64,000 bases of DNA from Achromobacter spanius (GTDB taxonomy: Bacteria > Pseudomonadota > Gammaproteobacteria > Burkholderiales > Burkholderiaceae_B), in assembly GCF_002812705.1 (NCBI RefSeq), contig NZ_CP025030.1, forward strand, positions 4,154,001-4,218,000, read 5' to 3'. The translations under genes were made by a program, and so were the position numbers. Of this stretch, positions 1 to 64,000 are shown piece after piece; within the stretch, counting starts at the first letter, position 1, and each line of letters starts with the position of its first letter. Below the pieces are notes generated by a model, which saw only the letters and a program-made list of their open reading frames with translations, had not been told where the DNA came from and made no database searches.

Positions 1-523
1 AGCCATACTTGCCGGCCACGCTGGCCACGAAGGCCTGGCGCTTTTCGGGCGTGGGGCTATAGACGCGCACCTGGCGCAAGGGGCGCACCGCCGCCAGCGC
101 TGCCAGTTGCGTGACCGCTTGCGGGCCGGTGCCGATCAGCGCGGCGCGGGTGGCGTCGGCCGGCGCCAGGGTGCGCGTGGCCACGCCGCTGATCGCCGCC
201 GTGCGCAACATGCCCAGCGCGCGCGCTTCGATAATGGCGCGCAGCGTGCCCGTTGCCGCATCAAACAGGCTGAACAGCGAGCCGCCGCCCGCCTTGGTGT
301 GCACCCAGGTCTTGAACCCGGCGTAACCGGCCGGACCCGTCTGCACGGAACCCAATGCATGCATTGAGCTGCCGTCGCCCCAGGTGGCCAGCGTCTTGGG
401 CAGGTTGCGCGCTTCTTCGCGCGCCTGCGCCACCAGCATGTCTTGCAGCGCGTCGATGGCGCGATGGATGTTCAGCACCGAGACTACGTCCCGTTCCGTC
501 AGATACCGCAGCGCATCAGCCAT
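1..523 (-). CDS. Ornithine cyclodeaminase / mu-crystallin family protein (partial, C-terminus outside window)
   Basis: This NAD(P)-dependent oxidoreductase-fold protein is cut by the left edge, so only about 174 N-terminal codons are present. The family mark is the segment RTAAISGVAT (residues 107-116) followed by the Rossmann motif GTGPQA (131-136); K71 in GFKTWV matches the family's active-site lysine. Family members act on ornithine, on alanine, or on cyclic imino acids such as pyrroline-2-carboxylate, and the substrate cannot be told from this fragment. The ATG at 523 overlaps the last codons of the upstream FAH-family gene by 8 bases (ATGGCTGA), so the two are translationally coupled and probably serve one catabolic pathway. 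Confidence 0.85.
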   Translation of the reverse strand, partial: MADALRYLTERDVVSVLNIHRAIDALQDMLVAQAREEARNLPKTLATWGDGSSMHALGSVQTGPAGYAGFKTWVHTKAGGGSLFSLFDAATGTLRAIIEARALGMLRTAAISGVATRTLAPADATRAALIGTGPQAVTQLAALAAVRPLRQVRVYSPTPEKRQAFVASVAGKYG

Positions 524-1382
524 GCGCGTCTCCTTGTTGGCAGGCGGGTTCGTCCGCCACCGTATTGACCAGCGTGCCGATGCCGGGGATGTCCACTTCC
601 AGCGTGTCGCCCGCCACCATGAAGCGCGGCGGCTTGCGGCTGGAGCCCACGCCTTCGGGGGTGCCGGTGGCGATGATGTCGCCCGGCGACAGCGGTGTGA
701 ACGCGCTGATGTAGGCGATGAGTTCGGGAATGGGAAAGATCAGGTCGGACACCTGGCCGTGCTGCATCCGTTCGCCATTCAGGCGTGACATGACTTCCAG
801 GCGGGACGGGTCGCCTACTTCGTCAGCGGTGACCAGCCACGGACCGATGGCGCCGCTGCGTTCGAAGTTCTTGCCGGGCGTGACCTGCGCGTTGTGCTTT
901 TGAAAGTCGCGCACCGAGTTTTCGGCCATGCAGGTGTAGCCCGCCACGTGCGATAGCGCGTCTTCGGCCGCAATGTGGCGCCCGCCCCGGCCGATCACCA
1001 CCGCCAGTTCGCCTTCGTAGTCGAAGCGGTCGGATGCGCGCGGTTTCCACACGGGTTCGCGATGGCCCACCACGCTATCGGCAAAGCGGACAAACATGGA
1101 CGGATGCGCCGGCAGGTCGCGGCCGGCTTCGGCTACGTGCCGCCCGTAGTTCAAGCCCACGCACAGGATCTTGCCCGGCGCGGGCACGGGGGGCAGCCAT
1201 TGCAGACCGGCCAAGGGCCTACAGGGCATCCCGTCGGCCTGGGCCGCGCCAGCGATCTCGTCCAGGCCCGCTTCCAAGCCGGCGATGACGTCGGGCCAGA
1301 CGTGGGTCAACACCACGACGTCGGTGTCTCGCACGACGCCCCAGGCGTTGCGCCCGGCCTCCAAGAAGCTGATGAGCTTCAT
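516..1382 (-). CDS. Fumarylacetoacetate hydrolase (FAH) family protein
   Basis: This 288-residue protein belongs to the FAH superfamily, which hydrolyses or decarboxylates acylpyruvate-like products of aromatic or sugar-acid breakdown in the cytoplasm. Visible family motifs are ILCVGLNYGRHVAE, DYEGELAVVIG (metal-binding acidic residues), and TGTPEGVG near the C-terminus. The usual NDVSARD segment reads AENSVRDFQ here, a mild departure that may reflect substrate choice. The ATG at 1382 was chosen because GGAGA lies just upstream; a longer reading frame to 1436 lacks family sequence. It is the first gene of an operon with the cyclodeaminase-like gene and is divergent from a GntR regulator that probably controls it. 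Confidence 0.9.
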   Translation of the reverse strand: MKLISFLEAGRNAWGVVRDTDVVVLTHVWPDVIAGLEAGLDEIAGAAQADGMPCRPLAGLQWLPPVPAPGKILCVGLNYGRHVAEAGRDLPAHPSMFVRFADSVVGHREPVWKPRASDRFDYEGELAVVIGRGGRHIAAEDALSHVAGYTCMAENSVRDFQKHNAQVTPGKNFERSGAIGPWLVTADEVGDPSRLEVMSRLNGERMQHGQVSDLIFPIPELIAYISAFTPLSPGDIIATGTPEGVGSSRKPPRFMVAGDTLEVDIPGIGTLVNTVADEPACQQGDAHG

Positions 1383-1430
1383 TCTTGTCTCCTGTGCATG
1401 CGGCCATAAAGCATGCAGCCATCGATTCCG

Positions 1431-1546
1431 TTGCATGCATTCGAGGGCTTATTTGCCATCTGACCGCTGTTTTTCCGAATTATTGCATGCAATTTTGACG
1501 AATCGCAAGACCCACAACGTTTTTTATTGGCCAATTGCATGCAATT
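1431..1546. promoter_or_regulatory. Three phased palindromic operators of the GntR/FCD regulator
   Basis: Two perfect palindromes, ATTGCATGCAAT (1482-1493) and AATTGCATGCAATT (1533-1546), and one near-perfect copy, TTGCATGCAT (1431-1440), lie between the divergent FAH-family and GntR genes. Their centres, at 1435.5, 1487.5 and 1539.5, are exactly 52 bp apart, about five helical turns. Two further GCATGC cores sit at 1396-1401 and 1411-1416. GntR/FCD dimers bind short palindromes of this type. The regulator and target assignment is inferred from position. Confidence 0.75.
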
Positions 1547-1597
1547 TTCTAGGTACACTGGAGCCCCTTTCCGACACGTTTCAGTCGACGCCCCGCT

Positions 1598-2329
1598 ATG
1601 GCCGCACAAATCGATAAAGTGATTTCCGAACTTCGGGACATGGTGCTTTCGGGCGCTTTGCAACCCGGAGAACGGGTCGTGGAACTCCAGTTTTCGGCGC
1701 GCCTGGGCGTGTCGCGCACGCCGCTGCGCATTGCGCTGACCGAACTTGAAAAGGAAGGCCTGCTGGAACGCCTGCCGTCGCGCGGGTTCCGGGTGCGGGC
1801 GTTCACGGTGGATGAAATCGGCGATGCGGTTGATGTGCGTGGCGTGCTGGAAGGCATGGCGGCGCGTCTGCTGGCCGAACGCGGCGCCTCGCCCGAGGTG
1901 CTGGAACAACTGTCGCAGGCAGTGGAAGAAGGACGCACGCTGTTGGCGCCCGCGCGCCGTGATCCCAACACCACGGTGGACGCGCGCGCCTGGGGCCAGA
2001 TCAACCGCCGGTTTCACGAAATTCTGTGCGAAGCGGCCGGCAACCGCGCCCTGCTGTCCGCGCTGGAACACAACAACAAGACGCCGTTGGCGGGGCCCGC
2101 GGCGCTGACGCTGCCGTCCACCCCTTCCCTGCTGGAAACGCCCTTTGTGCTGCGGGCACAGGCCGATCACGAAGACCTGTTGCGTGCCATCACCCGGCGC
2201 GAAGCCGTGCGCGCTGAAAACCTGATGCGCGAACACGCTTACCGCAGCCGCGAAAACAAGCGCGTGTTGCTGGAATCGCTGCGCGGCACGATCTCGGCGC
2301 AACCGCTGTTGGCGGATCACAGCGCCTAG
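1598..2329 (+). CDS. GntR family transcriptional regulator, FCD (FadR-type) subfamily
   Basis: This 243-residue regulator has an N-terminal winged helix (about residues 5-70, with the typical LGVSRTPLRIAL recognition region) and a C-terminal all-helical FCD ligand-binding domain (about 85-225) with conserved metal/ligand residues in INRRFHEILCEAAGN and MREH. FCD regulators usually bind carboxylic acids and repress neighbouring catabolic genes. It is divergent from the FAH-family/cyclodeaminase operon, and the shared 215-bp gap holds three phased ATTGCATGCAAT-like palindromes. It probably represses both itself and that operon until the pathway substrate appears. The Shine-Dalgarno is weak, so the start is moderately certain. 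Confidence 0.92.
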   Translation: MAAQIDKVISELRDMVLSGALQPGERVVELQFSARLGVSRTPLRIALTELEKEGLLERLPSRGFRVRAFTVDEIGDAVDVRGVLEGMAARLLAERGASPEVLEQLSQAVEEGRTLLAPARRDPNTTVDARAWGQINRRFHEILCEAAGNRALLSALEHNNKTPLAGPAALTLPSTPSLLETPFVLRAQADHEDLLRAITRREAVRAENLMREHAYRSRENKRVLLESLRGTISAQPLLADHSA

Positions 2330-2413
2330 CCACCACGCGTTAAGCGTGGGCACGGTAGTTGCTGCGCCTGCGCTGACGCCGCGGGTTCGCGGCACCTGTC
2401 GAAGGTCGCCAAG

Positions 2414-2953
2414 ATGCCGGACATCGCTGAAATTTTTTCGCTGGAAGCCGGGTTTGCCGAAATGTTCATACGCGGCACCACGATGTACTGGGTGCTGTAC
2501 GCGCTGCTGCGCCTGGCGGGCAGGCGCGACCTGGGCTCGCTGGGGGTCGCCGACCTGCTGGTGCTGGTGTTGGTGGCCGACGCGGGCGGTAACGCCATGT
2601 CGGGTGACTCGTATTCGATGGGCGACGGCATCATTGTCGTCACGACCATTGTGGGATGGAGCTTCGTGCTGGACCGGGTGGTGTATTACGTGCCCGCCTT
2701 GCAGCGGATTCTGGAACCGCAACGCATCTGCCTGGTCCGGGATGGCCGCATCATTGTGTCCGGCTTGAGGAGCGAGCACATCAGTCGTGGCGAATTGATG
2801 GAGCAATTGCGGCTGAAGGGAGTGGGCAATCTGGCCAAGGTGAAGCGCGCGTACCTGGAGTCCACCGGCGAATTCAGCGTGATCAGCGTTGACGAAGACA
2901 CTCCCCCCGCCCACTCCACGTTGGAAGAATCGCCGGACGACGCCCCGCGCTGA
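2414..2953 (+). CDS. DUF421 / YetF-like membrane protein
   Basis: This 179-residue protein resembles the DUF421 (YetF) family. An N-terminal hydrophobic part (about residues 17-95, three probable membrane segments) contains the family signature LRLAGRRDLGSLGVADLLVLVLVA. A soluble C-terminal domain follows with RILEPQRICLVRDGRII and the RGELMEQLRLKGV segment, which resembles the region preceding the family's active-looking acidic motif. The function of the family is not established; some Bacillus members affect spore or envelope traits. It stands alone between the GntR regulator and a DUF4142 gene on the same strand, with no overlap suggesting coupling. Confidence 0.88.
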   Translation: MPDIAEIFSLEAGFAEMFIRGTTMYWVLYALLRLAGRRDLGSLGVADLLVLVLVADAGGNAMSGDSYSMGDGIIVVTTIVGWSFVLDRVVYYVPALQRILEPQRICLVRDGRIIVSGLRSEHISRGELMEQLRLKGVGNLAKVKRAYLESTGEFSVISVDEDTPPAHSTLEESPDDAPR

Positions 2954-3059
2954 GCCGCGTCCAGGGAAGGCGGCGGGAACGCTGATTGCTGGGGTGTGCG
3001 TGGATCACAGCTATCCACGTGTTATCAACGGCGCACCGCGCCACCCTTGGGAGACGTAC

Positions 3060-3683
3060 ATGAAAACTCGCACTCTGACTGCCGCCCTGCTTTCGGTGTC
3101 CGTGCTTGGCGCCGGCAATTTCGCCGTCGCGCAACAAACCGCCCCGACCACTCCTTCCACCGGCGCGCCGGCTTCGCCCACGAAGCCGGCCTCACCGGGC
3201 GCACCCGCCGCGCCGATGGCGGCCGAATCCAAGCTCGACGGCAAAGACCGCGACTTTATTGAAAACGCCGCGCAGTCCGGCCATATGGAAGTCGAAGGCA
3301 GCAAGATGGCACTCGAGAAGTCCCAAAACCCTGAAGTGAAGAAGTTCGCGCAACAGATGATCGACGACCACACCAAGGCGGGCCAGAAGTTGGCCGCCCT
3401 GGCCAAGAGCAAGGGCGTGGACGTCCCCACCGACCCGTCCTTGATGCAGCAAGCGAAGCTGAAGACGCTGGGCATGCGCGATGACGGGTTTGACGAGGCC
3501 TATGCCGAAGGGGTGGGCGTGTCGGCCCATGAAGACGCCGTGAAGCTGTTTGAACAGGCATCGAACGAGGTCAAGGATCCCGAGTTGAAGCAGTTCGCCA
3601 CCGAAACCTTGCCGACGCTTCAGCAGCATTTGCAAATGGCGAAGACGCTGGAACAAAGCGTGAAGAACGCCAAGCCGAAGTAA
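3060..3683 (+). CDS. DUF4142 domain-containing secreted protein
   Basis: This 207-residue protein starts with a clear signal peptide (MKTRTLTAALLSVSVLGAGN, cleavage near AVAQ-Q), then a Pro/Ala/Thr-rich linker (about 25-60), then a DUF4142 helical bundle (about 65-200) with the ferritin-like pattern FIENAAQSGHMEVEGSKMAL and QMIDDHTKAG. DUF4142 proteins are periplasmic or outer-membrane associated; their role is not known, although stress links are suggested for some. The start at 3060 is preferred over a longer frame from 2889 because GGGAG stands upstream and the signal peptide begins there. Confidence 0.9.
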   Translation: MKTRTLTAALLSVSVLGAGNFAVAQQTAPTTPSTGAPASPTKPASPGAPAAPMAAESKLDGKDRDFIENAAQSGHMEVEGSKMALEKSQNPEVKKFAQQMIDDHTKAGQKLAALAKSKGVDVPTDPSLMQQAKLKTLGMRDDGFDEAYAEGVGVSAHEDAVKLFEQASNEVKDPELKQFATETLPTLQQHLQMAKTLEQSVKNAKPK

Positions 3684-3729
3684 AGGTATTGGCGGTATTG
3701 ACGATCCGTCAACGCTTGGCCGGCCTGCC

Positions 3730-4113
3730 CTAGCCGCAGGCCGCCACCAGAAAGACCGGCACGGTCTGCCAGATAACCGCCAAGGCAGACAGCAAGCACA
3801 GCGCGCCTGTCAGCCAGGCGTGGAAGCCGTCCAAGCCCCACTTCCTGACGCGCCTGGCTTGTCGCGCGGCGATGACGGCCATGGCGGCCAAGGCCAGCGC
3901 CGTGCCGGCAAGTATCAACCACGATGACAGCGGCAACCCCATCGCGGACGTTGCCAAGGTGGAGCGTGGCCGCGCGCAACCCAAGGCGTTGACGATGTAG
4001 ATCGCCAGGAAGTGCATCATCCAGATCGATGGCCCGGCAATCAGGAACAACAGATCGGTGCCGAACGGGGTCTTCGGGGTGCTTGTGGTCCTTGTGGTGT
4101 TCATGGCTTTCAT
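3730..4113 (-). CDS. Small membrane protein of the caa3-type oxidase operon
   Basis: This 127-residue hydrophobic protein has about four predicted membrane segments (near residues 20-45, 52-75, 88-110 and 110-125). It follows the fused oxidase subunit I-III gene by 3 bases, so it is very probably co-translated with it. I do not recognise the family with certainty. Its position and size are consistent with a small oxidase subunit or assembly factor, but it shows no clear subunit IV signature. An alternative start is the ATG at 4104 (MNTTRT). It ends the operon; beyond it lies only a weak 6-bp stem (3698-3712). Confidence 0.7.
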   Translation of the reverse strand: MKAMNTTRTTSTPKTPFGTDLLFLIAGPSIWMMHFLAIYIVNALGCARPRSTLATSAMGLPLSSWLILAGTALALAAMAVIAARQARRVRKWGLDGFHAWLTGALCLLSALAVIWQTVPVFLVAACG

Positions 4114-4116
4114 GCC

Positions 4117-6699
4117 TTACCCCGCCAGCCGGGGAAAGGCGTGCACCAATCCCAGCCCCAACAAGCCCTGCGCCACGGTGTAGTGCCACATCATCATGGT
4201 GGTCTCGTAGCAGGCGCGACGGGTGTAAGACAGCCTGCCCGCCACCGAGCGCGCCACCGTGAACACGCCCATGGTGCCAGCCAGCAGCGCGAAGACGGCC
4301 TGCAAGCCCGCAACGGCGTAAACCGCCGCCGCATAGGCCGACGCCTGAGGACGCAAACCTTGCGTCCAATGCCCATGCAATTCCACCGCGGACGCCGCCA
4401 CCAGCAACCCCACCCCCACCAACATCCCCGCCCTGACAAGGCCTTGCCGACCCTGCCGCAGCCAGTAGCCACAGCAGGCGATGAGCGCGCTTGCCCCCAG
4501 CAGCAGGCAGCCGGACAACGCGGCGCCACCGGGCGCGGCAAGGTCCGCCGCGCTTGGCCAGACCTCGGGCGACGTGGTCCACAAGAACAGATACGCGAAG
4601 GACAGCGATCCGAAGATGCTGGTGCAGACGATCACCAACAGCACCATGGCCCAGGCGTAATGCGAGCCCATGCCCGGGCACGACATAGGCAACCGCAGCC
4701 CCGCCCCGATGTCGACGGGCGGATGGTCCGGCCCGGTGTCCGCGTCCCATAGCCACCGCCACATCGACACGACTGCCAACACCCCGCAAGCGCCGGCCAG
4801 CGCATGCATCTTGAAGGTCAGCAACAGGAAGAAGCCTGCCGTGCCCAAGGCCGCCAACAGCGGCGACCAGCCCGGACCGGGCAGCGGCAGCACATAGTCG
4901 GGCTGCGCTTGCGCGGCGCTGGTAACCAGCGTTGAGCGCTGCCCCGCCGGAGTATTGGGCAGGAAGTAGCGCCCTTCGGCCACGTCGCGCGCCAGCCCGG
5001 GTTGGTCCCACAAGGGTTCGCGCGAGGTCACGAAGGGAATGCTGCGCAAGCCGTAGCGCCCGTTGGGCAGCCATTCCAGCGTGCCCGCGTTCCACACGTT
5101 GCCCACGCCCTGGCCGCTGCCCGGCCGGAAGTTGCGCGCCAGGTCCCACAGAAACACCAGCACCCCCGCCGCGATCAGGTAAGAGCCCACTGTGGACACC
5201 ATGTTCAACAGCCCCCACCCCTGGCTTTCGGCATAGGTGTAGACGCGCCGGGGCATGCCGGCCAGACCGGTGAAATGCATGGGAAAGAACGTCACGTTAA
5301 AGCCCACGAACATCAGCCAGAACGCCCAACGGCCCAGCCGTTCAGACAAGGCGCGCCTGCTGATCAGGGGCGCCCAGTAATAGAACGCCGCGAACAACGG
5401 GAACACCATGCCGCCGAACAGGACGTAATGCAGGTGCGCCACGATGAAGTAGGTATCGTGCGCCTGCAAGTCGAAGGGAATGACGGCCACCATCACGCCG
5501 GTCAGCCCGCCCAGCACGAAGATGAAGAAGAAGCCAAGAATGAACAGCATGGGCGACTTCAAGGGGCGCAGGCGCACCGCCGCCGCGATGGTGGCGATCC
5601 AGGCGAACACCTGGATGGCGGTGGGCACGGACACCGCCATGCTGGCCGCCGACGCGAAGCTCAGCGACAACGCCGGGATACCGGTGGCGAACATGTGATG
5701 GACCCACAGGCCAAAGCTCAGGAACGCGGTGCCCACCACCGCCATCACCACCAGGCGGTAACCCACCAGCGGCACGCCCGTCATGGCCGGAATCATCATG
5801 GACACCATGCCGGCCGCCGGCAGGAAGATGATGTAGACCTCGGGGTGGCCGAAGAACCAGAACAGATGCTGCCACAGCAAGGGGTCGCCGCCGCGCTGGG
5901 TGATGAAGAACGGCATGTCGAAGGCGCGCTCAAGCTCCAGCAAGGCGGTGGCGACGATGACGGCGGGAAACGCGATGATGACCATGCCGCAGAACACCAG
6001 CATGACCCAGGCGAATATCGGCATTTTGTCCAGCGTCATGCCGGGCGCGCGGGTGCGCAGGATGCCGACCGCAAGCTCGATGGCGCCGGCAATGGCCGAG
6101 ATTTCAATGAAGCCGATGCCCAGCAGCCACAGGTCCGCATTCATGGCGGGCGAGAACTGCGAACTGGTCAGCGGCGGATACATGAACCAGCCGCCGTCGG
6201 GCGCAAGCCCCACGAAGATGCTGCAAAAGAACACCAGCCCGCCCACGGCATAGGCCCAATACGCATAGGCCGACAGCCGGGGAAACGGCAGGTCGCGCGC
6301 GCCCAGCATGTTGGGCAGCAGCAGCACGGCCACGGCTTCCACCGCCGGCACGGCAAACAGAAACATCATCACCGTGCCATGCATGGTGAACAACTGGTTG
6401 TAAAGCGCGTGGCCGATCAAGTGGCTGTCGGGCGCGGCCAACTGCGTACGCATCAGCAGCGCCAGCACGCCCGCCAGCAGGAAGAACAGAAAAGCCGTGC
6501 CGATGTAAAGCAGCCCGATGGAGGTGTTGTTGACCACGGTCAGCGCGCGCCAGCCGGTCGGCGCCTTCCACACGCGTTCAAGCTCGTCGAATTCGCCATC
6601 CGGGCGCGGCGCGGGATTGGGCAGCTTGGGCGACAGCAACGCGCCCTGTTGCGGCAAGGCAGGCGTGGCGGTGGCCGGGTGCGTGGCGTCGTCGCTCAC
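4117..6699 (-). CDS. Cytochrome c oxidase, fused subunits I and III (caa3-type)
   Basis: This 860-residue protein joins a heme-copper oxidase subunit I (about residues 35-560) to a subunit III-like domain (about 630-860). Subunit I shows the CuB/tyrosine motif GHPEVY, the CuB histidine pair WVHHMF, the heme-ligand region HLHYVLFGG, and FHFTGLAGMPRR-like loop sequence (HFTGLAGMPRRVYTY). The C-terminal part carries the subunit III hallmark MWHY. It reduces oxygen to water and pumps protons across the inner membrane. The start is a GTG at 6699 that overlaps the subunit II stop as GTGA. Typical D-channel asparagines after ARDLPFPRL are replaced (SAYAYW), so proton coupling may differ from the standard A1 type. 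Confidence 0.93.
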   Translation of the reverse strand: MSDDATHPATATPALPQQGALLSPKLPNPAPRPDGEFDELERVWKAPTGWRALTVVNNTSIGLLYIGTAFLFFLLAGVLALLMRTQLAAPDSHLIGHALYNQLFTMHGTVMMFLFAVPAVEAVAVLLLPNMLGARDLPFPRLSAYAYWAYAVGGLVFFCSIFVGLAPDGGWFMYPPLTSSQFSPAMNADLWLLGIGFIEISAIAGAIELAVGILRTRAPGMTLDKMPIFAWVMLVFCGMVIIAFPAVIVATALLELERAFDMPFFITQRGGDPLLWQHLFWFFGHPEVYIIFLPAAGMVSMMIPAMTGVPLVGYRLVVMAVVGTAFLSFGLWVHHMFATGIPALSLSFASAASMAVSVPTAIQVFAWIATIAAAVRLRPLKSPMLFILGFFFIFVLGGLTGVMVAVIPFDLQAHDTYFIVAHLHYVLFGGMVFPLFAAFYYWAPLISRRALSERLGRWAFWLMFVGFNVTFFPMHFTGLAGMPRRVYTYAESQGWGLLNMVSTVGSYLIAAGVLVFLWDLARNFRPGSGQGVGNVWNAGTLEWLPNGRYGLRSIPFVTSREPLWDQPGLARDVAEGRYFLPNTPAGQRSTLVTSAAQAQPDYVLPLPGPGWSPLLAALGTAGFFLLLTFKMHALAGACGVLAVVSMWRWLWDADTGPDHPPVDIGAGLRLPMSCPGMGSHYAWAMVLLVIVCTSIFGSLSFAYLFLWTTSPEVWPSAADLAAPGGAALSGCLLLGASALIACCGYWLRQGRQGLVRAGMLVGVGLLVAASAVELHGHWTQGLRPQASAYAAAVYAVAGLQAVFALLAGTMGVFTVARSVAGRLSYTRRACYETTMMMWHYTVAQGLLGLGLVHAFPRLAG

Positions 6700-7697
6700 T
6701 TCAGGCTTTCCAGGTAGTGGGCCACGGCGCGCAGATCCTCGCCCGGCAGTTGGTCAAAGGACGGCATGGGGTTGCCGGGCTTGATGTGCTGGCTGCCGGC
6801 GATCCAGCCGGCCAGCGCGCCGACATTGTTGGGCAAGACGCCCCCCGCCAACGACAAGCGGCTGCCCACATGCGTCAGGTCCGGCCCCAGCGTGCCGGCG
6901 GCCGACGTGCCCCGCACGGTGTGGCATTGGGCGCAAGCCTGTTGTAATACACGCTCGCCCTGGCGCAGCGCGGGGCCGGCGGGCGCGGCGGGTTGGGCTT
7001 GCGCGCTCAGCCAGGCCTGGAAGGCGTCGGGCGCCATGGCCTGCACATCGAACTTCATATTGGCGTGTTGCGCGCCGCAGTATTCCGCGCACTGGCCGGT
7101 GTACCTGCCCGCCTCCAGCGCGCGCACGCGCAGGCGGTTGACGTGGCCGGGGATCATGTCCAGCTTGCCGCCCAGCTCGGGTATCCAGAAACTGTGGATG
7201 ACGTTGTCGGACTTCAGCACGAATTCCACCCATTCCCCGGCGGCAATGCGGATGTCGTTGGCGGTTTCAAACACGGGGTTGCCCGATGCGTCCAGGTAGC
7301 GGACCCGCCACCACCAGAGTTCGCCCGTGACCTCGATGCGGACGGCAGCCGTCGCCCCCGCGCGCGCCATGGACGACGCCTCGCTCAACACGTACACCAG
7401 CAATGCGGTCAGGGCCACCACGGGAAAGGCGATGCCCGCGCCCACGATCAGCGACGGACGCGACAAGCGCCGCCGCCACGTCACCGGGCCGAAGAGCGCC
7501 ACCCCGACCAGCGCCGCCACGGCCAGGAAAATCACCGTACCGCCGATGTACAGCACGTTGTTGATGTCGGCCACGCTGCCTGCGCCCTCGCCCGCAGGTG
7601 AGTCGGGCAGGAGCGTAGGCGCGCGCGGGTCGGCCGAAGCCGGTAGCGCGGCGGCAAGCGCGTAGGAAGGAATGGCGGCCATGTCGGCCGTCAGCAT
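6696..7697 (-). CDS. Cytochrome c oxidase subunit II with fused C-terminal cytochrome c (caa3-type)
   Basis: This 333-residue subunit has two membrane helices (about 48-70 and 83-104), a cupredoxin domain with the CuA ligands H168, C203, C207, H211 and M214 (GQCAEYCGAQHANM), and a C-terminal cytochrome c domain with heme motif CAQCH (255-259). It takes electrons from soluble cytochrome c and passes them through its own heme and CuA to subunit I. The ATG at 7697 is preferred because the upstream frame overlaps the divergent lipoprotein cytochrome; its Shine-Dalgarno is poor and the ATG at 7682 is an alternative. It leads the oxidase operon and is coupled to subunit I. Confidence 0.92.
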   Translation of the reverse strand: MLTADMAAIPSYALAAALPASADPRAPTLLPDSPAGEGAGSVADINNVLYIGGTVIFLAVAALVGVALFGPVTWRRRLSRPSLIVGAGIAFPVVALTALLVYVLSEASSMARAGATAAVRIEVTGELWWWRVRYLDASGNPVFETANDIRIAAGEWVEFVLKSDNVIHSFWIPELGGKLDMIPGHVNRLRVRALEAGRYTGQCAEYCGAQHANMKFDVQAMAPDAFQAWLSAQAQPAAPAGPALRQGERVLQQACAQCHTVRGTSAAGTLGPDLTHVGSRLSLAGGVLPNNVGALAGWIAGSQHIKPGNPMPSFDQLPGEDLRAVAHYLESLK

Positions 7698-7821
7698 GTG
7701 GCGTGCCTGAAAGGCGGCGCACCGGGCGCGGGCCTGGAAATAATGGACGAGGGACAGGGAGCCGGGAGCGATGAGCGAGGAACAAGACTTGCTGACCACG
7801 GCCGGTCTGGAGGTGAAACCT

Positions 7822-8244
7822 GTGCGTACCCCTGCCCGACCCGCTTTCATGCTGCTTGGCGCCGCCATGCTGACGATCCTGGCCGCGTGTGGGGACGAGC
7901 GGGCGGCGCTCACGCCAAACCTGACGGCAGCCGCCCTGCCCGAGCGGGCCGACGCCGTCCGGGGCAGGCAATGGATAGCGGACTATGGCTGCCTGGCCTG
8001 CCACGCCGTGCCTACGGTGCGAGGGCCGGCCTCGTCCGTCGGGCCGCCCCTGGGCAACGTGGGGCGGCAAGCCTACCTGACCGGCCTGTTGCCCAACACG
8101 CCCGACAACCTGGTCCGCTGGCTGATGGACCCACCCGCCATCAATCCGCGCACCGCCATGCCCAACGTGGGCTTGAGCCAGGCCGAGGCCGAGGACATCG
8201 CCGCCTTTCTGCTGTCACAGCCCGAGTCACCGGAGCCATCATGA
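7822..8244 (+). CDS. Cytochrome c lipoprotein, monoheme
   Basis: This 140-residue protein has a lipoprotein signal (n-region RTPAR, hydrophobic core, lipobox LAAC with C23) and one heme c site, CLACH (57-61), with a probable distal methionine in TAMPNVG. I chose the GTG at 7822 because GGAGG lies 8 bases upstream and the signal peptide starts there; the ATG at 7771 would add a hydrophilic leader. The C-terminal half (LPNTPDNL...INPRTAMPN) is closely related to the second cytochrome of the next gene and to the cytochrome tail of the divergent oxidase subunit II. It probably feeds electrons to that oxidase. Confidence 0.88.
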   Translation: MRTPARPAFMLLGAAMLTILAACGDERAALTPNLTAAALPERADAVRGRQWIADYGCLACHAVPTVRGPASSVGPPLGNVGRQAYLTGLLPNTPDNLVRWLMDPPAINPRTAMPNVGLSQAEAEDIAAFLLSQPESPEPS

Positions 8245-9194
8245 GCCGTTGGAAACGTGTCGCCGCGTGGTTGGTCGCCGCCATGGCCGCATCCGGCGCG
8301 GCGCTGGGCGCGGCCGTCATTTACTTCGGTTTGTACGACGTCAGCGCCACCGGCCCGCACACGGTGCCGGTCCACGCACTGCTGGATGTGGCGCTGACGC
8401 GGTCGGTCAAGGTGCGCTCGGCCGACATCGATGTGCCCGACGACCTGGACAGCTCTACGCGCACCCAGCGTGGCGACGCCTTGTTTCGCGCGCATTGCGT
8501 GCAATGCCATGGCGCCCCCGGGCAGGCGCCGGAACCCTATGCGCTGGGCCTGAACCCCGCGCCCGCGTCCCTGGTAGGCAGCGCCCGCGAACGCCCCGCC
8601 GCCGAGATGTTCTGGATCACCCGCCACGGCGTCAAGATGACGGGCATGCCCGCCTGGCAGTACCGGCTGACAGACGAGCAGATCTGGGACGTGGTGGCTT
8701 TCATGCGGGTGCTGCCGACGTTGTCGCCCGAGGAATACCGCGACTTGGCGCAGCCGGCCACCGCCGCTTCCGGGGCATCTTCCGACGCATCTTCCGCCGC
8801 CTCTTCCGACGCCTCTTCCGCCGCATCTTCCCGCTCACCATCCGCGCCGGCAGCCGCGCCAAGCGCCCCCACTCCGCCGCCCACGCCCAGCGAGCCGCTG
8901 CGCGTGGGTGACGCCATGGCCGGACGCGACGCGCTACAGCAGTACCTGTGCGTGACCTGTCATGCCATTCCGGGCGTACCGGGCGCGCGCCACCACGTGG
9001 GGCCGTCGCTGGCGGGCATGGCGGATCGTTCGCGCATTGCGGGCGTACTGCCCAATACGCCCGACAACATGCGGCAATGGCTAATCGATCCCCAGCAAAT
9101 CAAGCCCGGTTCGGCCATGCCCGCCCTGGGGCTACGCGAGCAAGACGCGCGCGACATCGCCGCGTTCTTGCAGACGCTGTCGAACTTCGACTAG
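8241..9194 (+). CDS. Diheme cytochrome c, membrane-anchored
   Basis: This 317-residue protein has an N-terminal uncleaved anchor or signal (about 7-30), a first cytochrome c domain with CVQCH (86-90), a low-complexity Ser/Ala/Asp/Pro linker (about 175-220) and a second cytochrome c domain with CVTCH (237-241). Its ATG overlaps the previous gene's stop as ATGA, so the two cytochromes are coupled. The second domain repeats the LPNTPDNM...IKPGSAMPALG pattern of its neighbour. The pair is divergent from the caa3-type oxidase and plausibly supplies it with electrons. The linker is encoded by five in-frame 12-bp repeats. Confidence 0.9.
   Translation: MSRWKRVAAWLVAAMAASGAALGAAVIYFGLYDVSATGPHTVPVHALLDVALTRSVKVRSADIDVPDDLDSSTRTQRGDALFRAHCVQCHGAPGQAPEPYALGLNPAPASLVGSARERPAAEMFWITRHGVKMTGMPAWQYRLTDEQIWDVVAFMRVLPTLSPEEYRDLAQPATAASGASSDASSAASSDASSAASSRSPSAPAAAPSAPTPPPTPSEPLRVGDAMAGRDALQQYLCVTCHAIPGVPGARHHVGPSLAGMADRSRIAGVLPNTPDNMRQWLIDPQQIKPGSAMPALGLREQDARDIAAFLQTLSNFD
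8775..8834 (+). repeat. Five in-frame 12-bp tandem repeats in the cytochrome linker
   Basis: Five units of the form gcMtcttccgMc run without interruption at 8775, 8787, 8799, 8811 and 8823. They encode an alternating ASSD/ASSA linker between the two heme domains of the diheme cytochrome. Because the unit length is a multiple of three, gain or loss of units changes linker length without breaking the frame. Confidence 0.9.
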
Positions 9195-9282
9195 GTAAGT
9201 TCCATCGCCTCTGGACCAGGCATGGGCCAGCGCCACCGGACTAGGCAGGTTCCTTCGCCCCCGACTAGGCTTGGGCCAGCGC
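9189..9282. repeat. Imperfect direct duplication at the apaH 3' end
   Basis: A segment of about 45 bp at 9189-9233 is repeated imperfectly at 9239-9282. Both copies begin GACTAGG and end GGGCCAGCGC. The second copy contains the apaH stop codon and last codons (LAQA), and the first begins at the stop of the diheme cytochrome. The duplication fills the whole gap between the two convergent genes. Confidence 0.75.
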
Positions 9283-10134
9283 ATCGACAGCGCTGGCCGG
9301 GAGCGCGTCCAGCCCCACTTGCAGCAGCTTCCGGTCGCCCAGCCGTAATGCCGTCAACACGCCGCCCGTCACACAGCCGGTGTCCAGGCAGGCCACGTCG
9401 CGGCGCACCACCAAACCCAGCGTGGCCCAATGCCCGAACAAGATGGGTGTATCCGCGCAGCGCCGTTCGGGCACGTCGAACCACGGCATGGTGCCTTGCG
9501 GCCAGTGGCCGGGCGTGGCGCGAGCCCCCAACGCCATGGCGCCATCGCGCGTGCACAGCCGCATGCGGGTAAAGGCATTCAGGATAAAGCGCAGCCGCTG
9601 CTCGTCATGCAGCTTGGGGCTCCAGGCGCGGGGCGAGCCGCCCTGCAAGGCGTGCATCGTCTTGCGCCAATGCTCGCCGCGAAGCGCGTGCTCGCCCTCT
9701 TCCGCCAAGGATTTGGCGGTGGCGACATCCCATTGGGGGTGGATGCCGGCATGCGCCAGCACGTGGCCGGCTTCGATGTGCATCAACGGGCGCTTGCGCA
9801 GCCAGTCCAGAAGCTCGTCCAGGTCGGGCGCGTTGAAGAGATCGCCAAGCGTGTCGCGCCTGCCCGGGCGCACACTACCCGCCGCGATTGCCAACGCCCG
9901 CAGATCGTGATTACCCAGCACCACGGTTGCGCGCTCACCCAGCCCCTTGACGCGGCGCAGCGTCGCGGCGGACGCGGGCCCCCGGTTGATCAGGTCGCCC
10001 ACGAACCACAGGCGGCATTCGGGTTCGTCCGAGATCTCGGGGCGGGCCAGCAGCGCGTCCAGGAAATCCACGCAACCATGCACGTCGCCAATCGCCCAGA
10101 TTGACGGGATGCCCGGTATTGGCTGCTGATCCAT
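9265..10134 (-). CDS. apaH: Bis(5'-nucleosyl)-tetraphosphatase, symmetrical (ApaH)
   Basis: This 289-residue metallophosphoesterase hydrolyses Ap4A to two ADP in the cytoplasm and can also remove Np4 caps from RNA. The metal-binding motifs are all present near the N-terminus: AIGDVHGC, FVGDLINRGP and VLGNHD, followed by HAGIHPQW and the C-terminal HWATLG segment. Length matches the family (about 270-285). It lies upstream of nothing coupled; the next gene on the same strand, a small DUF1488-like protein, ends 21 bases before its start, so they may be co-transcribed. Confidence 0.95.
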   Translation of the reverse strand: MDQQPIPGIPSIWAIGDVHGCVDFLDALLARPEISDEPECRLWFVGDLINRGPASAATLRRVKGLGERATVVLGNHDLRALAIAAGSVRPGRRDTLGDLFNAPDLDELLDWLRKRPLMHIEAGHVLAHAGIHPQWDVATAKSLAEEGEHALRGEHWRKTMHALQGGSPRAWSPKLHDEQRLRFILNAFTRMRLCTRDGAMALGARATPGHWPQGTMPWFDVPERRCADTPILFGHWATLGLVVRRDVACLDTGCVTGGVLTALRLGDRKLLQVGLDALPASAVDALAQA

Positions 10135-10155
10135 GGTGTCCCCACTCCTTGCTTC

Positions 10156-10413
10156 CTAGGCGAAATCGCCCTCGCCCAGCATGATGGGGCCATCCGCGGG
10201 CACCCATTGCGCGCGGTGCGCGGCGTCTTGCAACGCCTCGGCTGCGCTTTCAAATGCGCGCAACAGTTCGGTAGCCGAGTCGTCCGACGCGCCGAAGCGC
10301 CGCCGCAAAACATCGCCCGAAATCTCGAATTGGCGCGTGACGCCGGCGGTTTCCATCTGGAAGACGATGGCATCGCCTTGCGCGTGGGCATCGGTGGCTT
10401 TGGTGAACTTCAT
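10156..10413 (-). CDS. Small conserved-looking protein, DUF1488-like
   Basis: This 85-residue soluble protein has a strand-rich start (AIVFQMETAGVTRQFEISGDVLRRRFG) and a helical C-terminus (TELLRAFESAAEALQDAAHRA). The pattern of a short beta sheet followed by 'IS...L...FG' and an amphipathic helix resembles DUF1488, whose function is unknown; this assignment is tentative. A good GGAGGAAT ribosome site precedes the ATG at 10413. It sits between the uracil-DNA glycosylase gene and apaH on the same strand with short gaps, so the three may form one transcript. Confidence 0.75.
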   Translation of the reverse strand: MKFTKATDAHAQGDAIVFQMETAGVTRQFEISGDVLRRRFGASDDSATELLRAFESAAEALQDAAHRAQWVPADGPIMLGEGDFA

Positions 10414-10431
10414 GGTGATTCCTCCTGTTGC

Positions 10432-11076
10432 TTAAGGGTTTGCGTCGGGCCTGTCGGCCAGGCGCCGGGCGCGCGCCAAGGCCTGCACAATGGCCTGGAA
10501 CGCGGCATCGCGGCTTTCATGGCTGGGGCTGCGCAACGCGAACGACGGATGAAACGTGGCCAGCACGCGGCTATCGCCCCGCTTGAGCACCTTGCCCATC
10601 GCCGCCTTCAATGTCTGTTTGGCGTCTTGCATGACGGCTCCCAGGGCGGTCGCGCCCAGCGCCACGATGACGCGCGGGCCAACGTCGTCCAACTCCTGGT
10701 CCAGCCAGTACGAGCATGCCCGTATCTCTACCTGCGCCGGCGATTTGTGCATGCGCCGCTTGCCACGAAGCTGCCACTTGAAGTGCTTCACGGCGTTGGT
10801 CACATACACGTCGCGGCGGTCCACGCCCGCCTGGGCCAGCGCCTTGTCCAGCAGCGCCCCGGCCGGCCCCACGAAAGGCAGGCCGGCCAGATCTTCTTTG
10901 TCGCCGGGCTGTTCCCCCACCAGCATGATGGTGGCTCGCCGCCCGCCCTCGCCCCCCACCGCCTGCGTGGCGTTGCGCCACAAGCCGCAACGTCGGCAGT
11001 CGTCCAGGGAGGCCGGCCGCTGGTCCGGGTTGATGTCCCCGTCACGGCCGTCCGCGGGCTTGGAGGCGGCGCTCAT
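10432..11076 (-). CDS. UdgX-type uracil-DNA glycosylase
   Basis: This 214-residue protein is a uracil-DNA glycosylase of the Fe-S (family 4-like) superfamily. Motif A is GEQPGD (54-59), N-terminal cysteines C27 and C30 fit cluster ligands, and the C-terminal TFHPSFALR is motif B. The segment KRRMH (106-110) inside a loop after NAVKHFKW is the hallmark of UdgX, in which the histidine of KRRIH forms a covalent bond with the uracil site in DNA; H110 is the matching residue. Methionine replaces the usual isoleucine. The ATG at 11076 is preferred over 11193 because homology starts near it. It sits close to a double ligase repair cluster. Confidence 0.88.
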   Translation of the reverse strand: MSAASKPADGRDGDINPDQRPASLDDCRRCGLWRNATQAVGGEGGRRATIMLVGEQPGDKEDLAGLPFVGPAGALLDKALAQAGVDRRDVYVTNAVKHFKWQLRGKRRMHKSPAQVEIRACSYWLDQELDDVGPRVIVALGATALGAVMQDAKQTLKAAMGKVLKRGDSRVLATFHPSFALRSPSHESRDAAFQAIVQALARARRLADRPDANP

Positions 11077-11086
11077 GGTGCACCGG

Positions 11087-11992
11087 CTATTCCCGGCCGC
11101 CGCCGATGGCGGTGTTGCCGGGCTGCGGCGTGCCGGAGCCCTTGCCGGCGACCCGAATCCGGTTGTCCACGTCCTGCACGCCCGCGCAGGCATCGGTGCA
11201 GTCTTCGATGCGGTGCTTGGTGTGGCGGTCGGGCGCGGTGCCTTCCAGCGTTACCCGGCCGTCGGCCACGCTGACCGATACGTCGCTCACGTCCAGGCCA
11301 CTGTGCGCCAGGTATTCGCAGACGTTTTCACGCACGCGCTCGTCAGACCGCGTATAGCCCTTGGGGTCTGTGCGCAACGACCCGCGGTCGCGCCACGCGG
11401 TAGGCCCACGGTTGTAGCCGCCGCGTTCCGCCGTTTCGAATGACATGCCGGTTTCGTCGCCCCAGCGTGGGCGGTCGCCGTAGTAGCCGCCTTCTTCATC
11501 GCCGTAGGAGGTGGGGCCGGAATAGGACGGGTTGCGCGAGCCGTAGACTTGCTCGCGCTGGTAGGACGGGTCTTCGTTGCGAAAACCGCCATAGCTGCTT
11601 TGGCCAGGGTCGGCACTGCGGCTGCGCACGTCACCCCGCGTTTCCCGCGTGCCGGGCGCGCGGCGGGTGTCTTCGCCTTGCCGCATGCCTGATGCGCGAC
11701 GGGTTCCTTCCCCTTGGTAGCCGAAGGACGGAGCGGGATCGTGCCAGGGTTCCTGACCACCCATGCCGCGGGCCTGGCGCCGTTCAAAATCAGCATCGCG
11801 ATAGGAGGAATTCTGATTGGGGTCGCGGTAGGGGTCCCGGTAGGGGTCGCGATGGGATTCGCGATACGGGTCGCCCCCGGCGCGTCCGCGTTGATGGGCC
11901 TGCCGATGCGGATCGCCCCGTCCGGCGTCACCACCGGGGTCACGTTCAAAGTCGTCGTCGTAGCGGGGGGAGTACCTGGGGTCACGGTTCAT
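11087..11992 (-). CDS. BON domain-containing protein with long disordered N-terminus
   Basis: This 301-residue protein is mostly low complexity: residues 1-215 are rich in Arg, Asp, Gly, Tyr and Ser, including a run of DPYR repeats encoded by 12-bp units at 11819-11866. The C-terminal part (about 225-285) is a BON domain (DERVRENVCEYLAHSGLDV, VSVADGRVTLEGTAPD, HRIEDCTDACAGVQDVDNRI). BON domains bind phospholipid or other envelope components, but there is no signal peptide here. A strong AGGAGA site precedes the ATG at 11992. It ends 10 bases before the UdgX gene start, so the two are probably co-transcribed. Confidence 0.85.
   Translation of the reverse strand: MNRDPRYSPRYDDDFERDPGGDAGRGDPHRQAHQRGRAGGDPYRESHRDPYRDPYRDPNQNSSYRDADFERRQARGMGGQEPWHDPAPSFGYQGEGTRRASGMRQGEDTRRAPGTRETRGDVRSRSADPGQSSYGGFRNEDPSYQREQVYGSRNPSYSGPTSYGDEEGGYYGDRPRWGDETGMSFETAERGGYNRGPTAWRDRGSLRTDPKGYTRSDERVRENVCEYLAHSGLDVSDVSVSVADGRVTLEGTAPDRHTKHRIEDCTDACAGVQDVDNRIRVAGKGSGTPQPGNTAIGGGRE
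11819..11866. repeat. Four 12-bp in-frame repeats encoding DPYR-like units
   Basis: Four adjacent 12-base units (11819, 11831, 11843, 11855) with consensus gggtcNcgRtag encode the repeated D-P/S-Y/H-R motif in the disordered arm of the BON protein on the minus strand. The unit keeps the reading frame. Confidence 0.8.
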
Positions 11993-12198
11993 TGCGAGTC
12001 TCCTGTGTAGAGCGGACCTGCCTCGCACGAACCGGTGATGGCCCGTGCGGGCGCCTGCCGGATACGCAGCAAGTCGTGTGCCGCCGCTGTGGCCCGGGCG
12101 ATGGGCGTGATGGATGCGCGTGCGGAAGACAAAGTCCGGCACTTCTTACAACGGCGGTAATAAGTGCCGGGTTGCAAGAGGGTGCGCCGCCGTGGAAT
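11993..12198. other. Non-coding spacer with a 14-bp-arm inverted repeat
   Basis: No convincing gene is seen here. The one clear structure is an inverted repeat with arms CCGGCACTTCTTAC (12136-12149) and GTAATAAGTGCCGG (12157-12170), which match at 13 of 14 positions around a 7-base loop. It has no T-run, so an operator or promoter-proximal structure is as likely as a terminator. It lies upstream of the BON gene and next to the first palindromic repeat element. Confidence 0.6.
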
Positions 12199-12380
12199 CG
12201 TAGGATGGGTGGAGCGCGGCAGAGTGCCAAAAAGGACAAAGCTGCGATTCGCGCGAAACCCATCAAGCGGCGCCCCAATTCTTCTGCAGCCTAGCCACAT
12301 AGCCACCGCTGCATGATGGGTTCCGCGCGATCGGCGTTGGAATCCTGGGCACGACGGTGCCGCGCTGCACCCATCCTACG
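12199..12380. repeat. Palindromic repeat element, copy 1 (182 bp)
   Basis: The element begins CGTAGGATGGGT and ends with its exact complement ACCCATCCTACG. Inside, each half contains a further inverted match: GGGTGGAGCGCGG faces a central CGCGAAACCCATC, and GATGGGTTCCGCGCGA faces CCGCGCTGCACCCATC. The whole unit is therefore a nested double hairpin of REP/MITE style. Short open frames inside it are translations of the repeat and are not genes. Confidence 0.85.
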
Positions 12381-12399
12381 ATGCACGGTCGGCGCAATT

Positions 12400-12580
12400 C
12401 GTAGGATGGGTGGAGCGCGGCAAAGCAGCGAAAAGAACAACACTGCGATCCGCGCGAAACCCATCAAGCGGCGCCCCAATTCTTCTGCAGCCTAGCCACA
12501 TAGCCACCGCTGCATGATGGGTTCCGCGCGATCGGCGTTGGAGTCCTGGGCACGACCCTGCCGCGCTGCACCCATCCTAC
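12400..12580. repeat. Palindromic repeat element, copy 2 (181 bp)
   Basis: This second copy is nearly identical to the one ending 19 bases before it, with the same CGTAGGATGGGT start and ACCCATCCTAC end and the same central block around CAAGCGGCGCCCCAATTC. Its right terminal repeat contains the stop codon (TAG on the minus strand, 12577-12579) of the PdeM-like gene, so the element abuts and partly defines that gene's end. No transposase is present in the window. Confidence 0.85.
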
Positions 12581-13257
12581 CCGCCCAAGGTCACCGCGCT
12601 GCCTTCCACACAGGCCACCAGGGCGTGGCTATCTTCCACACTCACCGCGTAGCCGCCCGTGAACGCCGAAAACGCGGGCAAGACGGTAATGCCGGGGCGT
12701 AACCAGAACGCCGGCCAATCTCTCGGCACGCCGGGCAGCCGGGTTTTGGGGTGCACGTGTCCGGCGATGACGTGGCGGCCGTGCGGGTCAGGCTGCGGCA
12801 GATGGCGGAACACAAAGGGGCCGTCGACATAGGCTTCGCCCAGTTGCCGCATTCCCAACGCCGCCCCCTCCAGCGCGCGGTCGTGGTTGCCCGCCAGCAC
12901 CGCGACATCCAGGGCGGCATGGGCCTGCCGCCATGCTTCCCAATCTTCACGCCAGCCCGCTTGCGACATGGGGCCATGCAGCACGTCACCCACCACCCAT
13001 AGCTCGCGCGCACCGGTGTCGTGCACCAGTTGCGTGAGCCGGTCCAGGTCGGCCTGGGTGGCGCCGCGCGGCACGGCGATGCCTGCCTGCCGGAACACAT
13101 GGCTCTTGCCCAGATGCAGGTCGGCAATGACCAGCCGTGCGCGCGCCGGCCAATACAAGGCACGCTGGCCGAGCAGCAGTACGGCTTCACCCGCCAGGCG
13201 GATGGCCAGGGTGTCGTCATGCGCGCTGTCAGAAATTCCGTCACCCGATTCCGGCAT
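12577..13257 (-). CDS. pdeM: Ligase-associated DNA damage response endonuclease PdeM
   Basis: This 226-residue calcineurin-like metallophosphoesterase carries all metal motifs: IADLHLGK, VVGDVLHG, LAGNHD and IAGHVHPK. PdeM is the phosphoesterase of the four-gene ligase-associated repair cassette, thought to process DNA ends. It is the last gene of that cassette here: its start overlaps the end of the helicase gene by 17 bases. Its stop codon lies in the terminal inverted repeat of an adjacent palindromic element, so the last residues (TLGG) may have been changed by insertion of that element. Confidence 0.92.
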   Translation of the reverse strand: MPESGDGISDSAHDDTLAIRLAGEAVLLLGQRALYWPARARLVIADLHLGKSHVFRQAGIAVPRGATQADLDRLTQLVHDTGARELWVVGDVLHGPMSQAGWREDWEAWRQAHAALDVAVLAGNHDRALEGAALGMRQLGEAYVDGPFVFRHLPQPDPHGRHVIAGHVHPKTRLPGVPRDWPAFWLRPGITVLPAFSAFTGGYAVSVEDSHALVACVEGSAVTLGG

Positions 13258-15787
13258 AGCGCTTCTCCAGTTGCGCGGCGGCGCGCTTGACTCGAGCCTG
13301 CCAGCTTTCCGTGCTGAGCTGCCCGCGCAGGCTTTCGGTCCATAGCGGGAACGACAGGGGTGTCAGCGCGCGGGGTTGGCACAGGTCCAGCGCGCGCGAT
13401 TCGCAATCCTGCAATGCCGCCAGCAGGCGCGGGGCTTCCAATTGCTGTTCAAACACTTCGCGCTCGGCTTGCGCAAGCAGCAGGTGGTCGGGGTCGTAGC
13501 GGCGCAGCACGTCATACAGCAGGCCGCTGGACGCCTGCACCTGGCGCAGCGAACGGGCCGCCCTGCCCGGCAGCGACGGCGTCAACAAGCCCGCCACACG
13601 CGCAATTTCCCGGAATTGCCTGCGGGCAAGCTCCCCCAGGTTGACGCCGTCGCGCAGGTCAGCGGCCATGTTCTCGGGGCTGATCAGTTGGCGCAGCAGC
13701 GTGTCGTCCAGCTCAGCGGGTTCAGCCAACGTCAACATCAAGCCGTAATCATTGACCGTATAGGAAAAGGTATTGGCCTGAAGCCGGCCCCAGCGCAGCG
13801 CGACCATGGCGGCCATGCCTTCGTGGACGGCGCGGCCCGCGAACGGAAACAGGAACACGTGCATGCCCCGCCGCGTGGCGATGCGTTCGGCCAGCAGCCG
13901 ACCGGGCGCCGGCAGCGCACTGGCTTCGCGTTGAATGCGCAGCAAGGGTTCGACCGCGCGCATTTCCGGGTGGTCGCCGGGCTCGGCATACAGGCCCAGC
14001 ACTTCGCGCGCCAACTGCGTGGACAGCGGCATGCGCCCGCCCTGCCAGGTGGCCACCGGCCCATCGCCCCCCTTGGCCCGCCGCACATAGGCCGTCATGC
14101 CTTCCAGGCGCACCAGTTCCAAGGTGCGTCCGGCAAACTGGAAACGGTCGCCTGGCCGCAGCCGTGCCAGAAACCCTTCTTCGACCGAGCCCAGCCCGCC
14201 GCCGCGCAAGTACTTCACCGACACCGCGCCGTCCGCCGTGATAGTGCCGATGGACAAGCGATGCCGCAGCGCGATGCGGCGGTCGTGCACGCGGTAGCAG
14301 CCGTCTTCGTCTTTTTCAACGCGGCGGAATTCCGGATAGTTGGACAAGGCGCGGCCGCCCTGCACGATGAAATCCAGCACCGCCTGCCAGGTGGCCACGT
14401 CCAGCTCGGCATACGCATGGCTGCCGCGCACCTCGTCAAACAGCGCGTCGGCCTTGAAGCCGCCACCCAGCGCCAGCGTGACCGCGTGCTGCGCCAGCAC
14501 GTCCAGGCTGCCGCGCGGCGGGGGCCGCGATTCGATTTCGCCGCGCGCGATGGCCTGTCGCGCGGCGGCGTACTCGATCAGTTCCAGCGCCTGCGCGGGC
14601 ACGCACAGCGCATGGCCGGATTCGCCCGGACGGTGCTTGGCCCGCCCTGCCCGCTGCAACAGCCGCGCCACGCCCTTGGGGCTGCCCACCTGCAACACCT
14701 GGTCCACCGCCGGAAAGTCCACGCCCAGGTCCAGGCTGGAGGTCGCCACCACACAGCGAATACTGCCGTCGCGCAGGCCCTGTTCGGCGCGGTTGCGCAG
14801 CGCCGGGTCCAGCGAACCGTGGTGCAGCGCCAGCGTGGCCGGGTCTTCCGGCCAGATCGATTCCAGCGCGCGGTGCCAAAGCTCGGCCTGCGCGCGGGTG
14901 TTGGTGAACAGCAGGCTGGCGCGTACGTCGAACAGCCGCTTGTACACGCGCGGCAATTGAGACAAGCCCAGATGCCCGGCCCAGGGCAGCGCGCCGTTGC
15001 GCTCGGGCAGCAAGGTCGACAGCGTCACCTTGCGCGGCCGCGCGCCCGCCACCAATGCGCTCTGCGGCCGATGCGGCAGCAAGACATCGCGCGCTTCGTC
15101 CAGATTGCCCAAGGTGGCCGACAGGCCCCAGGTGCGCAAGGCGGGCGACAGGCGTCGCAGACGGGCCAGGCACAGTTGCAGCAACACGCCGCGCTTATTG
15201 CCCAGCAGTTCATGCCATTCATCCACCACCACCGCGCGCAGCGCCCGAAAGCGCGACGAGGCATCCGCGTACGACAAAAGCAGCGCCAGCGATTCCGGCG
15301 TAATGACCAGCACGTCGGCCTTGCCCTGGCGGGCCAGCCGTTTGTCGCGCGCGCTGGCGTCGCCCGTGCGCAGGGCCACGGTCCAGCCCAGGCCCAGTTC
15401 GCTTGCTGTCTGGGCCAAGGCGCGGGCGGTGTCGGTGGCCAGGGCGCGCAGCGGCGTCACCCAGAGCACCCGGGGGCCTTCGCCGGTTGTTGGCCTTGCC
15501 ACATCCGGGTTGGACAAGGCTTCCAACACTGGCCCACCGAAGGCCGCCAGCGTTTTGCCGCTGCCGGTTGGCGTGTGCAGCAAGCCGGATTCGCCCGCCA
15601 GATACCGTTGCCAGGTCTCGCGCTGAAACGCCGCCGCCCGCCAGCCGCGTGCCTTGAACCAGGCCGCCAGCGGCGCGTCCCAGCCGCGCGCGGGCGGGTT
15701 TGTCGCGGGCTTAGTCGCCGGCTCCATCGCGGGTTCGATGTCGGGCTCTGTCTCGGCTTCCATCGCAGATTTCCTTGCGATGCTCAT
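13241..15787 (-). CDS. Ligase-associated DNA damage response DEXH-box helicase (Lhr-type)
   Basis: This 848-residue superfamily 2 helicase has Walker A TPTGSGKT, Walker B DEWH (in VVDEWHELLGNKRG), motif III LSATLGN, and motif VI-like QRAGRAKHRPG, followed by Lhr-type winged-helix and C-terminal domains. Lhr proteins are 3'-to-5' helicases; this shorter form is the one linked to an ATP-dependent ligase, exonuclease and PdeM. The ATG at 15787 overlaps the ligase stop as ATGA. The first 35 residues include an acidic/Pro/Thr low-complexity run (EPAMEPATKPATNPP). A long antisense frame covering this gene is a high-GC artefact. Confidence 0.93.
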   Translation of the reverse strand: MSIARKSAMEAETEPDIEPAMEPATKPATNPPARGWDAPLAAWFKARGWRAAAFQRETWQRYLAGESGLLHTPTGSGKTLAAFGGPVLEALSNPDVARPTTGEGPRVLWVTPLRALATDTARALAQTASELGLGWTVALRTGDASARDKRLARQGKADVLVITPESLALLLSYADASSRFRALRAVVVDEWHELLGNKRGVLLQLCLARLRRLSPALRTWGLSATLGNLDEARDVLLPHRPQSALVAGARPRKVTLSTLLPERNGALPWAGHLGLSQLPRVYKRLFDVRASLLFTNTRAQAELWHRALESIWPEDPATLALHHGSLDPALRNRAEQGLRDGSIRCVVATSSLDLGVDFPAVDQVLQVGSPKGVARLLQRAGRAKHRPGESGHALCVPAQALELIEYAAARQAIARGEIESRPPPRGSLDVLAQHAVTLALGGGFKADALFDEVRGSHAYAELDVATWQAVLDFIVQGGRALSNYPEFRRVEKDEDGCYRVHDRRIALRHRLSIGTITADGAVSVKYLRGGGLGSVEEGFLARLRPGDRFQFAGRTLELVRLEGMTAYVRRAKGGDGPVATWQGGRMPLSTQLAREVLGLYAEPGDHPEMRAVEPLLRIQREASALPAPGRLLAERIATRRGMHVFLFPFAGRAVHEGMAAMVALRWGRLQANTFSYTVNDYGLMLTLAEPAELDDTLLRQLISPENMAADLRDGVNLGELARRQFREIARVAGLLTPSLPGRAARSLRQVQASSGLLYDVLRRYDPDHLLLAQAEREVFEQQLEAPRLLAALQDCESRALDLCQPRALTPLSFPLWTESLRGQLSTESWQARVKRAAAQLEKRYAGIG

Positions 15788-17409
15788 CGCGCCAGCGCCT
15801 TCAGCGTATCCAACTGGTCGGCCTCGGCGGCGGGTTTGTCGCGCCGCCATTTGAGGATGCGCGGAAAGCGCACGGCCACGCCCGACTTGTGGCGCTTGGA
15901 CAGGTTGACGCCTTCAAAGCCCAGCTCGAACACCTGCACCGGCTCCACCGAGCGCACGGGGCCGAAGCGTTCGCGCGTGTGGGCGCGCAGCCATCGGTCG
16001 AGTTCCAGGATTTCCTTGTCGTCCAGCCCGGAATACGCCTTGGCGATGGGCACCAGCGCATCCCCTTGCCACAGGCCGAAGGTGTAGTCGGTGTACAGCG
16101 TGCTGCGGCGGCCATGGCCGGACTGCGCATACAGCAGCACGGCGTCGATGGTGAGCGGGTCGATCTTCCACTTCCACCAATCGCCGCGCCGTCGTCCACT
16201 TTGGTAGCCGGCGGCGGCGCGCTTGAGCATGAAGCCTTCCACGTCGCGCTCGCGCGATTCCAGGCGCAATTCGGCGGCGGCTTCCCAACTGCCCGGCGCC
16301 ACCGTGGGCGACAGCGACAGGCGCGGGTTGGGATGGCGTTGCAGCAGCGCTTCCAGCATGGCGCGGCGCTCGGCCTGCGGTCGGTCGCGCAGGTCGGCGC
16401 CGTTTTCCTCCAGCAGGTCGTAGGCCAGCATGCGCACTGGCGCCTCGGCCAGCCACTTGGGGCCGGGCTTGAGCCGCTGGATGCGAGTTTGCAAGGCCGA
16501 AAACGGCATGGGTCCGGTGGCGTCTTCCTGCCAGGCCAGCAGTTCGCCGTCCAGCACGCAGTCCACTTGCAGCGCGTGGGCGGCGGCTTCGACTTCCGGA
16601 AAGCGGCCGTCCAGCCGTTCTTCGCCGCGCGACCACAGCGCCACTTCGCCATGGCGGCGGATCAGTTGGGCGCGGATGCCGTCCCATTTCCATTCGATCA
16701 GCCAATCATCAATGGGGCCGAGCTTGGCCGGCTCGCCTTCCAGCGGCGAGGCCAGAAAGAACGGGTATGGCTGCTGGCGGTCGCCGGGCAAGGCTTCGGT
16801 GCTGAGCAGATCGCGCAGAAAGGCGGGGCTGGGCGTCCACGTACCCAGCATGCGTTGCGCGATGCGGGCAATGGGCACGCCCGACATTTCGGCTAGCGCC
16901 TGCTGCACCATGCGCTGCGACACGCCCACCCGCAGCGCGCCGGTCAACATTTTGTTGAACACCAGGCGCTGGTCGAACGGCAGGCTGCGCCAGGCCGGCA
17001 CGATGATGTCGCGGCGTTTGGCTTCGTCGCGGTTGGCGGCGGGCAGCAGCACTTCTTCGATCCAATCGGCCAGGCCGCGCTCGGGACTCGCCTGCCCTTC
17101 TTGTTCGGCGGCGGGTTCGGGATCCGGCATCAGCAACGCCAAGGTCTCGGCCAGGTCGCCCACCTGGTCATAGCTGGCGTCCAGCAGCCAGGGCGGCGTG
17201 CCGGAGGCGGCGGCGGCCCAGGCGCGCAGTTCGGCCACGCCCGCGATCTTGCGGCGCGCGCTGCTGATCTTGCCGCCCGCCAGCAAATACAGCGCCCAGA
17301 CCGCGTCGCGCGGCGGCGCATCGCGAAAGTACGCCACCAATGCCGCCCGCTTGTCCAAGGTGGCGGTACTACGGTCCAGTTCCTGATACAGCGCCGCGAA
17401 TCGCTTCAT
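15784..17409 (-). CDS. Ligase-associated ATP-dependent DNA ligase (LigB/LigC-like)
   Basis: This 541-residue ATP-dependent DNA ligase has an N-terminal helical DNA-binding domain, the nucleotidyltransferase motif I EWKWDGIR (catalytic lysine near residue 240), motif III-like VLDGELLAW, motif IV EGFMLKR, motif V WWKWK, and a C-terminal OB domain. It seals nicks in duplex DNA using ATP. It is coupled to the downstream helicase (ATGA overlap) and follows the exonuclease by about 19 bases, giving the standard order exonuclease-ligase-helicase-PdeM seen in the ligase-associated DNA damage response cassette. Confidence 0.94.
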   Translation of the reverse strand: MKRFAALYQELDRSTATLDKRAALVAYFRDAPPRDAVWALYLLAGGKISSARRKIAGVAELRAWAAAASGTPPWLLDASYDQVGDLAETLALLMPDPEPAAEQEGQASPERGLADWIEEVLLPAANRDEAKRRDIIVPAWRSLPFDQRLVFNKMLTGALRVGVSQRMVQQALAEMSGVPIARIAQRMLGTWTPSPAFLRDLLSTEALPGDRQQPYPFFLASPLEGEPAKLGPIDDWLIEWKWDGIRAQLIRRHGEVALWSRGEERLDGRFPEVEAAAHALQVDCVLDGELLAWQEDATGPMPFSALQTRIQRLKPGPKWLAEAPVRMLAYDLLEENGADLRDRPQAERRAMLEALLQRHPNPRLSLSPTVAPGSWEAAAELRLESRERDVEGFMLKRAAAGYQSGRRRGDWWKWKIDPLTIDAVLLYAQSGHGRRSTLYTDYTFGLWQGDALVPIAKAYSGLDDKEILELDRWLRAHTRERFGPVRSVEPVQVFELGFEGVNLSKRHKSGVAVRFPRILKWRRDKPAAEADQLDTLKALAR

Positions 17410-17428
17410 GCTGGGCTTGGCCTCCGGG

Positions 17429-18436
17429 TCAATCGTCTTCGCCGTATTGGGTGGCCAGCGTTTCGGCCGCCGTGCCGGCGTCGTTCAGCGTGCGCACCAG
17501 CGCGTCCGTATCGCCATGCGTGGCGATGACGCGGCGCGCGCCCGTTTCATGGATGGTGCGCAGCAGGTCAGGCCAATCGGCGTGGTCCGACACGACAAAG
17601 CCCCGATCCATGTTGCGACGCCGGCGGTTGCCCCGCAAACGCATCCAGCCCGACGCAAAGCCGTGCTGCGCGCGGCGGAACCGCCGAAGCCATGTGCTGC
17701 CCGCGGCCGAGGGCGGGGCCAGGATCAGCTCGCCGGCAAAGCCCGGCCCGGACGCGGCCGGTGCGCCACCATCGGCATCGATGACCAGACGCGTGTCGGC
17801 CATGTGGATACCCGCCTGCCGGTACACGTCGACACCGGCCGCGATCGCGCCGTGCAAATAAACGGGCCGGTCGATCCAGGGGGCCAATTCCGCCAGCACG
17901 CGCTGCGCCTTGCCCAGCGCGTAGCAGTACAGAATGGCGGCCTCGCCGCGGGCGGCGCACAGGTCGCGCCATTGGACGATGTCGCGCGCCACTTCGGCCG
18001 TGTCGGGCCAGCGGTAAATGGGCAAGCCAAACGTGGCTTCGGTGATGAAGGTGTCGCAGGGCACCACTTCGAAGGGGCTGCAAGTGGGGTCCGGCTGGCG
18101 CTTGTAGTCGCCCGACACCACCCAGACCTGCCCATCGGCTTCGATGCGGACTTGCGCCGACCCCAGCACGTGGCCGGCCGGGTGCAAGGAGACCCGGGCG
18201 TTGCCCAGCGTGAAGACGTCTCCGTAACCGTGCACGCGGTAGTCCTGATCCCCCAGTCGCCACTGCAAGATGGGCAGTCCTTCGGCGCTGGTGTGATAGC
18301 AGCCCATGCCCACGCGGGCGTGGTCGCCGTGGCCGTGGGTGAGCACGGCGGTGGCCACCGGCCGCCAGGGGTCGATGTAGAACTGGCCGGCCGGGCAATA
18401 CAAGCCTTCAGGCCGCCATTGCACGACGTCGGGCAT
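17429..18436 (-). CDS. Ligase-associated DNA exonuclease, metallo-beta-lactamase fold
   Basis: This 335-residue protein has a metallo-beta-lactamase / beta-CASP-like fold with zinc motifs HGHGDH near residue 34-39, GHVLGSAQV, SGDYKRQ and SDHADW. It is the exonuclease of the four-gene ligase-associated repair cassette and is its first gene. The ATG at 18436 is chosen over 18454 because a near-perfect GAGGAGGT ribosome site ends 5 bases upstream. The 73-bp gap upstream is shared with a divergent 25-residue membrane peptide gene. Confidence 0.93.
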   Translation of the reverse strand: MPDVVQWRPEGLYCPAGQFYIDPWRPVATAVLTHGHGDHARVGMGCYHTSAEGLPILQWRLGDQDYRVHGYGDVFTLGNARVSLHPAGHVLGSAQVRIEADGQVWVVSGDYKRQPDPTCSPFEVVPCDTFITEATFGLPIYRWPDTAEVARDIVQWRDLCAARGEAAILYCYALGKAQRVLAELAPWIDRPVYLHGAIAAGVDVYRQAGIHMADTRLVIDADGGAPAASGPGFAGELILAPPSAAGSTWLRRFRRAQHGFASGWMRLRGNRRRRNMDRGFVVSDHADWPDLLRTIHETGARRVIATHGDTDALVRTLNDAGTAAETLATQYGEDD

Positions 18437-18509
18437 CGAAACCTCCTCGGGCATGAGTTGTGCTGATGGGCGTGGTGTGTGGCACTTTCACGATACTTCA
18501 AGAGGTCTT

Positions 18510-18587
18510 ATGCGAACCAAGCACATTCTGACGATCCTGGCATTGGTGGTGGCGGTGGCGGTGATGATGTCGATGGCGCCGTGGTGA
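18510..18587 (+). CDS. Putative 25-residue single-pass membrane peptide
   Basis: A very short frame begins with ATG at 18510, preceded by AGAGGT 6 bases upstream. It encodes a positively charged start (MRTKH) followed by about 18 hydrophobic residues rich in Val, Ala, Leu and Met, ending APW before two tandem stops (TGATGA). This is the architecture of small bacterial membrane proteins. It is divergent from the repair exonuclease and lies 83 bases before the 3' end of the glycosyltransferase. I do not recognise a family. The evidence is composition, ribosome site and double stop only. Confidence 0.55.
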   Translation: MRTKHILTILALVVAVAVMMSMAPW

Positions 18588-18660
18588 TGAGCCAGGCGCG
18601 GTCAGGTCACTGCTGGACGCGTTGTTATTAGTTGGCGGCGCAAGCCAGTGGCGCAACCCA

Positions 18661-18690
18661 GCCGGCCGGGTCATAAGCCGGCCGGGTCAT
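18661..18690. repeat. 14-bp direct repeat across the glycosyltransferase stop
   Basis: GCCGGCCGGGTCAT occurs at 18661-18674 and again at 18677-18690, a 16-bp period. The second copy codes the last residues (NDPAG) of the glycosyltransferase and the first contains its stop codon. It resembles other small duplications at gene ends in this window. Confidence 0.8.
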
Positions 18691-19354
18691 TAGCCGCCGT
18701 CCAACCACCGCGCAGCGCGCTGGCAAAGCCACCCTCCACCCGCGAATGCGGGCGCGCGCTGGTAGTCACGCGCGGCAGGCTTGACCACGCGATCCGGGCC
18801 CCACCCTGCTCCAGCTTGTCCACCAGCGCCTGGTCTTCGCTGCACGGCAACGCTTCAAAGCCGCCAATGCGGCAATACGCGCCCGCTTCGATACCCAGGT
18901 TGGCGCCGTGCACATGCCGATGCCCGTCGCGATCCTGGTACTGCCCGGTAAACGTCCGGCGCGCCTGCGCGGCGCGGACGCCGTGCTCGCGCCAGCCCGC
19001 CACGCCCACCGTGCCGCACACGACTTCCGCATTCAAGGACAACTGATCCACCAGCCAGCGCGGCGATACGCGAGTGTCGGCGTCGGTGAACGCCAGCCAG
19101 CGCGCGCCGGCTTGCAGCAGATCGTGCGCCCCTTGCGCGCGGGCCACCCCGACATTGCGCGCGCCGATCGCCAGGCTATGCACGGGCCACGCCCCGATCA
19201 ACTGCGCCGTGCGATCCACGCAATGATCCAGCACCACCACCACGCGCACGGCCTCGGCGCGCAGCTTCGGGTGCCGCGCCGCCCGCAGCACGGAGCGCAG
19301 GCAGGCGGTAATGTGGCGTTCTTCGTTGTGGGCCGGAATACAGATGCCGATCAT
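18671..19354 (-). CDS. Glycosyltransferase family 2 protein
   Basis: This 227-residue GT-A fold enzyme has the family start ICIPAHNEERHI, the metal/nucleotide motif FTDADTRV (DXD type) and the acceptor region GGFEALPCSEDQALVDKL. It has no membrane segment, so it is a small cytoplasmic or peripheral enzyme transferring a sugar from a nucleotide donor; the acceptor is unknown. It is the last gene of the run ku, ligD, acyl-CoA dehydrogenase-like, methyltransferase, glycosyltransferase, following the methyltransferase by 3 bases. Its function in an NHEJ operon is not explained by known biology. Confidence 0.88.
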   Translation of the reverse strand: MIGICIPAHNEERHITACLRSVLRAARHPKLRAEAVRVVVVLDHCVDRTAQLIGAWPVHSLAIGARNVGVARAQGAHDLLQAGARWLAFTDADTRVSPRWLVDQLSLNAEVVCGTVGVAGWREHGVRAAQARRTFTGQYQDRDGHRHVHGANLGIEAGAYCRIGGFEALPCSEDQALVDKLEQGGARIAWSSLPRVTTSARPHSRVEGGFASALRGGWTAANDPAGL

Positions 19355-19357
19355 GGC

Positions 19358-19951
19358 TCACCCTTCCTGTTGTCGGTGCCACCCGTCCAGCGCAAAAGCG
19401 CTGTCCTGGTGCTTGAAAGTCGGTACGAGCCCGCGCAGCGAACCTAGCGCATCGTGCAAGGCATTGGTGGCTTGCAGGCGGTCGTCGAAATCCGGCCGGT
19501 AGTGGCAGGCCACCAGTTCGCCATCGTTGGCCAGGCAGCGGTCCACCCCTTGCAGGAACAGCTCCAAGGCGGCGTCGTCCAGGTAATACCCCAGTTCTGA
19601 CACGATGATCAGGTCAAACCCGCCATGCGGCACGGGCGGCCATTCGCGCGGCAGGTCCAGCGTCAAGGTGTCCACATGGTCAATGCCTTGGTCTGCCAGC
19701 CGCGCGCGGCAGCGGCTGAGCGCGGTGCCGGCGAAATCCGCCGCGCAAACGCGCTGGCAGCGAGCGGCCAGCAGCAAGCTCAGGTCACCGTTGCCGCAGC
19801 CCGGCTCGAAGGCATGGCGGTAATGCTCCCGCGCCAGCCCCGCCAGCAGCAGCGTGCGCTTGCGCCGTTCGTACCAGGCGCTGCCGACGCGCCAGGGGTC
19901 GGCGTGCTGGCGGTACAGCGTTTCGAAGTGGTCCACGCCTACAACTGCCAC
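19358..19951 (-). CDS. Class I SAM-dependent methyltransferase (NodS-like)
   Basis: This 197-residue methyltransferase shows motif I HAFEPGCGNGDLSLLLA and motif IV FDLIIVSELGYYLDD, with the N-terminal YRQHADPWRVGSAWYERRKR segment typical of NodS-like enzymes, which N-methylate amino-sugar acceptors. The start is a GTG at 19951 with AGGAGGAA 6-7 bases upstream; that site and start lie inside the last codons of the acyl-CoA dehydrogenase-like gene (13-base overlap), so translation is coupled. Together with the glycosyltransferase 3 bases downstream it suggests modification of a sugar-containing molecule. Confidence 0.85.
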   Translation of the reverse strand: MAVVGVDHFETLYRQHADPWRVGSAWYERRKRTLLLAGLAREHYRHAFEPGCGNGDLSLLLAARCQRVCAADFAGTALSRCRARLADQGIDHVDTLTLDLPREWPPVPHGGFDLIIVSELGYYLDDAALELFLQGVDRCLANDGELVACHYRPDFDDRLQATNALHDALGSLRGLVPTFKHQDSAFALDGWHRQQEG

Positions 19952-21039
19952 GGCGGTTCCTCCTGATTGCGGACCAGCCGCCCCAGCGCCGCCTGATCGC
20001 GTTCCGCGTGGCTTTGCCGGATGAAAACGGGCAGATCGGCCATCACCTGAGCGAAACCGGCGTCGCGGCACAGCGGCCCGGCGCCCAGCGCCCGCCCTGC
20101 CCGTGTGATTACCTCATTGGCGGCGGCCTCGACAGCCAGCCGCGCCCGAGCGCAGGCCAGCGCGCAGGCGTCCTTCGGGTTCGCGTCGATGAGGGCGGCG
20201 GTGTCGCGCAACACGGCGCGCGCCTGCGCCATGGCCACGTCGACGGCGCCCAGATGGGCCAGCCGATGCGGGTTTTCCGTCGGTGCGCTTGGTGCGTTTG
20301 GTGAGTTTGGTGCGTTTGGCCTCTCTGCCGGCGTGGCGGCTCGCAGCGTCGACGCAATGCGCGTCAACCCGCCATACCAGCACGCCGCCACGCCCGCGCC
20401 GCCATGTTGAAAGCCCGGCCGGTTCACGTAGGCACCCGGCGCGCCGACGGGCTGGCACACCGCGTCATCGAACACCACGTTGACGCTGGCCGACGCGCGC
20501 ATTCCCACCGCATGCCAACCGTCGTTGGTGACCGCTACGCCAGGCTGATCCAGGGCTACCGCCACCAGGCAAGGTTCGCCCGCGGGGTCCCAAGCGCTGA
20601 CCAGCGCATGGCTGATCGTGGCGGCGCCGGAACACCATGCCTTCACGCCGCGCAAACGGGCGCTGCCGTTGGGCTGCGGGACCAGCGCCACGCGGTAATC
20701 GGGAGGCTCGGCGCACCACACGCCCCAGCGGCTGCCCGCAGGCGCGTCAGGCGTCAGGCCGAGTTCCGCAAATATCGCCAAGGCATCCGTGTGCCCTTCA
20801 TACAGTTTGACCAGGCTGAGGTCCACGGCGGCCACGCGGGCCAGCGCCTGCCAGCGGGCCAGCGTGGCGCCGGAACCTGGTAGCGGCAGGTGGTCACAGC
20901 CGGCATCCACCAGGTGGCGCATGGCCATGCCGGGATCGGGCGGCTCGGCCAAATCACTCCAATAGCCCATATCGCTCAACACGCGGCGAATGGCGGCCAA
21001 GGGCGCGCTGGGCAACAGAATCGCGGGGCGGCTGGTCAT
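19939..21039 (-). CDS. Acyl-CoA dehydrogenase-like protein
   Basis: This 366-residue protein has the acyl-CoA dehydrogenase layout: N-terminal helices (1-110), a central beta domain with LRGVKAWCSGAATISHALVSA (FAD-binding type, about 130-160) and a C-terminal four-helix bundle (about 215-355). Family members oxidise acyl thioesters with FAD, but the usual catalytic glutamate cannot be placed with confidence, so activity is open. A Pro/Asn/Ala run near residue 245 (NAPNSPNAPSAP) comes from four 9-bp DNA repeats. Its ATG overlaps the ligD stop as ATGA, and its last codons hold the ribosome site of the methyltransferase. Confidence 0.82.
   Translation of the reverse strand: MTSRPAILLPSAPLAAIRRVLSDMGYWSDLAEPPDPGMAMRHLVDAGCDHLPLPGSGATLARWQALARVAAVDLSLVKLYEGHTDALAIFAELGLTPDAPAGSRWGVWCAEPPDYRVALVPQPNGSARLRGVKAWCSGAATISHALVSAWDPAGEPCLVAVALDQPGVAVTNDGWHAVGMRASASVNVVFDDAVCQPVGAPGAYVNRPGFQHGGAGVAACWYGGLTRIASTLRAATPAERPNAPNSPNAPSAPTENPHRLAHLGAVDVAMAQARAVLRDTAALIDANPKDACALACARARLAVEAAANEVITRAGRALGAGPLCRDAGFAQVMADLPVFIRQSHAERDQAALGRLVRNQEEPPWQL
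20282..20317. repeat. Four 9-bp in-frame repeats in the acyl-CoA dehydrogenase-like gene
   Basis: The unit ggtgNgYtt is repeated at 20282, 20291, 20300 and 20309 and encodes the NAP/NSP run on the minus strand. It falls in the loop between the beta domain and the C-terminal helical bundle, where length change would be tolerated. Confidence 0.85.
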
Positions 21040-23639
21040 GACTTGCCACGCTTGAAATCCAGCGCATCCATGGCCGGCCCCACCGCTTGCGGCGCATAGC
21101 CGTCCCAGGGTGAGTTGCCCGCGTCCAGACGCTCATGGATATTGCTGATGGTCCAGTGCGCGCCGCTGGATAGTTTGTCGAGTTCGTCCCACGCCACCGG
21201 CACCGACACGCCCATGCCGGGCCGCGCCCGCGCCGACCACGCGGCCACCGTCGTTGCGCCAAAGCCATTGCGCAGATAGTCGGCAAAGATCTTGCCCACG
21301 CGATTCTTGGGGCCGCTTTTAGCCACGAAAATCTGCGGCAAGGTGCGGGCCAGATGCACCACGACGGTCTGCGCAAAGGACTTGAGCGTGTCCCAATCGT
21401 ATTGACGGCGCAGCGGCACGACCACATGCAAGCCCTTGCCACCACTGGTTTTCAGCCAGGATTCCAGGCCAAGTTCATCCAGCATGGTGTGCACCAGGCG
21501 GGCAGCCTGCTGCATCGTCGCCCACTTGACGCCTTCGCCGGGGTCCAGGTCGAACAGCATGCGGTCGGGTTTGGAGATGGCCGTTTTCACGGCGTTCCAG
21601 GTATGGAATTCCACCACGTTCATCTGCACGGCCGACATGATGGCTTCGGCGGTGGGCACTTCCAGCAGCGGCGGATGATCCGGGTCCAAGCGCGTGGGCA
21701 AGGACTTCACGCCCGGCATGGCGGCTTCCAGGTGCTTCTGGAAAAAGAGCTGGCCGTCGATGCCGGAAGGCGCGCGCAGAAAGGATACGGGGCGGCCTTT
21801 CAGGTGTTCCAGCATCAGAGGTGCAACCAGGCCGTAATAACGCGCCAGATCCAGCTTGGTCAGTTTGGTCGACGGATCGATGACGCGCTCGGGGTGCGTC
21901 AGCCGCGCGGGTTTGGCGCGCGCGGGGGCCGTGGCCTGGGGCTTGGTGGTGGGCGAGTTGGTGGACTTGACCTGGGACTTGGCCCGCGGCTTGTCGGTGC
22001 TCACGGCCTGCGATCCAGACGCCGCAGCCGGCTTTTCCCGTGTGATCTGGCTGGGCGGTTTGTCTTGGCGCAAGCCGCGAAAGACCGAATGGCGGATATG
22101 CCCGCCGCTGGTCCATTCGCCGAACGACACCTCGGCCACCAGTTCCGGCTTGACCCAGTGCACTCCTTTCGCCTGCCCGCCGCTGACGGGCTTCTTGTCG
22201 GTTTCAAGGCCGGATAAAGTCTTGTGCAGCGCAATCAACCCCTGGCGGTCAAAGCCGGTGCCGACCTTGCCCGCATAGCGCAAGGCGCCGTCGTCCTCAT
22301 GCACGGCCAGCAGCAAGGCGCCCAGGCCTTCGCGCGCACCTTGCGGGGCGGTATAGCCCACGATGACGAACTCTTGTCGCTTGGCGCACTTGATCTTCAG
22401 CCAGCTATCGCTGCGCCGCGATACATACGGCGCCGACTGGCGCTTGGCCATGATGCCTTCCAGCCCCATCTTGCAGGCCGACGCCACCAGGTTCGACGGC
22501 GTTTCCTTGAACGCTTCGCTAAAGCGCAGAAAGTCGTCGTCGGCGGTGTCCATCAATTGCGCCAGCAGGTCACGCCGCACGGTCAGCGGTTCTTCGCGCA
22601 GGTCCCGACAGCCGATAAACGGCAGGTCAAAGGCGTAGAACACGATATCGCCGGTGCGGTCGTTGTCAAAAGCGTTTTGCAGCGCCTGGAAACTGGGCAC
22701 GCCCTGGTCGTTCAGCACGACCACCTCGCCATCGACCCATGCCCATTTGGCGGGCAGCTTGGCAAACGCCTGGACGATATGCGGCAGCTTGGCGCTCCAG
22801 TCGTGGCCGTTGCGGGTGTACAGCTTGACCGACTCCCCTTCGATGCGCACCAGCAGGCGGTAGCCGTCGAATTTCAGTTCGTACAGCCAGTCTTCCGCGT
22901 GCGGCGGCAGGCCGTCTACCAGCGTGGCAAGTTGGGGCTTGAATGAGGTGGGCAGATCGGCCGGCCGGCCGGGCAGCTTGCTTGCTGTGGAGGAGGCCTT
23001 GGTATCGGTATCGGGCGTAGTGGCGGCCGCTGTAGCGGACTTCGTAGCGGCCTTGGCTTTAGCCTTCGTCTTGCCAACGGCCTTCGCATCCCGCAGCGGC
23101 ACCACGCTGTCCGGCATTTCGTCCACCACGCTGAATTCGCGTTCGGGGCGCGCATAGGCGTCGCGGTCCTTGATCAGCAGCCACGGCGGCTGCTTGTCGC
23201 CTTCCTTGCCCTTCATGCGCACCAGCGCCCATCGGCCCTGCATCTTCTTGCCTTGCAGGTCGAACTTCAGGTGCCCCTCGCGATAGCCTTTGCGCGCATC
23301 GGCCACGGGTGTCCAGACCCCTTCGTCCCAGATGATGACCTTGCCCGCGCCGTATTGGCCTTCGGGAATCTGGCCTTCGAACTGGTTGTAGGCAATGGGG
23401 TGGTCTTCCACCTGTACGGCCATGCGCTTGACCGAGGGGTCGAAACAAGGCCCCTTGGGCACAGCCCAACTTTTCATGGCGCCGTCCAGCTCCAGGCGAA
23501 AGTCGTAGTGCAGCCGGCTGGCCCAGTGCTTCTGGATGACGAAAGCGCGCGCGGACTCGTTGGCCTGCCCGCCCTCGGCGGGTTCGGTGGTCACCTTGAA
23601 ATTGCGCTTTTGCCGGTAGGTTTTAAGACTGTCGGCCAT
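21036..23639 (-). CDS. ligD: DNA ligase D (LigD), NHEJ
   Basis: This 867-residue protein joins three domains in the order 3'-phosphoesterase, ligase, polymerase. The phosphoesterase (about 1-165) has FVIQKHWASRLHYDFRLELDG and FEGQIPEGQYGAG. The ligase (about 225-530) has motif I YELKFDGYR with the adenylated lysine. The primase-polymerase (about 575-860) has LFDLDPGEG and TSGGKGLHV. Two Ala/Lys/Ser/Thr-rich linkers separate them. LigD with Ku repairs double-strand breaks by end joining. It starts 1 base after the ku stop and overlaps the acyl-CoA dehydrogenase-like start as ATGA. Confidence 0.97.
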   Translation of the reverse strand: MADSLKTYRQKRNFKVTTEPAEGGQANESARAFVIQKHWASRLHYDFRLELDGAMKSWAVPKGPCFDPSVKRMAVQVEDHPIAYNQFEGQIPEGQYGAGKVIIWDEGVWTPVADARKGYREGHLKFDLQGKKMQGRWALVRMKGKEGDKQPPWLLIKDRDAYARPEREFSVVDEMPDSVVPLRDAKAVGKTKAKAKAATKSATAAATTPDTDTKASSTASKLPGRPADLPTSFKPQLATLVDGLPPHAEDWLYELKFDGYRLLVRIEGESVKLYTRNGHDWSAKLPHIVQAFAKLPAKWAWVDGEVVVLNDQGVPSFQALQNAFDNDRTGDIVFYAFDLPFIGCRDLREEPLTVRRDLLAQLMDTADDDFLRFSEAFKETPSNLVASACKMGLEGIMAKRQSAPYVSRRSDSWLKIKCAKRQEFVIVGYTAPQGAREGLGALLLAVHEDDGALRYAGKVGTGFDRQGLIALHKTLSGLETDKKPVSGGQAKGVHWVKPELVAEVSFGEWTSGGHIRHSVFRGLRQDKPPSQITREKPAAASGSQAVSTDKPRAKSQVKSTNSPTTKPQATAPARAKPARLTHPERVIDPSTKLTKLDLARYYGLVAPLMLEHLKGRPVSFLRAPSGIDGQLFFQKHLEAAMPGVKSLPTRLDPDHPPLLEVPTAEAIMSAVQMNVVEFHTWNAVKTAISKPDRMLFDLDPGEGVKWATMQQAARLVHTMLDELGLESWLKTSGGKGLHVVVPLRRQYDWDTLKSFAQTVVVHLARTLPQIFVAKSGPKNRVGKIFADYLRNGFGATTVAAWSARARPGMGVSVPVAWDELDKLSSGAHWTISNIHERLDAGNSPWDGYAPQAVGPAMDALDFKRGKS

Positions 23640-23640
23640 G

Positions 23641-24585
23641 TCACGCCGCCTTGCGCGTAGAGGACGAGGCTTTGGTGGTCTTGCCCGCGGTCTTTCCCGT
23701 CGCCTTCTTGGTGCTCTTCGCCGACTTCTTCGCGGCCGTCTTGGTGGATGCCTTCTTCTTCGCGGCGGCCGGCTGTTGCTTGGCCGTCTTGCCTCCCTTC
23801 AAACTACGTTGCAGCAATTCCGTCAGGTCGATGACGTTATCGGCGTATTCGGGCGCTTCTTCCTGCGGTTCGACAACGGTTTCCGTCTTGCCGGCCTTCA
23901 CCTTGCGAGCCACCAGGTCCATCACGGCGGCCTTGAATTCGTCCTTGAATTCCTCGGGGTCCCACTTGCCGGACATGTCCTCGACCAGCATCTTGGCCAT
24001 CTTCAATTCGCTGGCGCTGGGCGCCATGCCCTTGGCGCCGACTTTGGGCAGATCCAGCCCTTCCAGCGACTTGACGTCATCGCCCCAGCGCATCAGGTTC
24101 AGCACCAGCACATCGCCCGACGGAATCAAGGCGGCCAGATGCTGTTTGGTCTGGATCACCACCTTGGCGATGCCGATCTTGCCGGTCTTGGCCAAGGTGT
24201 CGCGCAACAAGGCGTACACCTTTTGCCCCTTGTTGATGGGCGCCACGTAGTACGGCCGTTCAAGGTAGACAAAAGAGACGTCGCCGGCCTCCACAAACTG
24301 TTGTATCTCTATGGTTTGCGTGGTGCGGGGATAGGCGTCGGCGATCTCTTCCGGGGAAATGATCACGTACTGGCCGTCTTCGTATTCCACGCCTTTGACG
24401 ATGTTCTCTTTGTCGATTTCCTTGCCCGTGCGCTTGTTGATGCGCTTGTACCCCACGGGGTCCATCGAGCGTTTGTCCAGCCAGTCGAAGTCGACCCCGG
24501 AGTCCGTCGTTGCCGTATGCAGGCCGACCGGTATATGGACGAGGCCAAACGAAATAGCCCCCTTCCAGATGGTTCTTGTTGCCAT
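23641..24585 (-). CDS. ku: Non-homologous end joining protein Ku
   Basis: This 314-residue protein starts with the conserved IWKGAISFGLVHIPV and contains YERPYY-like sequence (FVYLERPYYVAPI) and the KWDPEEFKDEF segment that ends the Ku core (about residue 255). A Lys/Ala/Thr-rich tail (about 265-314) follows, as in many bacterial Ku proteins where it aids DNA threading. Ku homodimers bind double-strand ends and recruit LigD, encoded immediately downstream with a 1-base gap. It leads an operon of at least five genes. The AT-rich region upstream holds two inverted repeats. Confidence 0.97.
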   Translation of the reverse strand: MATRTIWKGAISFGLVHIPVGLHTATTDSGVDFDWLDKRSMDPVGYKRINKRTGKEIDKENIVKGVEYEDGQYVIISPEEIADAYPRTTQTIEIQQFVEAGDVSFVYLERPYYVAPINKGQKVYALLRDTLAKTGKIGIAKVVIQTKQHLAALIPSGDVLVLNLMRWGDDVKSLEGLDLPKVGAKGMAPSASELKMAKMLVEDMSGKWDPEEFKDEFKAAVMDLVARKVKAGKTETVVEPQEEAPEYADNVIDLTELLQRSLKGGKTAKQQPAAAKKKASTKTAAKKSAKSTKKATGKTAGKTTKASSSTRKAA

Positions 24586-24908
24586 GATCCGCTCCTCTCA
24601 GTCGGTGCTGAGTGCAGCAAATTGTGTTCCCGCCTGGAATGGGGCGTCGTCAAAGAATGCGAATTCATAGTTAAGAAAGCACTTTAACTATTTTGCTTTA
24701 ACGATGGACGATTAGACAGATCTATCAAGTAGTTATCGATTACTTAGAAAGTAATTTCTACCTTCAATATCTGCACTGCCGAACGCCCATCTTGATGTGC
24801 AAAGGGAAAACCCGAAGAAACTTTTTCAATTGAGAGTCGGTCGCAATTCGTTCAGTTGCATGTCAGGCGGGCCCGCTCGTGGCCTATCTCCCCTTTCCGA
24901 GAGTACCG
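24586..24908. promoter_or_regulatory. AT-rich divergent control region of ku and an APC transporter
   Basis: This gap is AT-rich compared with its surroundings and holds no gene that I can support. Two perfect inverted repeats stand out: ATAGTTAA (24667-24674) with TTAACTAT (24684-24691), and ATTACTT (24739-24745) with AAGTAAT (24749-24755). Either could be an operator for the divergent ku or transporter promoters. No sporulation- or stress-sigma consensus can be asserted by eye. Confidence 0.6.
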
Positions 24909-26294
24909 ATGATGCCGTCACGCACGCGCGCCGCCGCGCCACCGACCCGTTTTCCTCAAACCTCGGAAGAGACCGCGCCAGCCGGCCTGTCAGTCATGGA
25001 CGCCACCGTGGTGCTGGTCGGCGTGGTGATCGGCATCGGCATCTTCGGCTTTCCGCCGCTGGTTGCCCAACACGCCGCGTCCGAGGCCATGTATATCGCG
25101 CTGTGGTGCGCGGGCGGCTTCGTCATGTTGGTGGGCGCGCTGTGCTACGCGGAATTGGGCTCGGCCTACCCCGGCGCGGGGGGCGAATACCTGTACCTGA
25201 CCCGTGCCTGGGGCCCGCGCGTGGGCTTGTTGTTTGCCTGGGCACGCTGCACGGTGATCCAGACGGGCGCCATTGCGGTGGTGGCGTACATCTATGGTGA
25301 CTATGCGCAACGCCTGATGCCGCTGGGCACCTACGGGCCGGCCGTGCATGCGGCGATTTCAGTGGTGGCGCTGACGGCGCTGAACGTGGTGGGCACGCGC
25401 CATTCCAAGCGGCTGCAATGGGTCTTCACGATCTTGACGCTGCTGGCCCTGGGGGCGGTGCTGGTGGCCAGCCTGTCGGGCACGGGCGGCAACGGGCTGG
25501 TGGCGCCCGTGGCACCCACGCCGCTTACCGGCAACCCGGCCGGGTTGATGGGCATGGGCATGGTGTTCGTGCTGCTGACCTACGGCGGGTGGAACGAAGC
25601 CGCGTATCTCAGCGGCGAACTGCGCGAGCCCGGACGCAACATGAGCCGGGTGCTGCTCATCGGCACGGCGGTGGTGACCGGCGCCTATCTGCTGACGAAC
25701 CTGGCCTTGCTGGAACTATTCGGCCTGCAAGGCTTGCGCGACACCCCCGCGCTGGGTGCCGACGTCATGCAATTGGCGGCCGGCCCCTACGCGGCGGCAT
25801 TGCTCAGCCTGACCGTCTGCGCCACGGCGCTAAGCACCATCAACGGCACCATCATTACCGGCGCCCGCGTGTACTACGCGCTGGGGCGCGACGTGCCCAA
25901 GCTGCGCGCCCTGTCGGGTTGGAGCGCGCGCAATGAAACCCCGGTCGCCGCGCTGCTGGCCCAGGGCGCCATCACCCTGGCGCTGGTGGGGTTGGGCGCG
26001 TTCAGCCAGAACAGCGTGCAGACGCTGGTGGCCTACACCGCGCCGGTTTTCTGGATTTTCATGCTGCTGGTGGCAGCGTCCGTCTGGCGCTTGCGGCAGT
26101 TGGATCCCAACCGCCCCAGGCCGTTTCGCGTGCCCTTCTATCCCCTGCCGCCGCTGTTGCTTGGCCTGACCTGCGCGGGCCTGGTCTATTCCAGTGCCGT
26201 CTATGCGGGGGCCGGCGCGTTGATCGGGCTGGTGGTGCTGGCGGCCGGCGTCCCGATGCTGCGATTGCTGAAACCCGCCCGATTGCCCGACTGA
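24909..26294 (+). CDS. APC superfamily amino acid permease
   Basis: This roughly 461-residue inner-membrane transporter has about 12 hydrophobic segments and the APC hallmarks GVVIGIGIFGFPP in helix 1 and CYAELGSAYPGAGGEYLYL in helices 2-3. It probably carries an amino acid in symport or exchange, but substrate cannot be read from the sequence. The start is uncertain: ATG at 24909 or 24912 gives a short N-terminal tail before helix 1, whereas a frame from 24879 would extend it. It is divergent from ku across an AT-rich spacer and is followed 30 bases later by an exported methyltransferase gene. Confidence 0.88.
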   Translation: MMPSRTRAAAPPTRFPQTSEETAPAGLSVMDATVVLVGVVIGIGIFGFPPLVAQHAASEAMYIALWCAGGFVMLVGALCYAELGSAYPGAGGEYLYLTRAWGPRVGLLFAWARCTVIQTGAIAVVAYIYGDYAQRLMPLGTYGPAVHAAISVVALTALNVVGTRHSKRLQWVFTILTLLALGAVLVASLSGTGGNGLVAPVAPTPLTGNPAGLMGMGMVFVLLTYGGWNEAAYLSGELREPGRNMSRVLLIGTAVVTGAYLLTNLALLELFGLQGLRDTPALGADVMQLAAGPYAAALLSLTVCATALSTINGTIITGARVYYALGRDVPKLRALSGWSARNETPVAALLAQGAITLALVGLGAFSQNSVQTLVAYTAPVFWIFMLLVAASVWRLRQLDPNRPRPFRVPFYPLPPLLLGLTCAGLVYSSAVYAGAGALIGLVVLAAGVPMLRLLKPARLPD

Positions 26295-26324
26295 CTTTTA
26301 TTGTTCGACCCACAAGGAGCCATC

Positions 26325-27215
26325 ATGCAAGCCTCGACTCAGCCTCTAGACTCCCGCCGCGTGACAAGTGGCGGCCTGCCACGGGCCCGATTCATCGCTG
26401 TCGCCACCGCCATGGCGCTATCGCTGGCATTCACCGCCGTCGCCATGGCGCAGCCCGCGGCAAAGCCCGCTGGGTCGGCAGCCCCAAGCGCTGCCAACGA
26501 CGAATACAAGCCAGACGTGGGCCAGGCCGGCAAGGACGTGATCTGGGTACCCACGCCGCAAACGCTGGTGGACAAGATGCTGGACATGGCCAAGGTGACC
26601 CCGCAGGACCGGCTGATGGACCTGGGCTCGGGCGATGGGCGCACCGTGATCACCGCCGCGCAACGCGGGCTGACGGCGCAAGGCATTGAATACAACCCGG
26701 ACCTGGTGGAGCTGTCGCGCCGCAACGCCCAAAGCGCAGGCGTGGCCGACCGCGCCACCTTCGTGGCGGCGGACCTGTTCAAGACCGACCTGTCCAAGGC
26801 GGACGTGATCACCATGTTCCTCTTGTCCACCATCAACGAAAAGCTGCGCCCCACCCTGTTGCAGTTGACGCCCGGCACGCGAGTGGTATCCAACACGTTC
26901 CGCATGGGTGACTGGGAACCGGATGCGTCCGAAACCGTCACCAAGGACTGCTCCACCTACTGCACCGCGCTGCTGTGGATCGTGCCCGCCAAGGTGGAAG
27001 GCAAATGGGAAGTGGACGGCCAGACGCTGCAACTAACACAGCAGTATCAGATGCTGTCCGGCAAGTTCGGGTCGGCCGACATCACGGATGCGCGCATGAA
27101 CGGCACCGCCATCGCGTTCACCGCCAACGGCGTGCGCTACACGGGCGAAGTCAATGGCAAGACCATGAGCGGCACCGCCGACGGCAAGGGCAAGTGGACG
27201 GGCAAGCGGGTGTAG
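26325..27215 (+). CDS. SAM-dependent methyltransferase-like protein with signal peptide
   Basis: This 296-residue protein begins with a long n-region and a strong hydrophobic signal (RFIAVATAMALSLAFTAVAMA, residues 24-44, split across this motif) with a cleavage-like AMA-QP site. A class I methyltransferase domain follows (about 85-215) with motif I MDLGSGDGRTVITAA and acidic IEYNPD. A C-terminal beta-rich domain (about 220-296) has repeats such as FTANGVRYTGEVNGKTMSGT. SAM is cytoplasmic, so an exported enzyme is odd; it may be a repurposed fold or act before export. AAGGAG precedes the ATG at 26325. Confidence 0.85.
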   Translation: MQASTQPLDSRRVTSGGLPRARFIAVATAMALSLAFTAVAMAQPAAKPAGSAAPSAANDEYKPDVGQAGKDVIWVPTPQTLVDKMLDMAKVTPQDRLMDLGSGDGRTVITAAQRGLTAQGIEYNPDLVELSRRNAQSAGVADRATFVAADLFKTDLSKADVITMFLLSTINEKLRPTLLQLTPGTRVVSNTFRMGDWEPDASETVTKDCSTYCTALLWIVPAKVEGKWEVDGQTLQLTQQYQMLSGKFGSADITDARMNGTAIAFTANGVRYTGEVNGKTMSGTADGKGKWTGKRV

Positions 27216-27235
27216 CGATCGGCGGGGTGTCTGCC

Positions 27236-27298
27236 GGAGTCACTGCTGGAGTCACTGCTGGCAATAGCGGCCGGGTCATTCAGGTTTGACCGGGCCGC
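27236..27298 (+). terminator. 12-bp tandem repeat and terminator-like stem
   Basis: GGAGTCACTGCT is duplicated back to back (27236-27247 and 27248-27259). It is followed by a stem with arms GCGGCCGGGTCA (27267-27278) and TGACCGGGCCGC (27287-27298), one mismatch in 12, then TTCTC. It probably ends transcription from the exported methyltransferase gene before the Rrf2 regulator. Confidence 0.6.
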
Positions 27299-27329
27299 TT
27301 CTCATGCAATAGCATGCGTTGCATGAGAA
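27299..27329. promoter_or_regulatory. 31-bp inverted repeat over the Rrf2 gene start
   Basis: TTCTCATGCAA (27299-27309) and TTGCATGAGAA (27319-27329) form perfect 11-bp arms around a 9-base centre that itself contains GCATGC. The repeat covers the probable start codon (ATG at 27323) of the Rrf2 regulator, as expected for an autoregulatory operator or for a leaderless message. Confidence 0.7.
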
Positions 27330-27787
27330 GAGACAGCAAACTTTCCGGCGTGCTTCACGTACTGCTTCATATGGCCGAAGCACCCGGCCCCATGACGTCC
27401 GAAGACCTGGGCCGGGTCATGCAGACCAACCCGGTCGTCATCCGCCGCATCATGGCGGGCTTGCGCGACCAACAGCTGGTGAGCTCTGAAAAAGGCCATG
27501 GCGGCGGCTGGACCATCTCTTGCGATTTCAACGCCGTGACCCTGCGCGACATCTACGAAGCGCTGGGTTCACCGGAAATTTTCGCCATGGGCAACCGTAG
27601 CGAATCACCGGGCTGCCTGGTAGAGGTCGCCGTGAACAAGGCGCTGACCGGCGCTTTTGAAGATGCCGAAGCCTTGCTGATGGCGCGCTTTGGCGGCGTG
27701 ACCCTGGCGGCGTTGAGCAAGGATTTCCACGAAGCCATGGTCAAACAGGGACGCCGGATTGATCTGGGCGCGGTACATGAGCCTTGA
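27323..27787 (+). CDS. Rrf2 family transcriptional regulator
   Basis: This 154-residue regulator (157 if the ATG at 27314 is used) has an N-terminal winged helix with [13 protein letters not shown] and the typical [29 protein letters not shown] recognition/wing region (split across this motif). Only one cysteine (SPGCLVE, about residue 101) is present, so it lacks the three-cysteine Fe-S cluster of IscR or NsrR and may use thiol or small-molecule sensing. No Shine-Dalgarno is visible upstream; both starts lie within a 31-bp inverted repeat. It converges with the hipA gene. Confidence 0.88.
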
Positions 27788-27826
27788 CGGCGCGAAGGTA
27801 GGAAATGCCGGTTCAGCGAGGCGCAA

Positions 27827-29134
27827 TCAGGCAGGAGCACGCCACGCCGCCAGCGTCGATTCCACCAAGGCGATCTCGTCCTGCCCCATGCCGGCAGCCG
27901 CGTAATACCGCTGGCGCCGGGCTACGACACTGCGCACCGCGTCCACGATCGAGCGCGCGGCCGCCTCGGACCGCAACCCAAAACGCCGGTACTCCGACAG
28001 GCAATTCTCAAACGTGCTGTCGCGCTCGGCCGTGCCGATATGCAGGTAATGGCGGGCGGAGCCTTCCTGCGTCACCACGTCGAACAGCGGCGCCAGCCGA
28101 TAGGTATGGGCGCCCTCGTCCTTCAGAAACCCCACGTTCTTCAGGTGGTCGTCGGTGTTGTGGACGGCCACGTTAAGAATCATGCGCGCGTACAGCTCTT
28201 TCAGGTCCTGCACCGGGTTCGACGAAATGCGGCGTGTGACGTCGGCCAGGCGCGCATAGGAATACGTGGCCTTGCCCTGCGGCCCGTCCAGGTCGCGCTT
28301 GCCGATCTGGACGGACGGGCTGATCAACGACGCGCCGCTTAGAAAATGGCGGCGTGCCACCACGGGCGCCGCGCCTTCAGGCACCGGCAGCAGCTCGCGG
28401 TCAAAGCGATGAGTCAGCAGCACCGCGCCCAGATGGGTTTCGGTCAGCCGGATGTCGGGCACGGTCAGCCCGATGGCGCGCGCCATCCGCAAGTTGGCGA
28501 ACTCCACGCGCTGCCGATCATAGGAATCGCCTTTGCGCGGAAACTTGGCAATCCACATTTCGCCCTGCTCGTCGCGCACGATGGTCTTGGGGCGCGCGCC
28601 GCCGATATCCCAGGAACTGCCCAGGATGTCGCGATACAAGCCTTTGGGCTTCACGCCCTGGTCGATATCGGTCAACAGGTCGGCCAGGGAATCCAGTTGG
28701 CTGACTTCGGGCAACCGATAGGTCTTGCGCATGTTTGGCGTCAGCAGGCGCGCGCTGAAAAACAGCGCGCCCACGCCCATGCCCCGGCCGCGCAGCAGTA
28801 CTTCGTCTTCCGTGACCCGCGCGCCCGCCTTGTCCACCCGCATGACGTTGCGCCCCCAGGCGTCGGGCGCCGCATCAAAGATGGCGCCCAGCGTTTCGTA
28901 GCGGCTTTCGGTGCGAAACGTGGTGGCGGCATCGATCAGCGGCAGGTTGAGCGGGTCCAGCGCGAAGGCGCGTGGGTCGCGCACGTAGGAATGCACGTAG
29001 GTGAATTCGGCGAAGAAGCGGGTTTCGTCGGAATCGTCCAGCGTCAGCACGCCGGCCAAGACGGCTTCGCCACGGATGTCCACGTAGACGAACAGTTCGC
29101 TTTCCACGGATTTGTGCTTGCGGGCGCGCGCCAT
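27827..29134 (-). CDS. hipA: HipA-family serine/threonine kinase toxin
   Basis: This 435-residue protein is a HipA-type kinase. The N-terminal subdomain 1 (about 1-110) ends with the WGRNVM segment; GGARPKTIV is the nucleotide-binding/P-loop-like region, NVAVHNTDDHLKN is the catalytic loop (aspartate within HNTDDH), and LAPLFDVV carries the metal-binding aspartate. HipA kinases phosphorylate aminoacyl-tRNA synthetases or other targets and cause growth arrest, neutralised by HipB. It lies 12 bases after the HipB-like gene, giving a normal antitoxin-toxin operon. All key residues seem intact. Confidence 0.92.
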   Translation of the reverse strand: MARARKHKSVESELFVYVDIRGEAVLAGVLTLDDSDETRFFAEFTYVHSYVRDPRAFALDPLNLPLIDAATTFRTESRYETLGAIFDAAPDAWGRNVMRVDKAGARVTEDEVLLRGRGMGVGALFFSARLLTPNMRKTYRLPEVSQLDSLADLLTDIDQGVKPKGLYRDILGSSWDIGGARPKTIVRDEQGEMWIAKFPRKGDSYDRQRVEFANLRMARAIGLTVPDIRLTETHLGAVLLTHRFDRELLPVPEGAAPVVARRHFLSGASLISPSVQIGKRDLDGPQGKATYSYARLADVTRRISSNPVQDLKELYARMILNVAVHNTDDHLKNVGFLKDEGAHTYRLAPLFDVVTQEGSARHYLHIGTAERDSTFENCLSEYRRFGLRSEAAARSIVDAVRSVVARRQRYYAAAGMGQDEIALVESTLAAWRAPA

Positions 29135-29146
29135 GCCGACCCCGGC

Positions 29147-29491
29147 CTATAGCTTGGAAGGGTCGGCGCGGTGCGCATGCAAGGCGGCGCTGCTGCCTCG
29201 ACTGGGCCGGCGCAAGGCGTCCAGCCGCTTGCCCACGCCGTCTAGTTCGGGGTCGCCCAGGGCGAACACCTGGTCGGCATAGCCGTATTGCAGCAAGGCC
29301 TCGATCGCCAGGGCCAGCGATACGCCGCCGTCGCCCCGCTCCAGCCGCGCGATGGTGGCACGCGAAACGCCCATGCGGCTGGCCAGCACGCTTTCGGATT
29401 CGGCACGACGCAAGCGGGCTGTGCGCAGGTTGGCGCCTAGGCGAATCAGCGCTTCGGCAGCGTCAAAGCTGGGCTCGATCTTCTTTTTCAT
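29147..29491 (-). CDS. hipB: HipB-like helix-turn-helix antitoxin
   Basis: This 114-residue protein has an XRE-type helix-turn-helix (about 18-72; LASRMGVSRATIARLERGDGG) and a C-terminal basic, Ser/Arg-rich tail. HipB binds both HipA and operator DNA, repressing its own operon. It is the first gene of the pair, and the AT-rich 137-bp region upstream contains two related 18-20-bp palindromes that are natural operator candidates. The C-terminal tail after residue 90 is longer than the degradable tail of E. coli HipB and differs in sequence. Confidence 0.88.
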   Translation of the reverse strand: MKKKIEPSFDAAEALIRLGANLRTARLRRAESESVLASRMGVSRATIARLERGDGGVSLALAIEALLQYGYADQVFALGDPELDGVGKRLDALRRPSRGSSAALHAHRADPSKL

Positions 29492-29554
29492 GCCGCAATA
29501 ATAAATCCGACAAGGCGGAAATGCACGATTAATAGATCACGTTGTTTTTAGCCC

Positions 29555-29604
29555 ATGATTCATTAATGAATCATTAACAAAATTTATGAATTATTAATGA
29601 GTCA
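29555..29604. promoter_or_regulatory. Two palindromic operators of the hipBA operon
   Basis: ATGATTCATTAATGAATCAT (29555-29574) is a perfect 20-bp palindrome. A second site, TGAATTATTAATGAGTCA (29587-29604), matches its core at 15 of 18 positions, with centres 31 bp apart, three helical turns. Both lie in a strongly AT-rich stretch upstream of hipB. Binding by HipB is inferred from position and from HipB autoregulation in other bacteria. Confidence 0.75.
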
Positions 29605-29628
29605 ATAATGCCATTACACCAATAGTGC

Positions 29629-30783
29629 TTAAACCACCACCGCCTGATCCAGCCGTAAGCCGCCCCGCGCGGTATCCAAGGTGACTTGCGCACCCAGCGG
29701 CAGCGTCAAATTCGGGTCGCCATGACCGCTGGGCCAGCCCGCCAAGATCGGAACGCCGCGCGCCCGGAACTGGTCGCGTATCAGCGGGTACAGCAGGCCT
29801 TGCGCCTCGGCGTCGTCCATCTGGCCGCGCAGGCGGGTGAAGTTGCCCACCAGCAAGCCGCGCACGCCGTCGAACTTGCCGGCTGCCGCCAGTTGGCCCA
29901 ACAGCCGGTCCACGCGGGGGATGGCTTCGTTCACGTCTTCGATGAACAGGATGGCGTCGCGCGTGTCGATGTCGTTGCGCGTGCCGGTCAAGGCGGCGAG
30001 CAGCGCCAGGTTGCCACCCACCAGCCGCCCGCTGGCCACGCCCGACACCAATTCAGTGGCCAGGGCGTCTAGCGGGGGCGCAATCCAGGAGCCCGCCCCC
30101 ATCTGGCCGCTGACCATCGCCAGCACGCTGGATTCCGTGGGTTCGCGCTTGCCGGCCAACAGGTCTTGCGCCAGCATCGGCCCGTGAAAGGTCACAAACC
30201 CCACATGCCGCTGCATGGCCAGGTGCAGGGCCGTAATGTCGCTATACCCGATGAAAGGTTTGGGGTGCCGGCGCAATAGCCCGACATCCAGTTGATCCAG
30301 CAAGCGCCACGACCCGAAGCCACCTTGCAGACACCACACCGCCCCCACCTCGGGGTCGGCGAATGCGGCGTGCAGATCGGCCAGCCGATCGGCGTCGCTG
30401 CCGGCCAGATAGTCATAGGGGGGGCTCATGCGGGTGCGGCTGGCGGGCATGACCTGGGCGACGTAGCCCCGGGCTTCCAACCATTCCGCCGCCTCGTCGC
30501 TGGCGTTAAGCGCGGCCGAGGCCGGCGCCACAATTGCGATTCTGGCGCCGGGCCGTAGAGCGGGTACCGGCGTGGCCCCGATGCCGTTGGGGGGCGGGGG
30601 CGGCGTGGGTTTTTGGGAACGGCCGGAAACCGTGCCAGATGGCGCGGCAGAGCGGCCGCCCGGCGCGCGGCTGGCGCAACCGCCCAGCACCAACGCGGAC
30701 AGGCACAGCGCCCCGCCCTGTTTCAGGAAGCTTCTGCGATGGGTCGGGACAGGCAAGGCGAGTTTGGCAGGCTGGGGGGGCAT
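29629..30783 (-). CDS. LD-carboxypeptidase family (peptidase S66) protein, Tat-type lipoprotein
   Basis: This 384-residue protein is an S66 peptidase related to LdcA, which removes the terminal D-alanine from murein tetrapeptides. Visible family segments are IAIVAPASA, VWCLQGGFGSWRLLDQLD with the nucleophile region GYSDITALH, FHGPMLA, GGNLALLAALTGT and LFIEDVNE. LdcA is cytoplasmic, but this one starts with THRRSFLKQGG, a twin-arginine motif (R16-R17), a hydrophobic core and a lipobox LGGC (C36), so it appears exported and lipidated. A Pro-rich linker follows. The start at 30783 fits the signal. Confidence 0.88.
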   Translation of the reverse strand: MPPQPAKLALPVPTHRRSFLKQGGALCLSALVLGGCASRAPGGRSAAPSGTVSGRSQKPTPPPPPNGIGATPVPALRPGARIAIVAPASAALNASDEAAEWLEARGYVAQVMPASRTRMSPPYDYLAGSDADRLADLHAAFADPEVGAVWCLQGGFGSWRLLDQLDVGLLRRHPKPFIGYSDITALHLAMQRHVGFVTFHGPMLAQDLLAGKREPTESSVLAMVSGQMGAGSWIAPPLDALATELVSGVASGRLVGGNLALLAALTGTRNDIDTRDAILFIEDVNEAIPRVDRLLGQLAAAGKFDGVRGLLVGNFTRLRGQMDDAEAQGLLYPLIRDQFRARGVPILAGWPSGHGDPNLTLPLGAQVTLDTARGGLRLDQAVVV

Positions 30784-30800
30784 GGTTCGGGGTTGGATGC

Positions 30801-31526
30801 TTAGAACCGCTCGTAGTCCAGCCGGTAACGCCACTGGCCCACGGCCAGGCCCGCCATGGGCAGCCGCCCGATGCGGATGCGGCGCAAGGCCTGGAGCTGC
30901 AAGCCCGCGGTGTCGCACACGTATTCAATGAAACCCAGCGGCGGCGTCTTCAGGGCAAACCGAAGATGGGTTTCGTTCTGCCAACTGACCTTCATGGGGG
31001 TGGCGGCGCGACCCTCAAAGGACATGCCGCGTTGCAGACGCGCCAAATCGCCGTCGCTGAGTTTGCCAGTGACTTGCGCCACGTACTCTTGCTCAACCAG
31101 CTTGCCCTCTTCCATGAGCTTGCGCGAAATGGCGAACTCTTGCGTGTACACGACAAGGCCGCTGGCGGCGCGCTCAAGCGGGGTGACCAGCTTCAGGCCG
31201 TTGAACATGCGCTTCAGATAGCGCCGGCCGGAACGGTCGCCGGGCATCAGGTTCTTGGGAATGATCAAGTCCAGCGCCGATCCCGGTTCGTTGTCGGCAT
31301 ACGTGCCTTCGGGCTTGTGCACCAGCACTGTCACGGGCTTGATGTCTTCCAGCTTGGCGCCGGGCAGCAGTGCGACGGTCTGGCCGGGGGCGACCCGTGC
31401 GCCGGGCTCTTCAACCGTCTTGCCGTCCACGGCGACCCAGCCGCCTTCTATATAGCGTTCGGCATCGCTGCGCGAGCAAGAGAGATCCGCGGCCAGTCGT
31501 TTGGCAAGGCGTGCGCTGTCGCTCAT
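30801..31526 (-). CDS. RsuA/RluB-family pseudouridine synthase-like protein with altered active site
   Basis: This 241-residue protein has an S4 RNA-binding domain (about 5-60; LAADLSCSRSDAERYIEGGWVAVDG, split here) and a catalytic-fold domain of the RsuA/RluB/RluF type with GLQLQALRRIRIGRL near the C-terminus, as in family members. The usual catalytic GRLDxxTxGL reads TPLERAASGLVVYT, so the essential aspartate is replaced by glutamate. It may be inactive or represent a divergent clade that binds RNA only. GGAGG precedes the ATG at 31526. It is followed by the S66 peptidase gene on the same strand. Confidence 0.82.
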   Translation of the reverse strand: MSDSARLAKRLAADLSCSRSDAERYIEGGWVAVDGKTVEEPGARVAPGQTVALLPGAKLEDIKPVTVLVHKPEGTYADNEPGSALDLIIPKNLMPGDRSGRRYLKRMFNGLKLVTPLERAASGLVVYTQEFAISRKLMEEGKLVEQEYVAQVTGKLSDGDLARLQRGMSFEGRAATPMKVSWQNETHLRFALKTPPLGFIEYVCDTAGLQLQALRRIRIGRLPMAGLAVGQWRYRLDYERF

Positions 31527-31671
31527 TGGGCCTCCGCCTGCACGACGGGCGTAGCCGGGACAAATTGGAATTCGGGTGCGCGGTTTGCCAGCGCAAGCGG
31601 GTGCATCGTCATGGGTAGTGTTGGGGTGCTGCAAAAAAAGCGGGCTGTGCGCCCGCGGTATCAGGCAGATG

Positions 31672-32832
31672 TTACGCCTTTTCAACAGGGGAGCCCGGCG
31701 ACGCCGAGATCGGCGTGTCGAGGGAGGACGCAATCGGCGCGTCGATGGCTGCGTCGGAAATCCCCGCTGTCGCCGCCGGTGGCGGCACTTCGTCGATCCA
31801 GGCTTTCAGCAAAGTCGACGTCACGGCCAGGATGACCGGGCCAATGAACAGGCCGACGATACCGAAGGCCACCAGGCCGCCCAGCACGCCCGACAAAATC
31901 AGCAGCAGCGACAGATTCACCCCGCGCTTGATCAGTATGGGGCGCAGCAGGTTGTCCAGCGTGGCCACGACCAGCGCCCACACCAGCAGCACGATGGCTG
32001 CCACCTTCATGTCGTTCTGGAATAACCAGATCACGCCACCCAGCATCGGCAGGAACGGGCCGAGTTGCGCCAGGCACAGCATCACCATCAAGGCCGTCAG
32101 GATGCCGGCGGCCGGCACCCCCGCAATCCATAAGCCCAAGCCGCCCAACGCGGACTGCACCACCGCCGTCACCACGATGCCCAGCGCCACGGCACGCACG
32201 GCGGCGCCCGCCAGCCGGACGGCGGCCACGCCGCGCTCTCCCGCCAGCCGATTCGAAAAGCGTTTGACGAAGTTGGCCGCCGCGTCGCCCTGGCTGTACA
32301 GAATGCCCGAGATGATGATGGTGATCAGCATGTGCATGACGAACACGCCCACGATGGCGGCATGGCTCAGCAGCCAGCGGGCGGCCATGGTCAGGTAGGG
32401 TTCCAGCCGCGCCAGCAGCCCGCCCGCGCCCGCATCCGACAGCGTCTGCCATTCCTCGGCCACGCGCGGGCCGGCAACGGGAATGCTGCTGATCCAGCGC
32501 GGTGGCGCCAGCAAGGTGTAGTCAGGCAGGCTCTTGACTGCCGCCATGATCGCGCCGCTATGCAACGCCAGGGTCGAGATCACCTGATACAGCGGCAGGA
32601 CAATCACGAACAGCAGAATCAGCAACATGATGCTGGTGGCGGCCCAGCGGCGCCCGCCGCAGCGCCGCTGCACGGCCCGCATCACGGGCCAGGTCGCCAC
32701 CACGATGGTCGTTGCCCAGATCAGCCCGGGCAGAAACGGGCGCAGCACGTACAGGCTGCCGACCATCAGCGCGGAAAGAATGACGACCAGAAGCAGAATG
32801 CGGGCCAGATCAACCGTGGTTCGTGGGTTCAC
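31672..32832 (-). CDS. AI-2E family transporter (YdiK/TqsA-like permease)
   Basis: This 386-residue inner-membrane protein has about eight hydrophobic segments and the family pattern of LRPFLPGLIWATTIVVATWP near the N-terminus, a mid-protein extracytoplasmic region, then the conserved GGVIWLF..., DNLLRPILIKRGVNLSLLLILSGVLGGL and FGIVGLFIGPVILAV. Members are proposed exporters of autoinducer-2 or, in other cases, sodium-proton antiporters; substrate is unknown here. The start is a GTG at 32832 with GGGAGC 6-7 bases upstream. The C-terminal tail (about 345-386) is Ala/Ser/Pro-rich and soluble. Confidence 0.88.
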   Translation of the reverse strand: MNPRTTVDLARILLLVVILSALMVGSLYVLRPFLPGLIWATTIVVATWPVMRAVQRRCGGRRWAATSIMLLILLFVIVLPLYQVISTLALHSGAIMAAVKSLPDYTLLAPPRWISSIPVAGPRVAEEWQTLSDAGAGGLLARLEPYLTMAARWLLSHAAIVGVFVMHMLITIIISGILYSQGDAAANFVKRFSNRLAGERGVAAVRLAGAAVRAVALGIVVTAVVQSALGGLGLWIAGVPAAGILTALMVMLCLAQLGPFLPMLGGVIWLFQNDMKVAAIVLLVWALVVATLDNLLRPILIKRGVNLSLLLILSGVLGGLVAFGIVGLFIGPVILAVTSTLLKAWIDEVPPPAATAGISDAAIDAPIASSLDTPISASPGSPVEKA

Positions 32833-33015
32833 GCGTTGCTCCCGGCAAGGCAAGGCGCCCTGCATGATGGCGCACCGCAACCGAGGGGCGGTTGCCCGTC
32901 TGGGTGTCGTGGATGCGATCAATTCGAAATTTATACGAAATTTGCTGGGACTTATAGGGAAACCACAACCACCCGGGACCATCCTGGCCACTGCAATGCG
33001 CGGGAGCGTGTGCGA

Positions 33016-34062
33016 CTAGGGTGCGGCGGGCGAAGGGCTTTGCGTGGCGGCCTGGGTCGCGGCCATCAAATGCCGTGTCAGCGCGGCCAGCTGCTCGTCC
33101 TTTTGCTGCAACTGCGCCAGCAACGTGGACGACTGTGTGTCAGCAGCGGCCAGGCGAGCCAACAGTGCTTGCTCGTTTCCGCGCGCGGCCGCCAACGCGC
33201 CTTGAGCCGACGCCAGCGCCTCTTGCAAGGCCGCTTGCGCGGCCTCGTGCCGGGCCTGGGCCGCAATGCTGCCCGCGTGCGCGGCCTGCGTGGCCACATC
33301 GGCTTCGCGCTTGGCGACCAGCGCCTGGGCCAGCGCGGCCTGGTGCTGGTTGCTCTGCTTCTGGCTGGCCGCGTGTGCCTCATCCAGCCGCATTTGCAGC
33401 TTTTTTGCCGCGCCGCGTTCGGCGTCCAGCTCGTTCAGCCAACGTCGTTCGTGAGCGGCGTGGCGCGCTTCCAGCGCCTCCAGGGCTTGCGCGTGCAGGC
33501 CGCGCATTTTTTCGGCTTCGGTCAGCAGGGTTTGCACGGCGCTTTGCGCGTCTTCCAGTTGCCCCCGGCTTTGCTTCAGTTGGTCGTCGCGCTGACGCAG
33601 TTGCCGTTCCGCCGCTTGCAGGCGCTCTTCGGTGGCGGCCAATTGCGCCGTGGCGACCCGCAGGCCTTCTTGCAGGTCCTGTTCCCGGTTCACCAACTGG
33701 ATTTCGCGCTGCTGAAGCTGCTCGGCTTGCGCGGCCAAGCGTTCGCCCTCCTCCGCCAGTTCTTCCCAGCGCTGCCGGTAGCCCTCTGCTTGCTGGGTGC
33801 GGGCCTCGGCCAGCGCCGCTTCCCAAAAGTGCGTAGCGGCTTGGGTGACCGGGTCGGGTATGGCGGGCGGCGCGGCGAACGCGCCCGGATCCTTGATGCG
33901 CGCGCCTAAAGCGCGGAACCAGGTTTCCAGGTGCGGGCTGACCGTGTTGGGCGAGCCGCGCCCAATCTTCTGCCGTACCCGCTCAATGGTGGGGCGCGCG
34001 CCTTCCAGCAGCAGGGTGTCCGCGGCGGTCCAGACGTCGTTTTCGGTAATTCCCGTGGCCAT
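33016..34062 (-). CDS. KfrA-like DNA-binding coiled-coil protein
   Basis: This 348-residue protein has an N-terminal KfrA-type helix-turn-helix domain (about 5-60; DVWTAADTLLLEGARPTIERV and GRGSPNTVSPHLETWF) followed by a very long Ala/Gln/Glu-rich coiled coil (about 75-335). KfrA of IncP plasmids is an autoregulator that forms multimers through such a coiled coil and aids plasmid maintenance. This copy is chromosomal and is divergent from a tyrosine recombinase, with several inverted repeats between. No coupled gene lies downstream. Confidence 0.9.
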   Translation of the reverse strand: MATGITENDVWTAADTLLLEGARPTIERVRQKIGRGSPNTVSPHLETWFRALGARIKDPGAFAAPPAIPDPVTQAATHFWEAALAEARTQQAEGYRQRWEELAEEGERLAAQAEQLQQREIQLVNREQDLQEGLRVATAQLAATEERLQAAERQLRQRDDQLKQSRGQLEDAQSAVQTLLTEAEKMRGLHAQALEALEARHAAHERRWLNELDAERGAAKKLQMRLDEAHAASQKQSNQHQAALAQALVAKREADVATQAAHAGSIAAQARHEAAQAALQEALASAQGALAAARGNEQALLARLAAADTQSSTLLAQLQQKDEQLAALTRHLMAATQAATQSPSPAAP

Positions 34063-34112
34063 CGCCGGTTTCCTCTACAGGGCTTATGAGCGCTGGATAA
34101 AATCCAGAATTA

Positions 34113-34190
34113 GTGACGATAATGGAACCTTATCGTGACTTAATTTGTATTAGTGTTAGATATCATACAGCATACATAATAATATGTATG
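34113..34190. promoter_or_regulatory. Two inverted repeats between the KfrA-like and recombinase genes
   Basis: Arms GTGACGATAA (34113-34122) and TTATCGTGAC (34130-34139) match at 9 of 10 positions around a 7-base spacer. A second structure, CATACATA (34171-34178) with TATGTATG (34183-34190), is perfect. Both lie in an AT-rich block between divergent genes. KfrA proteins autoregulate through inverted repeats, so the first is the better operator candidate; the second could also be a recombinase site. Confidence 0.65.
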
Positions 34191-34303
34191 AAATAAGCAT
34201 TAGGATTTGTCAGGCCGCCGCTTTCGGGGGCGCCGCCCCAAAACACCCGTTTTCAGATCGTGCTGACATCCCTTCTACCTTCCCTAGCCAAGGCCCTGCC
34301 CTG

Positions 34304-35383
34304 ATGCCGCTGACATTGCTGGCTTCGCTGCCCCTTCTGGACCCGAACGCCCTGGACAAGCAGGCGGATGCCGCCGTGCGCGGCCTGATGCGCGAAGGCA
34401 GTTCCGCCAACACGGCGGCCAGCTATCGTGCGGCCATCCGCTACTGGACGGCCTGGTTCGAGCTGCGCTATGGCCAGCGCTTTGCCCTGCCCTTGCCCGA
34501 GGCCGCCGTCATCCAGTTTGTGGTCGACCATGCGCAGCGCGCGTCCGACCAAGGCTTGAAATGGGAACTTCCGCTGGCGCTGGACCAGGAATTGGTCCGC
34601 CTGAAGGCCAAGGGCCGCTTGGGGCCGCCCAGCCTGAATACATTGCTGCAACGCTTGTCGGTCCTGTCCAAGGCGCACGAGCTGCATGGCTATCACAACC
34701 CCTGCCGCGCCGCGCCGGTGCGCGAACTGCTGGCCAAGACACGCCGTGCCTACGCTCGGCGCGGCATGGCGCCCGCCAAGAAAGAAGCGCTGACCCGCGA
34801 ACCCTTGCAAGCCATGCTGGCCACCTGTGACGGCTCGCTGCGCGGCATACGCGATCGTGCGCTGCTGCTGTTCGCCTGGGCCAGCGGTGGCCGCCGCCGT
34901 TCCGAGGTGGTGTGCGCCACGCTTGAAAACACCCGTCGCACGGCCGAGGGCTTTCTGTACACGCTGACCCAATCCAAGACGAATCAGGCGGGCGCCCAAC
35001 GGCCCGGCGACCAAAAGCCCATCGTCGGGTCGGCGGCCCAGGCGCTGGAGGCCTGGCTTGCGGCCAGTGGCATCCGCCAGGGTCCGATCTTTCGCCGCGT
35101 GCGGCGCGGCGACGTGGTGGGCGAACCGCTGGCCGCCGCCGCCGTGCGCGCCATCGTGCTTGAACGCTGCAAATTGGCGGGGCTGGAAGGTGAATTTTCG
35201 GCACACAGCCTGCGCTCGGGCTTTGTCACGGAAGCCGGGCGGCAGAACGTGCCCTTGGGCGACACCATGGCCATGACCGGGCACGCCAGCGTAGCCACGG
35301 TCATGGGCTACTTCCGCGCCGGCGCGGCCGCGCAGTCGCCGGCTGCCCGCCTGCTGGACGACCCGGACCCTCAATCCCTATAG
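34304..35383 (+). CDS. Tyrosine recombinase / site-specific integrase
   Basis: This 359-residue protein (from the ATG at 34304) has an N-terminal SAM-like core-binding domain (about 20-130) and a catalytic domain (about 150-350). The catalytic residues are visible: R in GGRRRSEVV, K in QSKTNQ, H-x-x-R in HSLRSGFVTEAG, H in MTGHASVATV and the nucleophile tyrosine in MGYFRAG. It is intact and not flanked by phage or transposon genes. An in-frame start at 34184 exists, but it lies inside an inverted repeat. It is paired divergently with the KfrA-like gene. Confidence 0.9.
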   Translation: MPLTLLASLPLLDPNALDKQADAAVRGLMREGSSANTAASYRAAIRYWTAWFELRYGQRFALPLPEAAVIQFVVDHAQRASDQGLKWELPLALDQELVRLKAKGRLGPPSLNTLLQRLSVLSKAHELHGYHNPCRAAPVRELLAKTRRAYARRGMAPAKKEALTREPLQAMLATCDGSLRGIRDRALLLFAWASGGRRRSEVVCATLENTRRTAEGFLYTLTQSKTNQAGAQRPGDQKPIVGSAAQALEAWLAASGIRQGPIFRRVRRGDVVGEPLAAAAVRAIVLERCKLAGLEGEFSAHSLRSGFVTEAGRQNVPLGDTMAMTGHASVATVMGYFRAGAAAQSPAARLLDDPDPQSL

Positions 35384-35415
35384 ATAAGCGCCACGTTTGC
35401 CGTTAATCTCGCGTC

Positions 35416-35434
35416 GCGGCGCTGACTGCGCCGC
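35416..35434 (+). terminator. Stem-loop terminator after the recombinase
   Basis: GCGGCGC (35416-35422) and GCGCCGC (35428-35434) form a perfect 7-bp stem with a 5-base loop, followed by ATCCTTATCC. It fits a terminator for the recombinase gene. The rest of the gap to the cyclase holds a degenerate CCGAGCCC/CTGAGCCC repetition. Confidence 0.55.
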
Positions 35435-35503
35435 ATCCTTATCCGATAGCCTGACCGCCCTAAGCCCGTCCTGAGCCCGCCCCGAGCCCCGTCCTGATCC
35501 TGT

Positions 35504-37060
35504 ATGCGAATCAACCTACGCGGGCTTGTGCTTGCACTTACCGTCCTTAGCGCTGTCGCCGCCACGGCCAACGCGCTCTACGCCAGCTACCTGGTGCAAC
35601 GCGACCAGCTCATCGCCAATACGCTGGAATCCAATCGCGTGTACGCGGCCAAGCTGGCGGAAAGCACCACCTCTTTCCTGAAGTCGGCGCAACAGCAACT
35701 GGCGTACAGCGCCCGCCATCTGGCGAGCCAGGTCGACGCGCCCGACGTGCTCGCTGGCGAGGTATCGCGCTTGCGCGAACAGGCGAACGATTTCAATTCG
35801 GTGGGCGTGATCAGCGCGGACGGCATCATCCTGGCCACCTCGCAAACCTTCAGCAGTTTCGTGGGAGCGCGGGTGGACAGCCCGGGCAGCCGCGCGGCGT
35901 TGCAGGCCCGTCGGCCCCTGATCAGCAAGCCGTATGTGTCGATGGCGGGCAACATGCTCATCAACCTGTCACATCCGATCTATTCGAACGACGGTCGCTA
36001 CTTGGGTTATATCGCCGGCACCATCTATTTGCGCAGCCACAACAGTGCGCTGCAGGAGCTGCTGGGCAAGCACCACTATCAGGATGGCTCCTACTTATAT
36101 GTGGTCGACCGCGACGGCCAAATGATCTATCACATGCAAGCCGACCGCGTTGGCGAAGACGTCAACCGCAATCCGGTGGTGGCGGCCGTTACCCGTGGCG
36201 AGTCGGGCGCGCAGCGCGTGGTGAACACCCAGGGCGTGGACATGCTGGCGGGCTACGCGGTCGAGCCGCTAAGCGGCTGGGGCATCATCGCGCAACGGCC
36301 GGCGGAAGTTACCTTGGAACCCATCCACGAATTGATCTGGGCGCTGATCGGCTACGCGGCGCCGTTGGCGCTGGCGTTTCTGCTGGCCATCTGGTGGTGC
36401 GCCCGCATGATTTCCCTGCCCTTGTCGCAATTGGCCACCAACGTCGAACACCAGGATGTGGCCGTCGCCATGCAACGGGTGCAGTCGGTCAAGGCCTGGT
36501 ACTTCGAGGCCGAACGCTTGAAGCGCGCGGTGATGAACAGCATTTCCAGCCTGCAAGACAAGATCGGCAAGCTCAACCAGGCCAGCATGACAGACCCCTT
36601 GACGGGCCTGCGCAATCGACGCGGCACGCAGGATGCCGTGGAGCAATGGCAAACCGGGGGCACCCCGTTTGCGGTGGTGGCGCTGGATATTGACCACTTC
36701 AAGCGCGTGAATGACACGCATGGGCATCCGAAGGGCGACGAGGTGATTCGGGGCATGGCCAAGTTGATGCAGGAATGTTCGCGACCGTCGGACGTGCTTT
36801 GCCGCAGCGGCGGCGAAGAATTCCTGATGCTTCTGCCCAACGTCGGCATGAAGGAAGCCGCCCGCGTTGCCGAGCGATTGCGCCTGCACACGGCTGACCG
36901 GCCGCTGCATGGGGTGCCGGGCATTACCGTGTCGGCGGGCGTGGCGCAGTGGCCGTCCTGTGGCGCCGAGGTTGATCAGGTCTTTCAGGCGGCCGACGCG
37001 GCCCTGTATGCCGCAAAGGCACAAGGGCGCAATCGGGTCGTGGTGCACAACAACGCATAG
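35504..37060 (+). CDS. Membrane diguanylate cyclase with dCache-type sensor and GGDEF domain
   Basis: This 518-residue protein has a first membrane helix (about 7-28), a large periplasmic dCache-type sensor (about 30-275), a second membrane helix (about 283-303) and a cytoplasmic linker followed by a GGDEF domain (about 355-515). The active site reads GGEEF (436-440), an active form, with the upstream MTDPLTGLRNRRG and DIDHFKRVND motifs intact. It makes cyclic di-GMP from two GTP in response to an external signal that is unknown. It stands alone as a single-gene unit. Confidence 0.93.
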   Translation: MRINLRGLVLALTVLSAVAATANALYASYLVQRDQLIANTLESNRVYAAKLAESTTSFLKSAQQQLAYSARHLASQVDAPDVLAGEVSRLREQANDFNSVGVISADGIILATSQTFSSFVGARVDSPGSRAALQARRPLISKPYVSMAGNMLINLSHPIYSNDGRYLGYIAGTIYLRSHNSALQELLGKHHYQDGSYLYVVDRDGQMIYHMQADRVGEDVNRNPVVAAVTRGESGAQRVVNTQGVDMLAGYAVEPLSGWGIIAQRPAEVTLEPIHELIWALIGYAAPLALAFLLAIWWCARMISLPLSQLATNVEHQDVAVAMQRVQSVKAWYFEAERLKRAVMNSISSLQDKIGKLNQASMTDPLTGLRNRRGTQDAVEQWQTGGTPFAVVALDIDHFKRVNDTHGHPKGDEVIRGMAKLMQECSRPSDVLCRSGGEEFLMLLPNVGMKEAARVAERLRLHTADRPLHGVPGITVSAGVAQWPSCGAEVDQVFQAADAALYAAKAQGRNRVVVHNNA

Positions 37061-37453
37061 CCCGATCAACCGTTGCGGCACCGCCCCTACTACTCACATT
37101 CGTAGTCCTCTTATTTGCTTCCGCGGCGACTCTCACCATAATGCACCATGGTGATTGCGATGTTAATTATTAATCGCTGACGGGGCTGGCCACCCTTTCG
37201 CAGTACGTGTGCATTCCGTACGCAGTTCGTAGGTAGCTTTGTACGTCGCACGTACGTAACTCGTACGTCGCATGTACGTCGCATGTACGTCGCATGTACA
37301 TAGCTCTTACGCACGCATCGTTCCACCAGCCGCTTCACTCGTCGACCCACACGTCGACTCTATCGTCGTTCCCACGTCTTTTGCGACCCGCCTTCTGGCA
37401 GGCCGCAGGGGATCCTTTTGTCCAACGCAACACAACCATCACATGGGGTACTC
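37061..37453. other. Long porin upstream region with phased repeats
   Basis: This 393-base gap has no gene that I can support. It contains an AT-rich patch (37150-37175) with TTAATTATTAATCG, then a dense GTACG-rich block (37200-37300) including a precise 11-bp array, and finally about 150 bases of ordinary sequence before the porin start. A long untranslated leader for the porin is likely, as is common for outer-membrane protein genes subject to post-transcriptional control. Confidence 0.7.
37241..37300. repeat. 11-bp tandem repeat array upstream of the porin gene
   Basis: Units of 11 bases begin at 37241, 37252, 37263, 37274, 37285 and 37296. Three are identical (GTACGTCGCAT), one differs at one base, one is degenerate and the last is partial. 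Related GTACG and GTAGG words extend upstream to 37203. The period is close to one DNA helical turn, so the GTACG cores fall on one face of the helix. Confidence 0.85.
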
Positions 37454-38491
37454 ATGAAAGCAGCAAGCATCAAGCGCGGTGCGCTGGCCATCGCCTTGGC
37501 CGCCTTGTCCGGCAGCGCCGTCCAGGCCGCCACCGACACCACCAGCGTCACGCTGTATGGCGTCATCGACATGGGGCTGGGCTTTGAACGGCGGCACAAC
37601 AACACGGACGAGTCGTCGCGTTCGCAGGTGGGGATGCGCGATGGCACGATGTCGGGCTCCCGCTGGGGCTTGCGCGGTGTCGAAGATCTGGGCAGCGGCT
37701 ACAGCGTGGTGTTCCGCCTGGAAAGCGGCTTTCATCCGCAAAACGGCAATCAAGGCCAGGGCCGGCTGTTCGGGCGCTGGGCCTATCTTGGGCTGGTGGG
37801 CGACTTTGGTGAATTGCGCGCCGGGCGCCAGCAGGTGCTGAGCGATAGCTGGGGCGGCGTCTCATCGCCCTTCGGCACCTCTTGGGACGGCGCATCAGCC
37901 TCCGTCACGTCGGGCTACAACGATGGCGACTTTGGCCGTGGCGGCCGGGTCAACAATGCGTTTATCTACCGCACGCCGGTCTGGAACGGATGGCAGGCGG
38001 GGCTGGGCTACAGCTTCGAGGCCCAAGATAGCGACAAATTCGCCACCGCCGACCACGACCGTGTGTGGACGGCCGGCTTGCGCTACCGCGCCGGGCCGAT
38101 CTCCACCGCACTCACCTACGAACGCCTGAATCCAGACGCCAGCGTGCCGGGCAAGTTCCACTCCAGCAACGTACAACTGGCTGGATCCTATGATTTCGAA
38201 TGGATGAAACTGCACGCGGGCTATGGCAATTTGCGCAATCCCAACGTGGGGCCGTCGGCCGGCGTCAGGCGCGTGAATTCGTACGTGGGTGGCGTCAGTG
38301 TGCCGCTCAGTGGCAACAGCAAGGTGCTGGCCGCCTACCAGCGCGCCACCAGTTCGCGCATCAAGGGATGGGGCTTGGGCTATGAGTACGACTTGTCCAA
38401 GCGCACCAACCTTTACGCGCTGCTTGACCGCGTAGACCACCGCCAATCGCACACGCTGCAATCCGTGGTGGGCATGCGCCACCACTTTTGA
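37454..38491 (+). CDS. Gram-negative general porin (trimeric, beta-proteobacterial type)
   Basis: This 345-residue outer-membrane protein has a signal peptide (MKAASIKRGALAIALAAL, cleavage after AVQA) and a mature start SVTLYGVIDMGLGFE, which is typical of beta-proteobacterial porins. The middle carries GSRWGLRGVEDLG and ALFRLESGF-like sequence (VVFRLESGF), and the protein ends VVGMRHHF with the terminal phenylalanine required for barrel insertion. It forms a passive channel for small hydrophilic solutes. The ATG at 37454 is preferred because the signal begins there. A strong stem-loop follows 50 bases after the stop. Confidence 0.95.
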   Translation: MKAASIKRGALAIALAALSGSAVQAATDTTSVTLYGVIDMGLGFERRHNNTDESSRSQVGMRDGTMSGSRWGLRGVEDLGSGYSVVFRLESGFHPQNGNQGQGRLFGRWAYLGLVGDFGELRAGRQQVLSDSWGGVSSPFGTSWDGASASVTSGYNDGDFGRGGRVNNAFIYRTPVWNGWQAGLGYSFEAQDSDKFATADHDRVWTAGLRYRAGPISTALTYERLNPDASVPGKFHSSNVQLAGSYDFEWMKLHAGYGNLRNPNVGPSAGVRRVNSYVGGVSVPLSGNSKVLAAYQRATSSRIKGWGLGYEYDLSKRTNLYALLDRVDHRQSHTLQSVVGMRHHF

Positions 38492-38541
38492 GCCGCGGCA
38501 TTTAAGGCGCCACACCTAAGGCACTACTTCTAGAGGCCACG

Positions 38542-38571
38542 CCGCCCCGGCTGCCATTGCGGCCGGGGCGG
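38542..38571. terminator. Bidirectional stem-loop between porin and spermidine synthase-like genes
   Basis: CCGCCCCGGC (38542-38551) and GCCGGGGCGG (38562-38571) form a perfect 10-bp stem with a 10-base loop. It sits between two convergent genes and probably ends transcription in both directions; the tails are only weakly T-rich. Confidence 0.7.
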
Positions 38572-38583
38572 TTCGCCCTGCCC

Positions 38584-39318
38584 TTACACCAGCATGGGCC
38601 AATAGGTCGGTGCCAGGCACAACCACATCTCTGCGCTCATGGCGTCTGGCTTGCGCTTGGGCAAGCCGGTGCGGCGCTTGAGTCTCTCGCCCCGGCATGC
38701 AAACACAATGCTGTGCGCGCAAGACGTGTCGCTCACTTCAATGACCGAGCCCGCAAACTGCTTTTTTATACGGCCCAGGTAGGTGTTGAACTGAAAGTTC
38801 GATGCATGGAAGTTGCACACCATCATGCCGTCGGGCGCCAGGGCGTTAAAGCAACTCTCATAGAACGCCTCGCTTGCCAACTGCTCGGGCAGGCCGTTGA
38901 TGTCGTAGCCGTCGACCAGGACCGCGTCGTAGTGGTCCTGGTACTGCTTGATCAGCGCCGCGCCGTCGCCTTGCAGCACTTGAAAACGGTCGTCGTCCCG
39001 TGGCACATGGAAGGAATCGCGCAACGCAATGACGTGCGGATTGATCTCGTATACGTCGATGCTCGTGGACGGCAGGTGCTGATAGCAGAATTTGGCTAGC
39101 GACCCCCCGCCCAGGCCCACCATGGCGATGCGCCGCGGATTCGGGTTGAACAGCAGAAACGCCATCATGATGCGGGTGTATTCCAAGTTGAGCGCCGCCG
39201 GATCTTTCGTCCACATGCGGCTCTGGATTTCAGAGTGCGAGAACATCAACGACCGAGACGTCGTCGTGGCGTACACGAAGGGCCTAACTTGTTGATTGTT
39301 TGATATGTTTTCAGGCAT
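38584..39318 (-). CDS. Spermidine synthase-like (polyamine aminopropyltransferase family) protein
   Basis: This 244-residue protein has the Rossmann core of the spermidine synthase family: MVGLGGGSLAKFCYQ (nucleotide/dcSAM-binding), YEINPHVIALRDSF, and VLVDGYDINGLPEQL, followed by FYESCFNALAPDGMMVCNF. Short stand-alone proteins of this type often lack one substrate residue of true SpeE, so the substrate is uncertain. There are no membrane segments. It converges with the porin gene across a strong stem-loop. The start at 39318 lacks an obvious ribosome site. Confidence 0.85.
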   Translation of the reverse strand: MPENISNNQQVRPFVYATTTSRSLMFSHSEIQSRMWTKDPAALNLEYTRIMMAFLLFNPNPRRIAMVGLGGGSLAKFCYQHLPSTSIDVYEINPHVIALRDSFHVPRDDDRFQVLQGDGAALIKQYQDHYDAVLVDGYDINGLPEQLASEAFYESCFNALAPDGMMVCNFHASNFQFNTYLGRIKKQFAGSVIEVSDTSCAHSIVFACRGERLKRRTGLPKRKPDAMSAEMWLCLAPTYWPMLV

Positions 39319-39689
39319 TCCAAAGGCTCACTGGCTAAAGCATGGCGATGCGTGCAGGCCTGGCGCGAGCTAAAGCACACACCTTCCGGCGCGCACATTC
39401 CAGCCCGCGCATTTCAGCGCAGACAATTGCCCATGCAAAAACGCCGCTGGCGCGGCGAGGCGCCAGCGGGGCGGGTCAGGCAAGATCAGGGGAAAAGCGG
39501 ATTGGCGGGCTACACGTTGAAACGGCGCACACAAGGCGCGCCGTTCAGGTAGCTAAGCGGATATGTTCAGAAGCCAAGAAACCAAAAAACCGGATTCGGG
39601 TGATTCCAAACACAACCAGCAGCGTGATTTATGCCCGCGAATGCGGAGCAGCCACAGGGACTAATTCACTAAGACTGTTGCAAGGGGCG
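39319..39689. other. Intergenic region with a minus-strand terminator
   Basis: I see no gene here on either strand; a 221-codon plus-strand frame across the region has no recognisable protein features. Structures are a perfect stem at 39444-39469 with a T-run on the minus strand and an inverted repeat AACGGCGC/GCGCCGTT around 39528-39552. The stretch between the small protein gene ending at 39690 and the terminator could be a long 3' untranslated region or could hold a small RNA. Confidence 0.55.
39444..39469 (-). terminator. Rho-independent terminator, minus strand
   Basis: Arms CCGCTGGCGC (39444-39453) and GCGCCAGCGG (39460-39469) form a perfect 10-bp stem with a 6-base loop. Read on the minus strand the stem is followed by cgTTTTTG, the classic U-tract. 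It probably terminates the transcript carrying the 50-residue protein gene about 220 bases upstream. Confidence 0.8.
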
Positions 39690-39842
39690 CTATTTGGAAG
39701 ACCGCGATTTGTCGCCGTCTTTAGAGGCGTCGGAATCCGCGGCAACGGCATCCATTTCAGATTCCTGGTTCGCTTCAGGGGCCTTCCAGTTAAGCGGCGG
39801 AACTTCAAAACGCCACTTTTTACCAACCAGTTGATGCGACAT
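39690..39842 (-). CDS. Small hypothetical protein, 50 residues
   Basis: This short frame starts with ATG at 39842 preceded by AGGAGA at ideal spacing, and ends TAG at 39690. The product is a soluble 50-residue protein: a mixed first half (MSHQLVGKKWRFEVPPLNWK) and an acidic, Ser/Asp/Lys-rich second half without a signal or membrane segment. I do not recognise a family. Support comes from the strong ribosome site and from a good terminator on the same strand downstream. It is divergent from the TetR regulator gene, about 300 bases away. Confidence 0.7.
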   Translation of the reverse strand: MSHQLVGKKWRFEVPPLNWKAPEANQESEMDAVAADSDASKDGDKSRSSK

Positions 39843-40143
39843 AAGCGTTCTCCTATGCGTGGTGCGTGGCTACCCCCGCCAAAGCGATGCACCGCCGGTT
39901 CAAGCGCGCCAAGAATGCCCGGTAGGTCGCGGGGGGCAGGCATTCCAAGAAGTCAGACGGCAGATCAAATAGTTGTTTTAATTTTGCCGTCAATTGAAAG
40001 ATCTTAGCATATTTATGACTGAAAAAGCAAGCAGATGCCTATGAGCGAGCCAGGTGCTTGACGCGCTGAGAACGATCATTCTATGATCCGCTCATCCTAT
40101 GCAGAACGATCGTTCTCCGGTCGTCGTTTCACCGAGCCCAAAC
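39843..40143. promoter_or_regulatory. Divergent control region of the 50-residue protein and the TetR gene
   Basis: The 300-base gap contains no gene that I can support. It has an AT-rich core (about 39960-40020) with inverted repeat GACGGCA (39956-39962) / TGCCGTC (39985-39991), and the two TetR palindromes near its right end. Promoters for both flanking genes are expected here. Confidence 0.55.
40069..40116. promoter_or_regulatory. Two TetR-type palindromic operators
   Basis: AGAACGATCGTTCT (40103-40116) is a perfect 14-bp palindrome and AGAACGATCATTCT (40069-40082) differs from it at one base; their centres are 34 bp apart. The sites lie just upstream of the TetR start chosen here (40144) and would block its promoter. 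The TetR family commonly binds such palindromes upstream of its own gene. Confidence 0.8.
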
Positions 40144-40710
40144 ATGATGGATGCCATGACCTCCACGCAGGAGCGCCTGCTTCGCGCCACCGAACACCTT
40201 ATCTATCAAGGCGGCATTCATGCCACCGGAATGGACCTGATTGTGAAAACCTCGGGCGTGGCGCGCAAAAGCCTGTACAAGCACTATCCGAACAAAGACG
40301 CGCTGGTGGCGGCTGCCTTGCAAGCACGCGACGAACGCTGGATGCAGTGGTTCATCGCCGCCACTACCCAGGCCGAAACGCCGCGCGAGCGCTTGTTGTC
40401 CATCTTCGACGCCTTGCAGGAATGGTTCGAGTCCGACGGTTTTCGCGGATGCGCCTTCATTAACGCGGCAGGCGAAATCAGCGACCCCGCCAACCCCATC
40501 CGTGTAGTGTCGCGACTGCACAAAGCCCGTTTGCTGGAACACGTATTGCGATTGGCGCAGGACGCCAAGCTGCCTGACCCCGACGAGGCCGCGCGCCAAT
40601 TGTTGGTGCTGATCGACGGCGCGATCGCCGTGGCGCTGGTCACGGGCGATGTGTCGATTACCGCCAGCGCGCAGCGCGCCGCCGCCGCCCTCTTTCCGGC
40701 CGGCCAATGA
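40144..40710 (+). CDS. TetR family transcriptional regulator
   Basis: This 188-residue regulator has an N-terminal TetR helix-turn-helix (about 7-55; [32 protein letters not shown], split here) and a C-terminal ligand domain of the YcdC/C-terminal-13 style ([23 protein letters not shown]). The ATG at 40144 is preferred over 40099 because the latter would place a palindromic operator inside the coding region; 40147 and 40156 are also possible. It precedes a DUF1348 gene by 28 bases on the same strand, so both are probably co-transcribed and autoregulated. Confidence 0.92.
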
Positions 40711-40738
40711 CCTTTCCCCCACCCACAAGGCCCTTACG

Positions 40739-41218
40739 ATGACCTCGCAACCTGCATCCCGTCCCCCGCTGCCGCCCTTTACCCACAAAAGCGCGGTGCA
40801 GAAAGTCCGCCTTGCCGAAGACGGCTGGAACAGCCGCGATCCGGACAAGGTGGCGCTGGCCTATAGCCTGGATACGAACTGGCGCAACCGCGCGGAATTC
40901 GTCAAGAGCCGCGACGAAGCGCGCGCGTTCCTGGCGCGCAAATGGGCCAAGGAACTGGACTACCGCTTGATCAAGGAACTGTGGGCATTCACCGACAACC
41001 GTATCGCCGTGCGCTATGCCTACGAGTGGCACGACGATTCCGGCAACTGGTTCCGTTCCTATGGCAATGAAAACTGGGAGTTCGGCGAAGACGGCCTGAT
41101 GGTCAATCGCTACGCCTGCATCAATGATCTACCCATCAAGGAGGCCGACCGCAAGTTCCGCTGGCCGCTGGGCCGCCGCCCGGACGACCACCCGGGCTTG
41201 TCGGAACTGGGACTGTGA
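40739..41218 (+). CDS. DUF1348 / nuclear transport factor 2-like protein
   Basis: This 159-residue protein belongs to the DUF1348 branch of the SnoaL/NTF2-like fold. The family pattern is clear: [39 protein letters not shown] ([24 protein letters not shown], split here), [16 protein letters not shown] and [11 protein letters not shown]. The fold often binds small hydrophobic molecules, but a reaction is not known. It lies directly after the TetR gene, a pairing seen in other genomes, so that regulator probably controls it. Confidence 0.9.
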
Positions 41219-41237
41219 ACCGTCCGCCCCGCACCCG

Positions 41238-41723
41238 CTACTCATACGCCTTCAACAACTTGCCAAGCAGGCGGCTCAGTTGCTCTTGCTCGGACGCGGT
41301 CAAGGGCGACAGCACTTCCGCTTGATTGCGCAGGTGCTCCACCACCGCCTCGTCGATCAGCTTGATGCCCGCCTTGGTCAGCATCACCAGCGTGGCGCGG
41401 CCGTCATCGGGGCTGGGGGTGCGCACCACCCACCCCGCTTTTTCCAGGCGATCGATCCGGTTGGTCATGCTGCCCGAAGAAATCATGGCGTCTTCGTATA
41501 GCGCCGTGGGCGTCAGCGCATAAGGCTTGCCGCTGCGGCGCAGCGTGGCCAGCACATCGAATTCACCAGGTTGCAGGCCGAATTCCGCAAAGAGCGGGTT
41601 GATCCGGTCGCGGGTGATCACCAGCGCGCACTCGCCCAAACGCCCGAGCACGCGCATGGTTGATACGTCCAGCTCGGGGCGCTCGCGGTTCCATTGCGCG
41701 ACGGCACGACTTGCTCTATCCAC
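41238..41723 (-). CDS. MarR family transcriptional regulator
   Basis: This 161-residue winged-helix regulator has the MarR core with GLQPGEFDVLATLRRSG, ALYEDAMISSGSMTNRIDRLEKAGWV (recognition helix, split here) and the wing DRRATLV-like DDGRATLVMLT. The start is a GTG at 41723 with GGAGG 7 bases upstream; a longer frame to 41804 would run through its operators. It is divergent from an MFS transporter, and two TTATCTTGACGTCAAGATAA-type palindromes lie in the 111-bp gap, so it probably represses both genes until a small ligand, perhaps an exported compound, binds. Confidence 0.92.
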   Translation of the reverse strand: MDRASRAVAQWNRERPELDVSTMRVLGRLGECALVITRDRINPLFAEFGLQPGEFDVLATLRRSGKPYALTPTALYEDAMISSGSMTNRIDRLEKAGWVVRTPSPDDGRATLVMLTKAGIKLIDEAVVEHLRNQAEVLSPLTASEQEQLSRLLGKLLKAYE

Positions 41724-41737
41724 GGGGTCTCCTCCAT

Positions 41738-41783
41738 TTATCTTGACGTCAAGATAAAATCCAAATATCTTGACGCCAAGATA
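41738..41783. promoter_or_regulatory. Two MarR-type palindromic operators
   Basis: TTATCTTGACGTCAAGATAA (41738-41757) is a perfect 20-bp palindrome and TATCTTGACGCCAAGATA (41766-41783) is a near-perfect second copy, centres 27 bp apart. They lie between the divergent MarR and MFS transporter genes, directly upstream of the MarR ribosome site. MarR dimers bind 16-20-bp palindromes with TCTTGA/TCAAGA arms. Confidence 0.85.
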
Positions 41784-41834
41784 GTTTACCGGAACGCCTC
41801 GCACGCCGCGATGCGTTCCGGCTTTGGAGCCACC

Positions 41835-43004
41835 GTGTCACCTTCTTGTTTGAACGCCTGGCGCATCGCCGCCATCATCCTGGTGGGGCTGAATCTGCGC
41901 CCCGTACTGGCGTCCGTTCCCCCTTTGCTGGACGTATTGCAAGCCGCCACCCGCATGTCCGATACGGCGGCCGGCCTGTTGACTGCGCTGCCCGTTTTCG
42001 TGATGGGCCTGGGCGCCTTGAGCGTGGCGCCGCTGCGTCGATTGGTCAGTGAGCACCACGGCATTGCGGCGGGCGTGGCGCTGATCATGGCGGCCACGGC
42101 AAGCCGTCTGTGGGCAGGCAATGCCAGCCTGATGCTGCTGACGGGCGTAATCGCGGGCTTGGGTATTGCCATCACGCAAGCCCTGCTTCCCCTGTACATC
42201 AAGACGCGGTTCTCGTCCGGCGTCAGCGCCATCATGGGCCTTTATTCGACCGCGATCATGGGCGGCGCGGCCGTGGCCAGCGTGGCCTCGCCCGTGATCG
42301 CGCAGCGAGCGGGATGGCCTGACGCGCTGGCGGCCTGGGCCTTGCCCGCGGGCGTGGCGTTGCTGTGTTGGTGGGTGGTGAACCGGGGCGGCGCAGCGCG
42401 CGCAACCGGGGTAACGATGCCGCGCGACATGCCCACCCCGCGTGCGCGGCGCTGGCTGCTGGCGGCGTTCTTTGGCCTGGGCACGGGTGCCTATACGCTG
42501 GTGCTGGCATGGCTTCCGCCGTATTACACGGCGCTGGGCTGGACGCCGCTGGCATCCGGGCAATTGTTGGGCGCGGTCACGGTGGCCGAGATTGCGGCGG
42601 GGTTGCTGGTGTCCTTGGCCATTGGCCGCTTGCCCGACCGCAGGCCCGCGCTGTTCACCGCGATAGGTGCGCTGGTGCTGGGCCTGCTTGGCCTGATCGC
42701 CGCGCCTGCCACGCTGGCCTGGCCCGCCGCCGTGCTGGCTGGACTGGGCATCGGCGCCTTGTTCCCGCTGTCCTTGATTGTGACGATGGACCACGCGGCA
42801 ACGCCCACTGAGGCAGGCCGCATGGCCGCGTTCGTGCAAGGCGTGGGCTATCTGATCGCGGCACTTTTTCCGTTTGCCGCCGGACTGATCCGCCAGCATA
42901 TGGCCGACTTGAAGCCGGCGTGGTTGTTGATGGCGGCGCTATGCGTGGTGTTGTTTGTGATAGCGGCTCGATTCCGTCCGATGCCAAGCGTCACGAAGGC
43001 TTGA
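41835..43004 (+). CDS. MFS transporter, CynX/NimT-like
   Basis: This 389-residue membrane protein has about 12 hydrophobic segments and the CynX/NimT start IILVGLNLRPVLASVPPLLD, with LLTALPVFVMGLGAL and the PLYIKTRFS loop also typical. Relatives include the cyanate transporter CynX and nitroimidazole efflux protein NimT. The GTG at 41835 with GGAG 5 bases upstream is preferred; the ATG at 41811 would add 8 residues. It is divergent from a MarR regulator with two operators between them, which suggests ligand-induced export or import. Confidence 0.88.
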   Translation: MSPSCLNAWRIAAIILVGLNLRPVLASVPPLLDVLQAATRMSDTAAGLLTALPVFVMGLGALSVAPLRRLVSEHHGIAAGVALIMAATASRLWAGNASLMLLTGVIAGLGIAITQALLPLYIKTRFSSGVSAIMGLYSTAIMGGAAVASVASPVIAQRAGWPDALAAWALPAGVALLCWWVVNRGGAARATGVTMPRDMPTPRARRWLLAAFFGLGTGAYTLVLAWLPPYYTALGWTPLASGQLLGAVTVAEIAAGLLVSLAIGRLPDRRPALFTAIGALVLGLLGLIAAPATLAWPAAVLAGLGIGALFPLSLIVTMDHAATPTEAGRMAAFVQGVGYLIAALFPFAAGLIRQHMADLKPAWLLMAALCVVLFVIAARFRPMPSVTKA

Positions 43005-43012
43005 CGGGTGAA

Positions 43013-43333
43013 TCAGGCCTCAGGCGCTGCCAGCGGCCCGGCGGTATGGCCGTCGATATGGCCTAGCGGCCGGCCGGGGTCCAACCGGTCGCGCACGCGC
43101 TGCTTCAGGACTTTGGCTTCCGGAAAACCGCCGTCGCTCTTGCGGTCCCAGATCAGATCACCGTTGTAGGTGATCTGAAAAATGCCACCCGTACCAGGCT
43201 GCAACACCACCTCGCCCAGGTCGGTGGAGAACGTGGAGAGCAGCTCTTGCGCCATCCATCCGGCGCGCAGCAACCACTGGCATTGCGTGCAGTAGAGGAT
43301 GACGATGCGGGGTCGAAAGGCCGGTGTATTCAT
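43013..43333 (-). CDS. SelT/SelW/SelH (Rdx) family protein
   Basis: This 106-residue thioredoxin-like protein has the Rdx pattern: IVILYCTQCQWLLRAGWMAQELL (CxxC redox motif in CTQC, split here) and the TGGIFQITYNGDLIWDRKSDGGFPE segment typical of bacterial SelW-like proteins. Cysteine stands where selenocysteine occurs in animal homologues. Its role is probably thiol redox chemistry, but substrates are unknown. The start at 43333 lacks a clear ribosome site; ATG at 43369 is an alternative. It converges with the MFS gene upstream and is divergent from the Bcr/CflA exporter. Confidence 0.88.
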   Translation of the reverse strand: MNTPAFRPRIVILYCTQCQWLLRAGWMAQELLSTFSTDLGEVVLQPGTGGIFQITYNGDLIWDRKSDGGFPEAKVLKQRVRDRLDPGRPLGHIDGHTAGPLAAPEA

Positions 43334-43447
43334 GGGGAAATATTCTACTGCGCGTGTCGGTTCTGTCATCGCTCCAACACTTGTCCGCTGCGCCATTCGT
43401 GGATAATGTCGGGTTTTCCCGGATGCGAATCGCACCCAAAGCCTGTC

Positions 43448-44644
43448 ATGACATCTGCTGCTTCCACCCCTGGCCAACGCTGGCTGATCGGTCTCTTGAT
43501 GGGGCTGGTCACGCTCACGCCGATGGGTATCGATATCTACCTGCCTTCGCTGCCCGCCATGGCGGCGGGGTTTGGCGAGCCCGTCAGCGCGCTACAGGCC
43601 AGCATCACGCTGTTCATCTTTGCCGTGGGCCTGGGTCAGATGTTGATTGGCCCCCTGGCGGATCGCTACGGACGTCGGCCCGTTGCGTTGGGCGGGGCCA
43701 TGGCCTATCTGGCCGGCTCGGCCTTGGGCGCGGCCGCGTCCACGCTTGAAGTGTTTTACGTGGCCCGTGTCATTCAAGGCTTGGGCGCATGTTCGGCGTC
43801 GCTGGTCGCGTTTGCCGCCGTGCGTGACAAGTTCAGCCCTGCCGTGGGCGCGCGTGTCTACAGCTATTTGAACGGCGCCTTGTGCACCGTGCCGGCCTTG
43901 GCGCCCATGCTCGGTGGCGCGCTGGCGGTGCATGCCGGATGGCGCAGCACGTTTGTCTTCATGGTGTTGTTCGCGTTTGCCTTGATGGTGCTCCTCGCGC
44001 GGCGTTTCCAGGAAACGCGCGCCACGCCCACCACGCCACGCGGCCCGCTCTACAGCCTGCCTCGGTATCTGCCCATCATCGCCAGCGGGCGGTTTTTGTA
44101 CTTTGCCCTGTTCGGCATGGCGGGCATGGCGATGATCCTGGTCTTTGTGTCGGCCGCGCCCGTGGTGCTGGTGCAGCAACTGGGCTATTCCGAGCTTGGT
44201 TTTTCGGCTTGGTTCGGCGGCAACGCCGCGATCAACATTGCGGCTTTTTTCCTGGCGCCTGCCTTCATCGCCCGGTTCGGGCGCCATACGATGGTGCGGG
44301 TCGGCATGGTCGCGCTGCTATTGGCATCGGCCATGCATGCCGCCGCGTGGTGGTGGATGCCGCTGTCGGCGTGGGCGTTCATGCTGCCCGTGGCCGTGCT
44401 GACCGTGGGGTTCTCCTTGGCCTTGGGCTCCGGCCTGAGCCTGGCGCTGGAGCCTTTCGCCGACCGCGCCGGCACGGCCGCCGCCGTGTACGGTCTGTTC
44501 CAGATGAGCGGCTCGGCGGTCGTCGCAACCGTGTTGCTGGACAGCGGCATGGCGCCGCAAGCCGCGATGGCGCTGATCGGCCTGCTGATTGTGACGCCGC
44601 TCTTGCTCCTGACGCCCGGCATGGCGCGGCGCCTGGTGGGCTGA
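43448..44644 (+). CDS. Bcr/CflA family multidrug efflux MFS transporter
   Basis: This 398-residue transporter has about 12 membrane segments and clear Bcr/CflA marks: LTPMGIDIYLPSLPAM in helix 1, the MFS motif GPLADRYGRRPV between helices 2 and 3, and RVIQGLGACSASL in helix 4. Family members expel bicyclomycin, chloramphenicol or other drugs using the proton gradient. The ATG at 43448 fits the start of helix 1. Its stop codon lies in the first unit of a 14-bp tandem repeat. Confidence 0.9.
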   Translation: MTSAASTPGQRWLIGLLMGLVTLTPMGIDIYLPSLPAMAAGFGEPVSALQASITLFIFAVGLGQMLIGPLADRYGRRPVALGGAMAYLAGSALGAAASTLEVFYVARVIQGLGACSASLVAFAAVRDKFSPAVGARVYSYLNGALCTVPALAPMLGGALAVHAGWRSTFVFMVLFAFALMVLLARRFQETRATPTTPRGPLYSLPRYLPIIASGRFLYFALFGMAGMAMILVFVSAAPVVLVQQLGYSELGFSAWFGGNAAINIAAFFLAPAFIARFGRHTMVRVGMVALLLASAMHAAAWWWMPLSAWAFMLPVAVLTVGFSLALGSGLSLALEPFADRAGTAAAVYGLFQMSGSAVVATVLLDSGMAPQAAMALIGLLIVTPLLLLTPGMARRLVG

Positions 44645-44721
44645 ATTCGGCGGGCTGAACACCGCGGGCTGAATACCCTGGGCTGAACCCAGCGGGCGGA
44701 GTTCGGCGCGCGGAACGGGGC
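44638..44721 (+). repeat. Six 14-bp tandem repeats across the Bcr/CflA stop codon
   Basis: Six contiguous 14-bp units run from 44638 to 44721. The first four begin GGGCTGAA and the last two have drifted (GGGCGGAG, GCGCGGAA). The first unit contains the transporter stop codon TGA. The array ends about 50 bases before the crotonase gene and may include its promoter. Confidence 0.85.
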
Positions 44722-44769
44722 GGATCGGCTTGCGCTAGTATCCAGGAAACACTTATTCCTGGAGACAAC

Positions 44770-45576
44770 ATGGCCCCGGATTCCCTGAACAACCAAGCCT
44801 CGCTGGAACCTCTGCTGCTGCGCAGCTCGGCGGGCGGCGTCGTCACGCTGCGCCTGAATCGGCCCTCGCAGTTCAACGCGCTGTCCGAAGGCCTGCTGGC
44901 TGCCTTGCAGCACGAGATCGACGCCTTGGCCAGCGACCCCGATGTGCGTTGCGTGGTGCTGGAATCCGCGGGCCGGGCGTTTTGTGCGGGCCATGACCTG
45001 CGGGAAATGCGCAGCCAGCCTTCCCTGGATTACTACCGCGCGCTGTTCCGTAAATGCGGAAATGTCATGCAAGGTTTGCAAGCGCTGCCCGTGCCCGTCA
45101 TTGCCAAGGTCCATGGCATCGCGACGGCGGCGGGTTGCCAATTGGTGGCCAGTTGCGACCTTGCCGTGGCCGCGGACACGGCGCGCTTCGCGGTGTCGGG
45201 CATCAACGTGGGGTTGTTTTGCTCGACGCCCGCCGTGGCGCTCAGCCGCAACGTGTCCGCCAAGCGCGCCTTCGAAATGCTGGTCACCGCGCGCTTCATC
45301 GATGCGGCGCAGGCGCGCGACTGGGGGCTGATCAACGATGCCGTGCCCGAGGCCGAACTGGATGCGCGGGTCGATGCGCTGGCGGCAGATATTCTTGCCA
45401 AGAGTCCCACCGCCATCCGCTACGGCAAGCGCATGTTCTACCAGCAACGTCAGATGGCGTTGGCCGACGCTTACGACTATGCCGGCGACGTGATGGCGCG
45501 CAACATGATGGAAGCCGACGCCTGCGAAGGCATCGACGCCTTCCTGCAAAAGCGCGCGCCGCGCTGGCAGTCCTAG
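44770..45576 (+). CDS. Crotonase (enoyl-CoA hydratase-like) family protein lacking catalytic glutamates
   Basis: This 268-residue crotonase-fold protein has the oxyanion-hole regions FCAGHDLREMR and GIATAAGCQLVASCD. In true enoyl-CoA hydratases two glutamates do the chemistry, in GGxCEL and FxxPEI; here these read AGCQLV and AVSGIN, so both are missing. With NVGLFCSTPAVALSR it resembles the ECHDC3 clade, whose activity is uncertain. Annotation as a hydratase is therefore unsafe. A good GGAGA site precedes the ATG. Its stop shares the palindrome CTAG with the stop of the convergent chromate transporter. Confidence 0.9.
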   Translation: MAPDSLNNQASLEPLLLRSSAGGVVTLRLNRPSQFNALSEGLLAALQHEIDALASDPDVRCVVLESAGRAFCAGHDLREMRSQPSLDYYRALFRKCGNVMQGLQALPVPVIAKVHGIATAAGCQLVASCDLAVAADTARFAVSGINVGLFCSTPAVALSRNVSAKRAFEMLVTARFIDAAQARDWGLINDAVPEAELDARVDALAADILAKSPTAIRYGKRMFYQQRQMALADAYDYAGDVMARNMMEADACEGIDAFLQKRAPRWQS

Positions 45577-46829
45577 GCGAAATAGGCCAGCGCCCAACCG
45601 CCTGTGGCCGCCAGCAGGACGACCCACACGGCCGACCAGCGGGCATAGACCAGCAAGGCGAACAGCAGCAAGGCAAGGCCGAAGTCGGCCTTGTTCAAGA
45701 TGGCGCTGGTCCACACCGGGTCATACAGCGCCGCCAACAGGATGCCGACCACGCTGGCGTTCACGCCCGCGATCATGTTGCGCACGCCAGGGAGCCGCCG
45801 CAGGCCTTCCCAGAACGGCAAGGCGCCCGCCACCAGCAAGGCGCCGGGCAAGAAGATCACGCACAAGAGCACCAAGCCGCCCAGCCAGCCCGACAGCGGG
45901 CCGGACGACATGGCGCCCAGGAAGGCGGCAAAGGCGAACAGCGGCCCCGGCATCGCTTGCGCCGCGCCGTAGCCGGCCAGGAAGTCGGCGCTGGACACCA
46001 TGCCGCCCGATACCGCCGTGGCGTCCAGCAAGGGCAGCACCACATGCCCACCGCCAAACACCAAGGCGCCCGCGCGATAGAACCCGGCAATCTGCGCCGC
46101 CACCGACGACTCCGACACGGCCGCCCACACCGGCAGGCCCACCAGCAGCGCCACAAAAAGCGCCAGCGCCACATAAGCCGCGCCTCGCGACGCGCCCAGG
46201 GAATGGGTGGCCATGATGGGTCGGGGCGGCAGTTGCAACGCCGCCGCACCCACCACGGCACCCAGCAAGATGGCGCTGATCTGCCCCCAGGCGGTGGGCA
46301 GCACGATGGTGATCAGGGCGGCGGCCACCGCCAACCCGGCCCTGGGACTGTCAGGGCACAGCGTGCGGCCCATGCCCCACACGGCCTGGGCCACGATCGC
46401 CACGGCGGCGACCTTCAGCCCGTGTATGACGGCGGACCCGGACAGCCAGCCGAAATGGGTCAGGCCCATCGCAAACCCAATCAGCGCCAGCGCGGTCGGC
46501 AGCGTGAACGCCATCCAGGCCGCCGCCATGCCGGCCCATCCGGCGCGGCGCAGGCCAAGCGCCATGCCGACCTGGCTGCTGGCCGGGCCTGGCAGAAACT
46601 GGCACAGGGCCACGAGATCCGAATAAGCGTAGTCATCCAACCACTGTCGCCGGTCCACGAATTCCGTACGGAAGTACGCCAGGTGCGCCACCGGGCCGCC
46701 AAACGAGGTCAGGCCCAAACGCAGAAACACCAGGAAGACTTCAAGACAGGATCCGCGCGACGGCTGCGCGTGTTCGTGGGCGGCGGCCGTGCTGGCGACG
46801 TGCTCGTCGTGCGATGGAGGGTGCGGCAT
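45573..46829 (-). CDS. chrA: Chromate transporter ChrA, long-chain type
   Basis: This 418-residue protein has the two homologous ChrA halves. The first has FLRLGLTSFGGPVAHLAYFR and CQFLPGPASSQVG; the second has FGGGHVVLPLLDA and QAMPGPLFAFAAFLGA. About 10-12 membrane segments are expected. ChrA exports chromate and gives chromate resistance. The start at 46829 precedes a His-rich N-terminus (HDEH, AHEHAQ) that could bind metal. No chrB regulator is adjacent. The gene ends on the same CTAG as the crotonase gene. Confidence 0.92.
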   Translation of the reverse strand: MPHPPSHDEHVASTAAAHEHAQPSRGSCLEVFLVFLRLGLTSFGGPVAHLAYFRTEFVDRRQWLDDYAYSDLVALCQFLPGPASSQVGMALGLRRAGWAGMAAAWMAFTLPTALALIGFAMGLTHFGWLSGSAVIHGLKVAAVAIVAQAVWGMGRTLCPDSPRAGLAVAAALITIVLPTAWGQISAILLGAVVGAAALQLPPRPIMATHSLGASRGAAYVALALFVALLVGLPVWAAVSESSVAAQIAGFYRAGALVFGGGHVVLPLLDATAVSGGMVSSADFLAGYGAAQAMPGPLFAFAAFLGAMSSGPLSGWLGGLVLLCVIFLPGALLVAGALPFWEGLRRLPGVRNMIAGVNASVVGILLAALYDPVWTSAILNKADFGLALLLFALLVYARWSAVWVVLLAATGGWALAYFA

Positions 46830-46925
46830 GGGACGTGGGCTTCTTGGTCGGTCGGAGCGCCGGAACCTCGCTCCTGTTCCAAGCTTATAGCCGGGGCACG
46901 GGCCGCTTTCAAGCACCGCTTTCAT

Positions 46926-47046
46926 ACAACGTTTCAGCCTAGGCATGGCCCAGAACTAAACACTATTTATGGCACTTCTGGTCTGGGCCAATCTGCCGCA
47001 TCCTACGGGTTCCTGATGGCTTCCCTCTTTCAACAACAACGTTTCA
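46926..47046. promoter_or_regulatory. Control region between chrA and the AhpD-like gene
   Basis: ACAACGTTTCA occurs twice in direct orientation, at 46926-46936 and 47036-47046, the second just before the ribosome site of the AhpD-like gene. Between them TGGCCCAGA (46946-46954) and TCTGGGCCA (46982-46990) form a perfect 9-bp inverted repeat around an AT-rich 27-base centre containing CACTATTTATGGC. This is the probable promoter/operator region of the AhpD-like gene. Confidence 0.5.
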
Positions 47047-47062
47047 ATAAAGGTAGATCTAC

Positions 47063-47542
47063 ATGACCCAGCGGTTGGATTACTTCCAGGTGTCGGCGCA
47101 ACTGTCCAAGAAGTACATGGACTTCAGCGCGGCCATGAAAAATGTGCCCGTGATCGAGGAATTTGGCGACCTGGTCGACATCCGCGCCTCGCAGATCAAC
47201 GGTTGCGGCTTTTGCCTGGACATGCACGTCAAGCAGGCCAAGATCCGTGGCGAACGCGAACTGCGCTTGCACCACGTGGCCATCTGGCGTGAGTCGACGC
47301 TGTTCTCGGCACGCGAACGCGCCGCGTTGGCCTGGACCGAAGCCTTGACCACCCTGCCCGCCCATGGCGTGCCGAACGAGGTCTATGAAGCAGTACGCGC
47401 GCAATTGTCCGAATCGGAAATCTCGGACCTGACGTTCCGCGTGGTGGCCATCAATGGCTGGAACCGTCTGAACGTGGCGTTTCGCACCGTGCCCGGCTCG
47501 GCCGACGCCGCCTTCGGCCTGGACAAAGCCGGCTTGAATTGA
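47063..47542 (+). CDS. Carboxymuconolactone decarboxylase family (AhpD-like) protein
   Basis: This 159-residue helical protein has the AhpD-type redox motif CGFCLDMHVKQA (CxxC followed by histidine, about residues 49-57) and the HHVAIWRES and ALAWTEALT segments. Such proteins are small thiol peroxidases or carboxymuconolactone decarboxylase relatives; the CxxCxxxH motif supports a peroxidase/redox role. AAGGTAG precedes the ATG. It is a single-gene unit and faces the MocR regulator's 3' end. Confidence 0.9.
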   Translation: MTQRLDYFQVSAQLSKKYMDFSAAMKNVPVIEEFGDLVDIRASQINGCGFCLDMHVKQAKIRGERELRLHHVAIWRESTLFSARERAALAWTEALTTLPAHGVPNEVYEAVRAQLSESEISDLTFRVVAINGWNRLNVAFRTVPGSADAAFGLDKAGLN

Positions 47543-47591
47543 GCACGCGGGCCGGCAGTACCTCAGCCGCGCTGCGGCGGCACATCGGCCG

Positions 47592-49016
47592 CTACATCAC
47601 CCCCCGGATCCTCAACCCGAACTCATAAGCCTGCTCCTGCGACGCGATGTTGGTAAAGCCCAGCAACAAGCCTGACTGCGGATCCGGCAACGACGACCAT
47701 CGCGACAAGGGATGCGCGTATAGGCCTTGTTCCAGCATGCGCGCGGCCAGCGGCTGGTCGCGCAGCTTGCCGTCCATGCGCGCCACCAGATGCATGCCGC
47801 CCGGCTGGGGATCAATCCGCAGGCGGTTTCCCAGCGCGGCGCTCAAGCCCGCCGCCGTGGCCTCGCGGCGTTCGCTGTACAGCCGCCGCATCCGCTGGAT
47901 GTGACGTCCAAAGTGCCCTTCGCTGATGAAGGCCGTGAGCAGTGCCTGCGTATAGGCCGGCGCGCCACCCGACAGCAGCCGACTCATCCGGTCAAAGCGT
48001 GGCACCTGCGCCTCGGGCACCACCAGGTAGGCCAGGCGCATGCCCGGAAACAGCACCTTGCTGAACGACCCCGCATACAACACCCGCCCCTGCGTATCCA
48101 GGCTCTTCAACGCGGGCAGCGGGCGGCTGACGTAACGGTATTCGCCGTCGTAGTCGTCTTCCACAATCCACGCCTGACTGCGCTCGGCCCAGTCCAGCAG
48201 CGCCTGGCGGCGGGGTAACGATAACGACATGGACAGCGGGCTTTGATGGGCCGGCGTCACCACCGCCGCCCTGGCCTGCACCGCCCGCGCCACGCCTTCC
48301 GCCACAATCAGGCCATCCGCGTCTACCGGCACCGGCACGGCGTCCAATCGGGCCTGCGCCAACAGCGCCCGGGTGGGCGGATAGCCGGGGTCTTCCACCC
48401 AGACGCGGTCGCCGGGTGCAAGCAAGGCCTGGATGATCAACTGCATCGTGAAGTTGTAGCCCGACGTGATATATACCTGCGCGGGCTGGCAATGTATGCC
48501 GCGCGCCACGCGCAGATAGGCCGCGACCGCGGTGCGCAGGTCGGGCAAGCCATCCGACGGCGGATACGACAGGTCGGCCGCCTGCAAACCGCGCAATTGG
48601 CGCGCGCCCAACCGCGCCCAGAGCTTGCGCGGAAAGGCATCCAGGGCCGGTATGCCCATCTGGAACGGCAGGATGCGAGGGGGCCGGTGCCAGCCGTGCT
48701 CGTCGTCAGCCGCTTCGACGGGCGCAACGACCGCGGGTGCGGCGGCTTGCGGTTGCAGGTCGGGAGCCACGATGGTGCCGGCCTGCCCGCGCGCCTGGAT
48801 GTAGCCTTCGGCGGCCAACAGCGAATACGCCACTTCGATCGTGCCGCGCGCCACGCCCATTTCCTTGGCCAAGGCGCGCGCCGACGGGATGCGGTCGCCG
48901 GCTTTCAGGGTGCCTTCGGCGATGGCGCTGCGAAAGCGCTCATACATCTGGCGGTACAGCGGGTCGGTGCTGTCCGGGGCAAGCGGTGCCTGGGCCTCGG
49001 GGCGGCGGCTGATCAT
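47592..49016 (-). CDS. MocR-type GntR regulator with aminotransferase domain (PdxR-like)
   Basis: This 474-residue protein joins an N-terminal GntR winged helix (about 15-85; SARALAKEMGVARGTIEVAYSLL, split here) to a type I aminotransferase fold (about 115-465) with IVEDDYDGEYR and the PLP-lysine region YAGSFSKVLFPGMRLAYLV. MocR proteins bind pyridoxal phosphate and regulate vitamin B6 or amino-compound genes. The ATG at 49016 is preferred over a TTG at 49028. It is divergent from a GNAT/azoreductase pair, with near-identical direct repeats between that suit MocR-type binding. Confidence 0.92.
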   Translation of the reverse strand: MISRRPEAQAPLAPDSTDPLYRQMYERFRSAIAEGTLKAGDRIPSARALAKEMGVARGTIEVAYSLLAAEGYIQARGQAGTIVAPDLQPQAAAPAVVAPVEAADDEHGWHRPPRILPFQMGIPALDAFPRKLWARLGARQLRGLQAADLSYPPSDGLPDLRTAVAAYLRVARGIHCQPAQVYITSGYNFTMQLIIQALLAPGDRVWVEDPGYPPTRALLAQARLDAVPVPVDADGLIVAEGVARAVQARAAVVTPAHQSPLSMSLSLPRRQALLDWAERSQAWIVEDDYDGEYRYVSRPLPALKSLDTQGRVLYAGSFSKVLFPGMRLAYLVVPEAQVPRFDRMSRLLSGGAPAYTQALLTAFISEGHFGRHIQRMRRLYSERREATAAGLSAALGNRLRIDPQPGGMHLVARMDGKLRDQPLAARMLEQGLYAHPLSRWSSLPDPQSGLLLGFTNIASQEQAYEFGLRIRGVM

Positions 49017-49030
49017 GGCATAGTCCAAAA

Positions 49031-49058
49031 TTCAATTTATGGCTCTTCAAATTATGGC
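49031..49058. promoter_or_regulatory. Direct-repeat operator of the MocR regulator
   Basis: TTCAATTTATGGC (49031-49043) and TTCAAATTATGGC (49046-49058) match at 12 of 13 positions with a 15-bp period. MocR/PdxR regulators bind direct repeats. The site lies 15 bases upstream of the MocR start and between it and the divergent GNAT gene. Confidence 0.65.
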
Positions 49059-49109
49059 ATGGCAAATCTACGATGACGGCTGACATCCACCCCTGACATC
49101 AGCCCCCCT

Positions 49110-49568
49110 ATGCAAACCTCCACGGCCGCCCCCAGCCTGCACCACCTCGAAACCGAAGACGAATTACGTGCCTGCCTGCCACTGATGCGCGAGCTTCGGC
49201 CCCACCTGGCTGACGCCGACGACTTCACCGCGCGCATCCGCCGCATGCGTGACCAAAGCTACCGCCTGCTGGCCGGCAACGATGGCGACAAGCCCGTGGC
49301 GCTGGCCGGCTATCGCTTCCAGGAAAACCTGATCTACGGCCGCTTTCTGTATGTGGACGACCTGGTTGTGGACACCACGCGGCGCGGTGGCCGCTGGGGC
49401 GCGCGCCTGCTGCAAGCGCTGGACGGCATTGCACGCGAGGCCGGTTGCGCCAGACTGGTGTTGGACACCGGCTTGGCCAATTCGCTGGCGCAACGTTTCT
49501 ACTTTCGGCAAGGGCTCTTGAGCCAAGGCCTGCACTTCAGCAAAAACCTGGACACGACGACCGCATGA
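49110..49568 (+). CDS. GNAT family N-acetyltransferase
   Basis: This 152-residue protein has the GNAT fold: ELRACLPLMRELRPHL at the start, the beta-4 strand FLYVDDLVVDTTRRGGRWGARLL with the acetyl-CoA loop (R/Q-x-x-G-x-G/A form GGRWGA, split here) and CARLVLDTGLANSLAQRFYFRQG. It acetylates an unknown amine. Its stop overlaps the next gene's start (ATGA), so it is coupled to the azoreductase. Both are divergent from the MocR regulator, which likely controls them. Confidence 0.9.
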   Translation: MQTSTAAPSLHHLETEDELRACLPLMRELRPHLADADDFTARIRRMRDQSYRLLAGNDGDKPVALAGYRFQENLIYGRFLYVDDLVVDTTRRGGRWGARLLQALDGIAREAGCARLVLDTGLANSLAQRFYFRQGLLSQGLHFSKNLDTTTA

Positions 49569-50191
49569 ACATTCTTCACATCACCTGCAGCCCCCGCGGC
49601 CGCGCTTCCGAAAGCCACCGCCTGTCGCAACGCATCATTGAACGCCTGGTCGACGACGCAGACGGTACGCCCGCCATCGTGGAAATCGACGCCACTCGCC
49701 TGCCCCATGTGGATCACGACTACGCGCTGGCGTTAAGCGCGCCGACGGATCCGGCGGACGACGTGCTGAACCAAGGCGCGCTGCGCCTATCCACCGAACT
49801 GATCCAGGCCTTGCAAGACGCCACTCACATCGTCATTGCCACGCCCATGCACAACTTCACGGTGCCGTCGGCCTTGAAAGTCTGGATTGATCATGTGGTG
49901 CGGGTGCGCAGCACGTTTCGCATCACCCCCGAAGGCAAGATCGGTAATCTGCCGGATCGCCCGGTGTATGTGGCCGTGTCGTCGGGCGGTGAGTTCTCGG
50001 GCGACGCGGCGCGCCAGCCCGACTTCCTGACGCCCTACCTGAAGCATGTGCTGGGCACGATCGGGCTGTCCAACGTGACTTTCTTTTCGGTGCAAGGCAC
50101 CGCGCGCGGTGATGCGGCATTGCAGGCGGCGCGCGCCTTGGCCGAAGCGAAAATCGCGGCGCATCCGCTGGCTACGGCATCCGTCGCCTGA
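49565..50191 (+). CDS. azoR: FMN-dependent NADH-azoreductase
   Basis: This 208-residue flavodoxin-fold protein has the phosphate-binding start ILHITCSPRGRASESHRLSQ, the TPMHNFTVPSALKVWIDHVVR core and the SSGGEFSG loop that contacts FMN. AzoR reduces azo dyes and quinones using NADH. It is coupled to the upstream GNAT gene by an ATGA overlap. A strong terminator begins 10 bases after its stop, ending this two-gene operon. Confidence 0.92.
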   Translation: MNILHITCSPRGRASESHRLSQRIIERLVDDADGTPAIVEIDATRLPHVDHDYALALSAPTDPADDVLNQGALRLSTELIQALQDATHIVIATPMHNFTVPSALKVWIDHVVRVRSTFRITPEGKIGNLPDRPVYVAVSSGGEFSGDAARQPDFLTPYLKHVLGTIGLSNVTFFSVQGTARGDAALQAARALAEAKIAAHPLATASVA

Positions 50192-50200
50192 TCGCGGGCC

Positions 50201-50238
50201 GGCCTGGTAAAGCTTCATAAGTGCTTGTTTACCAGGCC
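50201..50238 (+). terminator. Rho-independent terminator after azoR
   Basis: GGCCTGGTAAA (50201-50211) and TTTACCAGGCC (50228-50238) form a perfect 11-bp stem with a 16-base loop, followed by TTTC. Confidence 0.85.
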
Positions 50239-50409
50239 TTTCAGCCACGTCCGCTTATTAAATCGGGTCGCATTGACACCGTGGAAACGCGCACACTACG
50301 CTAGGCCGCAAGCAAGCGGCGCCAGACCCTGATAAAGGCTTCTTCACGAAGCGCCATCACGCATACGGCGTACTTCGCCCGACCGATTCGTTCTTGTTGG
50401 AGACGTGCG

Positions 50410-50829
50410 ATGCCCTGGCGCCAGCCCCTTCTTTTCATGACCGTCCTCGTTCTGCTAAGCGGCGTTTTTTCCCCACCGTCGCAGGCCGCTTGCAGCGACC
50501 AGAAAATAATGACGATGGCAGGCGATGGAAAATCGGTGAAGGCCATCGCCAAAGCCTGCAACATGACCGTGGCCAAAGTGCGCGCCGCCATGCAGAACCA
50601 GACCGACGACGATGACGACGACAGCGTTGCCGCCACGGCAGCGCCCGCGCTGGTGCCCAAGAAGCTGCCGTCCGGCGCCGGCCTGGCCAGTTGCGACTGC
50701 CAGGGCACGGTGCCCTACGGCGACAAGGACCCCGAACAGCGCTGCGAAAGCGGCATGTCCATCGCCACGCCCTGCGCCGGCTACTGCCCGCCGCGCGGCA
50801 TCGCGCCTTGGCGCCGCGTGTGCAGCTAG
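50410..50829 (+). CDS. Secreted Cys-rich hypothetical protein
   Basis: This 139-residue protein starts with a signal peptide (about 1-26, cleavage SQA-AC). The mature part has a short helical segment, GKSVKAIAKACNMTVAKVRAAM, which looks like a helix-turn-helix (split here), then a run of six aspartates, then a C-terminal domain with six cysteines (CDC, C, C, C, C) in SCDCQGTVPYGDKDPEQRC and CAGYCPPRG. I do not recognise the family. Disulfide-bonded folding in the periplasm is likely. GGAG lies upstream of the ATG. It is a single-gene unit. Confidence 0.75.
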   Translation: MPWRQPLLFMTVLVLLSGVFSPPSQAACSDQKIMTMAGDGKSVKAIAKACNMTVAKVRAAMQNQTDDDDDDSVAATAAPALVPKKLPSGAGLASCDCQGTVPYGDKDPEQRCESGMSIATPCAGYCPPRGIAPWRRVCS

Positions 50830-50878
50830 GCGCAATCAGCCGCTGCTTATGAACCCGCGCTAGTGGGCGTGGACGTCG

Positions 50879-51883
50879 TCATTGCGGCATGTCGAACGCG
50901 TATATCCGCTTCCACTCGCGCGCCATGTCCACCACCACCCAGCCTTTGCTGCCCGCTTCATCCAGGGCCTTGTCCAACCGGCCGATCTGGGAATCCCGGT
51001 CGTAGGCCCATTCGCGCTTGGCGTCGGTGTGGCGCACCAGGCCGGCGAAGCGCTTGCCGGGTCCAGCCATGGTCCATTGCAGCATTTGCAGGTCGCCGTC
51101 GGAATTGCCGAACGCAAAAATGGGTTGGCGGCCGATGAACTTATTGATGGACACCGGCTTGCCCGGGCCGTCATCGTTGTAGTCCAGCTTGGGCAGGCGC
51201 ATCAACACCGGCTTGCCGTCCTGCATCTGGAATTCCGTGGCGAAGGTGGTGCCGATGACCTGCTCGGGTGGAATGCCGTAGACGTCCTGCGCCCAGGCGC
51301 GCATGAACTCGACTTCGCCGCCCGACACGATGTAGGTCTTGAAGCCGTTGCCGCGCAGGTAATACAGCAGTTCGCGCATGGGCGCGAAGGTCAGGCTGGT
51401 ATAGGGCTGTTTGAAGCGCGGATGCTTGGCGGTCTGGACCCATTGCTTGACCTCATCGGAGAACACCTGAGTCGTCATGTTGGTATGCGTCACGCCAACA
51501 ATCTTCAACAAGCCTTCCTTGCCGGCGGCCGCCAGCGTCTGGCGGTCGCCTTCCAGCGCGGCCTTGTAGGGATGTTCCTGTTTCCATTCGGGGTGTTGGG
51601 GCGCCAGCACCTTCAATTCATCCATGGCGAAGATCAGCTCGAAGTACATCGGCTGTTCGCTCCACAAGGTGCCATCGTTATCGAACACCGCGATGCGGTC
51701 GACCGGCGCCACGTAGTCGGGCCCGCCCTCTTTGGTGACCGCGTCCACGAACTCCAGGATGGCCTGACGCGACGGCCCCTCGTTCCAGGACGGCAACGCC
51801 GTTTGGGCGTGCGCGGCGCAGGCGATGAGCAGCAACGCCAGCATGGCGTAGCAGCGCTGTGCAAAGCGGACAGACAGATTCAT
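50879..51883 (-). CDS. Exported HAD superfamily phosphatase
   Basis: This 334-residue protein has a signal peptide (about 1-27, cleavage AHA-QT) and a haloacid dehalogenase fold. Motif I is FDNDGTLW with D68 and D70, motif II is in YIVSGGEVEF, and the late acidic motif is FGNSDGDLQML. Such exported HAD phosphatases act as phosphomonoesterases or related acid phosphatases in the periplasm. It follows the formylglycine-generating enzyme gene by about 59 bases on the same strand, and they probably share a transcript. AGGAGA precedes the start. Confidence 0.88.
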   Translation of the reverse strand: MNLSVRFAQRCYAMLALLLIACAAHAQTALPSWNEGPSRQAILEFVDAVTKEGGPDYVAPVDRIAVFDNDGTLWSEQPMYFELIFAMDELKVLAPQHPEWKQEHPYKAALEGDRQTLAAAGKEGLLKIVGVTHTNMTTQVFSDEVKQWVQTAKHPRFKQPYTSLTFAPMRELLYYLRGNGFKTYIVSGGEVEFMRAWAQDVYGIPPEQVIGTTFATEFQMQDGKPVLMRLPKLDYNDDGPGKPVSINKFIGRQPIFAFGNSDGDLQMLQWTMAGPGKRFAGLVRHTDAKREWAYDRDSQIGRLDKALDEAGSKGWVVVDMAREWKRIYAFDMPQ

Positions 51884-51942
51884 GACGGTTCTCCTGGGAC
51901 GAGATCGGTCTTGCGAGGGTTTAGCGGCAACCGGCCTCGCCG

Positions 51943-53109
51943 TCAGCGGCTGGCGACGCCGTTCTTGCGGGCCTGCGCCAATTTCCACTGCTGCGGCGTC
52001 ATCACCGTGCGGAATCCCAGGTGCGACATGCCGTTCATCGGGTCGGTGCCGCGCCGTGCGCTGGTGCGGTAGCTGATGCAATAGGTATCGCTGCACAGGA
52101 ATGAACCGCCACGGGTCACGCGCTTGGGCGCGTTGGGCGGCACGGCGCCGTCGTCCGGGTCGAAGCTGTCGGCCGGCCCGGCGGGGTCCATGGGCGGCTG
52201 GCGGTATTGCGCCTGGATCTTGAAGGCGTCGGCGCGGTACCAGTCGGACGTCCATTGCCAGACGTTGCCGGCCATGTCGTGCAGCCCGTAGCCGTTGGGC
52301 GAAAAGCTGCCGACGGGCATGGTGCCCACCTGCACTTTTTCATCCTTCACCACCGGAAACGGCTGCTGTTGCTGCGTGTCCCAGATATTGGCCATCGGCT
52401 TGCCCTGGGGCAGCAGCTCTTCGCCCCAGGCGTAAGTGGCCTGCTCGAGCCCGCCGCGCGCCGCCATTTCCCATTCGGTTTCAGTCGGCAGGCGCTTGCC
52501 GGCCCATTTTGCATAGGCCACGGCGTCTTCGTACGACACCTGCACGACGGGATGGTCGTCCTTGCCGTCGATCGAGGTACCCGGGCCTTGCGGGTGCCGC
52601 CAATTCGCGCCGGCCACATAGCGCCACCAGCGCGAGTAATCGCGCAGCGACACCTCGGACTCGGTGCCCACGAACACCATGGCGCCGGGCACCAACAGGC
52701 GGTCGTCGGGGCGCGGCGTGCCGGGCGGCAACTGCACCTTCAGGTCTTCCCATTTGGGTTTCTGCTCGGCGGTCGTGACATAGCCGGTGGCTTCCACGAA
52801 GCGGCGAAACTGCGCATTGGTGACGTCGTTCACGTCCATCCAGAACCCGCTGACCGCCACCTTGTGCGCGGGCATTTCATTGGGCTGCGCCAGCTTGTGG
52901 CTGCTGCCCATCAGGAATTCGCGCCCTGGCACCCACGCCATGCCGGGCGGGCCACTCTTGCCGTCGCCCAGCACCACCTTGACGGCTTGCGGCTTGCCGT
53001 CGTCGGCCATCACCAGAAAGGCCGTGCTGGCCGCCACCCCCAGCACCACGCCGCCCAATAGCAGCGCGCCGACCAGACGGGATTTGTTTTTCACTTGCTT
53101 CGTCGCCAT
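51943..53109 (-). CDS. Formylglycine-generating enzyme (SUMF1/FGE family), membrane-anchored
   Basis: This 388-residue protein has an N-terminal membrane anchor (about 12-35) and an FGE-sulfatase domain (about 50-380) with MAWVPGREFLMGS, DVNDVTNAQFRRF, RLPTETEWEMAARGG, GNVWQWTSDWY and RGGSFLCSDTYC. The last holds two cysteines, C339 and C344, at the positions of the active-site pair that binds copper in true FGE, followed by GFRTV. This argues for real sulfatase activation (cysteine to formylglycine) and not a degenerate EgtB-like member. No sulfatase gene is present in the window. Confidence 0.88.
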   Translation of the reverse strand: MATKQVKNKSRLVGALLLGGVVLGVAASTAFLVMADDGKPQAVKVVLGDGKSGPPGMAWVPGREFLMGSSHKLAQPNEMPAHKVAVSGFWMDVNDVTNAQFRRFVEATGYVTTAEQKPKWEDLKVQLPPGTPRPDDRLLVPGAMVFVGTESEVSLRDYSRWWRYVAGANWRHPQGPGTSIDGKDDHPVVQVSYEDAVAYAKWAGKRLPTETEWEMAARGGLEQATYAWGEELLPQGKPMANIWDTQQQQPFPVVKDEKVQVGTMPVGSFSPNGYGLHDMAGNVWQWTSDWYRADAFKIQAQYRQPPMDPAGPADSFDPDDGAVPPNAPKRVTRGGSFLCSDTYCISYRTSARRGTDPMNGMSHLGFRTVMTPQQWKLAQARKNGVASR

Positions 53110-53346
53110 ATCGAGTCACCCGAAGTCAAAGAAATTCATAGGGCCGCCCGGAAGAGGCAGGTTCGACCAATGCGGGTCGGGAATACCAACGTGGCGGTGC
53201 ATCGGATCGACGACGGCGACCCTGCGCGCCGCATACCCGGACTTTCGGAAAATCACGAGAAATAAAATGCCTTTCGCAATATTCTCACAGAGTTTTGCAT
53301 CGCCCAAGCCTGGCGTTATCCGGGGAATCAGGAAAAGCGCCCGCCA

Positions 53347-54921
53347 TTAATCTTGCGTCCCCAGTTGGCTTTCCGGTCGGGCATGCACTTGATGAATGCG
53401 CAGGCCGTCGCGGCGCGTGACCTCGAAATTCCATTCATGCAGGCGGATCATGTCGCCGGCATCGGGCAGCCGGCCCACCGCGCGCAGCAGGCAGCCCGCC
53501 AGCGTGGCGTCCGGCGTGTCCTCAACCAAGCCGGGCGTGCCCAACAAACGCGCGGCTTCGCCCACCGACAAACCGCCTTCCAGCAACCATGACCCGTCCG
53601 ACAACTGCAACGCTTCGGGCTGGTCTTCGCTGTGTTCGGGCAGTTCGCCACCCACGGCGGTCAGCACGTCCATCGGCGTGACCAGGCCTTCGCAGACACC
53701 GTGCTCGTCCACCACGATCAGCATGTGGTCGCGCGTGGCGCGCAGTTCTTCCAGCACCTTCAACACTGGCGTCGTCTCCATGACGTAGCGCGGTTCGCGC
53801 GCCAGGTCCACCAGGTCGATGGGGCCGGGGTTGCTAAGCAGCGGCAGCACGTCCTTGAAGTGCAACACGCCCAGCACGTTGGAGGCATCGCCCGCGCAGA
53901 GCGGCAAGCGTGAATGGCCGCTTGCGAATTTGCGCACAACGGCTTCGGACGAATCCGCGACATCCAGCCAGACCATGTCGCCGCGCGGCACCATGATGGA
54001 ACGGACGTCGTGCCCGCCCACGGAAAGCACGCGCTCGATCATGGAGCTTTCTTCGGGCGCGAAGGCAGGCTCGTCTCCTGCGCTGTCCACCAGCGCCACC
54101 ATCTCGTCGGCCTGTTGGCCGGGCTGGCCGGCGCGGCCGGTATGCAGCAGGCGCAACACGGCCTGCGCGGTGCGCTGGCGGCGGCCCAGGGCGTGCGTGC
54201 CCTTGGCGCGATTACGCCGGGCCAACTGGTTGCACAGCTCGATCAGAATCGAAAAACCGATGGCGGCATACAGATAGCCCTTGGGCACGTCGAAACCCAG
54301 GCCTTCGGCCACCAGGCTGAAGCCGATCATCAGCAGCAGGCCCAGGCACAGGATCACCACGGTGGGATGGCGACCCACGAACGCCATCAGCGGGCGGCTG
54401 GCCACCATCATGACGGCCATCGCCACCACCACGGCGATCATCATGATGCTGAGTTCCTGCACCATGCCGACCGCGGTGATGACCGAGTCCAGCGAAAACA
54501 CGGCGTCCAGCACCACGATCTGCAAGATGACTTGCCAGAAGATGGCGTGCTGCGGCTTCTGACCGGATTCGTGGCCGGCGCTGCCTTCCACGCGCTCGTG
54601 CAATTCCATCGTGCCCTTGAAGAGCAGGAACATGCCGCCCAGGATCAGGATCAGGTCCCGCCCTGATATCTCGCTGCCCCAGACGGTAAACAGCGGCGCC
54701 GTCAGCGTCACCACCCAGGCAATACTGGCCAGCAGGCCCAAGCGCATCACCAGCGCCAGGCTCAGGCCGATCATCCGCGCACGGTTGCGCTGCTCGGGCG
54801 GCAGCTTGTCCGCAAGAATCGCGATGAACACCAGGTTGTCGATGCCCAGAACAATTTCAAGAATCACCAGCGTCGCCAGGCCAAGCCAGGCGGTGGGGTC
54901 GTTCATCCAGTCGAAAATCAT
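53347..54921 (-). CDS. TerC-family membrane protein with CBS pair and CorC/HlyC domain
   Basis: This 524-residue protein has an N-terminal TerC domain of about seven membrane helices (1-235) with [21 protein letters not shown] (split here) and [18 protein letters not shown], both bearing the acidic membrane residues of the family. A cytoplasmic CBS pair (about 300-420; [45 protein letters not shown]) and a C-terminal CorC_HlyC domain (about 430-515) follow. It resembles YegH/YoaE. TerC proteins are linked to manganese or metal export. The ATG at 54921 begins the first helix. Confidence 0.92.
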
Positions 54922-55284
54922 TGTTGGTCCGCGAATGTCGGGCGTGCGCGCGCAGCGGCGCCGCCTTGCTGAAGGAGGAAAGCGTGGGAATTCAAGGGGA
55001 AATTGGCAACGCCGGGCGGCGCGCGGCACGCAACTTGCGGCGGCGCGGCGGCGACGGAAATTGAAGCCGCGCGACCTGTCGATGCCATGGCGCGCCGGCG
55101 GATAGAAAGCAAAGGCGGGCGCCGAGGCGCCCTGCTAGGAGGAGGTTCTTGAGTCATAAAAGGCCGTGTTCACGCGGCTGCCTTCGCAACCGCTACGCGC
55201 AAACACCGCCAGGCTCTCGTTCTTACAGGAAACTGAATGATACCTGAAACTTGTTTTGTCCCCTGCGGCTGCCGGACCAGCGCC
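54922..55284. other. Intergenic region upstream of the TerC/CBS gene
   Basis: I see no supported gene here. It contains a terminator-like stem (55117-55132), a GC-rich stretch with repeated GCGGCGGCG words (about 55030-55065), and a leader of about 190 bases before the TerC start. I looked for the manganese (yybP-ykoY) riboswitch often found before TerC genes and could not recognise its core. Confidence 0.55.
55117..55132 (-). terminator. Terminator-like stem, minus strand
   Basis: GGGCGC and GCGCCC pair perfectly around a 4-base CGAG/CTCG loop. On the minus strand the stem is followed by GCCTTTGCTTT. It probably terminates the transcript of the secreted low-complexity protein upstream. Confidence 0.55.
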
Positions 55285-55725
55285 TCAGCGTGTGTCCGCA
55301 GCGCCTCCGGAGCCGGACGACGCCCCCGACCCGGGCATGCCGGTGTTATCCGGCGCACCCGTCTTGCTGCCGCCACTTTTGACGTCACCACTCCTGCCGC
55401 CGCCGCGCGTGTCCGCATCCGGGGTTTTGGGGCGCGAATTGGCGTCACCCTTGGGCGGAGCATTCGAGTCTTGGGTCCGGGGCTTCGACGCCCCGGTCTT
55501 TTCTTCAGTGGCAGGCATTTTTTGCTTGTCCGGGTTCTGCGCGCCCGGCACGGGCTCGCGGATGACATTGGGCGGAGCCATCTTGTCGTCCGCCGTGGGC
55601 ATGGGCGTGGAAGGCGGCGGCGCGGCTTGCGCGACCAGCGTGGTCTGGCTGGTCTGCGCAGTGGTGGCATGCCAGGGCAGTACCGCCAACATGGCGGATA
55701 TCAGTAGCAGTTTGTGGCTTTTCAT
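55285..55725 (-). CDS. Secreted low-complexity hypothetical protein
   Basis: This 146-residue protein starts with a signal peptide (about 1-24; LLLISAMLAVLPWHATTAQ). The mature part is disordered: Pro/Thr/Lys/Asp-rich in the first half, and Gly/Ser/Ala-rich in the second. It has no cysteines and no recognisable domain. GGGAG precedes the ATG at good spacing, so it is probably expressed. It is divergent from the GMC dehydrogenase operon. Confidence 0.72.
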   Translation of the reverse strand: MKSHKLLLISAMLAVLPWHATTAQTSQTTLVAQAAPPPSTPMPTADDKMAPPNVIREPVPGAQNPDKQKMPATEEKTGASKPRTQDSNAPPKGDANSRPKTPDADTRGGGRSGDVKSGGSKTGAPDNTGMPGSGASSGSGGAADTR

Positions 55726-55841
55726 CGTTGTCTCCCAATTAAAAACAGTGACAAACTAAATGCCGACGGATAACGAGTTGCTGCGGGGTCTCTATCAACT
55801 GCGGGGCAAGTGGCGTGCCTGCCCCAAAACTGGAGCGATGC

Positions 55842-56636
55842 ATGGACGATCAATCCTCGAATGACGGTTCCGGGTCCGACCAGCCGGTCGCAAGCCGGCG
55901 TGGGCTGCTCAAGGCCCTTGCGGTGGGCGTGCCCGGCGCCGCCTGGGCCGCCCGCGCGGCAGGCGCACCCTCGGCGCCCGCCCCTGCGGCCGGCAACCCC
56001 GAAGGCCAGGCGGCCATTGCGCCTTCCGCCGACCGCACCCTTCGATTCTTCAACGCCCAGGAAGCCCAGGCGATGGACGCCATCGCGGCACGCTTGATTC
56101 CCGCCGACGACTTAGGCCCCGGCGCAAAAGAGGCAGGCGTCACTTATTTCCTGGATGGCCAGTTGGCGGGCGCCTGGGGAGCGGGCAGCCAGTTCTACCG
56201 ACAAGGTCCGTTTGAAAAAGGCACGCCCGAGCAGGGCTACCAGTTGTCATTCACGCCGGCCGAGATGATCCGGCGCGGCTTGGCCGCGCTGGACGCCGCG
56301 ACCCGCAAGCAAGACGGCAAACCCTTTGCAGAACTAGATGAAGCCAGGCAGGACGCCTGGCTTCATGACTTGCAGGCGGGCAAAGTCGATTTTTCTCCGC
56401 TGCCGTCCGACATCTTCTTTCAGGCCTTGCTGGACGGCACGATCGAAGGCTTCTTTTCCGACCCGCTCTACGGTGGCAACGTCGACATGGTGGGATGGAA
56501 GCTGGTGGGATTTCCCGGCGCCTATGCGTCCTTCTCCAACGATATCGAACGCCATGGCGTGATCTGGGCGGGCAAGCCCGTGTCCATCGCCAATGCGGTG
56601 GGCCACAAGATGAAATCGGGAGACGGACATGGCTAA
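55842..56636 (+). CDS. Gluconate 2-dehydrogenase subunit 3 family protein (Tat-exported small subunit)
   Basis: This 264-residue protein has a twin-arginine signal (SRRGLLKALAVGVPGAAWA, near residues 19-37) and a subunit-3 domain (about 65-250) with RFFNAQEAQAMDAIAARLIPAD and the YQLSFTPAEMIRRGLAALD segment. In fructose, gluconate and sorbitol dehydrogenases this subunit guides the flavin subunit through the Tat pathway to the periplasm. The ATG at 55842 with GGAG upstream fits the signal. It overlaps the next gene by 8 bases. Confidence 0.9.
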   Translation: MDDQSSNDGSGSDQPVASRRGLLKALAVGVPGAAWAARAAGAPSAPAPAAGNPEGQAAIAPSADRTLRFFNAQEAQAMDAIAARLIPADDLGPGAKEAGVTYFLDGQLAGAWGAGSQFYRQGPFEKGTPEQGYQLSFTPAEMIRRGLAALDAATRKQDGKPFAELDEARQDAWLHDLQAGKVDFSPLPSDIFFQALLDGTIEGFFSDPLYGGNVDMVGWKLVGFPGAYASFSNDIERHGVIWAGKPVSIANAVGHKMKSGDGHG

Positions 56637-58395
56637 AATCCTACCCCCCGTGGACGTCGCGATCATCGGTGGCGGCTGGACGGGTTCCATCATCGGCAAG
56701 GAGCTGGCTGCGGCCAAGCAGCGGGTGGTAGTGCTGGAACGCGGCCAGGCGCGTTGGCCCTCCCCTGATTTCCAGGGTCCCAACGTGCACGACGAACTGA
56801 AGTACGCCCGTCGCCACGAACTGCACCAGGACGCGGCCACCGAAACGTTCACGTTCCGCAACAGTACGGACCAGAAGGCCCTACCCATGCGCCGCTGGCA
56901 GTTTGCGTATCCGGGCACGCACCTGGGCGGCGCGGGCAACCACTGGTCGGGCGCGTACTACCGCTTCGACCCCACCGACTTTCGCATCCGCAGCCACTAC
57001 ACCGAGCGCTATGGCGCGAAGATCTTCGACAAGGAACTGAGCTGCCAGGACTGGCCGGTCAGCTATGACGAGCTGGAACCCTATTTCGACCGGTACGACT
57101 ACCTGATCGGGGCCTCCGGCCAGGCCGGCAATATCAAGGGGCAAAAGCAGGAAGGCGGCAACCCCTTTGAACCCTGGCGCTCGCGGCCCTATCCGAATCC
57201 GCCCATGAAGGTGCCCTACGCGCCCGCGCTATTTGGCGAGGCCGCGCGCAAACTGGGCTATCACCCCTATGTGCAGCCCTCGGCACTTTGTACCCGCCCC
57301 TATGTGAATTCCGAGGGCCTGCACATGAGCGCCTGTGTGTACTGCGGGTTCTGTTCCAACTTTGGCTGTGAGCATTTCGCCAAGGCCTCGCCGCAAGTCT
57401 GCATCTTGCCCGTGGCCATGAAGATGGAGAATTTTGAGATCCGCACGGGCGCGCACGTGCTGCGTGTGGAACTGACGCCGGACAAGAAGCGCGCGCGCGG
57501 CGTGACCTATGTGGACGCGGCGGGCGAAGAGGTTTTTCAACCGGCCGAGGTTGTGGTGCTGTGCGCCTTTGGCATCAACAACGTGCGCCTGCTGCTGCTC
57601 TCGGGCATCGGCAAGCCTTACGACCCCGCAACCGATACCGGTGTCGTGGGCCGCAACTACACCCACCAGACCACGTCGGGCGTGAACCTGTTTTTCGATG
57701 AGTCGATCAATATCAACCCGTTCATGGGCGCCGGCGCGGTCGCCGTGACCATGGACGATTTCAGCGCCGACAATTTCGACCACGGGCCACTGGGGTTTGT
57801 CGGCGGCGGCTATCTGCAGATCCAGGTGGTCAGCGGCGCGCCCATCGGCTTTCATCCCACGCCCAAAGGCACGCCCACCTGGGGCGCTGACTGGAAAAAA
57901 GCCGTCAAGCGTTACTACAACCATTCGGCGTCCATCACCATCACCGGGTCCGCTCAGCCCTGGCGCGGCGGCTACCTGAGCCTGGACCCCACCTACAAGG
58001 ACGCCTGGGGCCTGCCATTGCTGCGCATTACCTACGACTTTCCGGACAACGACATCCGCATGTCGGCGTTTCTTACCGACAAGGGCGACGAGATCGGCCG
58101 CGCCATGAAGGGCATCGTGCGCACCGAGCCCGGCCCGCGCAAACGGCCTTTTTCGGCAACGGCCTATCAGTCCACCCACCTGACCGGCGGCGCGGCCATG
58201 GGCGACAACCCCGACACCAGCGTCGTCAACCGTTACGGACAAAGTTGGGACGTGCCGAATGTGTTTGTGACGGGCGCGGCGTTGTTTCCGCAAAACTCGG
58301 GCTACAACCCGACAGGCACCGTGGGCGCCACCGCCTACTGGATCGTCGAAAAAATCAAGGCGGACTATCTGCGTTCGCCGGGACCGCTGGTGTGA
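56629..58395 (+). CDS. GMC family oxidoreductase, dehydrogenase flavin subunit
   Basis: This 588-residue FAD enzyme begins with the dinucleotide-binding motif VAIIGGGWTGSIIGKELAAA and ends with the GMC C-terminal pattern NPTGTVGATAYWIVEKI. It resembles the large subunit of membrane gluconate 2-, sorbitol and fructose dehydrogenases. A Cys-rich stretch (SACVYCGFCSNFGC, about residues 235-250) resembles the 3Fe-4S site reported for fructose dehydrogenase. It oxidises a sugar, sugar acid or alcohol in the periplasm and passes electrons to the cytochrome subunit encoded 2 bases downstream. The substrate is unknown. Confidence 0.92.
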   Translation: MAKILPPVDVAIIGGGWTGSIIGKELAAAKQRVVVLERGQARWPSPDFQGPNVHDELKYARRHELHQDAATETFTFRNSTDQKALPMRRWQFAYPGTHLGGAGNHWSGAYYRFDPTDFRIRSHYTERYGAKIFDKELSCQDWPVSYDELEPYFDRYDYLIGASGQAGNIKGQKQEGGNPFEPWRSRPYPNPPMKVPYAPALFGEAARKLGYHPYVQPSALCTRPYVNSEGLHMSACVYCGFCSNFGCEHFAKASPQVCILPVAMKMENFEIRTGAHVLRVELTPDKKRARGVTYVDAAGEEVFQPAEVVVLCAFGINNVRLLLLSGIGKPYDPATDTGVVGRNYTHQTTSGVNLFFDESININPFMGAGAVAVTMDDFSADNFDHGPLGFVGGGYLQIQVVSGAPIGFHPTPKGTPTWGADWKKAVKRYYNHSASITITGSAQPWRGGYLSLDPTYKDAWGLPLLRITYDFPDNDIRMSAFLTDKGDEIGRAMKGIVRTEPGPRKRPFSATAYQSTHLTGGAAMGDNPDTSVVNRYGQSWDVPNVFVTGAALFPQNSGYNPTGTVGATAYWIVEKIKADYLRSPGPLV

Positions 58396-58397
58396 TC

Positions 58398-59303
58398 ATG
58401 ATCGAACATCGCAAAGGCATATCCGTCGCCATCCTGCTGATCATGGCGCCGCCGTTGGTCACGTTGATCGCCACGGCGCACCAGATGATCGGCACCGGTG
58501 GCGACGGCCTGATCCGCGCCAGGGCCGTCACGGCATCGGCGCCACCCGCGACCGCGTCACCCGCTGCGCCAGCAGCAACTGGCCCGGCAGCGGCGCCCCA
58601 GGCCGCGGCGCCCACGTCCGCGCCACCACCGTCCGCGCCCCCCAAGCCCGCCACGCCCGTGCCCGGCCGCAGCGCGCAGGACTTCAGCGCGTCGCGTCCG
58701 GAATGGGAGAGCTTCCTGCGCGATGCCGACCCGCAAGCCGGCAAGCAGCTTGCCGCCAATGGCAAGCCCGCGGCGGGCGTGCAGGCCTGCGTGGCCTGTC
58801 ATGGACAAGCCGGAATCACGCCTACCGGCGGCATCTTTCCGAACCTGGCGGGCCTGAGCAGCGAGTACTTGGCCAAGCAACTGGCCGACTTCCGCAGCGG
58901 CACGCGAATCCAGCCACTGATGAATACGGTGGCGCGCGCGCTGACCGAGCAGGAAATCGGGCAGCTTGCGGCGTACTACGGCAGCCTGGCAGGCCCGCCG
59001 ATGCATGTGGGCGAATTCGGCGGCGAAGCGGCGCGCAAGCTGGATGTGCAAGGCGACGGCGCGCGTGCCCTGCCCGCCTGCGCGAATTGCCACGGCCTGC
59101 GCGGCATGGGTGAAGGCCCGTTGCTGCCGCGCCTGGCGGGGCAGTCGCGGGAATACTTCGTCGACCAGATGCATGCCTTTCGCAGCGGCTCGCGGCAGAA
59201 CGATGACGTCGGCGTCATGCGCGCGTTCGCGCAGCGCCTGACCGATAGCGAGATCCAGGCATTGGCGGCCTACTACGCGGGGCCGGCGCCCAAGCCGCAG
59301 TAA
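58398..59303 (+). CDS. Diheme cytochrome c subunit of the GMC dehydrogenase
   Basis: This 301-residue protein has an N-terminal membrane anchor (about 8-30), an Ala/Pro-rich linker (about 45-95) and two cytochrome c domains with heme sites CVACH (131-135) and CANCH (228-232). Conserved segments IFPNLAGLSSEYLAKQLADFRSGTR and LPRLAGQSREYFVDQMHAFRSGSR (each split in the alignment) show the two domains are duplicates. Known fructose and gluconate dehydrogenase cytochrome subunits carry three hemes, so this is a shorter form. It probably passes electrons to ubiquinone or to a terminal oxidase. Confidence 0.9.
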   Translation: MIEHRKGISVAILLIMAPPLVTLIATAHQMIGTGGDGLIRARAVTASAPPATASPAAPAATGPAAAPQAAAPTSAPPPSAPPKPATPVPGRSAQDFSASRPEWESFLRDADPQAGKQLAANGKPAAGVQACVACHGQAGITPTGGIFPNLAGLSSEYLAKQLADFRSGTRIQPLMNTVARALTEQEIGQLAAYYGSLAGPPMHVGEFGGEAARKLDVQGDGARALPACANCHGLRGMGEGPLLPRLAGQSREYFVDQMHAFRSGSRQNDDVGVMRAFAQRLTDSEIQALAAYYAGPAPKPQ

Positions 59304-59309
59304 GCGGCA

Positions 59310-60410
59310 TCACTTGCCAGGGCTGAGCAAGTCCGACAACGCGTCGCCCAGTTCCTTGACCGCGCCGGTCACGCCTTGGGCGGCGCCTTCCGCGCCCACG
59401 CCGATCGCGCGGCCAAAGCCCTGCGCCACTTGCGCGGCGAAACCGCGCGTGACCGAGAACTTGGGGTTGTCCAGGCTGCCGCGCAACGCGAACTCGAATC
59501 GCAGCGCGCCGGTCTTGTCCTTCATGGCGGCCAGCACCGCCTTGCGGGGCAGCGAAAACACCGAACCGTCGCCGCTGAATTTCAGCCCACGCAGCGCCAC
59601 AACGCCCGATGCCCGCAGATCCTGCTTGGCGATGGCGGTGCTCATGTCCAGGTCCATCGCGCCGCCCGTCAGCGTGCCGGCGCCGTTTTCCGCCAGATAC
59701 GGCGCCGCGTGGCGGATATCCATATTGCGCACCGCGACCTTCATTTCTGAATCGGTGCCGCCGATGTCCACCCAGCCCTGGGCCCGAACCGTTGATTCGC
59801 CATTGCGGTTGTCTTCCACGTCGCCGGCGAATTCAATGTTGCTGCGCACGCTATCGCCCGGAATCATCACGGGGCTCAGCCGCGCCCGCACGTTCTTGAA
59901 AGGGATACGGTGCGCGGGCGTGGCCACGGCGGCGTCAACAAAGTCCAGCCGCCCGTCGCGCAGCACCAGTTGCGCGATTTCTATCGGCATGCGGCCGCGC
60001 GTGCGCCCCTCGCCCGATTGCAGCGCCGTCTTCAAGGCGGGCGCAATCTGCATATCCCCGTTGTCGGTTCGCACGACGGCAAAGTCAAAGCCCTCGACGG
60101 TGACGGTGTTGAACACCGCTTCATGCCGCAGGAAGCCGGACCACTTGGGCTCCAGCACGATCCGCTTGGCGCGCGCCTCGGCCTGACCCGACGCGCCTGG
60201 TACCACGACCTCGGTCAACACCACCTGCCGGAACCCGACCTGTACGTCGCCCACCTGGCTGCGCGGCCCCAGCAGGCTTGATACGCGCTGTTCGACGATA
60301 CGGACGGCGGCAAATGCAAGAATCGCCGCCAGCGCCATCAGCATCAGCAGCACCGCCAGGGTGGACCCCAGGGCGGAGCGCTGGCGCGATGCGGGGGCAA
60401 GCGAGTTCAT
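59310..60410 (-). CDS. AsmA-like / DUF748 envelope protein
   Basis: This 366-residue protein has an N-terminal membrane anchor (about 15-38) and a long beta-rich region with LFGPRSQVGDVQVGF-like sequence, VTVEGFDFAVVRTDNGDMQIA, LVLRDGRLDFVDAAV and LTGGAMDLDMSTAI, typical of the repeating beta-groove of the AsmA/DUF748 superfamily. Members bridge the envelope and may carry phospholipids. The C-terminus is Gly/Ala-rich (AIGVGAEGAAQGVTGAVKEL). It converges with the GMC dehydrogenase operon; its partner gene, if any, is not adjacent. Confidence 0.85.
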   Translation of the reverse strand: MNSLAPASRQRSALGSTLAVLLMLMALAAILAFAAVRIVEQRVSSLLGPRSQVGDVQVGFRQVVLTEVVVPGASGQAEARAKRIVLEPKWSGFLRHEAVFNTVTVEGFDFAVVRTDNGDMQIAPALKTALQSGEGRTRGRMPIEIAQLVLRDGRLDFVDAAVATPAHRIPFKNVRARLSPVMIPGDSVRSNIEFAGDVEDNRNGESTVRAQGWVDIGGTDSEMKVAVRNMDIRHAAPYLAENGAGTLTGGAMDLDMSTAIAKQDLRASGVVALRGLKFSGDGSVFSLPRKAVLAAMKDKTGALRFEFALRGSLDNPKFSVTRGFAAQVAQGFGRAIGVGAEGAAQGVTGAVKELGDALSDLLSPGK

Positions 60411-60540
60411 GAGCAATCCTGGATAGAGCCAACGGGAGCGCATGACCAATGTGCATGGTCAACGCGCATGGTCGAAGATACGGCGCCATATTTCAATGGC
60501 CGAAAAGGATGATGGCAGCAAACCGGGGCCCCAAGCAAAT

Positions 60541-60578
60541 GGCCCCGGCCGCACCTGTCAGAGGGCGAGGCCGGGGCC
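60541..60578 (-). terminator. Strong stem-loop downstream of the Gln-rich protein gene
   Basis: GGCCCCGGCC (60541-60550) and GGCCGGGGCC (60569-60578) form a perfect 10-bp stem with an 18-base loop. Read on the minus strand it is followed by ATTTGCTTG. It lies about 50 bases past the stop of the Gln-rich gene. Confidence 0.65.
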
Positions 60579-60626
60579 GTCGGGATACGCGCTGCCGGAA
60601 TGCGGTCTCAAGGCGCGATCAAGGCG

Positions 60627-60818
60627 CTAGCGTTGCGTCTTGTTTTGCTGGCCGGGGTTCTGGCCCTGCTGGCCTTGACCCTTGTCGATCTGCTGGCCGG
60701 GCTGCCCGGACTGCTGACCGGGTTGTTGGCCCGATTGCTGGTTGCGGTCCTTGGGGTTTTCCTGGGCCTGTTGTTTTTGCGGCTGCTTTTGCTGGTCGGG
60801 CTGGTTCTGATTGGACAT
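60627..60818 (-). CDS. Small glutamine-rich hydrophilic protein, 63 residues
   Basis: This frame encodes a 63-residue protein of which about 25 residues are glutamine, the rest mostly Gly, Pro, Asn, Lys and Ser, with no hydrophobic segment. It has a good GGAGA site 8-9 bases before the ATG and a strong stem-loop after the stop, which support expression. The opposite strand reads as a hydrophobic frame, which I take as the shadow. No family is recognised. It is intrinsically disordered, perhaps a stress-type hydrophilin. Confidence 0.7.
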   Translation of the reverse strand: MSNQNQPDQQKQPQKQQAQENPKDRNQQSGQQPGQQSGQPGQQIDKGQGQQGQNPGQQNKTQR

Positions 60819-60958
60819 TACAAGTCTCCTAGAGGGCGGAACAACTCCGCTGGACTTGCTGTCGCAACTGACGTGCCCAAACGCTTTGCGCGTGGGCTTA
60901 CGTGCGTGAGTCGGACGGGGACGCGACGATTCCGGTAAGAATTACCGCTTCTGCCCGG

Positions 60959-61864
60959 CTACTGCGTGGTCACACGCACGGGCGGGCCGGGCTCGGCATC
61001 GGCGCCGTCGAACGCCTCGATCCAGGACGACGCATAGGTAGCGGAGGCCGCCAGCGGCGCGATCCCGTCGCGTTGCGTGCGCAGCCGCAACATCAGCTCG
61101 TCCAGCGTCATGGGTCGGCCCAAGGCGAAGCCCTGGCCATAGCGGCAGCCCGCTGCCCGCAAGGCGGGGATGTCGGCCACGTTCTCGACCCCCTCGGCCA
61201 CCACCCGCCAACCCATGCGGGTGGCCAGCTCGGCGGCGCTGCGCAGCACTTCGAACGCCACGGCGCTGCGCCGCATGCGCGTCACGAAATACTGATCGAT
61301 CTTGACTTCGGAAAGCGGAATGGCCGACAGCAGCTTCAATGAGGCGTGCCCGGTGCCGAAATCGTCCAGGCTGACCTCGCAGCCCGCGTCCTCAAGCTTC
61401 ATGAGCGACGCGCGCAATACGTCAAGGTCCTTGATGGGCTGGTCTTCGGTAAGTTCGACGCGCACCAGCGAGGCCGGCAGTTCCGCCGCGCGGATACGGT
61501 CAAGCAGGAAGGCGACCGAGCGGTCGTCGGCAAGCGTCGTGGCGGGTGCGTTGATCGCGATCGGCACCGCGACGCCCATTCGGCGCATGGTCAGCAGCAC
61601 ATCGATCACGCGCAGGCAAACGCGTTCGAACAGTTGCTTGTCCATACCCATGCGATTGACGGCAGGAATGAATTCGGCAGGCATGACCAGCCCAAGCCGG
61701 GGATGCTGCCATCGCGCCAGCGCCTCGGCCGACACGATTTTTCCCGTGAGCAAATCCATTTGGGGCTGCAACAACACGCGCAACCCATCTTTTCCTGCAA
61801 TCATGGCGGCGATTTCATCATCGCTGACCACCGAGCTGGTTGAAGCCTCGTGATTCGGCGTCAT
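60959..61864 (-). CDS. EAL domain cyclic di-GMP phosphodiesterase
   Basis: This 301-residue protein has one EAL domain and no GGDEF, REC or membrane segment. Catalytic residues look intact: EAL (47-49 in SAEALARW), the asparagine in IAINAPATTL, the ELTE motif, DDFGTGHASL, the lysine in EVKIDQYF and the glutamate of AEGVEN, ending with GQGFALGRPM. The first motif is LLQPQ instead of YQPI. It should hydrolyse cyclic di-GMP in the cytoplasm, opposing cyclases such as the dCache-GGDEF protein at 35.5 kb. GAGGAG precedes the ATG at 61864. It is divergent from the FUSC gene. Confidence 0.92.
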   Translation of the reverse strand: MTPNHEASTSSVVSDDEIAAMIAGKDGLRVLLQPQMDLLTGKIVSAEALARWQHPRLGLVMPAEFIPAVNRMGMDKQLFERVCLRVIDVLLTMRRMGVAVPIAINAPATTLADDRSVAFLLDRIRAAELPASLVRVELTEDQPIKDLDVLRASLMKLEDAGCEVSLDDFGTGHASLKLLSAIPLSEVKIDQYFVTRMRRSAVAFEVLRSAAELATRMGWRVVAEGVENVADIPALRAAGCRYGQGFALGRPMTLDELMLRLRTQRDGIAPLAASATYASSWIEAFDGADAEPGPPVRVTTQ

Positions 61865-62156
61865 GTCAACGCTCCTCGCATGTCCCTGGATAAGGCCTGC
61901 GCTGTCCGGGCGCAGATAGGGACACATTGGGACATGAGTTCACTCTTGGCTTGCCGCTATTGCGCCGCCGACATAACCGGTGACGCCATCGCATGTGTTT
62001 TTTTATGCCATTTCGCGCAATTGTTCCAGGCAAATTTGCGTGATTCCGTGCGTGGATTCACATTAATGTAACCAGCCGTATTCGCCAACCGCCTTGTCGA
62101 CATGCTAGGGTTTGCGTCCTGCGCATTCCCCGCCTGACTTCTGCCGGTTTCCCAGC
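61865..62156. promoter_or_regulatory. Divergent control region of the EAL and FUSC genes
   Basis: This gap is locally AT-rich and has no gene that I can support. GGGACA occurs twice near 61919-61935 (GGGACACATTGGGACATG). A putative extended promoter such as TTTTTTATGCC lies at about 62000. Assignments are not firm. Confidence 0.45.
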
Positions 62157-64000
62157 GTGACAAAACTGCTTTCCCTCTGGCGCGCCTCGCTGCGCAACGT
62201 GCTGTGGCTGGACGCCCTGCAAGCCGCCGCGATCAGCGCGGCGCCCGTCATCCTGGCCGTGCTGGTTCACGAGCCGCGCCTGGGCTGGACCGCCATCGCC
62301 GCCTTCTGGGCCTGCTTCGGCGACCCCGGCGGGCCGCTGCGCCAACGCGCGGGCTCCATGCTGGCGCTGGGACTGATCGGCGCCCTCTTCTGTTTCCTGG
62401 CCAGCGCCAGCGCCAGCCACCTCTGGCTGCTGCTGCCGCTGACCTTCGCCTGCTGCACCTTCGGCGGACTGCTGCGGGTGCTGGGGCCCGCCGCCGCCAT
62501 TGTCGGCACGCTGCTGTCAGCAGGCTTCGTGGTGGCGGCGGAATTGCCCGCGCCCACACTGGCCGAGAGCCTGTCCTACACCCTGTTCTTTCTGGCGGGT
62601 GCGGTCTGGGCCATGTTGATGACGGCGCTGGTCTGGCGCAGGCGCCCCTGGAAAGACGCCACCCATGCCGTGGCGCACTGCTATCGCGGCCTGGCGGACT
62701 TTGCCGATGCCTTGGCGCGCATGTATTCGGGCCTGACGGTTGCGGGCGTGACCCCTGCCGGCGGGCCGCAGGCCTGGACGGCGGTCACCAAACCCCAACG
62801 CAGCGCACAGAGAGCCGCCCTGGAAGCGGCCCGCGTGCGTATCCGCGAAGTGCAGGACACCCGCCCGTCGCGCCGCGCACGGGCGCATCAATTGACGTAT
62901 TTGCTGGACAGCGCCGAAGACAGTTTCATTGCGCTGGTCGCCGCGGCCGACCTGTTGGAATCCAACGCGCCACGCTGGCTGGGCCGCAGCGCGGGCGCGC
63001 ATCTGTCGCATGCGCTGCACCGCTACGCCAGCGTCTGCAACGCCATTGCCAGCACCTCGGACGTCAGCGACGCCAAGCAGGCGCAATGCCTGCGGGAACG
63101 GCTGGCGCACTTCAGCGCCGGCCTGCACGACCTGCGCGGCGGCGCCATGGCGTATGCGCCTGATCTGGCCTCGGTGGTGCCGGTGCTGGACCGCATGCTG
63201 CAAACGGCCCAATCGGTCATGCAAGCCATGTTCGACCAGGGCGACGCGCCGGCAACCCCGGTTCAGGTCCCCAGTCTGGCAAGCCGCGCGCGTCAGGCCG
63301 CCCGCACCCTGCGCCAGAATCTGGGCGTGGAATCGGATGCCTTCCGCCATGCCTTGCGCGTGGGCGTGGGCGCCACCATCGCCGTGGCGTTGTCCAAGAC
63401 CTTCGCCGTCAATCACGGCTACTGGATGTCGCTGACCCTGGTCTTCATCCTGCAACCCTACTTCGCCACCACCTGGCAGCGCACGCTGGAAAGGGTGATC
63501 GGCAGCGTGGCGGGCGCCATTGGCGCGTCCTTGCTGGGGCTGTTGCTGAGCACGCCGCTGTCCGTGGCCTTGGCGGTGCTGCCCATCGCGCTGGGGACCT
63601 TCGCCGCCCGCACCATCCATTACGCGTTGTTCACGTTCTTCCTGACCTCGCAGTTCGTGCTGGTCAGCCACATCCAGCAACCCGATATCTACGAACCGAT
63701 GCTGGCCGCCCTACGCGCCTTCAACAGCGTGCTGGGCGGCATTCTGGCTCTGTTGGTGGGGTTTCTGGTGTGGCCGGAAAAAGAACCGCGCCAATTGGCC
63801 GACGCCTTGACCCGCGCGCTGGAACGGCACGCCGCCTATGCCCTGGCGTTGATTCGGTTGAAGAGCAATGCCAACGCGAATTCCGCCCCCGTCGACATTG
63901 TTGGCCTGCGCCGCCTGGCCTGCCTGTCGGCCGACAACGCCGAAGCATCCTTGCAGCGGCTGCAACAAAACCCCGTGCACCGTGACCGCAAGGTCGACAC
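62157..64000 (+). CDS. FUSC family (YccS/aromatic exporter-like) membrane protein (partial, C-terminus outside window)
   Basis: This protein runs past the right edge; about 614 codons are present. It starts at a GTG (62157; VTKLLSLWRASLRNVLWLDALQ, split here). Two blocks of about five to six membrane helices (about 20-145 and 400-535) flank a soluble central region, the layout of FUSC/YccS proteins. The second block has FRHALRVGVGATIAVALS and the NHGYWMSLTLVFILQPYFATTW family signature (split here). Some members export aromatic acids or fusaric acid. No membrane fusion protein gene is visible within the window. Confidence 0.9.
   Translation, partial: MTKLLSLWRASLRNVLWLDALQAAAISAAPVILAVLVHEPRLGWTAIAAFWACFGDPGGPLRQRAGSMLALGLIGALFCFLASASASHLWLLLPLTFACCTFGGLLRVLGPAAAIVGTLLSAGFVVAAELPAPTLAESLSYTLFFLAGAVWAMLMTALVWRRRPWKDATHAVAHCYRGLADFADALARMYSGLTVAGVTPAGGPQAWTAVTKPQRSAQRAALEAARVRIREVQDTRPSRRARAHQLTYLLDSAEDSFIALVAAADLLESNAPRWLGRSAGAHLSHALHRYASVCNAIASTSDVSDAKQAQCLRERLAHFSAGLHDLRGGAMAYAPDLASVVPVLDRMLQTAQSVMQAMFDQGDAPATPVQVPSLASRARQAARTLRQNLGVESDAFRHALRVGVGATIAVALSKTFAVNHGYWMSLTLVFILQPYFATTWQRTLERVIGSVAGAIGASLLGLLLSTPLSVALAVLPIALGTFAARTIHYALFTFFLTSQFVLVSHIQQPDIYEPMLAALRAFNSVLGGILALLVGFLVWPEKEPRQLADALTRALERHAAYALALIRLKSNANANSAPVDIVGLRRLACLSADNAEASLQRLQQNPVHRDRKVD

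What the first reader, a model, noticed from the sequence alone, without database searches (positions are those of the whole stretch)
18671..24585. NHEJ operon coupled to acyl-CoA dehydrogenase-like, methyltransferase and glycosyltransferase genes
ku, ligD, an acyl-CoA dehydrogenase-like gene, a NodS-like methyltransferase and a GT2 gene run on one strand with gaps or overlaps of 1 base, ATGA, 13 bases and 3 bases. This tight translational coupling implies co-expression. None of the last three has a known role in end joining; together they look like a small pathway that makes or modifies a sugar-containing metabolite. This is the best candidate here for an undescribed system.
Basis: partly seen in the sequence, partly recalled or inferred. 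Interest (0 to 1): 0.72.

Follow-up and report, generated by a model that had tools for sequence, protein, structure and literature searches.

The report
Sugar-building enzyme module beside DNA repair
Three enzyme genes packed behind the DNA end-joining genes of an Achromobacter genome belong to a gene cluster found in many proteobacteria, mostly without repair genes beside it; they are predicted to build a small modified-sugar compound that would likely help cells survive drying or starvation, but the compound is unknown.

Summary
In detail: ku, ligD, an acyl-CoA-dehydrogenase-fold gene (ACAD), a NodS-like methyltransferase (MT) and a GT2 gene run on the minus strand with junctions of +1, -4, -13 and +3 bases, all under purifying selection. 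The interpretation needs recasting. The trio is a self-contained module, the PIG-L-less Achromobacter form of an ACAD-PIG-L-MT-GT2 quartet. Linkage to ku-ligD is found in 5 of 23 trio-bearing genomes (43 searched), one clade. Seven more carry the trio behind a ligase-associated repair cassette; outside the genus, Ku was found within 10 kb in 2 of 76 loci. In 22 of 23 Pseudomonas loci the ACAD follows a glgA-malQ-treY-glgX (trehalose/glycogen) run, and in three Comamonas-type loci an otsA gene. Ku is nevertheless present in 46 of 49 such genomes, against 27 of 191 genomes of the order without the ACAD; genome size explains part of this and kinship was not removed. Best reading: a drying/starvation-stress pathway in which GT2 adds a sugar, PIG-L (where present) deacetylates, MT methylates and the flavoprotein oxidises; in this clade it shares the ku promoter. 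Product, chemistry and regulation are inferred. Nine paper searches found no description of the quartet.

The parts
23641..24585 (-). ku, first gene of the packed run
   Evidence: TIGR02772 300.7 bits, cut-off 150; PF02735
21036..23639 (-). ligD (phosphoesterase, ligase, polymerase domains)
   Evidence: PF13298, PF01068, PF04679, PF21686; TIGR02776 693.8 bits, cut-off 373.2
19939..21039 (-). ACAD-fold flavoprotein of the module: complete acyl-CoA-dehydrogenase fold, nearest by sequence to TdsC/DszC monooxygenases
19358..19951 (-). NodS-like SAM methyltransferase; GTG start overlaps ACAD by 13 bases
   Evidence: PF05401 NodS 41.5 bits, cut-off 24; profile hits 4isc 9e-68 and NodS 3ofj 1.9e-22; start and SD
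18671..19354 (-). GT2-family, GT-A-fold glycosyltransferase with invariant DAD motif (residues 91-93)
18510..18587 (+). convergent 25-codon small ORF between GT2 and the exonuclease gene; likely boundary of the ku-to-GT2 unit
   Evidence: start region identical in 5 of 5 Ku-linked loci; 25-codon ORF in all five
17429..18454 (-). ligase-associated exonuclease, first gene of the neighbouring repair cassette (not part of the module)
   Evidence: TIGR04122 462 bits, cut-off 325
15784..17409 (-). ATP-dependent DNA ligase of the cassette
   Evidence: TIGR04120 605.4 bits, cut-off 400
13241..15850 (-). DEXH helicase of the cassette
   Evidence: TIGR04121 1070.6 bits, cut-off 850
12577..13257 (-). PdeM endonuclease of the cassette
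   Evidence: TIGR04123 195.9 bits, cut-off 150

Best explanation
The three genes behind ku-ligD are the PIG-L-less Achromobacter form of a four-gene cluster (ACAD, PIG-L, methyltransferase, GT2) of beta- and gammaproteobacteria, and are predicted to make a methylated, oxidised sugar conjugate that would likely serve drying or starvation survival rather than to join DNA ends. Shown: the module, its distribution, its linkage to ku-ligD in one clade only, its purifying selection, its trehalose-gene neighbours in Pseudomonas and a few other genera. Inferred, by likeness to Nod-factor and mycothiol-type pathways: GT2 transfers a sugar, probably GlcNAc, to a small acceptor; PIG-L, where present, removes the N-acetyl group; the NodS-like enzyme methylates the freed amine (or, without PIG-L, another position); the ACAD-fold flavoprotein, nearest to class-D flavin monooxygenases, oxidises it. 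Also inferred: in this clade the ku promoter drives the module, so that the metabolite and NHEJ are made under the same stress, the two being partners in regulation, not in mechanism.
For: Quartet: of 76 non-Achromobacter loci, PIG-L is in 74, MT in 74, GT2 in 56, all four in 55. In the genus ACAD and GT2 orthologs occur in the same 23 of 43 genomes; ten fetched loci without repair genes beside them hold the intact trio in seven different contexts. Ku linkage is one change on a Ku-LigD tree of 33 genomes; on the module tree the five linked loci are one clade. Trehalose neighbours: a GlgX cluster member directly upstream of ACAD in 22 of 23 Pseudomonas loci, with MalQ and TreY clusters in the same 22; one representative each typed as MalQ, TreY, GlgX above cut-off and GlgA as a fragment. 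An OtsA-cluster gene is upstream in L103, L109, L120 (typed in two; in L109 0.95 bits under the TIGR02400 cut-off), a trehalose-phosphatase cluster in L109 and L120 (typed in L109). In P. syringae, deletion of the glgA-to-glgX operon together with the treS operon raises osmotic and drying sensitivity; the authors credit the drying effect to alpha-glucan (PMC8982409, passages). Family likeness: NodS 1.9e-22; PIG-L profile to diacetylchitobiose deacetylase 2.9e-15, BshB 2.4e-8, MshB 1.2e-6; TdsC/DszC and amino-sugar nitrososynthases. Genome-level Ku co-occurrence.
Confidence: 0.5

Rival explanations
1. Hitch-hiking: the module landed in a repair locus by a chance rearrangement, and its link to ku-ligD has no meaning for either function.
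For: One change of the link on the tree; the trio is gained or lost at least nine times among 33 genomes; seven different contexts among ten unlinked loci; within the genus trio and Ku are independent (22 of 23 against 18 of 20, p 0.59).
Against: The exact packing (ATGA at the ligD stop) has held through five species at dS of up to about 0.9; 12 of 23 trio genomes have the trio beside one or other repair operon; 46 of 49 genomes with the ACAD carry Ku.
Confidence: 0.27
2. The trio is a true accessory of DNA end joining or damage response: it makes a metabolite or modifies a protein or DNA that end joining needs, or the ACAD protects DNA in the manner of AidB.
For: Packed run with ku-ligD; repair neighbours in two arrangements in the genus; in G210 and G220 Ku lies roughly 12-16 kb from the module on the other strand; a Rad3/YoaA-type helicase cluster in Variovorax L047, L050, L052 and an AlkB-like oxygenase in L047 and L050 (typed in L047 only); LigD-Ku beside trehalose genes and the quartet in Comamonas L109; Ku in 46 of 49 genomes with the ACAD; a JGI record names one homolog AidB-like.
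Against: Ku in 40 of 43 genus genomes with or without trio; Ku within 10 kb in 2 of 76 loci outside; the trio-exonuclease association (19 of 23 against 5 of 20, p 2e-4) is not significant once kinship is allowed for (about 2 same, 0 opposite of 7 pairs, p 0.5; a weak test); the PDB profile search lists no AidB.
Confidence: 0.13
3. The module makes a secreted or envelope glycoconjugate (signal or surface glycolipid), not an internal stress compound.
For: Nod-factor-like enzyme set: GT2, deacetylase, NodS-like methyltransferase; an SBF-like transporter stands upstream in eight Caballeronia-type loci (typed in L080).
Against: No transporter cluster recurs across genera among the neighbours looked at, though most neighbours were not typed; the GT2 is 227 residues, accounted for by one GT-A domain in the model.
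Confidence: 0.15

Closest known systems
Nod-factor core enzymes NodC, NodB, NodS (rhizobia; roles recalled)
   Same: GT2 plus deacetylase plus NodS-type methyltransferase; MT profile hits NodS 3ofj at 1.9e-22 over nearly its whole length
   Different: NCBIfam NodS cut-off 300 bits not reached (57.7); deacetylase is PIG-L type, not NodB type (NodB type recalled); extra ACAD-fold flavoprotein; GT2 is short
Mycothiol and bacillithiol pathways (MshA/MshB, BshA/BshB; roles recalled)
   Same: glycosyltransferase plus PIG-L deacetylase making a small stress metabolite; PIG-L profile hits MshB and BshB
   Different: GT2 instead of the MshA/BshA type; methyltransferase and flavoprotein instead of cysteine ligation
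Class-D flavin monooxygenases TdsC/DszC/MsuC and amino-sugar nitrososynthases KijD3/DnmZ
P. syringae treY/treZ operon PSPTO_3125-3130
   Same: order glgA, treZ, malQ, treY, glgX in the paper; GlgA, MalQ, TreY and GlgX clusters stand upstream of ACAD in the Pseudomonas loci (TreZ not typed)
   Different: the operon as given in the paper ends at glgX; the words acyl-CoA, LmbE and methyltransferase do not occur in its main text (PMC8982409)
Ku-LigD NHEJ
   Same: window ku and ligD are canonical
   Different: the trio is no conserved part of it

Membership tests
Bacterial NHEJ (Ku-LigD) | Ku above cut-off and LigD with phosphoesterase, ligase and polymerase domains | tested here: met
   (applies to ku and ligD only)
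Bacterial NHEJ (Ku-LigD) | trio conserved beside Ku in other genomes | tested here: not met
   2 of 76 loci outside the genus; 5 of 23 in the genus
ACAD-PIG-L-MT-GT2 quartet | ACAD, MT and GT2 orthologs adjacent on one strand | tested here: met
ACAD-PIG-L-MT-GT2 quartet | PIG-L deacetylase between ACAD and MT | tested here: not met
   none in the window (one search places the genome's three elsewhere) or in 21 of 21 fetched Achromobacter loci; nearest in own genome 32-36% over 57-118 residues
NodS methyltransferase | NCBIfam NF041650 cut-off 300 bits | tested here: not met
   57.7 bits; Pfam NodS cut-off met, 41.5 against 24
NodS methyltransferase | N-methylation of a deacetylated sugar | not testable with these tools
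   no assay
Acyl-CoA dehydrogenase superfamily | complete fold of the superfamily | tested here: met
Acyl-CoA dehydrogenase superfamily | Pfam PF02770 cut-off 33.3 bits | tested here: not met
   30.1 bits for the window protein; ortholog L036 passes with 37.1
Class-D flavin monooxygenase (SfnB, DszC) | NCBIfam cut-offs 430.9 and 850 bits | tested here: not met
   45.2 and 34.3 bits
Class-D flavin monooxygenase (SfnB, DszC) | monooxygenase rather than dehydrogenase active site | tested here: inconclusive
   sequence favours TdsC/DszC, fold does not discriminate; catalytic residues not resolved
GT2 glycosyltransferase | PF00535 and D-x-D type metal motif in a GT-A fold | tested here: met
Ligase-associated DNA damage response cassette | all four of TIGR04120-04123 | tested here: met
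   (neighbour of the module, not the module)

The most novel reading that the evidence does not exclude
The quartet is an unrecognised Nod-factor-like route in proteobacteria to a new class of N-methylated, flavoprotein-oxidised amino-sugar protectant, made together with trehalose and NHEJ as one survive-drying programme; the Achromobacter clade has fused it physically into the ku-ligD operon and uses a shortened, deacetylase-free version.
Probability: 0.3. Interest if true: 0.75.

Novelty: new variant of a known kind. Interest (0 to 1): 0.52.

Why it matters
The Ku-linked clade offers a natural case where metabolite genes and double-strand-break repair genes appear to share one transcript, which makes the question 'what does a drying bacterium make besides trehalose and repair enzymes' directly testable by deletion and metabolomics.

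Tried and rejected
Trio as NHEJ accessory: rejected as the leading reading, since linkage sits in one clade and is rare elsewhere. Trio tied to the ligase-associated repair cassette: 19 of 23 against 5 of 20 looked strong (p 2e-4) but on the Ku-LigD tree only about 2 of 7 independent pairs agree and none disagrees (p 0.5; too few pairs to reach significance either way). A trans-acting PIG-L in Achromobacter: three PIG-L genes in the own genome, none a clear ortholog; eight of 23 trio genomes hold none but the long one common to all 43. Genome size as the whole cause of Ku co-occurrence: among genomes of 4.5 Mb or more whose size one search printed, 7 of 7 with the ACAD and 6 of 12 others hold Ku (p 0.04); so size explains part, and kinship was not removed. 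In one search I labelled L037 as holding PIG-L; one search shows it does not, and the corrected count is two changes, not one. A first wording of 'ten contexts' for the unlinked Achromobacter loci was wrong: three pairs share flanks, so seven. A conserved GTTAAAG block upstream of ku in the five linked loci was not found by exact pattern upstream of 35 other Ku genes; my further patterns were badly chosen and gave nothing, and the block was not taken further. AidB is not in the PDB list at E 1e-3. Fold search could not tell dehydrogenase from monooxygenase. Literature: searches gave no paper on the quartet; PMC8982409 and PMC8719888 were seen as passages; the one paper and the 20 listed of 31 papers were seen as listings only. 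Homology of P. syringae PSPTO_3131-3134 to the quartet is recalled and was not checked. Rows dropped or not seen: 7 genomes with a 47-51% identical Ku and 3 without Ku were left out of the tree; G210 (ACAD split over contigs) was not fetched at the module; the tree used 27 non-Achromobacter loci of my choice; one search took the first 50 of 76 loci in rank, one of which was not held; 13 of 76 loci have shortened flanks.

Full report
What is there. The minus-strand run ku (24585-23641), ligD (23639-21036), ACAD (21039-19939), NodS-like methyltransferase (19951-19358) and GT2 (19354-18671) is confirmed. Junctions are a 1-base gap, a 4-base ATGA overlap, a 13-base overlap with an AGGAGG sequence before a GTG start, and a 3-base gap. 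Downstream lies a convergent 25-codon ORF (18510-18587 +), then exonuclease, ligase, helicase and PdeM of the ligase-associated damage-response cassette, all above their curated cut-offs. The window is G000:C1:4154001-4218000 of a 6.43 Mb genome. The genus is Achromobacter: G217 of the same genus has the contig length (1495262) and ACAD coordinates of the A. piechaudii record found.

Conservation. The arrangement ku-ligD-ACAD-MT-GT2-exonuclease-ligase-helicase-PdeM is shared by four further genomes (G236, G234, G217, G233). ku-ligD is +1 in all five; ATGA stands at the ligD stop in all five (in L126 the ACAD start was placed by eye); MT-GT2 is +3 in three and -4 in two. Nei-Gojobori dN/dS between window and these four is 0.15-0.20 for ACAD, 0.19-0.27 for MT, 0.07-0.17 for GT2. 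The upstream ku regions share a GTTAAAG-containing block. The region around the small ORF's start is identical in five of five and the 25-codon ORF is kept in all.

The module elsewhere. Four are Achromobacter. In the other 76 (Variovorax, Pseudomonas, Caballeronia, Janthinobacterium, Duganella, Xenophilus, Comamonas, Halomonas and others), 63 with full 10-kb flanks, tblastn at 1e-8 finds PIG-L in 74, MT in 74, GT2 in 56, all four in 55; Ku in 2 (L060, L109), LigD in 1, the exonuclease and PdeM in none. In L086 the ACAD stands about 6 kb from the other three. The fourth gene is a PIG-L deacetylase by Pfam in two loci tested.

Where PIG-L went. No PIG-L stands in or near the trio in 21 of 21 fetched Achromobacter loci, nor in the window: the own genome has three PIG-L genes, all elsewhere, and only one of them matches the quartet's PIG-L, weakly (32-36% over 57-118 residues, from three of six quartets). 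Eight of 23 trio genomes (one of them 57% complete) have only the long PIG-L protein that all 43 genomes share. PIG-L is also missing in L037 and L094. On the module tree its presence changes at least twice (correcting). The shortened version therefore works without a dedicated deacetylase, or uses a general one.

Linkage to repair genes. In 43 genomes of the genus, ACAD orthologs (E under 1e-20) and GT2 orthologs occur in the same 23. Ku is in 40 of 43: 22 of 23 with and 18 of 20 without the trio (p 0.59). The trio is behind ligD in 5 of 23, behind PdeM of the ligase-associated cassette in 7 of 23, and beside neither in 11 of 23. Ten of those eleven were fetched: they fall into seven contexts, three pairs sharing flanks. 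In two of the eleven (G210, G220) Ku lies roughly 12-16 kb from the module on the other strand. On a Ku-LigD tree of 33 genomes the Ku link changes once, the trio at least nine times. On the module tree the Ku-linked rows form one clade, within a larger clade that holds the PdeM-linked ones. The trio-exonuclease association is not significant after correction for kinship, a weak test with seven pairs.

Co-occurrence with Ku. ACAD orthologs occur in 9 of 200 genomes of the order, and Ku in 8 of those 9 against 27 of 191 others (p 3e-6); in the class 5 of 369, with Ku in 4 of 5 (two of the four from one genus) against 27 of 364 (p 2e-4). Of 49 genomes reached from the 76 loci, 46 hold Ku. Kinship is not removed from these numbers. 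Genome size accounts for part: 7 of 7 against 6 of 12 among genomes of at least 4.5 Mb with sizes printed (p 0.04).

Neighbours that recur. In 22 of 23 Pseudomonas loci the ACAD follows a GlgX-cluster gene, with TreY and MalQ clusters upstream in the same 22 and GlgA in 21; one representative each was typed, GlgA as a fragment. This matches the published P. syringae order glgA, treZ, malQ, treY, PSPTO_3129, glgX, whose deletion with the treS operon gives osmotic and drying sensitivity, the latter credited by the authors to alpha-glucan (PMC8982409, passages). The quartet is not mentioned there under the words searched. In L103, L109 and L120 (Giesbergeria, Comamonas, Delftia) an OtsA-type gene stands upstream (typed in L109 and L120), with a trehalose-phosphatase cluster in L109 and L120. 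L109 also has LigD and Ku on the opposite strand about 3 kb from the ACAD: trehalose synthesis, NHEJ and the quartet in one island. In Variovorax L047 an AlkB-like oxygenase and a Rad3/YoaA-type helicase lie upstream. Other loci have other neighbours, most of them not typed.

Verdict. The NHEJ coupling is a lineage-specific wiring of an independent module. The module is the interesting part: a predicted sugar pathway, not described in any paper that the searches turned up, which recurs beside trehalose synthesis and in genomes with NHEJ.

Noticed in passing
window 18510-18587 +: 25-codon ORF (MRTKHILTILALVVAVAVMMSMAPW) with an AAGAGG before its ATG, convergent to GT2, kept in the five Ku-linked loci; its 14-base start pattern was absent from 19 of 24 loci scanned.
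   Followed up: partly
L109 3481-13000: Comamonas island: LigD-Ku on one strand, then otsB-otsA-ACAD-PIG-L-MT-GT2 on the other.
   Followed up: partly
L069 13022-13912 and other Pseudomonas loci: A second PIG-L protein follows GT2 in many Pseudomonas quartets.
   Followed up: no
L047 6506-9455: AlkB-like 2OG oxygenase and Rad3/YoaA-type helicase upstream of the Variovorax quartet.
   Followed up: partly
L146, L147, L168, L172, L174, L178, L179: Seven Achromobacter genomes carry a Ku only 47-51% identical to the window's, with a LigD about 43% identical, as if replaced.
   Followed up: no
L137 (G209): Its trio groups with repair-linked loci while its Ku-LigD groups with trio-less genomes: possible horizontal transfer of the trio.
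   Followed up: no
L080, L088, L089, L099, L106, L122 and others: Caballeronia and Xenophilus loci lack a detectable GT2 nearby (20 of 76 loci in all); Caballeronia-type loci have an SBF-like transporter upstream.
   Followed up: no
window 24586-24800: Upstream of ku, a conserved GTTAAAG...AGTTAAAGT block in the five Ku-linked loci, not found by exact pattern upstream of 35 other Ku genes.
   Followed up: partly
window 27827-29491 -: ORFs that look like a HipA-type kinase with an XRE-type regulator (read by eye; no family search run).
   Followed up: no
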